Part shown: positions 1 to 41,227 of the stretch, one piece after another | Layout: each line of letters begins with the position of its first letter | How positions within the stretch are numbered: the stretch's first letter is position 1 | NCBI GenBank assembly: GCA_943327315.2 | Contig: CALPWQ020000009.1 | Location: 1 to 41,227, forward strand | Length of the DNA: 41,227 nucleotides | From: Chitinophaga pinensis | Lineage (GTDB): Bacteria > Bacteroidota > Bacteroidia > Flavobacteriales_D > Crocinitomicaceae | Reading direction: 5' to 3' | Position numbers and translations under genes: made by a program | The notes under the pieces: generated by a model | What the model saw: the letters and a program-made list of their open reading frames with translations, nothing else | What the model was told of the DNA's origin: nothing | Database searches by the model: none

Positions 1-1
1 T

Positions 2-106
2 AAGATGTCAACTATCAATATCGTTCGTAACAAACTTGTGAGTAGAATTTTTGCTTGCGCAAATAGAAATTCAAAATATGTTGAAATTTACAAATTCGCT
101 GCATGA
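2..106 (+). pseudogene. C-terminal fragment of IS110-family-like transposase (truncated by the window edge)
   Basis: Frame from base 2 reads KMSTINIVRNKLVSRIFACANRNSKYVEIYKFAA*, resembling the conserved IS110-family C-terminus (NxIxNKLVxRxFAxxKRxxxYVxxYxxAA). Whether the full gene is intact upstream cannot be seen. Confidence 0.55.
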
Positions 107-204
107 AAAATTTGGAGAAGTCTTAGAATACGGACAGGCCGATGGGGTCGTGGATTCATTGGTGAGGTTAGTGTTACAGAGATATGACCCCGATGGGGTC
201 ACAG

Positions 205-294
205 AACAGAGTGACCCTTCGATGAACTCAGGGCGAAAAGTGAAGTCCCGAAGAGTCGGGATAAATAGCGAGAGCGCTGAAACTCCACTCTGTT
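205..294 (+). repeat. Structured repeat element with outer inverted repeat and inner TCCCGA-AGAG-TCGGGA hairpin
   Basis: AACAGAGTG (205-213) pairs perfectly with CACTCTGTT (286-294). Inner 16-nt hairpin at 246-261. Related copy on the minus strand near 8630-8675. Confidence 0.5.
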
Positions 295-491
295 TTTCTT
301 CGCTCTCAGCCGGTTTACATCCCTATAGGCGCGTTTCCACATGCATGCCTAAAAATACCGTACGTGAGAACAATGCTTCCTAAGCCAAAGTGAAAGTCTA
401 CATTTTAGTACATTTAGTTTCCTACACCCTTGGGCTTTTCGGAATAAGCACCCTTTTTCCTTTCCTCAGTGGTCACAACGTTTACAGTTCT

Positions 492-2717
492 TTAGTCTAC
501 CTTCAACTTGTTGTTATCCAAAACCTGATTCTCTGGAGTGATCAATAAAAATACTGTTCTTCTATTGAGTTGATGCTGCTGAATGGTGCAATCAGAAACT
601 ACTTCATCCTCACAAGGACAGTCCTCCAAAAGTTGATATTCACCATATCCTTTTGCGGTAATTTTCTTTTTAGAAATTCCTTTGCTCAAGATATAATTCA
701 CACAACTTTTAGATCGATTCTCAGAAAGTCTCTCGTTGTATGCGTAGCTGCCTCGACAGTCGGTATGTGATTGCAATTCCACCTTGTATTTTGGGTGTTC
801 ATTCATGTAACTTACCAATTTGTCTAATTCTATTTGGCTTTCCGGGCGCAAGTTGTATTTATCAAAATCATACAAAATATTCTTAATCTGAATGTATTGC
901 GAATCTGGAAGTTGCGTCAACTTCAGCGTGTACACCAAGGTGTCTATACATTCAACCTTACTATTTTTGGGAATGCTGAAACGCAGGTCTTCATAATTTA
1001 CAACTTCTAATGTAATCGAATCAATGGCAGTTGCACCCTCATCTAGGAAGGTGAAGGTTGAATTGGTAGAAACATATTGATTTTTAACTTTTCCGTCGCT
1101 TTGATAGGTGTACATGACTATATTATCAATACGCTCTCCCATACTGCCCTCGAAGGTTAAACGTGACACGTGTTTCGTATAATTTGAAGATAAATTATAG
1201 ACCAAGTTTCCATTATCTACAGGTTCAAAAACTAGGGAATCAGCAGTCATACCTTCTTCCCCTTGGTATAAAAACTGGTAACTTCTGCCTTTATCAAACG
1301 AGGCAACAGTAATTTGACCCTTGTTGTTTGTTTTTAATTCTTGAACTTTATTCGAGTTCAAATCTGTGAAGAGTACGGATCGATCAACCAGAGGTTTATT
1401 TTTACAAGCGGTTAAATTAAGAGTGACGGTACATTTAAAAGGTTCCTTGTAAATCGTGTAAATTTTGTCATTCCAAGAATCTCTGTTTGATGAAATGAAT
1501 CCATGACCCGTTTCTTCATTGATATAAAATCCGAAGTCATCTGCATTTGTGTTGATTGGTGCTCCAATATGCTCAGGTTTATTGGAAAAAAAGTCATAAC
1601 TGTAAATATCAAGACCACCCAAACCTGGCCAGCCATTCGAGGAGAAATAAAGAACGCCGTCTGCGGATACAAAAGGGAACAATTCATTTTTCTTGGTATT
1701 TACTTGAGAACCAAGATTAATTGGTGTGGTCCATTTGCCCATTTCAAGTTTTGTTTTGACGAGATCAGTGCCACCCATGGTATATTCAGGGTTATCCGTT
1801 ACAAAAACAATCCAACCATTGGTATCCATTACAGCGTGCCCATTCGAATACAAATGGCTGTTAAATGGAAAAGGGATTTCTTCCCAAGTCTTCGCATTTT
1901 TCAAGAAAATGCGTTGTTCCAATCGCGCATATTTCACCTTGTTGATGGTGTCCCAATACGGGTGATTTCGGGTTAAAAAAGCCATTTTTCCATCCTGACT
2001 GAAAGAAATGGGCCCATCGTGAGACGTAGACTGTTCGATTTCTCGCCATTGGTTTTGAAAGAACAATCGCGACCAAAATTTCTTCTGCCAAATTTTGTAT
2101 TTATCCTGCTCTAAAGTATCCAAATAGCAAATACTTAAAAACTCTTGGCCAGTTCTTTTATAGTTGCTGTTAATTAAGCCTGCATCATCATTTGTGGAAA
2201 CATAGAGCACCATGTTTTCAAAAGGCACTGCGCAAAATTCTTCGCCTTTGGAACGCGTTTTAAAATCACCAATCATGTAGTCGCTCTTCGAATTTTGGAG
2301 TTCCAAAATTTCATTGAGATTATTGACCCATGGCATCACTTTCTCGTTTCCGTTGAACCGTAGACTTGCCAAATCAATCGCACTTTTCAATTCCCCATGT
2401 CGTTTGTTCAAACAAAGCAGTTCAAAGTACTGCGTGTAATCTTCAACCACAGTGGAATTCAGCGAAATTAGAAGGCTATCCCATTGCAATGCCTCTTCAT
2501 ACTTCTCCATCATGAAGCCCATATCTGCAGCTTTGCGCAAAGGAGATAAATCCGCTGGTGTATTTTCCAAAGACTCCTCCGCCAATTCACACCAAATTGG
2601 ATACGCCTTCTGGTATTCAAGCCTGTCACTCAATGATTGTGCATACTCGGTCTTGTAGGATTGTCCAAAACATTGCCACCCGAATAAAGCGAAGGATAAA
2701 ATAATTAACTGTTTCAT
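492..2717 (-). CDS. OmpA-family outer membrane protein with N-terminal TPR-like/PD40-like region (gliding/T9SS-associated type)
   Basis: C-terminal OmpA motif ILYDFDKYNLRPESQIELDKLVSYMNEHPKYKVELQSHTDCRGSYAYNERLSENRS; signal peptide; adjacent to porP/sprF-like gene. Confidence 0.85.
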   Translation of the reverse strand: MKQLIILSFALFGWQCFGQSYKTEYAQSLSDRLEYQKAYPIWCELAEESLENTPADLSPLRKAADMGFMMEKYEEALQWDSLLISLNSTVVEDYTQYFELLCLNKRHGELKSAIDLASLRFNGNEKVMPWVNNLNEILELQNSKSDYMIGDFKTRSKGEEFCAVPFENMVLYVSTNDDAGLINSNYKRTGQEFLSICYLDTLEQDKYKIWQKKFWSRLFFQNQWREIEQSTSHDGPISFSQDGKMAFLTRNHPYWDTINKVKYARLEQRIFLKNAKTWEEIPFPFNSHLYSNGHAVMDTNGWIVFVTDNPEYTMGGTDLVKTKLEMGKWTTPINLGSQVNTKKNELFPFVSADGVLYFSSNGWPGLGGLDIYSYDFFSNKPEHIGAPINTNADDFGFYINEETGHGFISSNRDSWNDKIYTIYKEPFKCTVTLNLTACKNKPLVDRSVLFTDLNSNKVQELKTNNKGQITVASFDKGRSYQFLYQGEEGMTADSLVFEPVDNGNLVYNLSSNYTKHVSRLTFEGSMGERIDNIVMYTYQSDGKVKNQYVSTNSTFTFLDEGATAIDSITLEVVNYEDLRFSIPKNSKVECIDTLVYTLKLTQLPDSQYIQIKNILYDFDKYNLRPESQIELDKLVSYMNEHPKYKVELQSHTDCRGSYAYNERLSENRSKSCVNYILSKGISKKKITAKGYGEYQLLEDCPCEDEVVSDCTIQQHQLNRRTVFLLITPENQVLDNNKLKVD

Positions 2718-2719
2718 AC

Positions 2720-3637
2720 TTAAAAATATCTTGGGCTGAGGTAAGCGTTCTTTCTTGTTTTGAAATCCATGGAGATCACGAGTTCATGGCTTCCCCACTG
2801 GCTAACCAATTTGCCGTTGATTGGAAAATCATAGGCATACCCAATCGTGCAAAAATCTTTGAGTGTATATGAGGCATTAAATCCAACCGCATCATGCACC
2901 CGGTATAAAAGACCCACCCAAAACTGATCATAAAATTGTGCTGAAAAATTTAGATCGAGGGTTGCAGGGGCATTTGCTGTCGTTTTAAAAAGTACGGATG
3001 GCTTGAATGCAATTACCGTATTGTACTTGAAAACATAGCCAGCCATGATATTAAAATGTCGCTGGTAAAAGGCCTTGTCTGTCGGACTTCCAAATGATCT
3101 ATTCAACAAACGCGGCATTGAGGCACCCGCGTAAAAATTAGAGTTGTATAAATACAAGCCAAGGCCAAAATTTGAATTGACAACGGAATTGGATTGTTGG
3201 TAATTCAAATCACCAATATCTGTTACATTCAAACCGGAAAAATTGAATTGCGCTTGTTGAATTCCTGCAGAGGCACCAAAAGACAATTTTAAATCTTTGC
3301 TATTCAGTTGCATGTGATAAGCAAAATGTGCCATTGCATCCAGCCCCGAACGTGCTCCTATTTTATCGTAATTCAGTGTCGCACCAATCGCAATTTTCTT
3401 TTTCAACACTGGGGCATGAATGGACAAAAACTGCGTCTTCGGTGCTCCATCCCATCCGATCCATTGCGCACGTGTAACAGCCGTTACCGTTAGTGCATCT
3501 CTACTTCCTGCATAAGCGGGATTAAATTGCAGTGGGTTGAAAAAATACATAGAAGTTTGCGCATCCTGCTGGGCATAAAGGCCAGTGAATGAACAAGAGC
3601 AAATGAGTATAAATATTATCTTTTTCATGGCAATCAA
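2720..3637 (-). CDS. PorP/SprF family type IX secretion system membrane protein
   Basis: Typical N-terminus QDAQTSMYFFNPLQFNPAYAGSRDALTVTAVTRAQWIGWDGAPKTQFLSIHAPV. Confidence 0.9.
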   Translation of the reverse strand: MIAMKKIIFILICSCSFTGLYAQQDAQTSMYFFNPLQFNPAYAGSRDALTVTAVTRAQWIGWDGAPKTQFLSIHAPVLKKKIAIGATLNYDKIGARSGLDAMAHFAYHMQLNSKDLKLSFGASAGIQQAQFNFSGLNVTDIGDLNYQQSNSVVNSNFGLGLYLYNSNFYAGASMPRLLNRSFGSPTDKAFYQRHFNIMAGYVFKYNTVIAFKPSVLFKTTANAPATLDLNFSAQFYDQFWVGLLYRVHDAVGFNASYTLKDFCTIGYAYDFPINGKLVSQWGSHELVISMDFKTRKNAYLSPRYF

Positions 3638-6600
3638 GGTTGAATCTCTAAAAATCCAGTGTAAGGATCCTGTGATTTCTTTTTGGTATCAATAACATAA
3701 AAATAGGTTGCAGAAGGAAGTGCCTCTGCTTTCGTTCCTTTGTAATGACCGTTCCAGTCATTGTTGTATGGCTCTGCTTCATATACAACATTTCCCCACC
3801 TGTTGTAAACGGTAACCTTATTGTCTGGATAGAGTTCCAAATTTTGAATGATCCAGATCTCATTTAGGTTGTCGGCATTTGGCGAAATGAACTGAGGGAC
3901 AATGATTGGTATCAAAGGCGTACAGCCTAAATCAAGAACTTGACTAGAAGTACATCCTTCGGCATCAATGACGTTAACAGTAAAATTTCCTGCATCGATA
4001 TCCGTTATTGTTGGACCTTGGCCTCCTTCACTCCATTCATAATTAAACCCTCCATTTCCGCCTGTTGCGAGCACTGTTAAGCTTCCATTTGCTTCACCAC
4101 ATTCTGAGCCTATAGAGTCCACTGCAGCCACTAGAATTTGGGCCCCTTGATCAACAAAAGTGGTAGCCTCATCTTGGCAATTGTCAGCATTCAAAACGGT
4201 TACAGCGTAATTTCCTGAACTTAAGCCAGCAACGATGCCAGAGTTGGGCAGTGTTGGCGTCCAGCTGTAAGTCAAATTACCCCCTGAATTGTCGGTTTGA
4301 ATGCTTATTGCTCCATTTGAACCATTGTAGCAATCAACATCGACAACAGTCACTAAGGTGATGTTGATGTTTTCAGGGGCATCCATCACCACGTTTTCGG
4401 TAGTGATGCAACCCGTTTGCACATCCGTCATGGTAATGCTGTAGGTTCCCGCAACATTCACTGTTGGTGAACTTGAAGAGGTTCCAGATAGTATCCCTGG
4501 TCCAACCCAAGAAACCGTGCAGTTACTTGGTGTTACGGCGCCATTTATTGTTACCGGGTTTAAATCGCAGTCAAGTCCAGATGGAGGACTTAAGGTGTAA
4601 GTAAACGCTGGGCTTGGAATAACGGTAACCGTAAATTGATCTTGCACCGCTGGACAATCATTCAGTTGGGCACTTACCGTAATATTCCCACTGATGTTAG
4701 ATGCACTGTTATTCGTTGTTGTCCATGCGGGAACTGTTCCATTTCCTGATGCCGCTAAGCCAATTGCCGCGTTGCTATTTGTCCATGAAAAGGTTGCCCC
4801 AGATGGTGTAGAAATATAATCAATGGGATCTACAATGGTTCCTGGACAAACTGTAAAATCAGTATTGCTGTTAATGGTTATCGCCGGTTGCACAATCACA
4901 GTTGCCGTAACATCAGGTCCTGGACATTGCGCATTCCCAGCAGAAATCACATAACTCATCGTGTCCATGGAATTGCCGTTATTGGTCAAGGTTTGACCGA
5001 TCGTTGTACCTGAACCATTCGCCTCACCCGAAATGGTTGATGGTCCATTGCTTGTCCAGGAAAAAGTGGCACTGCTGATATTGCTGGTTAAATCAATGTC
5101 CGTTAATTCTCCCGAACAAATTAAGGATTCCAAAGGATTCACATTGATGATTGCTTCAGGATACACGGTAATTGTAAAAATTGTTGGAGGTACGGAAGAA
5201 CAACCAACGGTCGCACTCACTTCTATTTGTCCTACCTGATCTGTCGTATTCGAAGGTGTTATCGGCCCAAATGTTGTGGGACTCACACCCGAACCTTCGG
5301 AAGGATTTATCGCATCAACATTCGTGAGGTTTGTAATTTCCCAGGTGATTGTGTATCCGGGAACTGTTGACGTAAGATTGACAACTGCTGTTGGTTGACC
5401 GCTACAAATGCTTTGATTAAGGGGGTCAGCAATTACCGTTGCTACCGGATTAATGGTTATTTCTTGCATAATCGAATCAACACCGCATGAATTCCCTGCA
5501 TACAACCAAAATTGATAGGTGCCAGGGACACTGAATGTAACATCCAAATCATTCGAACCATTCGTCCATTGTTCAAAATCATATGCGCTTCCAACAAAAC
5601 CATTACTTGATCCTAAATTGCCTCCTGCAATAGTGAAGCCAGCAGATTGAACGGGCACCCAATAAAAGCCATAAGTGCTGTCGCATCCAGTGATACTAAT
5701 AGTTTCTCCACTGTTAGATGTGTTTTCAAAGGCTACGGTTTCTCCTTGACAAATAGGCGAGCCGGGAGTATAAGTAAAGTTTGCTGTCGGTCCTTCCGAT
5801 ACCGTTATTGGGCCTAGGGTAAGAACAGTGGGTAGTCCATTTGTTGAACAGTAATTCTGAGCAACAACGGAAACAGAAAAGGCATTTTCAATTGGCGGTA
5901 TGCCTGGCGCGTAAACGTAATCCACACCGCATGAGCTTGTCGTAAATAAATGCGTTATGGTGGTGTCATTGTCTGTATTAAAATAAAGTGCGGATGCGCC
6001 ATCTGAATAAGCAACGGTATAATCAATAGGGACATTATTGGATGAAATATCGATTGAAAATTGGGCTGGTAAGCAAAAATTTTGTCCCGAACCAGAGACG
6101 GAAATAATAGGTGCTTCACCATTAAAAACAACATATTGAGTAGTTTCAGTGCAGGGACCAGAGCTTACAGTGTGGGTAACGGTAAATTGACCAACTGGAA
6201 ATGTGTGTGAGATTTGATTTCCAGTCATAGCCGCTTGTGTGGATGTCGTTCCGTCTCCCCAGTTAAAAGTTTGTGTCACCGTATTGCCATAATTTGATTG
6301 AAAATTAAATAGTTCGGGCAGCTGTGATCCACATTTTTTAAAGAGCAATTGTCCATTCACGGTGCTGGTACCAAATCCTGCTGTGTTTGAAAGTAGAGAA
6401 AGCGAAGGTGGGTTAATTACCGTAACATTTATTACCGCCGTCGAAGTTGAAGGATTCGTGAAGTTATTGTTGGTAACCGTCAAACTTGCATTCGTCGTAA
6501 AAGCACTTGCTCCCGTATACGTTACAGTATGTGGTCCTATACCGGTTGCATTGGCTGGATTGGCACCTGACCCAAAGTTCCAGTTATATGAACTTATCGG

Positions 6601-6777
6601 TAAAGTTTGCGTGGAGGTACTTGTGAAGGTTAGCGATTGTCCTTCACAAATTGTGACTGATCCTCCGGATAGCGCTGGTATGGTTGTGAAACTTGAGGAT
6701 GGTTGTTGTCCGTATAGATGTGTAAAAAACGAGAATACAAACAGTGCTCTCAAAATGAATTTATTTTTAATCTTCAT
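3634..6777 (-). CDS. Large PKD-type surface adhesin with gliding-motility-associated C-terminal (CHU_C / T9SS type B) domain
   Basis: C-terminus FISPNADNLNEIWIIQNLELYPDNKVTVYNRWGNVVYEAEPYNNDWNGHYKG; PKD/SprB-like repeats. Likely start MKIKNKFILRALFVF at 6777 rather than the ORF-track start 6813. Confidence 0.85.
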   Translation of the reverse strand: MKIKNKFILRALFVFSFFTHLYGQQPSSSFTTIPALSGGSVTICEGQSLTFTSTSTQTLPISSYNWNFGSGANPANATGIGPHTVTYTGASAFTTNASLTVTNNNFTNPSTSTAVINVTVINPPSLSLLSNTAGFGTSTVNGQLLFKKCGSQLPELFNFQSNYGNTVTQTFNWGDGTTSTQAAMTGNQISHTFPVGQFTVTHTVSSGPCTETTQYVVFNGEAPIISVSGSGQNFCLPAQFSIDISSNNVPIDYTVAYSDGASALYFNTDNDTTITHLFTTSSCGVDYVYAPGIPPIENAFSVSVVAQNYCSTNGLPTVLTLGPITVSEGPTANFTYTPGSPICQGETVAFENTSNSGETISITGCDSTYGFYWVPVQSAGFTIAGGNLGSSNGFVGSAYDFEQWTNGSNDLDVTFSVPGTYQFWLYAGNSCGVDSIMQEITINPVATVIADPLNQSICSGQPTAVVNLTSTVPGYTITWEITNLTNVDAINPSEGSGVSPTTFGPITPSNTTDQVGQIEVSATVGCSSVPPTIFTITVYPEAIINVNPLESLICSGELTDIDLTSNISSATFSWTSNGPSTISGEANGSGTTIGQTLTNNGNSMDTMSYVISAGNAQCPGPDVTATVIVQPAITINSNTDFTVCPGTIVDPIDYISTPSGATFSWTNSNAAIGLAASGNGTVPAWTTTNNSASNISGNITVSAQLNDCPAVQDQFTVTVIPSPAFTYTLSPPSGLDCDLNPVTINGAVTPSNCTVSWVGPGILSGTSSSSPTVNVAGTYSITMTDVQTGCITTENVVMDAPENINITLVTVVDVDCYNGSNGAISIQTDNSGGNLTYSWTPTLPNSGIVAGLSSGNYAVTVLNADNCQDEATTFVDQGAQILVAAVDSIGSECGEANGSLTVLATGGNGGFNYEWSEGGQGPTITDIDAGNFTVNVIDAEGCTSSQVLDLGCTPLIPIIVPQFISPNADNLNEIWIIQNLELYPDNKVTVYNRWGNVVYEAEPYNNDWNGHYKGTKAEALPSATYFYVIDTKKKSQDPYTGFLEIQP

Positions 6778-6965
6778 ATCAATCATTGATTTGATCAAAT
6801 TAATGCCGTGCAAAGAAAAGCATAATTAATTGATAGTGATAATTTTAGTGCATTAATCCACTTACTGATAAACATTTTTTTAATTGACAAGCTACAGGTT
6901 GAACGAACGAAGGCTATTGAATACAGAGTTTTTTCATTTTCTTTCTACAAGTTGTTAATTTTCTG

Positions 6966-8420
6966 ATGCGTATAAAACAATTCATGGTTCATTTTGTTTT
7001 TTTAAATATAAGATCAGTTATGTTCAAAAATATAGTACTGTTTGCCTTTTTGAGTACCGCCTCATTCTTCTCCTTTAGCCAAACCAATGTTTCCGGTGGG
7101 ATTTATCAAAATGCCACTTGGTCCTTAAGTGGAAGCCCTTATATCGTGAATGGCCCTGTGGTTGTTTTTCCAGGTGTTACATTAAATATTCAGCCTGGAG
7201 TTGAAATACGCATCAACAATCAAACGAACATCAATATTTACATAGAAACCCGCGGGACAATTAACTGTATTGGTACAGACAACCTTCCAATCAAAATTTA
7301 CGCGATGTACGACACCACAAATCCTGTTGCGTGGCAAGGATTTGTCTGTACGAGCTCGCAAGGAGGCGTAATGAATGCAGACCGTTTCCAGATTTCAAAT
7401 GCGCATTTCCCGTTCGCTTATGAAACTGCTTTGACAAATTATAATTATACCAATTGTAAGTTCAAACGTTGTTTTCAGGCAGTTACGTCAAGCAATTCGG
7501 TCAATTTGACCAATTGTCAGTTCATTGATAACGAAGTAGGCGTGTATGGCTGGTCTTACTTTACGCTTGACAATTGTTTCTTCAAAGACAATACGACCTC
7601 CATTTATGCCTACGCATCGGCTTTAACCATGACCAACTGCGATTTTTTAGACAATCAAATCGGACTTTCGTTTGCTGCCAATATTTTTGATTCCATGTAC
7701 ATTGCGGATTGCCAATTCTTAAACAACGAACTGGCGCTTAACTATCCAAATAAAGGTACTGTTCAAAACTGTCTGTTTAGCGACAATACTACCGCTATAC
7801 AATATGCATACAAGTGTGAGATTTTCAACAATGCACTTTTATACAATGAACTTGCCTTGGAGGCATCCGTGAATGCAGACATTCACAACAATCAAATCAA
7901 TAACAACAAGGGCGGATTGCTCATCTCTAGTGTATCCACCGTTCAAGACAGTCCACTTATTTACAACAACGAAATCTGCGGAAACATCAATTACAGCGTG
8001 AACAACAACACGAACATGAATTACTCCTTGTTCAGCAATTGTTTTTGTGACCTTGATTCGGCGCAAATTGAGGGGCTCTTGATCGACGGATATGATGACA
8101 TCACCAAAGGATTGATCAATTATCAGATTTACGATTCAAGTTGTACCGTGCTTTTAGGTACCGTATTGAAGTACGGAGCTGGAGCAGGTATCGATGAAGC
8201 GACGTTGGCTGTTCGCTTTGAGAATCCTGTGAGTTCCAATTTCATTGTTTTTGCAGGCACAGAAATTCAAACCATCGAGGTCACAGACCTGAGTGGAAAA
8301 CTGTTTGCGTTTACAAGCTCAGGAGCTAATCACTTTGATGTTTCTCAGCTTCCTGCTGGATTCTATGTCCTGACGGCTGTCAATGATCAAATGGTGAGAA
8401 GAAGTTTTGTGAAGATGTAA
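6966..8420 (+). CDS. Secreted right-handed parallel beta-helix protein with T9SS type A sorting domain
   Basis: Repeated (T/D)NCxFxDN motifs (LTNCQFIDN, LDNCFFKDN, MTNCDFLDN, IADCQFLNN, VQNCLFSDN); C-terminal VRFENPVSSNFIVFAG...EVTDLSGKLF...LPAGFYVLTAVNDQMVRRSFVKM. Confidence 0.8.
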   Translation: MRIKQFMVHFVFLNIRSVMFKNIVLFAFLSTASFFSFSQTNVSGGIYQNATWSLSGSPYIVNGPVVVFPGVTLNIQPGVEIRINNQTNINIYIETRGTINCIGTDNLPIKIYAMYDTTNPVAWQGFVCTSSQGGVMNADRFQISNAHFPFAYETALTNYNYTNCKFKRCFQAVTSSNSVNLTNCQFIDNEVGVYGWSYFTLDNCFFKDNTTSIYAYASALTMTNCDFLDNQIGLSFAANIFDSMYIADCQFLNNELALNYPNKGTVQNCLFSDNTTAIQYAYKCEIFNNALLYNELALEASVNADIHNNQINNNKGGLLISSVSTVQDSPLIYNNEICGNINYSVNNNTNMNYSLFSNCFCDLDSAQIEGLLIDGYDDITKGLINYQIYDSSCTVLLGTVLKYGAGAGIDEATLAVRFENPVSSNFIVFAGTEIQTIEVTDLSGKLFAFTSSGANHFDVSQLPAGFYVLTAVNDQMVRRSFVKM

Positions 8421-8733
8421 TTATTTCTTCACGTAGCGAAGGATTTACAAACTTCGAAATCGATGAATAAGGTTACCAATCCATGTGGCGATATCTGTAG
8501 AAAAGGCAATTGTCTGACTGACCAAAAAAGATTCGAATTTCACTCCTCAATTCAGAAATGCCGCATAAGGTAAAAATGCACTCTCCTTATATAGAAACGA
8601 GGGATTTTATAGTTCTCATGTAAGATTTTTCGCTCTTTAGCCTGTCCCGATTCTTCGGGGCTTCACACTCACTCTGAAAGATAAGCACAACCTAGATACA
8701 GTAAGAGTTGGAGAGCGAGTTTTAAGTGAAAAA

Positions 8734-8772
8734 GAAAAAGCGCCCCATCACTTTCGGAACTGCGCTTTTCTT
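8734..8772. terminator. Bidirectional-looking hairpin terminator
   Basis: GAAAAAGCGC ... GCGCTTTTC stem with flanking A/T runs. Confidence 0.5.
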
Positions 8773-8780
8773 TGTAGTGG

Positions 8781-8823
8781 AGAGGAGTATCGAATTATCG
8801 AACCTGATTTGGGAGGGGTTGGA
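8781..8823. repeat. Direct repeat DR1, copy 1 (43 bp)
   Basis: AGAGGAGTATCGAATTATCGAACCTGATTTGGGAGGGGTTGGA; one mismatch to 10238-10280. Confidence 0.85.
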
Positions 8824-8883
8824 ACAAGTTGAAGTTCTTGAATTTGGCTCTTTATAAGGGCGATACAAAGAAGTGGATTACTT

Positions 8884-10095
8884 TCATTTATTGAGGAGCC
8901 AGTCTATGGCATTTATTTTTTTTATTCCATTATACGTTCCAGTATCATAATCCATTGTAATCAATAATTTTTCAAAATGGTCTGGAATGGTATTTAGCGG
9001 TGTCAATTCTCTTTCTAAGGTTACTTTGTCTTGAACTGTTTGTGATACTTGAATGTATTGCGTAAATCCATCATTGTTTCGAACAATAAAATCAACTTCT
9101 AAATTGTTGACTTTTCCAATCCAAACTTGGTAATTTCGTCGGATGAGTTCCAAATAAACAATATTTTCTAAAAGATGTCCTGCATCACTTGCTAGTTCTT
9201 TGCCAAGTATGGCATTTCGAAAACCTAAATCAACCAAATAGTATTTTTCTTGTGTTGCCAAGTGTTGTTTTCCTTTGACATCATAGCGATTAACTTTGTA
9301 GAAAAGGTAAGATTCAACCAATGTGTCGATGTATTTGGAGACAGTTTTGTTATCAATTTTCTTCTTATTCGCCGTTAACACCTTGGCGATGTTTCCTGCT
9401 GATACAGTAGATCCAACAGAATCTATTAGAAAGTTCACAACTTCCTGATAAGAATCTTCTCCATAAATGGTATGTCTTACAGAAATGTCATTCTCGTAGA
9501 TATTTCTAAAAACAGTTTGCAAATATTCCGTTGCGAAAAAATTTCCTTCTGCGGATAATCTTACCGCCTCAGGGAAACCACCTGTTTGAATGTATTCTGC
9601 AAAAGCACGGTCTGGATTCGTGTGTTTTTCTGTAAATTCTAGGTATTCGGCAAAAGAAAAGGGTAGTACATTTATTTCAAATGCCCTGCCTGTTAATAAT
9701 GTTGCCAATTCACTGGAAAGTAAAAAAGCATTGGACCCCGTGACATACAAATCTATATTAGGATGAACATACAACCCCTCCAACAGTTTTTCAAATTCCG
9801 GAACGTTCTGAACTTCATCAATGAATACATAATTTGTTTCTTTAGGATTTAGATTTTCAAGAATATAATCATAAATTTCTTTCCAGTTTTTCTCAGCTAA
9901 AAAACGAAACTCGGGCATATCCATGTTGATTGCCAAAATGGAAACATTGGCATTTTCATTGCGCAATAAATCTTGAAATTGGATCATCAAAGTTGATTTT
10001 CCACATCTTCTAACACCAGTTGCTACCTTGATGAAATTCTTATCTTTGAGAACAGATAGTTTATCTAAATAACGCTTCCGAACAATTGTTTTCAT
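8884..10095 (-). CDS. AAA-family ATPase with C-terminal DUF4143 domain
   Basis: RKRYLDKLSVLKDKNFIKVATGVRRCGKSTLMIQFQDLL (Walker A), VFIDEVQNVPEFEKLLEGL (Walker B), C-terminal YYLVDLGFRNAILG...LLENIVYLELIRRNYQVWIGKVNNLEVDFIVRN. Confidence 0.9.
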   Translation of the reverse strand: MKTIVRKRYLDKLSVLKDKNFIKVATGVRRCGKSTLMIQFQDLLRNENANVSILAINMDMPEFRFLAEKNWKEIYDYILENLNPKETNYVFIDEVQNVPEFEKLLEGLYVHPNIDLYVTGSNAFLLSSELATLLTGRAFEINVLPFSFAEYLEFTEKHTNPDRAFAEYIQTGGFPEAVRLSAEGNFFATEYLQTVFRNIYENDISVRHTIYGEDSYQEVVNFLIDSVGSTVSAGNIAKVLTANKKKIDNKTVSKYIDTLVESYLFYKVNRYDVKGKQHLATQEKYYLVDLGFRNAILGKELASDAGHLLENIVYLELIRRNYQVWIGKVNNLEVDFIVRNNDGFTQYIQVSQTVQDKVTLERELTPLNTIPDHFEKLLITMDYDTGTYNGIKKINAIDWLLNK

Positions 10096-10186
10096 AAAAC
10101 AAAGTTAATAAAAATTCCTAAAACTTATTAACCTGATGAACTTTTAGGAATTTTACACCATTGGAATTATCAAAATACTTATCTCG

Positions 10187-10237
10187 AGTTTACGGCATAA
10201 AAAAACCTGAGCCAAATAACTCAGGTTTTCCTTGTAG
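10187..10237. repeat. Direct repeat DR2, copy A (51 bp; contains terminator hairpin)
   Basis: AGTTTACGGCATAAAAAAACCTGAGCCAAATAACTCAGGTTTTCCTTGTAG; two mismatches to 11013-11063. Confidence 0.9.
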
Positions 10238-10280
10238 AGAGGAGTATCGAATTATCGAACCTGATTTGGGAGGGCTTGGA
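10238..10280. repeat. Direct repeat DR1, copy 2 (43 bp), directly abutting DR2 copy A
   Basis: AGAGGAGTATCGAATTATCGAACCTGATTTGGGAGGGCTTGGA; one mismatch to 8781-8823. Confidence 0.85.
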
Positions 10281-10317
10281 GGAAATTGAATCTATTTATT
10301 AACCCAAAAGATTAAAG

Positions 10318-10971
10318 TTAATCCAGGTTGTTAAAATCCATCCAAAATTCATCCGTCAAATAAAACACCGTATCGATGAAATAAAGAAGACCATCCTTTG
10401 TTAACACATTTTCATCGTGAAGATCTTCTAGAATCAATCCTAATTCTCGATTGTAATAGTCGTTATTTCTGGTGTTTGAGAATCCATTACTAAGTAGAAA
10501 TTCTTTAATGTGCAAGAGATTCGTCGTTGATGTTACTTCAACAAAAGGTTGTTCAACTACAGCAAATAAATTGTCATTTTCGGTATGAAAGCCAATTAAA
10601 TGATAGGCCGTATCTTCAAAAAAAGTATTGTGCAAGAGCAGGTTATGAAGATAATCTTCCCAAGAATTGTAATAAATAGAATCATTTAACTTGAATACAG
10701 ATTTTTGGTCATTTAAATACACCTTCTGTTCTGCACCTTCACTAACGTATTGATTGAAATCAATGTTGTTAACCCACAATTGATTTTTAAAGATATAAGA
10801 CTCTAATTTCTGCTTTTCTTGCTCTTTGTAGCGCTTTGATCCTTTAGGCGTTGAGCTTGTTGTCTGGCTTTCTCTAAGGTGGTTGGCGATTGCTTGGATA
10901 ATTTTTCCATGCCTAACTTCGCTCTTTCCTGAAATGATTGCATAAAGGTGATATTTTAATGAATTTGACAT
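10318..10971 (-). CDS. Kinase-fold protein resembling the putative polyvalent-protein kinase domain
   Basis: GAEQKVYLNDQKSVFKLNDSIYYNSWEDYLHNLLLHNTFFEDTAYHLIGFHTENDNLFAVVEQPFV...LGLILEDLHDENVLTKDGLLYFIDTVFYL (catalytic-loop-like DLHDENVL and IDT). Confidence 0.65.
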   Translation of the reverse strand: MSNSLKYHLYAIISGKSEVRHGKIIQAIANHLRESQTTSSTPKGSKRYKEQEKQKLESYIFKNQLWVNNIDFNQYVSEGAEQKVYLNDQKSVFKLNDSIYYNSWEDYLHNLLLHNTFFEDTAYHLIGFHTENDNLFAVVEQPFVEVTSTTNLLHIKEFLLSNGFSNTRNNDYYNRELGLILEDLHDENVLTKDGLLYFIDTVFYLTDEFWMDFNNLD

Positions 10972-11012
10972 TCAATCAAAGTTACGGAAAAAATGGAAAG
11001 AGTAACAGGTTC

Positions 11013-11060
11013 AGTTTACGGCATAAAAAAACCTGAGCCAAATGACTCAGGTTTTCCTAG

Positions 11061-11063
<3 letters not shown>
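11013..11063. repeat. Direct repeat DR2, copy B (51 bp), overlapping the 3' end of tRNA-fMet
   Basis: AGTTTACGGCATAAAAAAACCTGAGCCAAATGACTCAGGTTTTCCTAGTAG. Confidence 0.9.
11025..11056 (-). terminator. Rho-independent terminator of tRNA-fMet
   Basis: AACCTGAG / CTCAGGTT stem followed on the minus strand by a T run. Confidence 0.75.
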
Positions 11064-11133
<70 letters not shown>

Positions 11134-11162
11134 ATATATCTTTTATTGCCTATTTCAATTCA

Positions 11163-11236
11163 TTCTCGAACTTGCGTCCGTCAGCTGACGGATATGAGCC
11201 CGAGGAGCTACTCCCGATACTTCGGGACTCCACCCA
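11163..11236 (-). pseudogene. Degenerate tRNA-Met-like remnant with a hairpin in the D-arm region
   Basis: Plus-strand CTCGAACTTGCGTCCGTCAGCTGACGGATATGAGCCCGAGGAGCTACTCCCGATACTTCGGGACTCCACCC aligns by eye to the neighbouring tRNA-fMet, with TCCCGATACTTCGGGA at 11212-11227. Confidence 0.5.
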
Positions 11237-11330
11237 CACTCTATTCATTCAAATTCTGAACCCGAATGCACTGCGAAGATAGGCATTCATTGTTGAAAAA
11301 CCAAATTTACTTTTGAAATGCTCGAAACAA

Positions 11331-11843
11331 CTAATCGTTGTCTTGATGCTCAACGTGCTTTTCGGTTGAATTCTTTGCGACATCTCCACGCAATTCGGGA
11401 CGGCGGATTTTACCTCCAGTGTTTCCAATAATCATCATCAATCCAAACGTGGTTGCCGCCAAAGATAATACAGCACTTTTCATGAGACCTTGTTTTGAAT
11501 GTTTAGCGTCATTTGAACTCTTAGATCGCGACATCACAATGAGCAAAACCAATGAGGCTATAGCCAAAGCTATCATTAGGATAAGGCCTGTTTCCGCTAG
11601 CTCTTCGTGCTCATGAATCATGTCGTGCGAAGAATCTTTGAATCGTTCAGCTACTTCTTCTGCTCCTTCCCCTGTGAAATAGGTGGGTAAGGTGGCAATG
11701 CCGGTAACAATGAATGTGATCAAGCCCGTCTTCTCCAAGGTGTTGTTTCGGCGAAACATCCCAATTCCGAAAATTATTACTCCAACAAAAACCCCGAAAA
11801 TGGGTGCGTGATTGAGAATTAAATGTATGTGTCCAGCATTCAT
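11331..11843 (-). CDS. Small four-helix-type membrane protein, DUF2231-like
   Basis: MNAGHIHLILNHAPIFGVFVGVIIFGIGMFRRN... with several hydrophobic helices. Confidence 0.55.
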   Translation of the reverse strand: MNAGHIHLILNHAPIFGVFVGVIIFGIGMFRRNNTLEKTGLITFIVTGIATLPTYFTGEGAEEVAERFKDSSHDMIHEHEELAETGLILMIALAIASLVLLIVMSRSKSSNDAKHSKQGLMKSAVLSLAATTFGLMMIIGNTGGKIRRPELRGDVAKNSTEKHVEHQDND

Positions 11844-11951
11844 GAGCTACAATTTTTAGCGAATGTATCGCTTTATTCCTAATTAAATAATGATTTAAAT
11901 CAGCAATATTGAATAGTTAAACGGTTAAAAAGCAAGAAGAAGAAGAAACCC

Positions 11952-14582
11952 TTACCTCACAAGTTGAAAAAACGTATGCCCTTCCTGAATTGTAGCATCT
12001 AGACCAGTCACGGTATATTTCACAAAGTAGGTTCCTTCCACTGCATCCTTTCCTTTCACTTTTCCGTCCCATTTATCCGTTATATTGTCGAACTCGGTCA
12101 TTACCAACCCCCAACGATCGATGATTACCGCTTCTAGAGTTTTTGCATTTTTTGTGGTTATGAAATAAAAATCATTGGCATCATCTGAATTTGGTGAGAA
12201 AACATTTGGCACATACACTTCTAAAGGATCCATAGGTATAACCGTAATGAATGTCGTCCAGGTATCATCACAAATTCCATTACTTGCGGTTAGCACGACA
12301 GCATAGGTTCCAGGCTCATTATAGATGACGGTTTGTGAATCATTGGTGCTAGTAGGATTGGTTTCACCATTGCCAAAATCCCATAAATATTCAGTGGCAT
12401 TTGTACTTAAATTATCAAAGACAATGGTTAACGGAGGATTTCCGGTGGAATCCAAATTTTGACCTAAGGCATCAGGAATCGGGACAATGGTTACATTCGT
12501 AACTGCATTGGAAACACACCCATTTCCATCCGTAATTGTTAGGGTATAGGCAGTGCTCACAGTAGGAGATACATTCACCGTACTTGTCGTGTTTCCGTCA
12601 GTCCATAAATAAGAATAAGGTTGTGTGCCTCCAGAAGCAACTCCTGATAAAACAGTTGACATCCCCACACATAGCGTGGTATCCATTGAACTTGATGCAT
12701 TCAATAGCGTGGGTTCCGTGATACTATTATTCACTGTAGCGACACAGCCATTGGCATCGACAAGAGTGAAGGTATAATTCCCCGCTGATAGGGTTGAGAA
12801 ATTTGGTGTGGATTGAGGCGCTTGACCATTTACTGAATAAAGGTAAGGTGGCAATCCGTTCGAAGCGGTCACATCTGTAGTACCATCCATCGCCCCAAAG
12901 CAACTCACATTGGTTGAATTGACAACTGTAATTATTGGAAAAGCATCCGCACCAACAGTGACCGGAATTGTCGTGGTGCATCCATTTCCATCTGTTAGAA
13001 GCACTGTAAAATTATTTGCAGCAATGGCATTGAAAATACCAGTAGGCTGAGTCGTGACACCATTGTCAATTGAATACGTCAATGGAGAAATTCCTCCTGC
13101 TCCAGAAACCTCAAGGGAACCATTCGCAAGGTTGCAGGTGGTATTATTGGTTCCAATCTCTGTTAAATTAAGCGCCAAAGGCTCAATAACTGTTGTGTCA
13201 ATTGATTCTACACACCCATTGTTATCTGTGACTACTATCGTATAATTACCTGCCGTTAAATTGGAGAATGACCCCGAAGTTCCATTGGATGTTCCGTTGA
13301 TGGTGAAACTGTATGGCGTTGTTCCACCACTTGCCGACCCAACAATTGAACCCGATGATCCACCATTGCACAGGACATTCTGAACAGAACCAATAGATAA
13401 GGCTAAAGTTGAATTGTCTTGAATAGACACGTTTAGTGTCGAAATACAACCTGCTGCATCTTGGACATAAGCAGTGTAGGCACCAACAGATAAACCTGTG
13501 AAACTCGTCCCTGGTTGGTAAGTTATATTGTCTAATGAATAGGTATATCCTGGAGTTCCTCCTGAAGCACCAACAGAAAATCCTCCATTCGAAAGACCGC
13601 ATGAAGCTGGTGTATTTGCAGTTTGTGATAAAATCAATCCCGTATTTGCTGGAGTAACTAGCACCTGATCTTCTTCGATAACGGTGGTCCCATCGCAGCG
13701 GGTATAGGTTGCACGCGCTGTATAAGTGGTGGCCACACTAGGACAAACACTTAGTGAGGTTGTTGTACCGATCACATTTGTTCCTTCCAACCAATCAATG
13801 GTGTAAATAGGTGCTCCATTGGGTAAAAATCGCCAAGCTTCGGGTGTATTGACGGTCCATGCCCCAGTGTTTCGAGCCGGCGGAGTTATTCCCGCATTTC
13901 CCGCAGGATTTTGAATCCCAATGACTGCATTGCCGCTATTCCAACCTGAACATGTAGGTTTAGACTGAACATACACGTCAATTGCATTTGTTGTTTCATA
14001 CAGCACAATCATGTGACGGCTTGTGATATTCGTGCAGGAAAATTGACAAATTTGATCGTAGGAAACTACAAAAATTCGGCATGGAGCCGTACCTACCAAG
14101 TTCCACTTGATATTGCCGCAAACAGATGGATCTATATCATGATAAATTCCAAAGATATTTCCTGCCGGTGCTAGTGCTGCGGAAGGACACGTTGCGGTAA
14201 ACGGCCATGGACAATATAGACCAGCATTTGCAGTATTAAATGACAAATTCCCATTTGCACCCACTAAAATTTGAGAGTAATTCACCCCATAAAAACAAAA
14301 GTTAAACGGGAGATTAATTATAGGACTCCAAATGTCATCCGTTCCAACCGAAACACCTGTTCCAGCTTGATTGTAAGGGATAGGAGGATTGTGTGGAATT
14401 GAACCCACAGAATAACTTGTCGTTGCTCCTGCATTGAATGGAGTGGCCGTTAAGGTTGCACAAGGAGTCGAACAATTAAGGGTTTGGTCCGGACCAGCAT
14501 TCACGGAAGGACAGCCAGGAAATTGTGCACTTGCATACATGTGCAAGAAACATCCTATCAAGAAAGGCAGTAGTTTTCTCAT
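11952..14582 (-). CDS. SprB-repeat surface adhesin with CHU_C / T9SS type B C-terminal domain
   Basis: Multiple SprB-like repeats (CNGGSSGSIVGSASGGTTPYSFTINGTSNGTSGSFSNLTAGNYTIVVTDNNGC); PKD region; C-terminus VPNVFSPNSDDANDFYFITTKNAKTLEAVIIDRWGLVMTEFDNITDKWDGK. Confidence 0.85.
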   Translation of the reverse strand: MRKLLPFLIGCFLHMYASAQFPGCPSVNAGPDQTLNCSTPCATLTATPFNAGATTSYSVGSIPHNPPIPYNQAGTGVSVGTDDIWSPIINLPFNFCFYGVNYSQILVGANGNLSFNTANAGLYCPWPFTATCPSAALAPAGNIFGIYHDIDPSVCGNIKWNLVGTAPCRIFVVSYDQICQFSCTNITSRHMIVLYETTNAIDVYVQSKPTCSGWNSGNAVIGIQNPAGNAGITPPARNTGAWTVNTPEAWRFLPNGAPIYTIDWLEGTNVIGTTTSLSVCPSVATTYTARATYTRCDGTTVIEEDQVLVTPANTGLILSQTANTPASCGLSNGGFSVGASGGTPGYTYSLDNITYQPGTSFTGLSVGAYTAYVQDAAGCISTLNVSIQDNSTLALSIGSVQNVLCNGGSSGSIVGSASGGTTPYSFTINGTSNGTSGSFSNLTAGNYTIVVTDNNGCVESIDTTVIEPLALNLTEIGTNNTTCNLANGSLEVSGAGGISPLTYSIDNGVTTQPTGIFNAIAANNFTVLLTDGNGCTTTIPVTVGADAFPIITVVNSTNVSCFGAMDGTTDVTASNGLPPYLYSVNGQAPQSTPNFSTLSAGNYTFTLVDANGCVATVNNSITEPTLLNASSSMDTTLCVGMSTVLSGVASGGTQPYSYLWTDGNTTSTVNVSPTVSTAYTLTITDGNGCVSNAVTNVTIVPIPDALGQNLDSTGNPPLTIVFDNLSTNATEYLWDFGNGETNPTSTNDSQTVIYNEPGTYAVVLTASNGICDDTWTTFITVIPMDPLEVYVPNVFSPNSDDANDFYFITTKNAKTLEAVIIDRWGLVMTEFDNITDKWDGKVKGKDAVEGTYFVKYTVTGLDATIQEGHTFFQLVR

Positions 14583-14728
14583 ATTATGAGGAATAAAATG
14601 TTGTTAAATCTAAGCTAAAAAAATGGGAGGTTTACATTTTTTGCTTTAGAAAAATGATTCTATTGATTCAGAATCATTCTTTTAACAGACAAATATTCTT
14701 TTGAAACTACTCAAATCCAATCAGAATG

Positions 14729-15010
14729 TCAAAATTCCGAATCCTTGATCAATGCAAAAAGTTCAACAGACTTTTTCAACGCATACAAGGGCAGGGTAGG
14801 CATCAATTCATTCACTTTATCCACGTCAATTCCCTTGAAAATAAGCACCGCTCCATTGCGTCCTTGTCTTAAGAAAAGCTGATCGAGAAATCCTGCTTCT
14901 TTCCATTGGGCGACAACTTCACGTTCATGTTTAATGATTTCAGGGAAATTCGCTGGTAGATTTTCTATATCAATCGTCAGGATAACCATTATTCTATTCA
15001 TATTTTCCAT
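14729..15010 (-). CDS. Muconolactone delta-isomerase-like small protein
   Basis: Size and pattern (EREVVAQWKEAGFLDQLFLRQGRNGAVLIFKGIDVDKVNELMPTLPLY). Confidence 0.6.
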   Translation of the reverse strand: MENMNRIMVILTIDIENLPANFPEIIKHEREVVAQWKEAGFLDQLFLRQGRNGAVLIFKGIDVDKVNELMPTLPLYALKKSVELFALIKDSEF

Positions 15011-15256
15011 AATTATTCAATGTCACTATTCATATTTAAAAACTCAGGCGCAGAGTGGTTTCAACTGCCATTGTAAGAAAACCTATCCCTCTGTGCTTCT
15101 GTGGTATTCTCCGTCGGTCAACTATAAATGTACTCCATTTTTTTACCGCTGATGCACAAAGAACAATCAACTGTCCAAGGAAATCAAGGTTTTGACAAAT
15201 ACACTTTAGAACTGAAATGGCTTTTCAATCAGAATTTCGCTGCTCATTCGTCAAAT

Positions 15257-16336
15257 TTAATTGTTTAAAAACGGATAATCAATATATCCCTTATCCTGAC
15301 CACTATACATCGTTGCACGGTCTGCTTCATTGAGTTCAGCATCGAGCTCAAAACGTTTCGGTAAATCTGGATTCGCCAAAAATAAAGTGCCGAAAGATAT
15401 CATTTTTACCAATCCTTTTATCAATTCCGCCTCTCCAGTTTCTCGGGTAAATCCACAATTAGCCATGACAGGATGCACGCACAATCTCCCTAACGTTTCC
15501 AGGACATCATCCGGGTATTGTGGGAATTTATCCGCTGGGAATGGAACCTTCATGAGGTGGATGTACGCCAAAGGCATGTGATTGAGTTCGCCAATTAGTT
15601 TCGTAAACTGTGCGATCGGATCAATATGTGTGATGGAGTTGTAAGTGCTCGTTGGTGATAATCGAATGGCCGCCTTATCTTCACCGATAGCTTCAACGAT
15701 TTCGTGCATGATTTCCACCACAAAGCGATTCCTGTTTTCGTCACTTCCACCGTATTCATCGGTGCGTTGATTGGCGCTATCCGCCAAAAATTGGTTCGGC
15801 AGATATCCAAATGCCGCATGCAATTCCACTCCATCAAATCCAACTTCCATGGCATTTAAAGCCGCTTGCTTGTATTCCTGTACAATCTCTTTTACTTCTT
15901 CGGTAGACAACTCACGGGGCGTTTCGTAATCTTTCATGCCCTCCATGGTGAAATGCTGCTGTCCTTGAATGGCAATCGCTGATGGTGCAACGGGCTGTTC
16001 TCCATTTTTTACGAGTGAATGTCCAACACGTCCTGTATGCCAAAGTTGAGCGTAGATTACTCCTCCCTCATCATGCACCGCCTTGGTCACTTTCTTCCAG
16101 GCGTCGATTTGTTCTTGGGTATACATTCCAGGTGTCATCGGACTCCCTGTTGCTTGCTGACTGATATTGATGGCTTCACTGATAATCAACCCCGCACTAG
16201 ATCGTTGGGTGTAATACGTAACCGTTGACTCGCCAACCACTCCACTGAAACTCGCACGGCTGCGAGTCATTGGCGCCATAGCCATGCCATTTTTCAAAAG
16301 GTGTTTCCCTATTTTTACTGGTGATAATAGTTTCAT
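15257..16336 (-). CDS. nemA: Old Yellow Enzyme family alkene reductase (NemA-like)
   Basis: MKLLSPVKIGKHLLKNGMAMAPMTRSRA, QLWHTGRVGH, GFDGVELHAAFGYLPNQFLADSANQRTDEYGGSDENRNRF. Confidence 0.9.
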   Translation of the reverse strand: MKLLSPVKIGKHLLKNGMAMAPMTRSRASFSGVVGESTVTYYTQRSSAGLIISEAINISQQATGSPMTPGMYTQEQIDAWKKVTKAVHDEGGVIYAQLWHTGRVGHSLVKNGEQPVAPSAIAIQGQQHFTMEGMKDYETPRELSTEEVKEIVQEYKQAALNAMEVGFDGVELHAAFGYLPNQFLADSANQRTDEYGGSDENRNRFVVEIMHEIVEAIGEDKAAIRLSPTSTYNSITHIDPIAQFTKLIGELNHMPLAYIHLMKVPFPADKFPQYPDDVLETLGRLCVHPVMANCGFTRETGEAELIKGLVKMISFGTLFLANPDLPKRFELDAELNEADRATMYSGQDKGYIDYPFLNN

Positions 16337-16350
16337 GTTTCTATTTTCAA

Positions 16351-16378
16351 TTGATTTAGGTCAAATTTACTACCTTCG
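16351..16378 (+). promoter_or_regulatory. Bacteroidota-type promoter for the HxlR gene
   Basis: TTG (16351-16353), 17-nt spacer, TACCTTCG (16371-16378), close to the TTG/TAnnTTTG consensus. Confidence 0.5.
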
Positions 16379-16432
16379 TCTAGTTATATGACCAATATGC
16401 ACTTTTTGTATATAGACCAATATTTTAGACCA

Positions 16433-16780
16433 ATGGAAAACACGAAGGTTCGAAAGACAAAAGACTTCATTCCTGGCAATTGCCCGGTTGCATTTTGCAT
16501 GAATATCATTGGAGGAAAATGGAAACCCAGTGTCATCCACATGATCCGCACCGATCGAAACCGCTACAGTTTGTTGTTGAAGAATATTCCAGAAATCAGC
16601 AAACAAACCTTGACGAATCAATTGCGGGAGTTGGAAACAGACGGCATCATCGAACGGATCATTTATGCTGAGATTCCACCACGCGTAGAATACAAAATCA
16701 CACCTTACGGAAGTACCTTGTTGCCCATCATCGACAGCATGTACCAATGGGCGAAAATCCATATGCCCAATATTCTATAG
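16433..16780 (+). CDS. HxlR-family winged-helix transcriptional regulator
   Basis: NCPVAFCMNIIGGKWKPSVIHMI...LLLKNIPEISKQTLTNQLRELETDGIIERIIYAEIPPRVEYKITPYGSTLLPII. Start chosen at MENTKVRK; the ORF track starts at 16388. Confidence 0.9.
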   Translation: MENTKVRKTKDFIPGNCPVAFCMNIIGGKWKPSVIHMIRTDRNRYSLLLKNIPEISKQTLTNQLRELETDGIIERIIYAEIPPRVEYKITPYGSTLLPIIDSMYQWAKIHMPNIL

Positions 16781-16930
16781 GATAGAAAAGGGGTGTGTTA
16801 GGGTGAAGCTGTAAACGACTAGTAAATAGCTGAAGTTGATACTCCGATCTTATTTTTTCCATACTATACTGTGTCTTTTATTTTTTTATGTCAATGAAAC
16901 AAAGTAAATTGAATAAAAATAACTACTACT

Positions 16931-18502
16931 ATGGCACGAAATCATCGTATTCTTTTGATTTTTATAATACCTCTATTCTCTCATTCACAGGTATTTAACT
17001 ATTCAACATTGGATTTTAACAACGTAAAGTCCCAAGTCAATGACGAGGGAGCATTTTTCTATGCTTCAACTTCAAATAGTTTAGGGTATGAAATTCCCAA
17101 AGGCGGAGGGGTAAGTTCAATTTTTTGTGGCTCGTATTTTTTTGGCGGTTATGACCCACTTGGGCAATTGCACCTGAGTGGATCTTTATTCAACAGAAAT
17201 AACCTTAATGCAGGTGCCGGATTACATTCGGGTCCAATTGCCAACCAAAATGCCTATGCGAGTATTCAGTATAGTAATCTCTACCAAAATTCAATTTGGA
17301 ATGTGGCATCAGCAGATATTGACAATCACATCGCCAATTTTCAAAACTCGGGGTATGTGATTCCAAGCTCTATCGCAACTTGGCCTGGCAATGGTGCCTC
17401 ATCCTTAGGAGTAGCAAATCAACTGGCGCCCTACATGGATGTAAACAACAACGGGGTGTATGAGCCCGCCTTGGGCGATTATCCAGATATCCGAGGAGAT
17501 CAAGCAGTTTATGTCATCATGAATGACAAATCTTATTTGCCCGGTGCAGATGCTATGAATATAGAAGTCCACGCCATGTTTTATCAATTTTCATCGGGAA
17601 ATTACTTGAACAATACCACATTCTTAAACCTTCGTGTTTTCAACCGCAGCAATACAACCTATTCGAATTACCGTCAAGCACTGATCATGGATTTTGATAT
17701 CGGAAATTTCAGTGATGACTATGTAGGGTGCTATGCGCAAAACAATGTACTGTTCGGTTACAATGGGGATCTAGTCGATGAAGTCAATGCCGGAAATATT
17801 GGATATGGCGCATCAATTCCAAGTCAAGGAGTGGTGAGTTTATCTCACGACCTTTACAGCGCAGGTCCCTATGGTCAAAGTGGACAAACCTATCCTGATG
17901 AATTTGGTACTTGGTTGATGATGAATGGCCAAGATTATAATGGTTCCTATTGGACCGATTTGAATAGTTTACCGACTTTATTCAAATGGAACGGAAATCC
18001 CAATGTTCCAACTGATTGGACTGAACGAGCTCTCAACAACCCCAAAGGCGACAGACGCGGAATCATGACCATTCAGGAGCCAACTTTGCCTGCAGGTGGA
18101 TCGATTTGTACTGATTATGCCTTTATTTATGACCGAAGTGCCGGTCCTTTTGAAAATGCCCAAAATGTAATTTATATCGCAGCTGCCATTCGTAACTTAT
18201 ACCAAAATAATGATTTGTTTCCGTGCCAATCGGGTTCATTCAGTGCAGTGAATCAACTCGAAGAAAATGATGCATCTTCAGTTTTTCCAAATCCTTCGAA
18301 CGGTCAATTTACCCTTGAAATGAAAGAATTTGCAGCGTATTCCATTCGGGTGACAGACGCTCTTGGGAAAATAATTCATACAGAACATTTTACGGGGAAA
18401 TCTGCTACCATAACATTACATCAGATTGTATCACGAGGAGTTTATTTTGTGACTATTGACTCAGAAATGGGGACGTCAACGCACAAGGTGATTATTGAAT
18501 AA
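16931..18502 (+). CDS. Secreted protein with T9SS type A C-terminal sorting domain
   Basis: C-terminus VFPNPSNGQFTLEMKEFAAYSIRVTDALGKIIHTEHFTGKSATITLHQIVSRGVYFVTIDSEMGTSTHKVIIE. Confidence 0.8.
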   Translation: MARNHRILLIFIIPLFSHSQVFNYSTLDFNNVKSQVNDEGAFFYASTSNSLGYEIPKGGGVSSIFCGSYFFGGYDPLGQLHLSGSLFNRNNLNAGAGLHSGPIANQNAYASIQYSNLYQNSIWNVASADIDNHIANFQNSGYVIPSSIATWPGNGASSLGVANQLAPYMDVNNNGVYEPALGDYPDIRGDQAVYVIMNDKSYLPGADAMNIEVHAMFYQFSSGNYLNNTTFLNLRVFNRSNTTYSNYRQALIMDFDIGNFSDDYVGCYAQNNVLFGYNGDLVDEVNAGNIGYGASIPSQGVVSLSHDLYSAGPYGQSGQTYPDEFGTWLMMNGQDYNGSYWTDLNSLPTLFKWNGNPNVPTDWTERALNNPKGDRRGIMTIQEPTLPAGGSICTDYAFIYDRSAGPFENAQNVIYIAAAIRNLYQNNDLFPCQSGSFSAVNQLEENDASSVFPNPSNGQFTLEMKEFAAYSIRVTDALGKIIHTEHFTGKSATITLHQIVSRGVYFVTIDSEMGTSTHKVIIE

Positions 18503-18583
18503 AGAAATATAAATCCATTTTAATCAAGTGGATAAGTTTTAATTTAGTGCGTTATTTTCAAAACACGCACTAAGCTCTTCCAT

Positions 18584-18985
18584 TTGTACAATATGAAAAC
18601 GTTTCTTTTTTTTCTCGCGATATTCTTTTGCGCGAATACTTCCTTGTCCCAACCCCAGACCAATACAATCTCCGTTAATCTCGTGGATGGCATCCTTGCT
18701 ATGGGCTATGTTGATCACGGTGCATACCTAAATTTCACTGGTCCAAATCTTAGTTTTAGTCGCGGAAAATCCAAAATCATGTTGGGCATGTTGCCCTCAC
18801 TGCGCTACAAACAAGACACAGGGGTCACCAAGAATTCACCGATTATTCCAAGTTTAGGTGTTGGTATAACATACTCCTACAAAAGATGTGTGTTTCAGTT
18901 ACCGCTTTATTACAATGCGAAAACGAGCACTGCAAATGGAAACTGGCAGCTTGGTGTTGGGCTTGGGTTTCGTTTGAAGAAATGA
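18584..18985 (+). CDS. Hypothetical exported protein
   Basis: ORF with signal peptide MKTFLFFLAIFFCANTSLSQ. Confidence 0.6.
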   Translation: MYNMKTFLFFLAIFFCANTSLSQPQTNTISVNLVDGILAMGYVDHGAYLNFTGPNLSFSRGKSKIMLGMLPSLRYKQDTGVTKNSPIIPSLGVGITYSYKRCVFQLPLYYNAKTSTANGNWQLGVGLGFRLKK

Positions 18986-19147
18986 TTGCCTTCAAAAACG
19001 CCCCTATCCATTCTTAGGATTTCAATTGGACGTGCTTTTGAGGGATGAATTCCTTGATGATTCACTAAACTCAGTAGAACTCGTACTTTTGATTAAAGTT
19101 GACGAATGACGTTTAGCAATAAGTTTTGTTCAACATAAGCAAAGGTA

Positions 19148-20032
19148 TCAAGACCTTAAACCTTTGTATTTAACTAAAAAAGCAAATGGAGTGATGCCTA
19201 CATTCTTTTTAAAAAATCTCACAAAATAAGAATTGTCAAAATATCCTAATTCTTCTCCAATTTGTGTGACATTTAACTTGGAATAAATTAACATCCTTTT
19301 TGCTTCAAGTATTGTTCTTTCACTGATTAATTGTGTACTCGTTTTTCCAACACAACTTTTTGCAACTCGATTTAAGTGTTTTTCTGTAATGTTTAATTTG
19401 AAAGCATAGTCTTTCACAAATTTCTCATTTCTAAAATTCTCTTCGATTAAATCTTCAAACTGTCTAAGTTTTGTCAAATATGTTTGGTTTTTAATATTTC
19501 CTAAAGTATGTTTTTCCCTTGAAATTTCAATATATACGAATAGGATTAGCGCATGGATTTTTTGCCATTTTAAAAAATCCTTATTTACATATTCTGTAAC
19601 TAATTCATTCATGACAAAATTGATCTTGCTTAGTTCTTTTTCTTTGAGTTTAAAATATGGTGTCCCTTGAAAAGAATTATAAAAATGAAAATCTTTAATG
19701 CTTAATGAAATAAATCCCTTGTCAAAGAATTCTTTGGAATGAAAAAAGATGAATCCTTCAACATCATCTGACAATTCCCAATAATGCATTTGACCGGGTT
19801 TCAGGACAAATAAAACTCCCTTTTCAATTTGGAATGTTTCAAAATCAACTTCATGCTTACCTTTGCCTTGTGTAAATAGAATAACTAGAAAAAAATCGTG
19901 TTTATGAGGGGAATTAGTAAAATGATGAATTTTAACATGCTTACTTAAAAAGTTCGTGTAAAAATCTCCTTCATTATTTGAAAGCTCAAATGTATTGATG
20001 CTATATATTGGCATTTTATTTTTCATATCCAA
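19148..20032 (-). CDS. AraC-family transcriptional regulator
   Basis: N-terminal cupin-like region; C-terminal HTH KDYAFKLNITEKHLNRVAKSCVGKTSTQLISERTILEAKRMLIYSKLNVTQIGEELGYFDNSYFVRFFKKNVGITPFAF. Confidence 0.9.
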   Translation of the reverse strand: MDMKNKMPIYSINTFELSNNEGDFYTNFLSKHVKIHHFTNSPHKHDFFLVILFTQGKGKHEVDFETFQIEKGVLFVLKPGQMHYWELSDDVEGFIFFHSKEFFDKGFISLSIKDFHFYNSFQGTPYFKLKEKELSKINFVMNELVTEYVNKDFLKWQKIHALILFVYIEISREKHTLGNIKNQTYLTKLRQFEDLIEENFRNEKFVKDYAFKLNITEKHLNRVAKSCVGKTSTQLISERTILEAKRMLIYSKLNVTQIGEELGYFDNSYFVRFFKKNVGITPFAFLVKYKGLRS

Positions 20033-20112
20033 AACTACAAAAATGTCTTAATAGTACCATTAATGGTGTGATATACTAGGCCTATTTACTTTTCAGTGAT
20101 TAACTTTGAATT

Positions 20113-20478
20113 ATGAAAAATGGCAACAAAAAAAATAATTTCCTACTCGATGTTTTGCATGAAAAATGTCCTAAATGCAGACAAGGGTATGTTTTTAAAC
20201 AAAATGTGCACCTATTAAAATTGCCTATAATGAATGATGAATGTGATCAATGCAATTACCGCTATGACAGGGAACCGGGATATTTTTTAGGGGCATTGTA
20301 CATAAGTTATGGACTTGCGGTGCTACAAGGTGTACTTACCTTTTTCATTTTGCATTATTCATTCCCATCACTTTCAACTTTTTATGAAATACTCATCGTC
20401 ATACTCGTTATGACCATTTTAGGCAGAAAAAACTACAAATTATCACGCGTGATTTACATTCATATTTTTCCATGGTAA
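20113..20478 (+). CDS. DUF983-family membrane protein
   Basis: CPKCRQGYVF ... CDQCNYRYDREPGYFLGALYISYGLAV. Confidence 0.8.
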   Translation: MKNGNKKNNFLLDVLHEKCPKCRQGYVFKQNVHLLKLPIMNDECDQCNYRYDREPGYFLGALYISYGLAVLQGVLTFFILHYSFPSLSTFYEILIVILVMTILGRKNYKLSRVIYIHIFPW

Positions 20479-20628
20479 AACATTCTATAAAATAAGTATT
20501 CGCAACAGTGTTGTCGTAGATTGAACTATTCGAACAGTGTGTATGAGCAACCTTGTTGGGATGTGCCTAAAACCATTAACATCAATTTACACTTTTTTAG
20601 GATTGGCAAAATTTCTTTCCAACTAGAT

Positions 20629-20900
20629 TCAAAAAAGTCCCAAATCCATTACAGGTGCTGAAAAAGGACCGTGACCAGTTGCTGGAGAATTCGATGCGAT
20701 CATTGTTCTACTTCCTTCATTGCAATAAAAAGATTTTTGACAACTGTTGGTGGGATTCATTTGATCAATCGTACTGACATAATACCAATCACTTTGAATT
20801 TTCTATGCAGTAATATCCAATATTGCAAATCCTTTTTTCGTAAGCTCAACATACTTGAGATGGGGATTTTCAAACGTTAAAAATCCACCAATATTAAAAA
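20629..20900 (-). pseudogene. Remnant of the C-terminus of a PhoD-like alkaline phosphatase
   Basis: Minus-strand translation LVFNIGGFLTFENPHLKYVELTKKGFAILDITA*KIQSDWYYVSTIDQMNPTNSCQKSFYCNEGSRTMIASNSPATGHGPFSAPVMDLGLF*. It matches the PHxKYVxLxxxGxxxLxxTxxxxQxDWYxVxTI pattern of PhoD-family C-termini, with an in-frame TAG and no start codon or N-terminal part. Confidence 0.65.
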
Positions 20901-21291
20901 CTAATTAATATGTTTCATATCAAGGGAAAATTAACTTTTGATAAAAAAATCATGCTCTTGAGCGTACTGGTGATAAATGAACATTACAAAAAAATACCAA
21001 TCAGAAATGTAAAAATCATCCAAAAAAACTCGTTAAAAACTTCCGATTGGAGGTGCTAAGGACGTTGAAATTTGGACGTTTCGCAGAAGTTTCTGGCCTC
21101 ATCTACGATACAAAGTATTTTTTTTTAATTTGATCATATCGCTTAAAATAAACACTTTTTTAAATTTTATTTAAACGCAATTTTATTGTATTTAAAAATC
21201 TTAACAATAGATGTTTATGAGAATTATATTTTTAATAGAAAACAAAAAAAATAAATCCACTAAAAAAATAATTTGTTTAATTTTTTTTCAA

Positions 21292-21306
21292 TTTTGTTAA
21301 ACAAAA
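21292..21306. promoter_or_regulatory. 15-bp palindrome upstream of the rhodopsin gene (possible operator)
   Basis: TTTTGTT-A-AACAAAA; perfect 7-bp arms, but in very A/T-rich DNA. Confidence 0.25.
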
Positions 21307-21408
21307 AGATCATGCACGCTGTTTTTATTTTTTAGATTTAACTGATTTTAACAAAAGGAGTATCCGAAAATCCTTAAAGAGTAGGGCTAACTAATTTAAT
21401 TTATTACT

Positions 21409-22125
21409 ATGGAACATTTAAAGATTGCCAGCGACAATTACGTTGCGTTCACGTTCTTTATTGGAACGATGGCCATGATGGCCGCCTCTGTTTTCTTCTT
21501 CTTTGAATTAAACAACACCTCAAAAAAATGGAGAACTTCAGTTCTTGTTTCGGGGTTAATCACCTTCATCGCAGCGGTCCACTACTACTACATGAGAGGG
21601 TACAACTTATCAACGGGAGATTCTCCAACTTTCTTCCGTTATGTAGACTGGATCTTAACAGTTCCGTTGATGTGTGTTGAATTCTACATCATTACAAAGA
21701 AGGCTGGAGCTAAAATTTCGCTTTTGTGGAAATTGATTTTTGCTTCATTGATCATGTTGGTTACAGGTTACTTCGGTGAAACAATCGACCGTGATAATAG
21801 CGTTCTTTGGGGTGTGCTTTCAGGTGCAGCTTATTTCTACATCGCATACCTCGTTTGGTTCGGTGAAGTGGCTAAACTAGCGCAAACAGCTGGAGCTCAA
21901 GTAGCAAAAGCAACACGTATTTTGGCGTGGTTCGTGCTTGTTGGTTGGGCGATTTACCCACTCGGGTACATCTTGGGTACTCCAGGTGGATTGTTCGGTA
22001 TCACACTTGTCGATGACGCTGCTGCTGCTGCTCATGCGATGGATATCGTTTACAACATTGCAGATGCCATCAACAAAATTGGATTTGGTTTGGTGATCTA
22101 CGCTTTGTCTAGAAGCGAAGACTAA
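21409..22125 (+). CDS. Microbial rhodopsin, proteorhodopsin/xanthorhodopsin-type proton pump
   Basis: Helix C RYVDWILTVPLMCVEFY (D80, T84, E91 = DTE motif; M88 at PR position 105), H58 (PR His75 equivalent), Schiff-base lysine K223 in YNIADAINKIGFGLVIY. Confidence 0.97.
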   Translation: MEHLKIASDNYVAFTFFIGTMAMMAASVFFFFELNNTSKKWRTSVLVSGLITFIAAVHYYYMRGYNLSTGDSPTFFRYVDWILTVPLMCVEFYIITKKAGAKISLLWKLIFASLIMLVTGYFGETIDRDNSVLWGVLSGAAYFYIAYLVWFGEVAKLAQTAGAQVAKATRILAWFVLVGWAIYPLGYILGTPGGLFGITLVDDAAAAAHAMDIVYNIADAINKIGFGLVIYALSRSED

Positions 22126-22156
22126 ACAAATTTTCTTAAAAGATTTTTAAATTCGG

Positions 22157-22195
22157 AAAAGGTGGATTTGCTTTAAGCTCTTCCACCTTTTTTTA
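22157..22195 (+). terminator. Rho-independent terminator between rhodopsin and crtY::blh
   Basis: AAAAGGTGGA ... TCCACCTTTT stem followed by T run. Confidence 0.8.
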
Positions 22196-22241
22196 TTTCC
22201 AGAAACTAAACGATAAACGCATTATCTATTGAAACTATACG

Positions 22242-24236
22242 GTGCAAAACGATACACAGACATATGATATCATCTTTGTTGGAGCGGGTGCATCAAGCTC
22301 CCTTATACTTTTTCAACTTAAAAAAAGGAATCTACTCAATAAATTGTCGGTACTTGTTGTTGATTCCGAATTAAAGACAGGAAGCGATAAAACATTTTGT
22401 TTTTGGGCTGAAGAAGAATCTAGAATGGCCAAAGAACTTGATTTTTTGATCAAACACTCTTGGAAAAGCATTGTCGACAGTTGCGGTGACATCAAAGAAA
22501 TTCTCCCCTACAAATACCACCATATAGACAGCCTTGACTTGTACAATTACGTTCGTGAGATAGAAGGCGATAGCCACTTCGATCGATTAAATGCTAGGGT
22601 AGGTGCTGTTTCGCGGGATGAACAGGGTCCATACATCCTGGTCGATGAGAAAATCTTTCGGGGCAGAACTATTTTTGATTCACGAACACCAGTTTTTCAA
22701 AAAACAGCAAAAGGTCAAGAACACCTCTACCAAAGTTTCATAGGATGGGTTATTGAGACAGAACAAGATCTTCCCGAGAGTGATTCATTCCGTTTAATGG
22801 ACTTCGATATTGAGCAAAATGGGTTTACTCAATTTATGTATGTGCTTCCATTTTCAAAGAACAAGGCCTTAATTGAGGTCACGCGTTTTGGAAACGAACC
22901 TATAGAAACAACAGGTGCAGAAGCGCTTCTTCAAGAGTATGCCAACAAAAATTATGGGGATTTCAAAATAGTGTCACACGAGGTCGGATGTATTCCGATG
23001 AGTAATTTTGAGATTGAACGAAATATTGGTTCAGGGATTTTTCCCATTGGCGCAAAGGGGGGGCAAATTAAACCGAGCACCGGGTATGCGTTTAAAAACA
23101 TGTATGAACAATCATTGGTTTTAGCAGATCGCATAGAAAATGACATGTTGTCTTTGCAAACTTTGTTACAAAAAAATAAATCTACACCCAAACGCTTTGC
23201 CTTTTATGACTCCATTCTGTTGACCATATTAGGCTCTAGACCTGAAAAAGGAAAATCAATTTTTCTCGCATTATTCCAGAAAAATGAAACCAAGGTGGTC
23301 TTGAAATTTTTGGATGAAAAAACGACCATTTGGGAGGAGGTTTTATTGTTTTCAAGACTTCCGCTAGTGCCATTTTTAAGCGCTTTGATTCAATTGTTTC
23401 TCCATTCAAGGTCTTTTAGACCGACCATGCTTATTGTCATTTGCTCCATATTATTTGTGTTAGGAAATCATTCTGTAGCTCAGGATATTCTTGGCTACGG
23501 ACTTCTTTTGATTGGTTTTGTCACAGTAGGAATTCCGCATGGGGCAATCGATCATCTCATAGAAAGTGGCAATTGGGAATTGAAAGGAATCGCAAAATTC
23601 TCATTGAACTACATCTCCAAGGCCCTCATCATGATGTTCCTTTGGATGTTGTCTCCACTGCTTGCCTTGCTCTTTTTTCTATTGTTTTCGAGTTGGCACT
23701 TTGGACAAACAGACGGAAAAAATTGGCGTTTTTCAAACCTTACTTCTTTCCTTTGGGGAACCTCCGTATTGATCTACATTCTTGGAACACACACAAAGGA
23801 AACAGCGGATATTCTCAGCGCTATTGATAGTCATTTTTTCAACCTTGCAATTCCATTTTGGTCTTTATTCCCCTGGATTATTGTTGCACTTATAACGAAA
23901 CGCACATCTTTTGTTCTCACGCTCATTTGGTTGCTTCTATCCAGTCAACTTCCATTGATTTTAGCATTCGGAATTTATTTTGTTGGTCAACACAGCCTGT
24001 CCAGTTGGTCTCATTCCTCTGAATACCTTAAACTGTCCAACAAATCCATGTGGATGCACTCACTCCCATTTCATTTAGGGGCTTGGGCCTTGTTGGCAAT
24101 CACCATGGTATTCAATACATTTTTCATTCAAACGACGGATGCTGAGGTATGGGGAATTTTCTTCATTTTTATTGCGTGCATTAGTTTCCCCCATGTCATT
24201 TGGATGCATAAGTTATACACGAGAAATTCCTTTTGA
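22242..24236 (+). CDS. crtY-blh: Fusion protein: lycopene beta-cyclase (CrtY-like, ~aa 1-385) + Brp/Blh-type beta-carotene 15,15'-dioxygenase (~aa 396-664)
   Basis: N-terminal Rossmann YDIIFVGAGASSSLILFQL, TFCFWAEEE, FDSRT, QSFIGWVIETE, MDFDIEQNGFTQFMYVLPFSKNKALIEVTRF, GCIPMSN, IGAKGGQIKPSTGYAFKNM (CrtY). C-terminal GIPHGAIDH, SSWHFGQTD, YFVGQHSLSSWSH, SFPHVIWMH in a multi-helix membrane domain (Brp/Blh). GTG start. Confidence 0.92.
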   Translation: MQNDTQTYDIIFVGAGASSSLILFQLKKRNLLNKLSVLVVDSELKTGSDKTFCFWAEEESRMAKELDFLIKHSWKSIVDSCGDIKEILPYKYHHIDSLDLYNYVREIEGDSHFDRLNARVGAVSRDEQGPYILVDEKIFRGRTIFDSRTPVFQKTAKGQEHLYQSFIGWVIETEQDLPESDSFRLMDFDIEQNGFTQFMYVLPFSKNKALIEVTRFGNEPIETTGAEALLQEYANKNYGDFKIVSHEVGCIPMSNFEIERNIGSGIFPIGAKGGQIKPSTGYAFKNMYEQSLVLADRIENDMLSLQTLLQKNKSTPKRFAFYDSILLTILGSRPEKGKSIFLALFQKNETKVVLKFLDEKTTIWEEVLLFSRLPLVPFLSALIQLFLHSRSFRPTMLIVICSILFVLGNHSVAQDILGYGLLLIGFVTVGIPHGAIDHLIESGNWELKGIAKFSLNYISKALIMMFLWMLSPLLALLFFLLFSSWHFGQTDGKNWRFSNLTSFLWGTSVLIYILGTHTKETADILSAIDSHFFNLAIPFWSLFPWIIVALITKRTSFVLTLIWLLLSSQLPLILAFGIYFVGQHSLSSWSHSSEYLKLSNKSMWMHSLPFHLGAWALLAITMVFNTFFIQTTDAEVWGIFFIFIACISFPHVIWMHKLYTRNSF

Positions 24237-24337
24237 CCCATCTCATAGCAAATCATTCTGCAACACTTTTCTAAAATAACTTCGGTGCAATAAAGCTTGA
24301 AGTCGATTTTTCAATATTTCGTATCTTCGCACCCCTT

Positions 24338-24409
24338 AGCTCCGTAGTTCAATGGATAGAATAAAAGTTTCCTAAACTTTAGATACAGGTTCGATCCCTG
24401 TCGGAGCTA
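24338..24409 (+). tRNA. tRNA-Arg (anticodon CCT)
   Basis: AGCTCCGTAGTTCAATGGATAGAATAAAAGTTTCCTAAACTTTAGATACAGGTTCGATCCCTGTCGGAGCTA. 7-bp acceptor, AAAGT/ACTTT anticodon stem, ACAGG/CCTGT T-stem. Confidence 0.93.
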
Positions 24410-24727
24410 CTTCTTTTTGACCTTTTAGGTCAAAAGACAAAAGACTCTTCCGCTAATGCGGAATCAAAGACAAAAGACCGCTTCGCTCAAAGACTTGTGC
24501 TTACTTCGAACGCTGAAATTCGTGTATTCGAGTGCCTCACGTGTTCACCGCGGTTGAGCCACCATGAACTTCAACTCGTAACTCGTCATTAGTAACTCGT
24601 AACTAAAACACCCAAGGTGCCGCTACGCTCTTAGAATGTTGACTGATTCATTCTTCACTCTTAATTTTTAATTTTTAATTCCCCACCCCCTTTAATTTTC
24701 GTTCCTTTGTAGCCGCAATTCAAGTCA

Positions 24728-25603
24728 ATGTCGCACAAATCAGGTTTCGTAAATATTGTAGGTAGTCCAAACGTGGGGAAATCAACCCTCATGAATCGAC
24801 TCGTAGGTGAAAAATTGTCCATCGTGACATCAAAGGCACAAACGACACGCCACCGCATTCTCGGAATTGTCAACGATGAGAATTATCAAATTGTGTTTTC
24901 TGACACTCCCGGGGTGGTCAATGCAGCGTACAAACTGCACGAGACAATGATGGAGTATGTGAATTCTTCCTTACAAGATGCTGATGTGCTCTTGTTCATC
25001 ACTGACACGAAGGAGAACAGCATGAATCACGAAGAAACCTTGGAGAAAATAAAAAAAATCAAGGTGCCCGTGATTTGCTTGATCAACAAGATCGATTTAA
25101 GTGATCAAGAAGCCATGGAGGAACGGGTTCAATACTGGCACACTGTATTGCCAAATGCCATGATCCTTCCTGTTTCTGCATTGCATGGATTCAACCTTGA
25201 ACCTTTGTGGGCTAAAATCTTGGAGCTCGTGCCAGAAAGCCCTGCATACTACGATAAAGAAGAACTATCGGATCGACCAATGCGTTTTTTCATTTCAGAA
25301 ATTATCCGCGAAAAAATATTCATCCACTGCGACAAGGAAGTGCCTTACAGCTGTCAGGTGGAAATTGAAGAATACAAAGAAGAACCAGAAATTACACGCA
25401 TTCGCGCGGTGGTCATCGTAGAACGCGACTCTCAAAAAGGCATCCTCATTGGGAAAGGTGGAGAAATGCTGAAGCGAGTAGGTCGCGATGCGCGCAAGGA
25501 AATAGAAAAATTCATCGATCAAAAAGTCTTCCTCGAAACATTCATCAAAGTGGACAAGGACTGGAGATCAACGGCAAATAAATTAAAGAAATACGGATAC
25601 TAA
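24728..25603 (+). CDS. era: GTPase Era
   Basis: [45 protein letters not shown]-terminal KH domain IGKGGEMLKRVGRDARKEIE. Confidence 0.97.
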   Translation: MSHKSGFVNIVGSPNVGKSTLMNRLVGEKLSIVTSKAQTTRHRILGIVNDENYQIVFSDTPGVVNAAYKLHETMMEYVNSSLQDADVLLFITDTKENSMNHEETLEKIKKIKVPVICLINKIDLSDQEAMEERVQYWHTVLPNAMILPVSALHGFNLEPLWAKILELVPESPAYYDKEELSDRPMRFFISEIIREKIFIHCDKEVPYSCQVEIEEYKEEPEITRIRAVVIVERDSQKGILIGKGGEMLKRVGRDARKEIEKFIDQKVFLETFIKVDKDWRSTANKLKKYGY

Positions 25604-25618
25604 TAGTGACGAGTTATG

Positions 25619-25652
25619 AGTTACGAGTTACTAATTATACCCACTCGTAACT
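25619..25652. repeat. Inverted repeat in the era-der intergenic region
   Basis: AGTTACGAGT (25619-25628) / ACTCGTAACT (25643-25652), perfect 10-bp arms within degenerate taactcg/taactag repeats. Confidence 0.75.
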
Positions 25653-25681
25653 GGTAACTAGTAACTAGAAACTATTAAGAA

Positions 25682-26992
25682 ATGAGCAACATAGTAGCAA
25701 TAGTAGGTCGCCCGAACGTAGGTAAATCAACCTTGTTCAACCGCCTGACGGAGTCACGCAACGCGATCGTTAAAGAAGTCAGTGGGGTTACACGCGACCG
25801 TTTGTACGGTAAAGGAGAGTGGAATGGCGTACAGTTTTCTGTGGTGGATACCGGTGGATACATCAAAGGGTCGGATGACATCTTCGAAAAAGAAATCCGA
25901 AAACAAGTGGAAATCGCCATTCAAGAAGCAACCGTGATTCTCTTTATGGTGGATGTCATGGCAGGAATCATTGATTTAGACGAGATGGTCGCTGGACTTC
26001 TGAGAAAATCAAAAAAACCCGTCCTCATCGTTGCCAATAAAGTGGACAACACCGATCGTGTTGGACTCTCTGCAGAATTTTATGCCTTTGGCTTGGGTGA
26101 TGTGTTTGATGTCTCTGCAACCAATGGAAGTGGAACGGGTGAAATTCTTGACGAAGTCGTGAAGTACTTTGACAAGAACGATGAAAGTGTGAACGAAAAG
26201 GATGATCTGCCCCGAATAGCTATAGTCGGTAAGCCAAACGTTGGGAAATCGTCCTTGGTCAATGCGCTTACGGGCGAGGAACGCAACATTGTCACTGAAA
26301 TCTCAGGTACAACACGCGATGCCATCAACACACGGTTCAAGGCCTTTGGTTTTGACTTCATGTTGATTGACACAGCTGGAATACGCAAGCAAGCAAAGGT
26401 GACTGAAGACATTGAGTATTATTCTGTGCTTCGCTCCATCCGAACGATTGAAAATGCCGATGTATGCATCTTCATGATTGATGCGCAAGAGGGGCTACAA
26501 AAGCAGGATTTACATATCTACTACATCATTGAAAAAAATTCGAAGGGTGTGGTCGTTCTCATCAATAAATGGGATTTGGTCGATAAGGATCAAAATACCA
26601 TGGCGAAGTACGAGGAGAATATCCGCCAACAGTTGGCTCCATTCAATGACGTACCGATCATTTTTACCTCAACGTTGACAAAACAACGCATCCACAAGGC
26701 CTTGGAAGCGACGATGATGGTGCACGCAAATAGAACGAAGAAAATCCCTACTTCAGTAATGAATGAGGTCATGTTGGATGTCATCCAAGCGACACCGCCA
26801 CCAGCCGTAAAAGGGAAATACATTCGCATCAAGTATGTGCAACAGCTGCCCACACACTCTCCTTCTTTTGCGTTCTTTTGTAACCTGCCACAATACATCC
26901 CAGATTCCTACAAGCGTTTCTTAGAGAACCGTTTGCGTGAGAAGTTTGACTTCTGTGGAGTGCCAATTAAAATTTTCTTTAGAAAAAAATAA
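25682..26992 (+). CDS. der: Ribosome biogenesis GTPase Der (EngA), tandem G domains
   Basis: Two G1 motifs [14 protein letters not shown] and [17 protein letters not shown]-terminal KH-like domain. Confidence 0.97.
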
Positions 26993-27002
26993 ACCTAGAC
27001 GG

Positions 27003-27872
27003 ATGAGACTTGGTGCCATCGATATTGGTAGCAATGCGGTGCGTTTGCACATCTATGACATTGTCCAAATTGATTCAAAAATCTTATTGAATCGTTTGTT
27101 TGCACACCGTTTCCCCATTCGTATTGGCCAAGATGTTTTCAACTCAGGAAATATTTCCGATGAGAAAACAACTGATCTTCTATCGGCAATCAAATCGCTC
27201 CACTCCATGGCGGCGGAATGGCAGGTTGAAGCCTTGCGTTCAGTCGCTACATCTGCATTTCGCGATGCTACAAATGGAAAAGAGGTCGCTCAGCAAATCA
27301 CTCAAACCACAGGAATAAACCTTGACATAATTTCAGGAGAGGAAGAAGCTGGATTGATTCGCGCGGGTATACTTGCTCTCACGGTGACCCAAACGGATTC
27401 ATGCATCATGATTGATGTGGGAGGTGGAAGCACTGAAGTGAGCTCCGTTTTAAATGGTGTTTATGGTCCAACTTTCTCATTCAATGCTGGAACGGTGCGC
27501 ATTTTGGCGCAAGGATTCACGGATGCCATTCGGGAAGAAATGGCTCAATGGATTGAAACGAATATTCCAAATGAACTCACCTATACCGTATTTGCTACAG
27601 GTGGGAACATACGACGCATACATAAAATCTTAGGGCATAGCGAAGTGGACCCATTAAAATTGTCCGAATTGCGCGAGTTGCGCAGTGAATTGAACAACAT
27701 GAACTTAGAGGAACGCATGGCTAGGTTCGATTTGAATGCTGATCGTGCCGATGTGATTGTTCCCGCTGTAGATTTGTTCTTGGAAATCGTCAAAGGCATC
27801 CCATGTGAGGAACTCTATGTTCCAGAAATCACTTTGTCCGACGGAGTGGTCTGTGACCTATTCCTTCGATAA
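27003..27872 (+). CDS. Ppx/GppA family exopolyphosphatase/phosphatase
   Basis: MRLGAIDIGSNAVRLHIYDI, SVATSAFRDATNG, ISGEEEAGLI, MIDVGGGSTEVS. Start corrected from the ORF track to MRLGAIDIG. Confidence 0.9.
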   Translation: MRLGAIDIGSNAVRLHIYDIVQIDSKILLNRLFAHRFPIRIGQDVFNSGNISDEKTTDLLSAIKSLHSMAAEWQVEALRSVATSAFRDATNGKEVAQQITQTTGINLDIISGEEEAGLIRAGILALTVTQTDSCIMIDVGGGSTEVSSVLNGVYGPTFSFNAGTVRILAQGFTDAIREEMAQWIETNIPNELTYTVFATGGNIRRIHKILGHSEVDPLKLSELRELRSELNNMNLEERMARFDLNADRADVIVPAVDLFLEIVKGIPCEELYVPEITLSDGVVCDLFLR

Positions 27873-27877
27873 GAATC

Positions 27878-28546
27878 TTAGTCTAGCGAGAGCTTCACCG
27901 GGAGCGTAAAATAAACATCAACAGGTTCCCCCATAAGCCTGCCTGGCTTCCATTTTTCAATGCCTTTCAGCATCCGAATTACCTCGCGATCAATCGTTGG
28001 AGACAAGCCACGAAGAATCTTAAAATCTTTTGTCTCGCCAGTTTTAAGAACAGTAAAACGCACAAATACACGTCCTTCAATGCTATTTTCCATGGCATCG
28101 GGTGGGTAAATGAGATGCTCATCAATAAAAGTCATCAATGCACTCATCCCGCCTGGATATTCGGGTTGAACATCGACAGCAAAGGGTTCGTATGGGGTAA
28201 GTTCTTCCCCTGATGTTGGGCACGGGCCACCGGTTAAAGAAGGACCAATGGGAGGGTCGGGAAAAATGGGTTCAATAAGACCCGGAAAAGGATCTGGACA
28301 CGGACCAGGGCAGGGAAGTATTGCAGGAGGAATGATTTTTTCTTTTGGAGTTTGCTTTGCTTCAGGCAATGATTTTTCTTGCTTGTCTTTCGTTGTTTCG
28401 CTGCCGTTGGATTTCGCCAAGTGCTGTTTTGAATTCGACTTTGGTTTTGGTGAATGACCTCCACAAGAGCTTAGGATTATGGTCAATGCAACTAGTGCAA
28501 AAGTGGCTTTGCGCAGGCGCTTAGAAAGGGTAAGTAGCGTATTCAT
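27878..28546 (-). CDS. Lipoprotein with TonB C-terminal domain
   Basis: Lipobox ILSSCGG; VQPEYPGGMSALMTFIDEHLIYPPDAMENSIEGRVFVRFTVLKTGETKDFKILRGLSPTIDREVIRMLKGIEKWKPG. Confidence 0.85.
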   Translation of the reverse strand: MNTLLTLSKRLRKATFALVALTIILSSCGGHSPKPKSNSKQHLAKSNGSETTKDKQEKSLPEAKQTPKEKIIPPAILPCPGPCPDPFPGLIEPIFPDPPIGPSLTGGPCPTSGEELTPYEPFAVDVQPEYPGGMSALMTFIDEHLIYPPDAMENSIEGRVFVRFTVLKTGETKDFKILRGLSPTIDREVIRMLKGIEKWKPGRLMGEPVDVYFTLPVKLSLD

Positions 28547-28593
28547 TTCTTTTAATTTGCAGCGCCTTTGACAAGAATCAAGCCAATAAATAC

Positions 28594-31500
28594 CTAAAAG
28601 AACGCGCGAATCTCCATTCCTCCGGAGTGTATCATGCGGTTGTTCTCTGATTTACGGCCATTGTATTGAAGATTTAACTGAAGGTTTTTCGAGACTGAAC
28701 GCTGGTAACCTACATTCCACGTGAAATTTACACCGGGCTTCAAGGCCTCGAGCATCTCAAATCCAAGTGCTGAATTTTGATTGCCATTGTAGTTGATACG
28801 CACCATTTTAACTCCTCCCTGTAGACTTCCCTTGTCCTGCTGGTTGTACTTAAATGTTGTGCCTATCTCAATAATTGAGGAACGTTCACCGCCCAAATCT
28901 TTCGCGTTTTGCTTGTCGGAAATCCTGCCATCTAAGGTGATGCGAAAAGCTGTCGTCGGCTGATAAATCAAACTCGGTTGAATGAAGTAATAAGCCAAGG
29001 AATAATTTCTACCTGCGGTGTAATCGGCGCGTGTGTCTTTGTTGCCCACCTGACCTTTCGACTCAATGGAAAACACCCTCTTTATGTTCCATCGGAATGA
29101 AAGTTCGTGGTAACGATTGGCCTTGGAATCAAACCCTGTAGCCAATAAAGACTTGGAAACCAAATCCTGAAACGTATATTCTGCGCTAAAAATGCTAGAT
29201 GTCCGGTTGAAGAACACGGTGTTGCGTATGTTCGAATTGGAGGCAATCAAACTGGTGTCACTGATTCCTCCAGAAAAAGGATTGAATGCACCTGCCCCAT
29301 CAAATAAACTTGTTTTTCGGTTTATACGGGCGCGCAACTGATCAGAAAAGCGCATCATCAGTTTCAATGCGCCTTTTTTCTTTGACCAAATGCGCTCTGG
29401 CCTCCAATAAATCGATTGATTGAATTCATTGGAATAGGTCTTTACGTAATTGCTGCTCGGAGTAAATACACGTATGTAACTTGCTTGATCGACATACTGT
29501 GCGATTTCAAACTCATTCAAATCTTTTATGCCATCGTTGTTGTAGTCAATCCACGTATAAATCCCTTGCCCATCATTCACCTGGATGTAGAGAAATTCCC
29601 GTTTTTGCTCAAGACCAGAGCCCACTTCATAGAAGGTATTCCAGGTCAAAGCACCTTTGAACAAACGCACCTCATAATCCACCCTTCCCAACAAGGTGTT
29701 TTCTGGGGTTTGAGGCATCAATTGGGCATCGATCACCCGAAGTTCGCGGTAACTGGCAATGATGTTGAGGGTTTGATTTTTCAACTCCGATAATCGAATC
29801 TCACCTCCTGCGGTCACTGCTTTCGCTGCATTTCTAAGGGACAAACTATCAGAGCGTTGGTCGAAACGTTCACGGTAAAAAATCTTATAGGAATTCTTGA
29901 CGGAGTCGCTGTTTGACAGGTAAAACTGATAATCAAAAAACTGGTAACTCGAAGGTTCTAACTTCACAGTGCCTCCTGAAAATTGATTCAGTTCATGGTC
30001 ATCTCGGTAACCCAATTTGAACCAACCGATGTCTTTGGATACGTCTGCTCGATGTCGAATGAACTCGTTCTTTGTTGCTGAGGTTGACGACAAATAACTC
30101 CCATCCCACTTGGCGTGAAATCCCTTTTGATTCCATTTTCCGTCGGTCGCAGCGCGCAAGCCGAAGAAATCTGAGCCAATTAAATACTGCTGACCTTCAA
30201 CGTTGATATTCCCATATGTTCGATGTTTGATGTTTCCCCCAATGGAAGTCGCAACTTGATTTCCTGAATACCGCTTGTTTCGGGTATTCCAATCACGGTC
30301 AAATTCAACAGCGCGGTATTGTTCAATTGGACTGAAATTGCGATCGAGGGTTTCAAATTCTGCTTTCGTTTCAAGCTGCCACGATTTCAAGGAATCACGA
30401 CTCAAGGGCAATGTTCCAATGATGCGTGTTCGGTTGGCGCCACTTTGGTCATTTTGCGCATCTTTTGTGGAAAATGTATTTACGTCATTGGAAGAATAGG
30501 CAAATTCCGATTCAATCCTTAAGCGGGGATTGATGCGGTACACAAATCCTGAGGTGACCATTTGTTTGCGCTTCGGAGTGATCATGACACGTGAGGGTGC
30601 ATAGTCACCTTGTGGCACCCCGTTTACAGGAGACACCCACGCATACACACGACCCAAGGCATTGAAATTACTGAAAACATAGTTCCCCTTTCCCGCCCCC
30701 ACAAAGGTGAATGTCGCACGATAAAGGGCTGAGTCTGGTTGGACAGAATACACCAAAACGGAATCGTATCCCAGTACGGTCACCATTTTGTATAAAACCT
30801 GATTGTCGATAAATCCCACCGAATCGATGCTGTTGGTTCGCGCCAAATCAAGACTGTCGCCTATGCTCGACAACAACAATTTTTCTTGAGTACTCAACTC
30901 TTGCTGAAGGGTTTGATTTTTTGCGTCTTGCTCTGAGTAAGCATTCAACCAAAAGTCAAATTTTTTCGAAGCGTAGGTGGTTGATGTCTGCACTAGAGAT
31001 CGCGCATAGTTTTGATCGGAGTATTGAAATTCGACCACAATGCGAGAATCCTTGGTGATGAGATTCCGCGAAGTGAACACCAATTCCGAAGAATTGTAAT
31101 TGATCACATAATCGAATTCCTGACCACGTTCGAGCAGCTTGCCATCAATAAAAACCCGTTCAGTTCCCGATAGCACAATGATAAACGGCTCATTTTCATT
31201 TCCCTTCAATCGATAGGGTCCCTGATTTCCTTCTACCCCCTGTATAATTTGTCGGGCAAATTTCCCCTTGGAAAGTGCGCCACTGACTTGTGAACGCCAC
31301 ACCTTGGCAGTGTCTGTTGTCCAACGGTAATTGATGGTAAGTCCTTGGGCCCTTTTTTTATAGGTCATAAAATAACCCGTTGGACGATTGAGCCAAAAAT
31401 CACCTGCTACAATCTTAAGTCTGTCATTATAAATCTGAATAAACACCTGATCAAATTCTCTCAATTTGTTTGTGTTTCCATCGGGCTGAATGGGAAGATT

Positions 31501-32040
31501 GTCATCCGACACCGATGCGAGCAGCTTTAGATTTGGGGCAATGTCACCTGAAAGTTCAAGATTCAAGGTTGAATTCACCCCTAGGTCTTGGTTGTTTCCA
31601 AACGACACCCCGCGCGAGATACTTCCAGACTTGGTGAGTCCAGATCCTCCAAAAATATCCTGTACGCTGACTTCGTTTTGGAGCATAAACAATTCGCGAT
31701 CGCCCTTGGTCTCCGCATAAATCAAGGAGGTATCGCGACGAAAATACGTCTTCGATAAATCCATTGGAAGTACACGGTAACGAAGCGTGATGGAATCGGA
31801 ACAAGGTTCAATCAGGTAAAAACGTGATGCGCCATGGTCCAAGTGATAGCTTACAGAAGATAGTTTTTCTTGGCCACAATACACCTCAAAAGACGATGGA
31901 TATATGGAGAGTGTATCCAAACGAATGGTGTCCTTTGGCGAAAGAATAAACTTTTCACGCAACGATGTAGCTTGTCCCAATGCCAGTTGAGTTACAACAG
32001 CAAAGAAAAAAAACACCAGTTGACCTTTTTTGAAAGACAT
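28594..32040 (-). CDS. Large outer-membrane beta-barrel protein with SprA-like N-terminal signature
   Basis: SGSISRGVSFGNNQDLGVNSTLNLELSGDIAPNLKLLASVSDDNLPIQPDGNTNKLREFDQVFIQIYN; signal peptide MSFKKGQLVFFFFAVVTQLALGQ; amphipathic barrel-like C-terminal half. Confidence 0.65.
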   Translation of the reverse strand: MSFKKGQLVFFFFAVVTQLALGQATSLREKFILSPKDTIRLDTLSIYPSSFEVYCGQEKLSSVSYHLDHGASRFYLIEPCSDSITLRYRVLPMDLSKTYFRRDTSLIYAETKGDRELFMLQNEVSVQDIFGGSGLTKSGSISRGVSFGNNQDLGVNSTLNLELSGDIAPNLKLLASVSDDNLPIQPDGNTNKLREFDQVFIQIYNDRLKIVAGDFWLNRPTGYFMTYKKRAQGLTINYRWTTDTAKVWRSQVSGALSKGKFARQIIQGVEGNQGPYRLKGNENEPFIIVLSGTERVFIDGKLLERGQEFDYVINYNSSELVFTSRNLITKDSRIVVEFQYSDQNYARSLVQTSTTYASKKFDFWLNAYSEQDAKNQTLQQELSTQEKLLLSSIGDSLDLARTNSIDSVGFIDNQVLYKMVTVLGYDSVLVYSVQPDSALYRATFTFVGAGKGNYVFSNFNALGRVYAWVSPVNGVPQGDYAPSRVMITPKRKQMVTSGFVYRINPRLRIESEFAYSSNDVNTFSTKDAQNDQSGANRTRIIGTLPLSRDSLKSWQLETKAEFETLDRNFSPIEQYRAVEFDRDWNTRNKRYSGNQVATSIGGNIKHRTYGNINVEGQQYLIGSDFFGLRAATDGKWNQKGFHAKWDGSYLSSTSATKNEFIRHRADVSKDIGWFKLGYRDDHELNQFSGGTVKLEPSSYQFFDYQFYLSNSDSVKNSYKIFYRERFDQRSDSLSLRNAAKAVTAGGEIRLSELKNQTLNIIASYRELRVIDAQLMPQTPENTLLGRVDYEVRLFKGALTWNTFYEVGSGLEQKREFLYIQVNDGQGIYTWIDYNNDGIKDLNEFEIAQYVDQASYIRVFTPSSNYVKTYSNEFNQSIYWRPERIWSKKKGALKLMMRFSDQLRARINRKTSLFDGAGAFNPFSGGISDTSLIASNSNIRNTVFFNRTSSIFSAEYTFQDLVSKSLLATGFDSKANRYHELSFRWNIKRVFSIESKGQVGNKDTRADYTAGRNYSLAYYFIQPSLIYQPTTAFRITLDGRISDKQNAKDLGGERSSIIEIGTTFKYNQQDKGSLQGGVKMVRINYNGNQNSALGFEMLEALKPGVNFTWNVGYQRSVSKNLQLNLQYNGRKSENNRMIHSGGMEIRAFF

Positions 32041-32201
32041 TCGCACGAATGTACAACGATGAACCAATAAAAATCGTCTATACAACGAGTTTTTATCAGC
32101 AAATAGATGGTGATTTTCCCTACATTGCTTTGGCTGTTAAAAAAAGTTAAGCCCCAACGAGACACGGAACGGGGTGCTTACATTCGTCAAAAACTTGTCA
32201 A

Positions 32202-33857
32202 TTGAGAAAAATTCGAGTCAATCTTATCATCTTGTCTGTGGTCATCGCCTTATTGGCTTTGCTCATTATACAAGCTTTTCAGACAGCTCAGTTGTACGAC
32301 AGAAAGTCAAACCAATTCTCACTAAACCTTTCCTCTTCCCTTGAGCGTATAGCCATCCGACATGAAAAGGCCGAGGACATCCGCCGCTACATGCACATTG
32401 TCAATCGCGATTTTAGTGGACAATACAAGAATATCCTAAAGGAAGAATTTCAATCCCTATTGAGTACCCAAGAATCGATCTCCATTCGTGACACCTCTAT
32501 TTTTGAGCGGGGCGAATTGCAACATTACTTGGTCATTAAAGGGAAAGCATACGATTCCATTTCTGGGGTGACGACCGAACAAAGAGTTCTTGCGCGCGAT
32601 GTCCGTCAATTGCGCGATTTGTTTGATAAGCAGCGCAAGCAAATACCTACCAACGATTCCTTGAAAATAGCCATTCAGTTGGACCAACGCGTGCTTCAAC
32701 AGGTCTTTAAAAAGGCGAAGTTCTTTAACGACATGATGGTCGAAGCATTTCGAAACAATGTGTACGAGGTGGCCTCAAAACGGGTGGATCCAGCATTTTT
32801 GGATTCGGTCATTCGCACCGAAATTGACAATGATGACCTCCCCAAAACTTATAAATTCATGGTGGCGGATGAATTCGGAGAACCCATTAAATTCGCTCAT
32901 GCACCCGAAACATATAGCACCAAACTCGACACCTTAAAAACCGGAAAAACAGTCCTCTTTCCAAGCAATATTTTGGACGATGACCTTTACTTACACGTTT
33001 GGTTTCCCGAGAAAAACGCGTTCCTTTTCACTGAGATGTGGGGCCCCTTGATGATCAGTTTGACCCTGATGATCCTTATCGTTGTGGCGCTGATGTTCAT
33101 GTTTAAAACCATTTTGATGCAGAATAAACTGTCAGAGATGAAAAACGACTTCATTTCCAACATGACCCATGAATTTAAAACGCCCATTTCGACCATTTCT
33201 TTGGCCTGTGAAGCCATGGAAGATAGCGATATGGTGGGAGGAAGCGCGGCAGACATGAAGCCCTACATCCGCATGATCAATGAAGAAAATAAGCGTCTAG
33301 GGGTGTTGGTCGAGCGAATTCTTCAAAGTGCAGTGACTGAAAAGGGCCAACTTAAATTAAATAAAGAATCCATTATTCTTCAAGAGCTTATTCATGATGT
33401 GGCTCAAAATGCCTCATTGCGCGTCCAAAATAGTGGGGGAAAAATCGAGTTGGAGCTGCCTTCAGAACTGATTACCATTGATGCGGATAAAATGCATTTA
33501 ACGAACCTCATTAGCAATCTAGTTGACAACGCCATAAAATACAGTGAAAGCAAACCCCAGGTGCACATAAAACTCACTCAGGAAAATAAGAACGTGTTCT
33601 TGAGCGTTAAGGACACCGGAGTTGGGATTAGAAAAGAACACATCTCCAAAATCTTTGATAAACTTTTTCGTGTTCCAACCGGTAACCTTCACAATGTCAA
33701 AGGATTTGGCCTTGGCTTAAGTTATGTTAAAGCCATTGCTGATTTACACGGATGGTCCATCAACGTTAAAAGTAAATTTGGAGAAGGATCAGAATTCACC
33801 CTTACAATTCAACAAACTCATGACAAAAAAGACAAAAATACTACTTGCCGAAGATGA
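32202..33857 (+). CDS. Sensor histidine kinase
   Basis: SNMTHEFKTPISTISLACEAM (H box), NLISNLVDNAIKYSE (N box), DTGVGI, GFGLGLSYV; N-terminal TM; TTG start. Confidence 0.95.
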   Translation: MRKIRVNLIILSVVIALLALLIIQAFQTAQLYDRKSNQFSLNLSSSLERIAIRHEKAEDIRRYMHIVNRDFSGQYKNILKEEFQSLLSTQESISIRDTSIFERGELQHYLVIKGKAYDSISGVTTEQRVLARDVRQLRDLFDKQRKQIPTNDSLKIAIQLDQRVLQQVFKKAKFFNDMMVEAFRNNVYEVASKRVDPAFLDSVIRTEIDNDDLPKTYKFMVADEFGEPIKFAHAPETYSTKLDTLKTGKTVLFPSNILDDDLYLHVWFPEKNAFLFTEMWGPLMISLTLMILIVVALMFMFKTILMQNKLSEMKNDFISNMTHEFKTPISTISLACEAMEDSDMVGGSAADMKPYIRMINEENKRLGVLVERILQSAVTEKGQLKLNKESIILQELIHDVAQNASLRVQNSGGKIELELPSELITIDADKMHLTNLISNLVDNAIKYSESKPQVHIKLTQENKNVFLSVKDTGVGIRKEHISKIFDKLFRVPTGNLHNVKGFGLGLSYVKAIADLHGWSINVKSKFGEGSEFTLTIQQTHDKKDKNTTCRR

Positions 33858-34509
33858 TGAAAATCTTGGGCGTTTGCTGCACACCTTTTTAGTGAATAAA
33901 GGGTTTGATGCCGTGTTGGCTGAGAATGGAAAAATTGCATTCCGATATTTTGGCGATGGGGGCATAGATTTCTGCATTTTTGATGTCATGATGCCAGAGA
34001 TGGACGGCTTTACCTTGGCTAAGGAGATCCGTGAAACAGATAAAAAAGTGCCCATCCTTTTTCTGACGGCAAAATCAATGAAAGAGGACAAGCTCGAAGG
34101 ATTCAACCTAGGCGCAGATGATTACCTCACCAAACCCTTTTCCATGGAGGAGCTCTTGGCACGCATCACGGCAATCTTGCGTAGAATAGAACCGAATACC
34201 CATGCTGAAAGTGAACTCTTGACGATTGGAACAATCCAATATGATCCAGAATCACGCGTGCTGCACTTGAACGAAGGGTCAAAAAAGCTTACCACAAAGG
34301 AGAATGAACTGTTGCATCTTTTGGTGAAAAATGAAAATGAAATTCTCGATCGCAACGCCACGCTGCGGTTGATTTGGGGAGACGACAATTACTTCAACGG
34401 ACGAAGCATGGATGTGTACATCGCTAAACTTCGCAAGTTGCTGAAGGAGGATCCTGCCATCGAAATCATGAATGTACACGGCAAAGGATTTAAGCTTGTG
34501 GTGAAATAA
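33820..34509 (+). CDS. OmpR-family response regulator
   Basis: KILLAEDDENLGRLLHTFL, FDVMMPEMDGFTLA, C-terminal winged helix NGRSMDVYIAKLRKLLKEDPAIEIMNVHGKGFKLVV. Start overlaps the kinase 3' end. Confidence 0.95.
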   Translation: MTKKTKILLAEDDENLGRLLHTFLVNKGFDAVLAENGKIAFRYFGDGGIDFCIFDVMMPEMDGFTLAKEIRETDKKVPILFLTAKSMKEDKLEGFNLGADDYLTKPFSMEELLARITAILRRIEPNTHAESELLTIGTIQYDPESRVLHLNEGSKKLTTKENELLHLLVKNENEILDRNATLRLIWGDDNYFNGRSMDVYIAKLRKLLKEDPAIEIMNVHGKGFKLVVK

Positions 34510-34529
34510 GCAACACCCATCACCTTACA

Positions 34530-35309
34530 GTGCGTGCTGTTGTCACCAACTTTAACTACCTTTACACCGTTTTTGTCAAGGTGAAGAATAGCATCAAATA
34601 TATACTGCAACGCATGATGGGTTTCCAAACCTACCTGTATGTGTTTGCGTTGGTAAAAATTCGCACTTTGAAATCCGACGCCAAAGAAAAAGATTTCTTT
34701 CACTTTTTGTCTCTACTGAAGGACGGGGCAGGGGATGTCTTGGACATTGGAGCGAACATCGGAATTATGACCGTTCATCTATCCAAAAAACTCCCTAACA
34801 CGACTGTTCATGCCATTGAGCCCATCCCTGATAACATTTCAGTCTTGAAGCGAATCATTCATCATTTTGGCCTAAACAAAATCAAAGTGTACGAAACAGC
34901 TGTTGGCGAGGAGGAAGGCAGCGTGAGGATGATTTTGCCTCACCAAGGAAAAACGCGGATGCAGGGACTGAGCCATGTCAAGCATGAATCCATCACCGAA
35001 TGGAACGACGGAGAGGAGTACCAAGTGCCACTTACAACACTCGATCAACTCATCAACGGTCAAGCCATCCAAGGCATTAAAATCGATGTCGAGAATTTCG
35101 AATATTTTGCACTCAAAGGGGGTGCTCGTGTGATTGAATCAAATCACCCAATCATCTACACCGAACTTTGGAACAACGACAACCGCACACGCTGCATGGA
35201 GTTGCTGAAATCATTCAATTACTCCCCTTTCGTCGTTGTGAAAGATGAATTAATTCCTTTTCAATCATCCGTGCATGCGAATCAGAATTTCATCTTTCTG
35301 CCCAATTAA
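34530..35309 (+). CDS. FkbM-family methyltransferase
   Basis: GAGDVLDIGANIGIMTVHLSKKLPNTTVHAIEPIPDN ... QGIKIDVENFEYFALKGGARVI. Confidence 0.85.
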   Translation: MRAVVTNFNYLYTVFVKVKNSIKYILQRMMGFQTYLYVFALVKIRTLKSDAKEKDFFHFLSLLKDGAGDVLDIGANIGIMTVHLSKKLPNTTVHAIEPIPDNISVLKRIIHHFGLNKIKVYETAVGEEEGSVRMILPHQGKTRMQGLSHVKHESITEWNDGEEYQVPLTTLDQLINGQAIQGIKIDVENFEYFALKGGARVIESNHPIIYTELWNNDNRTRCMELLKSFNYSPFVVVKDELIPFQSSVHANQNFIFLPN

Positions 35310-35336
35310 TCTTACATTGTTGCGTTATTTCTGCGC

Positions 35337-36767
35337 ATGAAAAGGAAACTCCTTATTGACCTTCTGATCATCCTCTTACTGAATGTCTTGGTAAAACCAA
35401 TGGCCATATTCGGTATCGACGCGGCAGTGCAAAACCGCTTGGGGTCAGATACCTATGGCCTCTACTTCTCCTTGTTGAATCTATCCTACCTCTTCACTAT
35501 TGCGATGGACCTTGGAATCAACAATTACACCACGCGAAATGTCGCCCAATATCCTCACATTATCCCTTCCTATTTCGGTAAAATCTTTGGATTAAGGCTC
35601 ATACTATTCTTGATTTACACGCTTATTACCTTGGTCTTTGGCTTAGTGATTGGGTACCGCGACGGGGCAATATACATACTTGGTATCTTAATTTTTAATC
35701 AGTTTTTAAATTCACTCATCCTTTACGTCCGAAGTCACCTCGGCGGACTACATCTTTTTCGAACGGATGCCCTGATCTCAGTGCTGGACAAGTTCCTTTT
35801 GATTGTCATTTGTGGCTATTTGCTACTCACCACATCCGATTATTTTTTTAAAATTGAATGGCTCATTTGGTCCCAAACGGTTGCTTATGCCATTACGCTT
35901 GTCGTCGCACTTTCCTTGCTTATCAAACGAATAGGCTTGCCTAAATTGAAATTTAAATGGGTGTTTTCTTATGCCATCCTTCGACAAAGCCTTCCATTTG
36001 CCTTACTCGCCTTACTGATGGTGTTTTATACCCGAACAGACTCCATCATGTTGGAGCGAATTCACGAACATGGCGCTTATGAGGCAGGAATCTATGCCAA
36101 AGGATTTCGATTGCTCGACACGCTCTACATGTTCGGGATGCTCTTTGCCACGCTTCTTTTGCCCGTGTTTTCGCGCATGATCAAGGAAAAATCGGAGGAC
36201 ATAAGTTTCCTGCTCGAAAGTGCACGAGATCTATTGATGGGTGGGGGCATTGTCATTGCGTTCATTGCAGCGCACCTAGCAACGCTTGTCCTTAGCTGGA
36301 TTTACACTGCGGACATCCGCGAAGCGGCTCCCTCATTTACGCTTCTGATGTGGAGCTTCGTCGCGATGACGGTTACCTTGGTGTACGGGACTTTACTTAC
36401 CGCCAAGGGTGATTTGCGGTTTTTAAATATCAGTTCAGCCATTGGAATTGCAATCAATATCGGATTAAACTACCTATTCATTCCAAAATATGGCGCTATT
36501 GGGGCGGCATGTTCAACCCTGGTGACACAATCCTTCGTGGCAATTTGTCAAATTGTGCGGGTTCATCAGTCAATTTCTCCAATTCAACCCCTCAGAACCG
36601 TGATAAGATATGCTGCACTTGTGCTCGGTATGTTTCTCATGGATCTCTTTCTGCCCGAGAAAAGTTGGGTTTTCTTCCTCGAGTGTTTTGCCGGATTGAT
36701 CTTTTTGTTTGCTTTCCGATTGATCGATATTCCACGCATACGTCTTGCATTTAGTGAAAAAAAATAA
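35337..36767 (+). CDS. Polysaccharide flippase (Wzx/MATE-like)
   Basis: Multi-TM protein, FYTRTDSIMLERIHEHGAYEAGIYAKGFRLLD, GAIGAACSTLVTQ. Confidence 0.85.
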   Translation: MKRKLLIDLLIILLLNVLVKPMAIFGIDAAVQNRLGSDTYGLYFSLLNLSYLFTIAMDLGINNYTTRNVAQYPHIIPSYFGKIFGLRLILFLIYTLITLVFGLVIGYRDGAIYILGILIFNQFLNSLILYVRSHLGGLHLFRTDALISVLDKFLLIVICGYLLLTTSDYFFKIEWLIWSQTVAYAITLVVALSLLIKRIGLPKLKFKWVFSYAILRQSLPFALLALLMVFYTRTDSIMLERIHEHGAYEAGIYAKGFRLLDTLYMFGMLFATLLLPVFSRMIKEKSEDISFLLESARDLLMGGGIVIAFIAAHLATLVLSWIYTADIREAAPSFTLLMWSFVAMTVTLVYGTLLTAKGDLRFLNISSAIGIAINIGLNYLFIPKYGAIGAACSTLVTQSFVAICQIVRVHQSISPIQPLRTVIRYAALVLGMFLMDLFLPEKSWVFFLECFAGLIFLFAFRLIDIPRIRLAFSEKK

Positions 36768-36855
36768 ATCATGCGCTTGTTCTTAAAATAAAAGTGCTTG
36801 ATTTGAGTTAAATGCACGACTTGAAAAAGGAATATACTAACTTCGCCAATCTAAA

Positions 36856-37860
36856 TTGAAAAGCATGAGCGACACTGGCAGTGAACTCGATAAAGAAAGA
36901 CAAAACCTGTTGGTCTTTATCTGGAAAAAACGCAAGATTTTAATGATAACTTCAGGAATCGTGATGGTATGTTCAATCATCGTTTCCTTGCTCCTCACGC
37001 CAGTTTTCCGATCGACAGCTGTTGTTTTTCCCGCGGCAACCAGCACGGTATCCTTTTCTGAACAACGCAATGCCAAAGCTGCGTCGATGGATTTTGGAGA
37101 GGAGGAACAGGCTGAACAACTTGTGCAAATTTTACAATCCTCTCGAATTCGTGACAAAATAGTGGAGCAATTCGACTTGATGAACCATTACAACATTTCG
37201 CCAAGTGATCCGAATAAGCATTTCAAATTGGTGGAAAAATACAACGACCACTTCTTGTTTGTTCGCACGCGCTATGGATCGATTCAAATTGATGTTCTTG
37301 ACCGCGAGCCACAACTTGCTGCAGACATGGCAAATAAAATTGTAGACCTCATCGATACCGTTAAAAATGAAATGGTCCGCGAGCGTACCTTGCCTGCTTA
37401 TGAAATCAACAAACGGAAGAAGGAGCAGATGGAACTGGATCGCGAATTAGTATTGGCGAAATTGGATTCATTGGCTGAACTCGGTGTCGTTTCGTTGGAA
37501 GGGCGCACAAATCTGTTTCAGGCCTATGTCGATTCGAAAAGTGCACAGGAAAAAGCAGAAATCAAGAAAACCATTGACATCAACCTGAAACACGGATCAC
37601 TGTTCGACGGATTGGAGTTTATCCGAAACGAAAAAATCATGAAACTGGAGGAGTTCATGGTGTCGTATGAGCAAGCAGAATCCGATGCAAACACGGCCTT
37701 TAATCACAAGTTCATCGTTGAACGCGCTGTGGTTGCGGATAAAAAAGACAAACCGAAACGCATGATCATCGTATTGTTGGCGACCATTGGATCGTTCGTT
37801 TTCATGGTCTTTGCCTTGCTGATCAACGAGCGGATCAAAGAGTTGAAGAAACTGGGATAA
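36856..37860 (+). CDS. Wzz/chain-length-determinant-like protein
   Basis: N- and C-terminal TM helices, VFRSTAVVFPAATSTVSF periplasmic start, coiled-coil middle. Confidence 0.75.
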   Translation: MKSMSDTGSELDKERQNLLVFIWKKRKILMITSGIVMVCSIIVSLLLTPVFRSTAVVFPAATSTVSFSEQRNAKAASMDFGEEEQAEQLVQILQSSRIRDKIVEQFDLMNHYNISPSDPNKHFKLVEKYNDHFLFVRTRYGSIQIDVLDREPQLAADMANKIVDLIDTVKNEMVRERTLPAYEINKRKKEQMELDRELVLAKLDSLAELGVVSLEGRTNLFQAYVDSKSAQEKAEIKKTIDINLKHGSLFDGLEFIRNEKIMKLEEFMVSYEQAESDANTAFNHKFIVERAVVADKKDKPKRMIIVLLATIGSFVFMVFALLINERIKELKKLG

Positions 37861-37861
37861 G

Positions 37862-39304
37862 GTGGAATTCGCGCGCCGTAATCTCGGTTTACTGTTGGCT
37901 GGCGTCGCCTATGCGATCCTTTCCTGTTATTTCATTTGGCAGGATAAAATCTGGTATACCCTTTTTCCTTTCGCGCTGATTGCCGTTTATTATGCCATCT
38001 ATCGCACGGAATGGGCATTTCTGAGCTTGGCACTCTTCACTCCCTTATCCATCAACATTGAAGAGTACTCGCAAAGTTTTGGTCTCTTCATTCCAACAGA
38101 ACCTCTGCTCTTCGGTTTTATGCTGCTGGTCATCCTGATGCAAATACAGCGGCCCTTCATTCCAAAAGAGGTATGGAAACACCCCATCATTTGGGCGATA
38201 TCGTTCTATATCTTCTGGGTTTTCATCACTTCAATCACGAGCTCAAACCCAGTAGCCAGTTTAAAGTTTCTTTTGGCGCGACTGTGGTTTTTAATCCCGA
38301 CGCTCCTGTTGGGCACCTATGTGTTTCGAGAAAAAGTCAATATCACACGATTCTTCTGGCTATTTTCCATAGGAATGATTATCGCCATCACCTATACGCT
38401 TATTGTCCATGCGAGCTATCGCTTTGGGGAAAAAGAAAGCCATTGGGTGATGTGGCCATTTTTTAAGGACCATACCATCTACGGAGCCATCGTTGCCCTT
38501 GTGATTCCGCTCATTTTCGGACTTTATTTCTCAAAGAAACATACACCGCTCATTCAAGCCACCTTGCTGACTTTTATGGGAATTTCCTTACTCGGGCTGT
38601 ATTTTTCTTACACGCGTGCCGCGTGGTTAAGCATCATCGCCGCATTAGGCGTATGGGCGCTGATTCGCTTCAAAATTAAATTTAGCCTCCTTGCGGTAGT
38701 AACCGTTGTGGCAGGATCCATCCTCTTTTTTTCCTGGGATTCCATACAAATGGAACTCGAACGCAACAAGTCAGAGCATACGACCGAGGAGTTTGGTGAA
38801 CGCTTGCAAAGTGCAACCAATGTGTCGTCCGATGCCTCAAACCTAGAGCGATTGAACCGCTGGTCCTGTGCCATTTCCATGTTTGAGGAGCGACCGATAT
38901 TTGGCTTCGGTCCCGGCACCTATGCCTTTGAATATGCGCGTTTTCAGGAGCCAGAGAACTTGACCATTATTTCGACCAATTTCGGAAACCTTGGAAATGC
39001 CCACAGCGAATTTTTAGGCCCCTTGGCAGAAATGGGCTTGATCGGATTACTCTCGATCTGCCTTATTATTGCAGCGATTTTCTACAAAGCGATTACACTC
39101 TACATCCGTTGGCCTTCCGAAGACAAAGAAATTCGAATTCTATTGATGGCAATGATTCTTTCCTTGACGACTTATTTTGTGCACGGGGTCTTGAACAATT
39201 TCCTAGACACCGACAAAGCCGCTGTGCCTATTTGGGCAATGTGTGCGATGGTAATTGCATTGGAGATCTCACTAGAAAGCAAGTCCAACGAAGTAAAGTC
39301 GTAA
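37862..39304 (+). CDS. O-antigen ligase / polymerase-like membrane protein
   Basis: Multi-TM with SYTRAAWLSIIAALGVWAL and PIFGFGPGTYAFEY ... NAHSEFLGPLAEMGLIG; GTG start. Confidence 0.85.
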   Translation: MEFARRNLGLLLAGVAYAILSCYFIWQDKIWYTLFPFALIAVYYAIYRTEWAFLSLALFTPLSINIEEYSQSFGLFIPTEPLLFGFMLLVILMQIQRPFIPKEVWKHPIIWAISFYIFWVFITSITSSNPVASLKFLLARLWFLIPTLLLGTYVFREKVNITRFFWLFSIGMIIAITYTLIVHASYRFGEKESHWVMWPFFKDHTIYGAIVALVIPLIFGLYFSKKHTPLIQATLLTFMGISLLGLYFSYTRAAWLSIIAALGVWALIRFKIKFSLLAVVTVVAGSILFFSWDSIQMELERNKSEHTTEEFGERLQSATNVSSDASNLERLNRWSCAISMFEERPIFGFGPGTYAFEYARFQEPENLTIISTNFGNLGNAHSEFLGPLAEMGLIGLLSICLIIAAIFYKAITLYIRWPSEDKEIRILLMAMILSLTTYFVHGVLNNFLDTDKAAVPIWAMCAMVIALEISLESKSNEVKS

Positions 39305-39319
39305 TAATCCAACCGGCAA

Positions 39320-39697
39320 TTACCTGTCATTACTAATTCGTTTTACCCCTTCAATCAATTTTGCTTCATTAAAATTCATAAGCAATCCCTTGGATTTATT
39401 GGAGATTTTCAAGTAGGCAATCATTTGAGCCATATGCACAGGCAACAATTCCTTTACTGACTTCACTTCAATAATGACTTGATTTTCCACCAATAAATCA
39501 ATTTTATAGCCGATTTCCATTCTTATATTTTTGTACTTAACGGGGAGCTCAACTTGTCTTTCGACAAAAAGACCCATTTGCTCTAATTCATAAAACAAAC
39601 AAGCTTCATACGTTGATTCAAGTAATCCTGGTCCTAGCGTTCTATGGACCTCAATCGCTGCTCCTATTATTGTTTTTGTTAAATCATTAATTTCCAT
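39320..39697 (-). CDS. GxxExxY protein
   Basis: IIGAAIEVHRTLGPGLLESTYEACLFYELEQMGLFVERQVELPVKYKNIRMEIGYKIDLLVENQVIIEVKSV. Confidence 0.93.
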   Translation of the reverse strand: MEINDLTKTIIGAAIEVHRTLGPGLLESTYEACLFYELEQMGLFVERQVELPVKYKNIRMEIGYKIDLLVENQVIIEVKSVKELLPVHMAQMIAYLKISNKSKGLLMNFNEAKLIEGVKRISNDR

Positions 39698-40210
39698 TTT
39701 TATCTTGTTTGTTGACCATCAAACGAATTCAAAACCTCAATGGATCTTTGGATTTTAAAATCTCATGTTCCTTAAATTCACCTAACTGTGTATCTTTTTT
39801 ACCATAGAGGCACAGAGAATAGGAATAAAAACTTCCCGGGATTGATCGTTTCAATTACACAATAAAACGAAATTCACAGACTCCTGACCTCTGTGGTTTA
39901 TAAAAACACGCGTTCCTTGGATTAAAAAACCTTTGTTTGATGTGATCATCTAAATATTAATTTACGAAAAAAAGAAATCATCTGTAAATAGTTGACTCAA
40001 GAAATCGATATTTGTTAGATCACCGATACATAGAAAATTTAAGGTTCAAAACCTCTGTGGCTCTTTGGTACCCAATCATCTTCTTATTTAAATCGTGAAA
40101 AGAGTTTGTGTTTCAGTTGAGTATGTTTGTCCAATGCAACTGCCCATTAAAACCTATATTTACACAAATTGGCTTGAATCAAAACGCCTTTTTTCTGTTA
40201 CTTTTGCCGA

Positions 40211-41041
40211 ATGAAACATTTTCCTCAAGTTTTTAAAAAGATGATTATGAAAAAAGGAATGATTTTCTTCTTGTCGGCAGCAATGACCGTTGCCCTTACC
40301 TCTTGTGGTACCGGAGGATTGAAAGGGAATACAGAAAAAGAGACCAAAACACAAAGTGAATTTAAAGATGAAAGCAATTTTGAGAGCAGAATGTTGGCCC
40401 TTGATCAGAATGAAAGTTTGCTAATCGCCAATAGTTTAAAGTATCACAACAACGCGGGCTCTTCGGAGGAGGTGACTGCATTTCTTGATGAAAAGCAAAA
40501 CATCGTAAAGCTCGAAGAGGCTTATCTCGAGGCTGAAACACAGAATTTTAGCAATGTCACTTTTTATCTTGAAAATGGAAAGAAATTCGCGACACGTCAA
40601 GTTATTCGTGAAACGACGTTGAATGTTCCCCTGTACAAAGAGATTATTACGTACTACGACAAGTCAGAAAAACCACTTTATGCTAAGTTGCGTCAATCTC
40701 AGTATGAAATTGAGCTGGAAAATTTGGCTTTTGAACCAACAAAAGCAACAAACGTGTCTGCTTCTCGTGCAATTCGTGCATTGAACCAAGAAAAAGAATT
40801 TCAAACTACTTTTCAAGGGCTAGCTTACGATGGAACACTCAAATACATTATCGTTGGGGATACTGAAGAAGAGGGGTTTGCATCTACACTTTCCGTTCAA
40901 CATCAAGAAGGGGATATCAAGAAATTATTTCAAGATGAGGAAGGTATGTTAGGAGTTCCAATTGAAATTCAATACGAAAGAATGATTGATCAGTCTGGCA
41001 TGGAGTTTCAAGTTTTGATCTCAGCGAAAATAAAAAAGTAA
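40211..41041 (+). CDS. Hypothetical lipoprotein
   Basis: MKKGMIFFLSAAMTVALTSCGTGG lipobox; no recognised domain. Confidence 0.7.
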   Translation: MKHFPQVFKKMIMKKGMIFFLSAAMTVALTSCGTGGLKGNTEKETKTQSEFKDESNFESRMLALDQNESLLIANSLKYHNNAGSSEEVTAFLDEKQNIVKLEEAYLEAETQNFSNVTFYLENGKKFATRQVIRETTLNVPLYKEIITYYDKSEKPLYAKLRQSQYEIELENLAFEPTKATNVSASRAIRALNQEKEFQTTFQGLAYDGTLKYIIVGDTEEEGFASTLSVQHQEGDIKKLFQDEEGMLGVPIEIQYERMIDQSGMEFQVLISAKIKK

Positions 41042-41142
41042 ACATCCTGCAACTATATTTGTTTGAATAGCGTACCATGGTTGTCTTTACGGGGATTGTC
41101 AAGTTTAATCTTCGTATTTTTGACCTCCTTCAATGCCTGTCT

Positions 41143-41227
41143 ATGAAAATAAATGTACTTCAAATTTTCTCTTTTCTCCTCATTTTCTTTTGCGCTTCGA
41201 ATGTGTTCGGGCAAAAAATGAAAGTCA
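41143..41227 (+). CDS. N-terminal start of exported protein, truncated by the window end
   Basis: MKINVLQIFSFLLIFFCASNVFGQKMKV; signal-peptide-like. Confidence 0.5.
   Translation, partial: MKINVLQIFSFLLIFFCASNVFGQKMKV

Follow-up and report, generated by a model that had tools for sequence, protein, structure and literature searches.

Rhodopsin genes that adjoin a retinal-forming enzyme, with the other carotenoid genes elsewhere in the chromosome, are ordinary in flavobacteria; Dokdonia MED134 and other members of the group carry rhodopsin and blh without other crt genes nearby (PMC3587595). A second related system is known from the protist Thecamonas trahens, which has a four-domain CrtI-CrtB-CrtYcd-Blh protein (PMC10016063). 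The locus studied here shares features with both. As in the flavobacterial pair, rhodopsin adjoins a retinal-forming enzyme at a distance from the other carotenoid genes, an arrangement that the preliminary description had pointed out. The difference is that the flavobacterial systems have a stand-alone blh and a crtY that serves the host pathway (PMC3587595), whereas the present locus joins crtY to blh in a host whose own cyclase is non-homologous. The T. trahens protein also has a C-terminal Blh on a carotenoid polypeptide that includes a lycopene cyclase, and horizontal transfer was invoked for it. However, it is eukaryotic, contains four domains and uses a CrtYcd-type cyclase, whereas the present protein is bacterial and consists of two domains, with a flavin-fold CrtY (PMC10016063). 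No earlier report of a bacterial CrtY::Blh fusion was found in the open-access papers searched. The unusual part of the locus is thus the fusion, as rhodopsin-blh pairs with remote crt genes are already known.

The analysed window (41,227 nucleotides) is contig 9 of a 3.04-Mb draft genome (G000) that is 97% complete. As described before, rhodopsin (21409-22125) and crtY::blh (22242-24236) are adjacent on the forward strand, in the same orientation, and both are clear members of their Pfam families. The first gene encodes a proteorhodopsin-type proton pump of 238 amino acids (PF01036, 144 bits, above cut-off), and the nearest solved chains (9jov/9jou) are labelled ‘Proteorhodopsin’. The equivalents of D97/T101/E108 (DTE), K231 and D227 as well as His75 are all present, and the spectral-tuning position (Met105 equivalent) is occupied by Met. 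Given the Asp-Thr-Glu motif of pumps, the lysine that binds retinal and the Met at the tuning site, the protein is expected to pump protons outward, and it presumably absorbs green light. Rhodopsins with the pump motif and the retinal lysine were also encoded in two genomes in which Blh was not found (G023, locus L053, and G072, locus L056; 88% and 97% complete). These may be compared with Aurantimicrobium minutum, a retinal producer in which no blh is known (PMC7734400). In the fragmented assembly G018 (610 contigs) the fusion was present (G018:C58; L006, L077) and rhodopsin was not found.

The second gene encodes the CrtY::Blh fusion in one open frame of 664 amino acids, with PF05834 at residues 9-381 and PF15461 at residues 425-658. 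Each half matches its family, the CrtY/CrtYm lycopene cyclases and the Brp/Blh beta-carotene 15,15'-dioxygenases, over the full length: the CrtY half scores 151.6 bits against PF05834, above the Pfam cut-off, and the Blh half scores 120 bits against TIGR03753, for which the curated cut-off is 95. The CrtY half falls outside the unfused CrtY sequences sampled (support 96/99) and stays under the NCBIfam lycopene cyclase cut-offs (TIGR01790, 83.8 vs 209.5; TIGR01789, 54.2 vs 215.2), so that for this divergent family relative we infer cyclase activity. Residues of the active-site type are invariant among 22 fusions, namely H433, D437, H486, H517, H584 and H651 in the Blh half, together with E212. 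An AlphaFold2 model (mean pLDDT 78.9) shows two folded domains: a fold of the flavin type comes first and membrane helices follow. The best Foldseek matches for the CrtY half are geranylgeranyl reductases and flavin monooxygenases, and a sequence search of the PDB with the fusion gave no match. The fusion is not a base-calling artefact, since the open fused frame recurs in many genomes: 15 of the 100 searched, G000 included (the G045 copy is truncated at a contig edge), and further named contigs.

The preliminary description stated that no other carotenoid genes are near the pair and that it looks like a unit that plugs into a host already making lycopene or carotenoids. The first statement was confirmed, and genes of the host pathway do exist elsewhere. 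No crtE was recognised in the list of open reading frames of the window. A genome search located crtI-crtB-idi on contig 61 and crtD, which scores above its NCBIfam cut-off, on contig 1; contig 29 carries a lycopene cyclase of the CrtYcd type, preceded by a crtZ-like open reading frame. The latter matched no library model and was named by eye from its histidine motifs and position. The pair is nevertheless more than the end piece that the host pathway lacks, since the host owns the non-homologous CrtYcd and only Blh is non-redundant; a second Blh was not found in G000, which has one copy. Neither a conserved linkage to a complete crt operon nor a second crtY/blh set was encountered, although a second cyclase does exist. 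An initial search with PF05834 suggested that the genus has no lycopene cyclase outside the fusion, and this was overturned by a search for CarR/CrtYcd: CrtYcd is present in G000 and in 25 of the 26 genomes of the genus.

In the sister species G010 the equivalent cluster is cruF-crtZ-crtYcd, with cruF and crtZ-like genes preceding crtYcd. CruF was not seen in G000, where only 118 bases of contig 29 precede the crtZ-like gene. The host gene set is like that of Algoriphagus and other makers of monocyclic xanthophylls (PMC10784355) and resembles the flexixanthin-type pathway of Bacteroidetes, which uses CrtYcd with CruF, CrtD and CrtZ (PMC10784355; PMC2889829). A single-peptide CrtYcd was reported to be a monocyclase (PMC2889829). 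A flavobacterial CrtY-type cyclase expressed alone gave beta-carotene, and together with CruF the flux was drawn from beta-carotene to 1'-hydroxy-gamma-carotene (PMC11855829). The host CrtYcd cluster probably makes monocyclic xanthophylls. The flexixanthin-type pathway has no route to retinal (PMC10784355; PMC2889829), and the fusion would branch off from it at lycopene.

The distribution of the two cyclases was compared in 42 genomes. A full or near-full CrtY is encoded in 21 of them, of which G045 (59% complete) was left out of the comparison. CrtY and CrtYcd occur together in 16 of these 21, and all 16 contain Blh, as a fusion with CrtY in 14 and next to it in two. Blh is absent from all four genomes with CrtY but without CrtYcd (Fisher p 2e-4 for the association, uncorrected for relatedness). 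Among the genomes searched, CrtY as a second cyclase thus occurs only coupled to Blh. A dedicated CrtY is not obligatory, since G047 and G075 combine rhodopsin, Blh and CrtYcd but lack a full-length CrtY. In G086 (L025) and G095 (L017), crtY lies unfused next to blh in a different reading frame, possibly the arrangement that preceded the fusion.

We consider it fairly probable that the locus provides a branch from lycopene that is dedicated to retinal and insulated from the monocyclic xanthophyll pathway of the host. It would encode an outward light-driven proton pump and a lycopene-to-retinal polypeptide, the latter made from a separate transcript or by partial read-through. The N-terminal CrtY-type half would close both rings, converting lycopene to beta-carotene, and the membrane half (Blh) would cleave beta-carotene to retinal for the rhodopsin. 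As one polypeptide, the enzyme may keep beta-carotene from the host hydroxylase and hydratase and so avoid competition for the intermediate. We infer bicyclase activity, channelling and expression of the fusion from its sequence. It seems unlikely that the locus is instead an ordinary flavobacterial rhodopsin-blh pair in which the fusion is a neutral stitching of neighbours and the CrtY half a redundant spare for CrtYcd. Such pairs with remote crt genes are known (PMC3587595), the host does have a second cyclase, and the unfused neighbours in G086 and G095 fit this explanation, but both halves are under purifying selection (dN/dS 0.12-0.22 between sister species) and the fusion stays intact in 22 genomes across deep divergence (34-92% identity). 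The restriction of CrtY to Blh-coupled forms in CrtYcd-bearing genomes is also not what a redundant spare would give.

The two genes were also described as looking like a portable two-gene unit, and their surroundings bear on this. The phosphatase remnant reported to the left of the pair is real: positions 20647-20895 on the reverse strand encode a decayed piece of a PhoD-like secreted alkaline phosphatase, which corresponds to residues 420-502 of the intact copy at the same position in G010 (88% identity in an 83-residue alignment that contains one in-frame stop; tblastn E 2.6e-48). The G010 copy is an intact open reading frame of 602 amino acids that matches PF09423 and PF16655. The AT-rich leader of the rhodopsin gene (21119-21408, forward strand) is kept in G010 within a conserved 3.5-kb block (21119-24619; blastn identity 90.8%). 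The tRNA-Arg on the right was also found where it had been described: ARAGORN detected tRNA-Arg(CCT) at 24338-24410 on the forward strand, and synteny with congeners supports it as the right boundary. It stays beside the fusion in G010 and G024. In five congeners whose site lacks the cassette (G005, G021, G014, G011 and G013), tRNA-Met and tRNA-Arg are separated by 45-171 bases upstream of era, whereas in G000 tRNA-Met(CAT) lies at 11060-11133 on the reverse strand, 13.2 kb from tRNA-Arg, with the cassette in between, so that the site was opened or rearranged in the lineage of the window. Comparison with relatives that lack rhodopsin at this place, as had been proposed, thus revealed a closed site in several congeners and close congeners without the cassette. 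The closest relative without the genes (G004) has neither the cassette nor tRNA-Arg upstream of era.

Some further observations concern this region. Dispersed repeats at 8662-8857, 10197-10290 and 11023-11209 of the window recur in G004 (L120) and G010 (L137), and in each of these relatives one copy overlaps a small open reading frame that looks GIY-YIG-like by eye. A homologue of a lipoprotein, recognised by unaligned resemblance, is located at 40211-41041, far to the right in the window; in congeners it lies beside tRNA-Met/tRNA-Arg. Between positions 21409-25603 and G024 (L136), synonymous divergence is 0.11 for Era and 0.57 for rhodopsin, and this gap suggests local recombination at the locus.

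The gap of 116 bases between rhodopsin and the fusion contains a hairpin with a U-tail that resembles an intrinsic terminator (22155-22193, forward strand; -18.1 kcal/mol, z -4.8 vs shuffles), with the same stem in G000, G010 and G024. It was found by direct folding, its loop exceeding the limit of the packaged terminator scan. Strong transcription of rhodopsin with weak read-through into the fusion would be the likely outcome. That rhodopsin and fusion travelled together as a fixed, mobile two-gene phototrophy cassette is quite improbable. The pair and tRNA-Arg are kept together in G000, G010 and G024, the tandem of rhodopsin and fusion is also present in G037, G040, L035, L036 and L038, and the short tRNA-Met/tRNA-Arg distance in congeners would suit such an insertion. 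On the other hand, the fusion precedes rhodopsin in G006, the genes are convergent in G092/G096 and divergent in L039/L040/L042, and they are on separate contigs in G013, G017, G046, G085 and G098. Furthermore, identities within the same genomes are out of step, with up to 92% for rhodopsin and 35-46% for the fusion. We recognised no integrase when reading the open reading frames of the window, and none of the usual marks of an integrative or mobile element (an integrase, a transposase, a duplicated tRNA end, carriage of the fusion on plasmids or phages) was found. Integration targeted to the tRNA was rejected for lack of a duplicated tRNA end, of which only a single copy was seen. Carriage by a mobile element gained no support either: phages and viral contigs gave no match, and plasmids contained no fusion, only unfused CrtY-like matches below 31% identity. 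The portable unit can therefore be retained in part. The genes are portable, in that the fusion was probably transferred horizontally (see below), but since order and linkage vary among relatives and a conserved terminator separates the genes, rhodopsin and the fusion form a recurring association and not a fixed two-gene unit.

The fused CrtY halves of 22 fusions form one clade against unfused CrtY, with the support given above, and the fused Blh halves form one clade as well (89/93, below the strict threshold). Because each half forms one clade and the subclades of both trees largely match, the fusion probably happened once and was later inherited as a single gene. In the proposed comparison with the species phylogeny, the fusion tree was in strong conflict with genus and family. 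Grouping of the fusions by genus (AU p 0.0004, lnL difference 179) and by family (p 1e-12) was rejected, and because of this the fusion has probably spread horizontally among aquatic Bacteroidota, including hosts that already owned CrtYcd. With 46% identity, the G000 fusion is closer to that of G101/L036 (Era 50%) than to those of congeners (36-39%; Era 84-86%), and it clusters with L034, L035, L036 and L037 and not with these congeners; Era of L034, L036 and L037 is 50-70% identical to that of the window. A comparison of fourfold sites, meant to date the rhodopsin transfer, reached saturation for relatives more distant than G010 and G024. A purely vertical history, in which the fusion evolved very fast and was lost many times, is highly improbable: the fusion does evolve much faster than rhodopsin, and in the poorly resolved rhodopsin tree monophyly within the family could not be rejected (p 0.09-0.25), but the conflict of the fusion tree, the 92% rhodopsin identity in L036 and L038 despite an Era identity of 50-51%, and the minimum of 6-9 gains or losses of the fusion on the tree of Era, a single marker, all argue against it.

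Taken together, we tentatively propose that one polypeptide encoded here converts lycopene to retinal, that this synthase has a single origin and spread horizontally among aquatic Bacteroidota, and that its insulated branch permits rhodopsin phototrophy in hosts that devote their own cyclase (CrtYcd, with CruF) to monocyclic xanthophylls. The fusion would have arisen from neighbouring crtY and blh and would then have moved horizontally, sometimes near rhodopsin and sometimes not. It would plug into lycopene-making hosts with their own CrtYcd in a cruF-crtZ-crtYcd cluster, as seen in the sister species and congeners.

Accounts of how rhodopsin phototrophy is gained usually consider the acquisition of rhodopsin and blh. 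The locus suggests that bicyclic beta-carotene can be limiting as well, a problem that would be solved by bringing along a dedicated cyclase joined to the enzyme that cleaves its product. With the fusion, metabolic channelling in retinal synthesis can be tested clearly. A further caution is that crtY-type genes of rhodopsin-bearing genomes are not necessarily part of the pigment pathway.

Follow-up and report, generated by a model that had tools for sequence, protein, structure and literature searches.

A 664-aa open reading frame in which a CrtY-type lycopene cyclase is joined in frame to a Brp/Blh-type beta-carotene 15,15'-dioxygenase was identified in the window, the whole 41,227-nt stretch of DNA analysed here. 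The host is a flavobacterium-like bacterium, and the fusion gene adjoins a gene for a light-driven proton pump. The fused frame is real, being neither a frameshift nor an assembly artefact. Its product is probably a membrane-bound bifunctional enzyme that would lead from lycopene through beta-carotene to retinal, likely as a branch reserved for retinal. The features of the locus are as follows.

21409..22125, forward strand: proteorhodopsin, 238 aa (Pfam PF01036, E 5e-42; motif read from the translation)
22156..22192, forward strand: terminator-like hairpin with a T run after it, in the gap separating the rhodopsin and fusion genes (fold computation)
22242..24236, forward strand: CrtY-Blh fusion gene, 664 aa, GTG start (ORF translation)
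22266..23384, forward strand: CrtY-type lycopene cyclase domain, residues 9-381 (Pfam PF05834; alignment with Pantoea soli CrtY)
23385..23513, forward strand: joint, comprising the C-terminal CrtY helices and the first hydrophobic helix ahead of Blh, residues 382-424 (predicted structure)
23514..24215, forward strand: Brp/Blh beta-carotene 15,15'-dioxygenase domain, all-helical, residues 425-658 (PF15461, TIGR03753, conservation, AlphaFold2 model)
24338..24410, forward strand: tRNA-Arg (CCT), downstream of the fusion gene

The fused frame and its two domains

Translation of positions 22242-24236 of the forward strand gives 664 codons from the GTG start with no internal stop. Separately named MAG records preserve the whole fused frame at identities of 92, 89, 51-45 and 35%, and seven genomes from the host's genus, in part the same MAG records, do so at 92, 89 and 36-39%; the fusions of close relatives differ by in-frame indels only. 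In comparisons of the window with its two closest relatives, dN/dS was 0.19-0.22 in the CrtY part, 0.13-0.15 in Blh and 0.22-0.28 across the junction of 49 codons, and such purifying selection in both domains and at their junction (about 0.13-0.28) indicates that the joined frame is held by selection. An earlier note on this DNA had allowed for a missed stop or frameshift that would leave two separate genes; conservation of the fused frame in other assemblies rules this out. Adjacent, overlapping crtY and blh genes do occur in relatives and could in principle be merged by a sequencing or assembly error, but at least 87 of the 175 sampled genomes with Blh in the host's order have the fused frame open (BCD matches in frames of 631-720 aa, among the matches listed), as do three genomes outside the order, and with the indels of close relatives all in frame an error of this kind is exceedingly improbable.

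The same note described an in-frame CrtY::Blh fusion, and this is borne out, with both catalytic cores intact, by two full domains above the Pfam cut-offs and by the presence of the motifs it quoted. Pfam Lycopene_cycl (PF05834) matches residues 9-381 over positions 1-378 of the 380 in the profile (E 4e-44, 151.6 bits against a cut-off of 23.4). The domain has a GxG FAD motif, a catalytic-type E212 and a TGY motif, all invariant or nearly so in the fusions. In the alignment with Pantoea soli CrtY, E212, G14, G16 and T280-G281-Y282 correspond to E199, G11, G13 and TGY, and all of 47 fused and 17 separate CrtY sequences retain E212. We equate P. soli E199 with the catalytic Glu reported for CrtY of Pantoea ananatis, and E212 would then be the catalytic-type acid of the fused cyclase. 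The CrtY half scores below the cut-off of the NCBIfam CrtY equivalog TIGR01789 (54.2 versus 215.2 bits), as do the separate Bacteroidota CrtYs tested.

In the C-terminal half, Pfam BCD (PF15461) matches residues 425-658 (E 2e-31, 110 bits against a cut-off of 28), and NCBIfam blh_monoox (TIGR03753) is also above its cut-off (120.2 versus 95.25 bits). Six histidines had been listed as hallmarks of this domain. Four of them stand: H433, H486, H584 and H651 do not vary in 52 aligned fusions, and each occurs in 35 or more of 36 separate Blh, whereas H438 (45/52) and H591 (37/52) are not conserved. The histidines of the fusion sit in GxPHG, HFG and HS motifs, with H651 as the fourth invariant His; the Blh of the uncultured marine bacterium 66A03, also a Brp/Blh-family 15,15'-dioxygenase but a single-domain one, probably shares these motifs. 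By motif context we take H21, H78 and H188 of 66A03 to be the counterparts of H433, H486 and H584. The site of its H192, placed by motif context four positions after H584, is G, S or A in the fusions and His in none of them; of 36 separate Bacteroidota Blh, just 3 have His there. In 66A03, H21, H78, H188 and H192 are required for activity (Kim et al. 2009, as cited in PMC9227343).

Two further observations concern Blh. H517 (window positions 23790-23792) is invariant in the fusions and in the genus g52, discussed below, but is shared by just 9 of the 36 other Blh; it is possibly a lineage-specific active-site or interface residue. Another Bacteroidota genome has a 956-aa frame (L073:4143-7013, reverse strand) that ends in Blh; the roughly 620 aa ahead of it gave no Pfam or NCBIfam match and may reflect a mis-called start or another kind of fusion.

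In the AlphaFold2 model (pLDDT 79, pTM 0.65, with the placement of the domains uncertain), a geranylgeranyl reductase-type FAD-enzyme fold leads directly, without a long linker, into an all-helical membrane domain. In a structure search the predicted fold resembled FAD-dependent geranylgeranyl reductases and allied flavoenzymes, and none of the 50 matches listed was Blh-like; phmmer found no solved structure for the fusion. CrtY works at the membrane surface and Blh inside the membrane, so the order N-CrtY-Blh-C is a natural one and suggests a corresponding membrane topology for the fusion.

Distribution and origin of the fusion

A genome search for the same domain architecture, which the earlier note had proposed, showed that it recurs widely in the host's bacterial group, a point that the note did not contain. 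A BCD match was found in 175 of the 399 genomes sampled from the host's order. Every frame of 631-720 aa that was fetched and scanned also had a CrtY domain, those of L035 and L100 being interrupted within it. In L100 (1498-3515, genome G372) the fusion frame is split within CrtY into two overlapping ORFs, for which a frameshift or an assembly error is a candidate explanation. The phylum-wide sample added three fused genomes, all from one genus outside the order. Viral origin and plasmid carriage were considered and dropped: the viral contigs scanned contained no relative of the fusion, and among 72,556 plasmids no record covered most of it, the matches listed being to CrtY only.

In the CrtY tree, the 47 fused sequences and the interrupted copy of L100 form one group (support 100/99), and the next group out consists of the separate crtY genes of family f4, whose stop codon and the blh start share the sequence ATGA. 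The Blh tree unites the fusions and genus g52 in one group (support 99/99), within which g52 is nested beside fused sequences from its own family; family f4 does not lie beside the fusions there, its sister placement being backed by the CrtY tree only. Both trees are unrooted, and the direction of change follows from the position of separate pairs outside the fused group. The separate crtY-blh pairs of relatives overlap by 4 nt (ATGA), and since the nearest CrtY relatives are encoded in such pairs, the fusion was likely born from a coupled pair. A single fusion event from a translationally coupled crtY-blh pair is most likely, as judged from the two domain trees, for which one fusion and one later loss of a cyclase half suffice. 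Repeated independent fusions are unneeded, as each domain tree yields one fused group.

The only clear loss is that of genus g52, which later shed the cyclase half and kept Blh alone. Its genomes have the CrtYcd cyclase introduced below and no CrtY match over the cut-off, and no CrtY remnant was found beside the g52 blh genes. The fusion is thus dispensable for cleavage. Fusion-lineage Blh without the cyclase half is seen at L063:4249-5118 and at the other g52 loci (L088, L090-L094, L096), where the ORF upstream, some 1130 aa long, overlaps blh by 4 nt and has an N-terminus similar to that of the downstream ORF of L063. The 387-aa frame of L065 is inflated in length by Ns.

A second cyclase and the role of the fusion

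The host genome, 97% complete, has one Lycopene_cycl match and one BCD match, both in the fusion. Its crtI, crtB and idi genes lie together on another contig, and by score the CrtI is the bifunctional phytoene desaturase/3,4-desaturase CrtID. A third contig carries a CrtYcd cyclase, unrelated to CrtY, whose gene overlaps by 4 nt that of a 159-aa protein with CrtZ-type histidine boxes. No Pfam or NCBIfam family matched the latter, which by motif reading is a putative CrtZ-like hydroxylase. CrtYcd is present in 56 of 60 fusion genomes, the host included, so that having two unrelated cyclases, of which one is tied to Blh, is the rule. This co-occurrence is a new observation, absent from the earlier note, and gives the strongest clue to function: it suggests that a maker of cyclic carotenoids retains a distinct CrtY fused to the cleaving enzyme.

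The redundancy with CrtYcd in most hosts, together with the score under the CrtY equivalog cut-off, might be taken to mean that the CrtY half is catalytically dead and serves Blh merely as a membrane or substrate-binding module. This is highly unlikely given the invariance of the catalytic-type residues and a dN/dS of about 0.2 in that half. Moreover, the three fusion genomes from outside the order and genomes G189, G112 and G205 have no CrtYcd match, and the fusion is the main cyclase found in them, with the qualification that G205 carries one further separate CrtY and that G112 and G205 are only 83-87% complete.

With both cores intact, a proteorhodopsin gene adjoining and crtB and crtI in the genome, the fusion is most naturally read as taking lycopene to retinal on a single polypeptide, and we assign both activities to the fusion with high confidence on the evidence of its sequence. 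The N-terminal FAD-dependent CrtY domain would cyclise lycopene to beta-carotene at the membrane surface, the C-terminal integral-membrane Blh domain would cleave beta-carotene at its 15,15' double bond into two retinals, and these would be supplied to the neighbouring proteorhodopsin. The description as a single-gene retinal synthase was too broad, as the fusion covers only the last two steps of retinal synthesis. Since the host has a separate CrtYcd and a CrtZ-like hydroxylase, the fusion is most likely a branch reserved for retinal, apart from bulk carotenoid synthesis, in which beta-carotene would be cut where it is formed, ahead of hydroxylation by the CrtZ-like enzyme.

Channelling of beta-carotene from cyclase to dioxygenase, also raised in the note, is put forward as a hypothesis. 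The fusion might merely secure co-production and anchoring of the two enzymes, with no channelling and with beta-carotene shared with the membrane pool of CrtYcd and CrtZ. Co-expression alone could explain a fusion that probably arose from a translationally coupled pair, one genus (g52) manages with Blh alone, and lipophilic products can move through the bilayer, leaving beta-carotene free to diffuse. Persistence of the fusion across several families at 35% identity, with just one clear loss of the cyclase half, and purifying selection on that half despite another cyclase in 56 of the 60 genomes tell against this explanation, which is nevertheless a serious contender, if somewhat below an even chance.

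A division of labour between the cyclases is possible as well, though we are doubtful of it: the host CrtYcd may be a monocyclase making gamma-carotene for monocyclic pigments, and the fused CrtY may add the second ring, perhaps converting either lycopene or gamma-carotene to bicyclic beta-carotene for cleavage. In the bacteroidete Algoriphagus, a CrtYcd fusion-type cyclase acts as a monocyclase (PMC2889829), the scoring of the host CrtI as CrtID fits monocyclic pigments, and both cyclases are kept in most fusion genomes. However, the CrtZ-like neighbour of crtYcd fits zeaxanthin equally, and in g52, which has Blh and CrtYcd but no CrtY, the products of CrtYcd seem to be enough. Returning to the retinal-reserved branch, its boldest form, a direct hand-over retinal synthase widespread in bacteria that insulates the retinal line from a zeaxanthin or monocyclic pigment line with a different cyclase, is a tentative proposal.

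Known systems and the rhodopsin locus

Each of the two enzymes is already known; the bacterial CrtY-Blh fusion is provisionally new, no description of it having been found in the open-access literature, to which the search was confined. Published work on marine Flavobacteriia with proteorhodopsin and blh (PMC5932025) makes no mention of it. The nearest reported protein is the CrtI-CrtB-CrtYcd-Blh fusion of Thecamonas (PMC10016063), in which, likewise, one polypeptide holds a lycopene cyclase together with a C-terminal Blh and has been proposed to lead directly to retinal; both proteins are known from sequence alone. The Thecamonas protein is eukaryotic and has four domains with a CrtYcd cyclase, whereas by Pfam the bacterial fusion has two, with an unrelated FAD-dependent CrtY. 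The CrtYB and CrtIBY proteins of fungi and thraustochytrids also join consecutive carotenoid enzymes but, unlike the bacterial fusion, cover upstream steps with a CrtYcd cyclase and no dioxygenase. Pantoea CrtY, a lycopene beta-cyclase, aligns in its FAD-binding GxG, E and TGY motifs, and differs in being a single domain, at about 24% identity. The Bacteroidota crtY-blh pairs at L060, L069, L084 and L085 have the same two enzymes in the same order, at L069 with a rhodopsin upstream as at the fusion locus, but as two polypeptides coupled through the ATGA overlap instead of one.

Rhodopsin phototrophy relies on a supply of retinal, and a rhodopsin-linked fusion in a host with a second cyclase makes the split of beta-carotene between retinal and protective pigments directly testable. 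The fusion is also a compact part for retinal production in engineered hosts.

The adjacency to rhodopsin that had been noted is confirmed: the fusion gene starts 116 nt downstream of a proteorhodopsin gene, assigned to its family by PF01036, whose product has the D-x3-T-x6-E proton-pump motif (RYVDWILTVPLMCVEFY) and the retinal-binding Lys in helix G. The suggestion that the fusion would fix stoichiometry with this rhodopsin is weakened by the terminator-like hairpin in the gap and by the roughly one half of loci without a nearby rhodopsin. The 116-nt gap folds at -20.5 kcal/mol (z -2.9); the hairpin at 22156..22192 is absent from a consensus terminator scan with a loop limit of 8. Rhodopsin was found in 55 of 60 fusion genomes and within the fetched stretch at only 27 of the 52 fused loci examined.

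At the fusion locus no further carotenoid gene lies downstream of the tRNA-Arg. Upstream of the rhodopsin gene, about 930 nt of AT-rich sequence lacking any long ORF (window positions 20479-21408) may be a promoter region or the remains of a gene. Short repeated words, AAAGACAAAAGAC and TAACTCGTAACT, were seen by eye between the tRNA-Arg and era (window positions 24420-24700).
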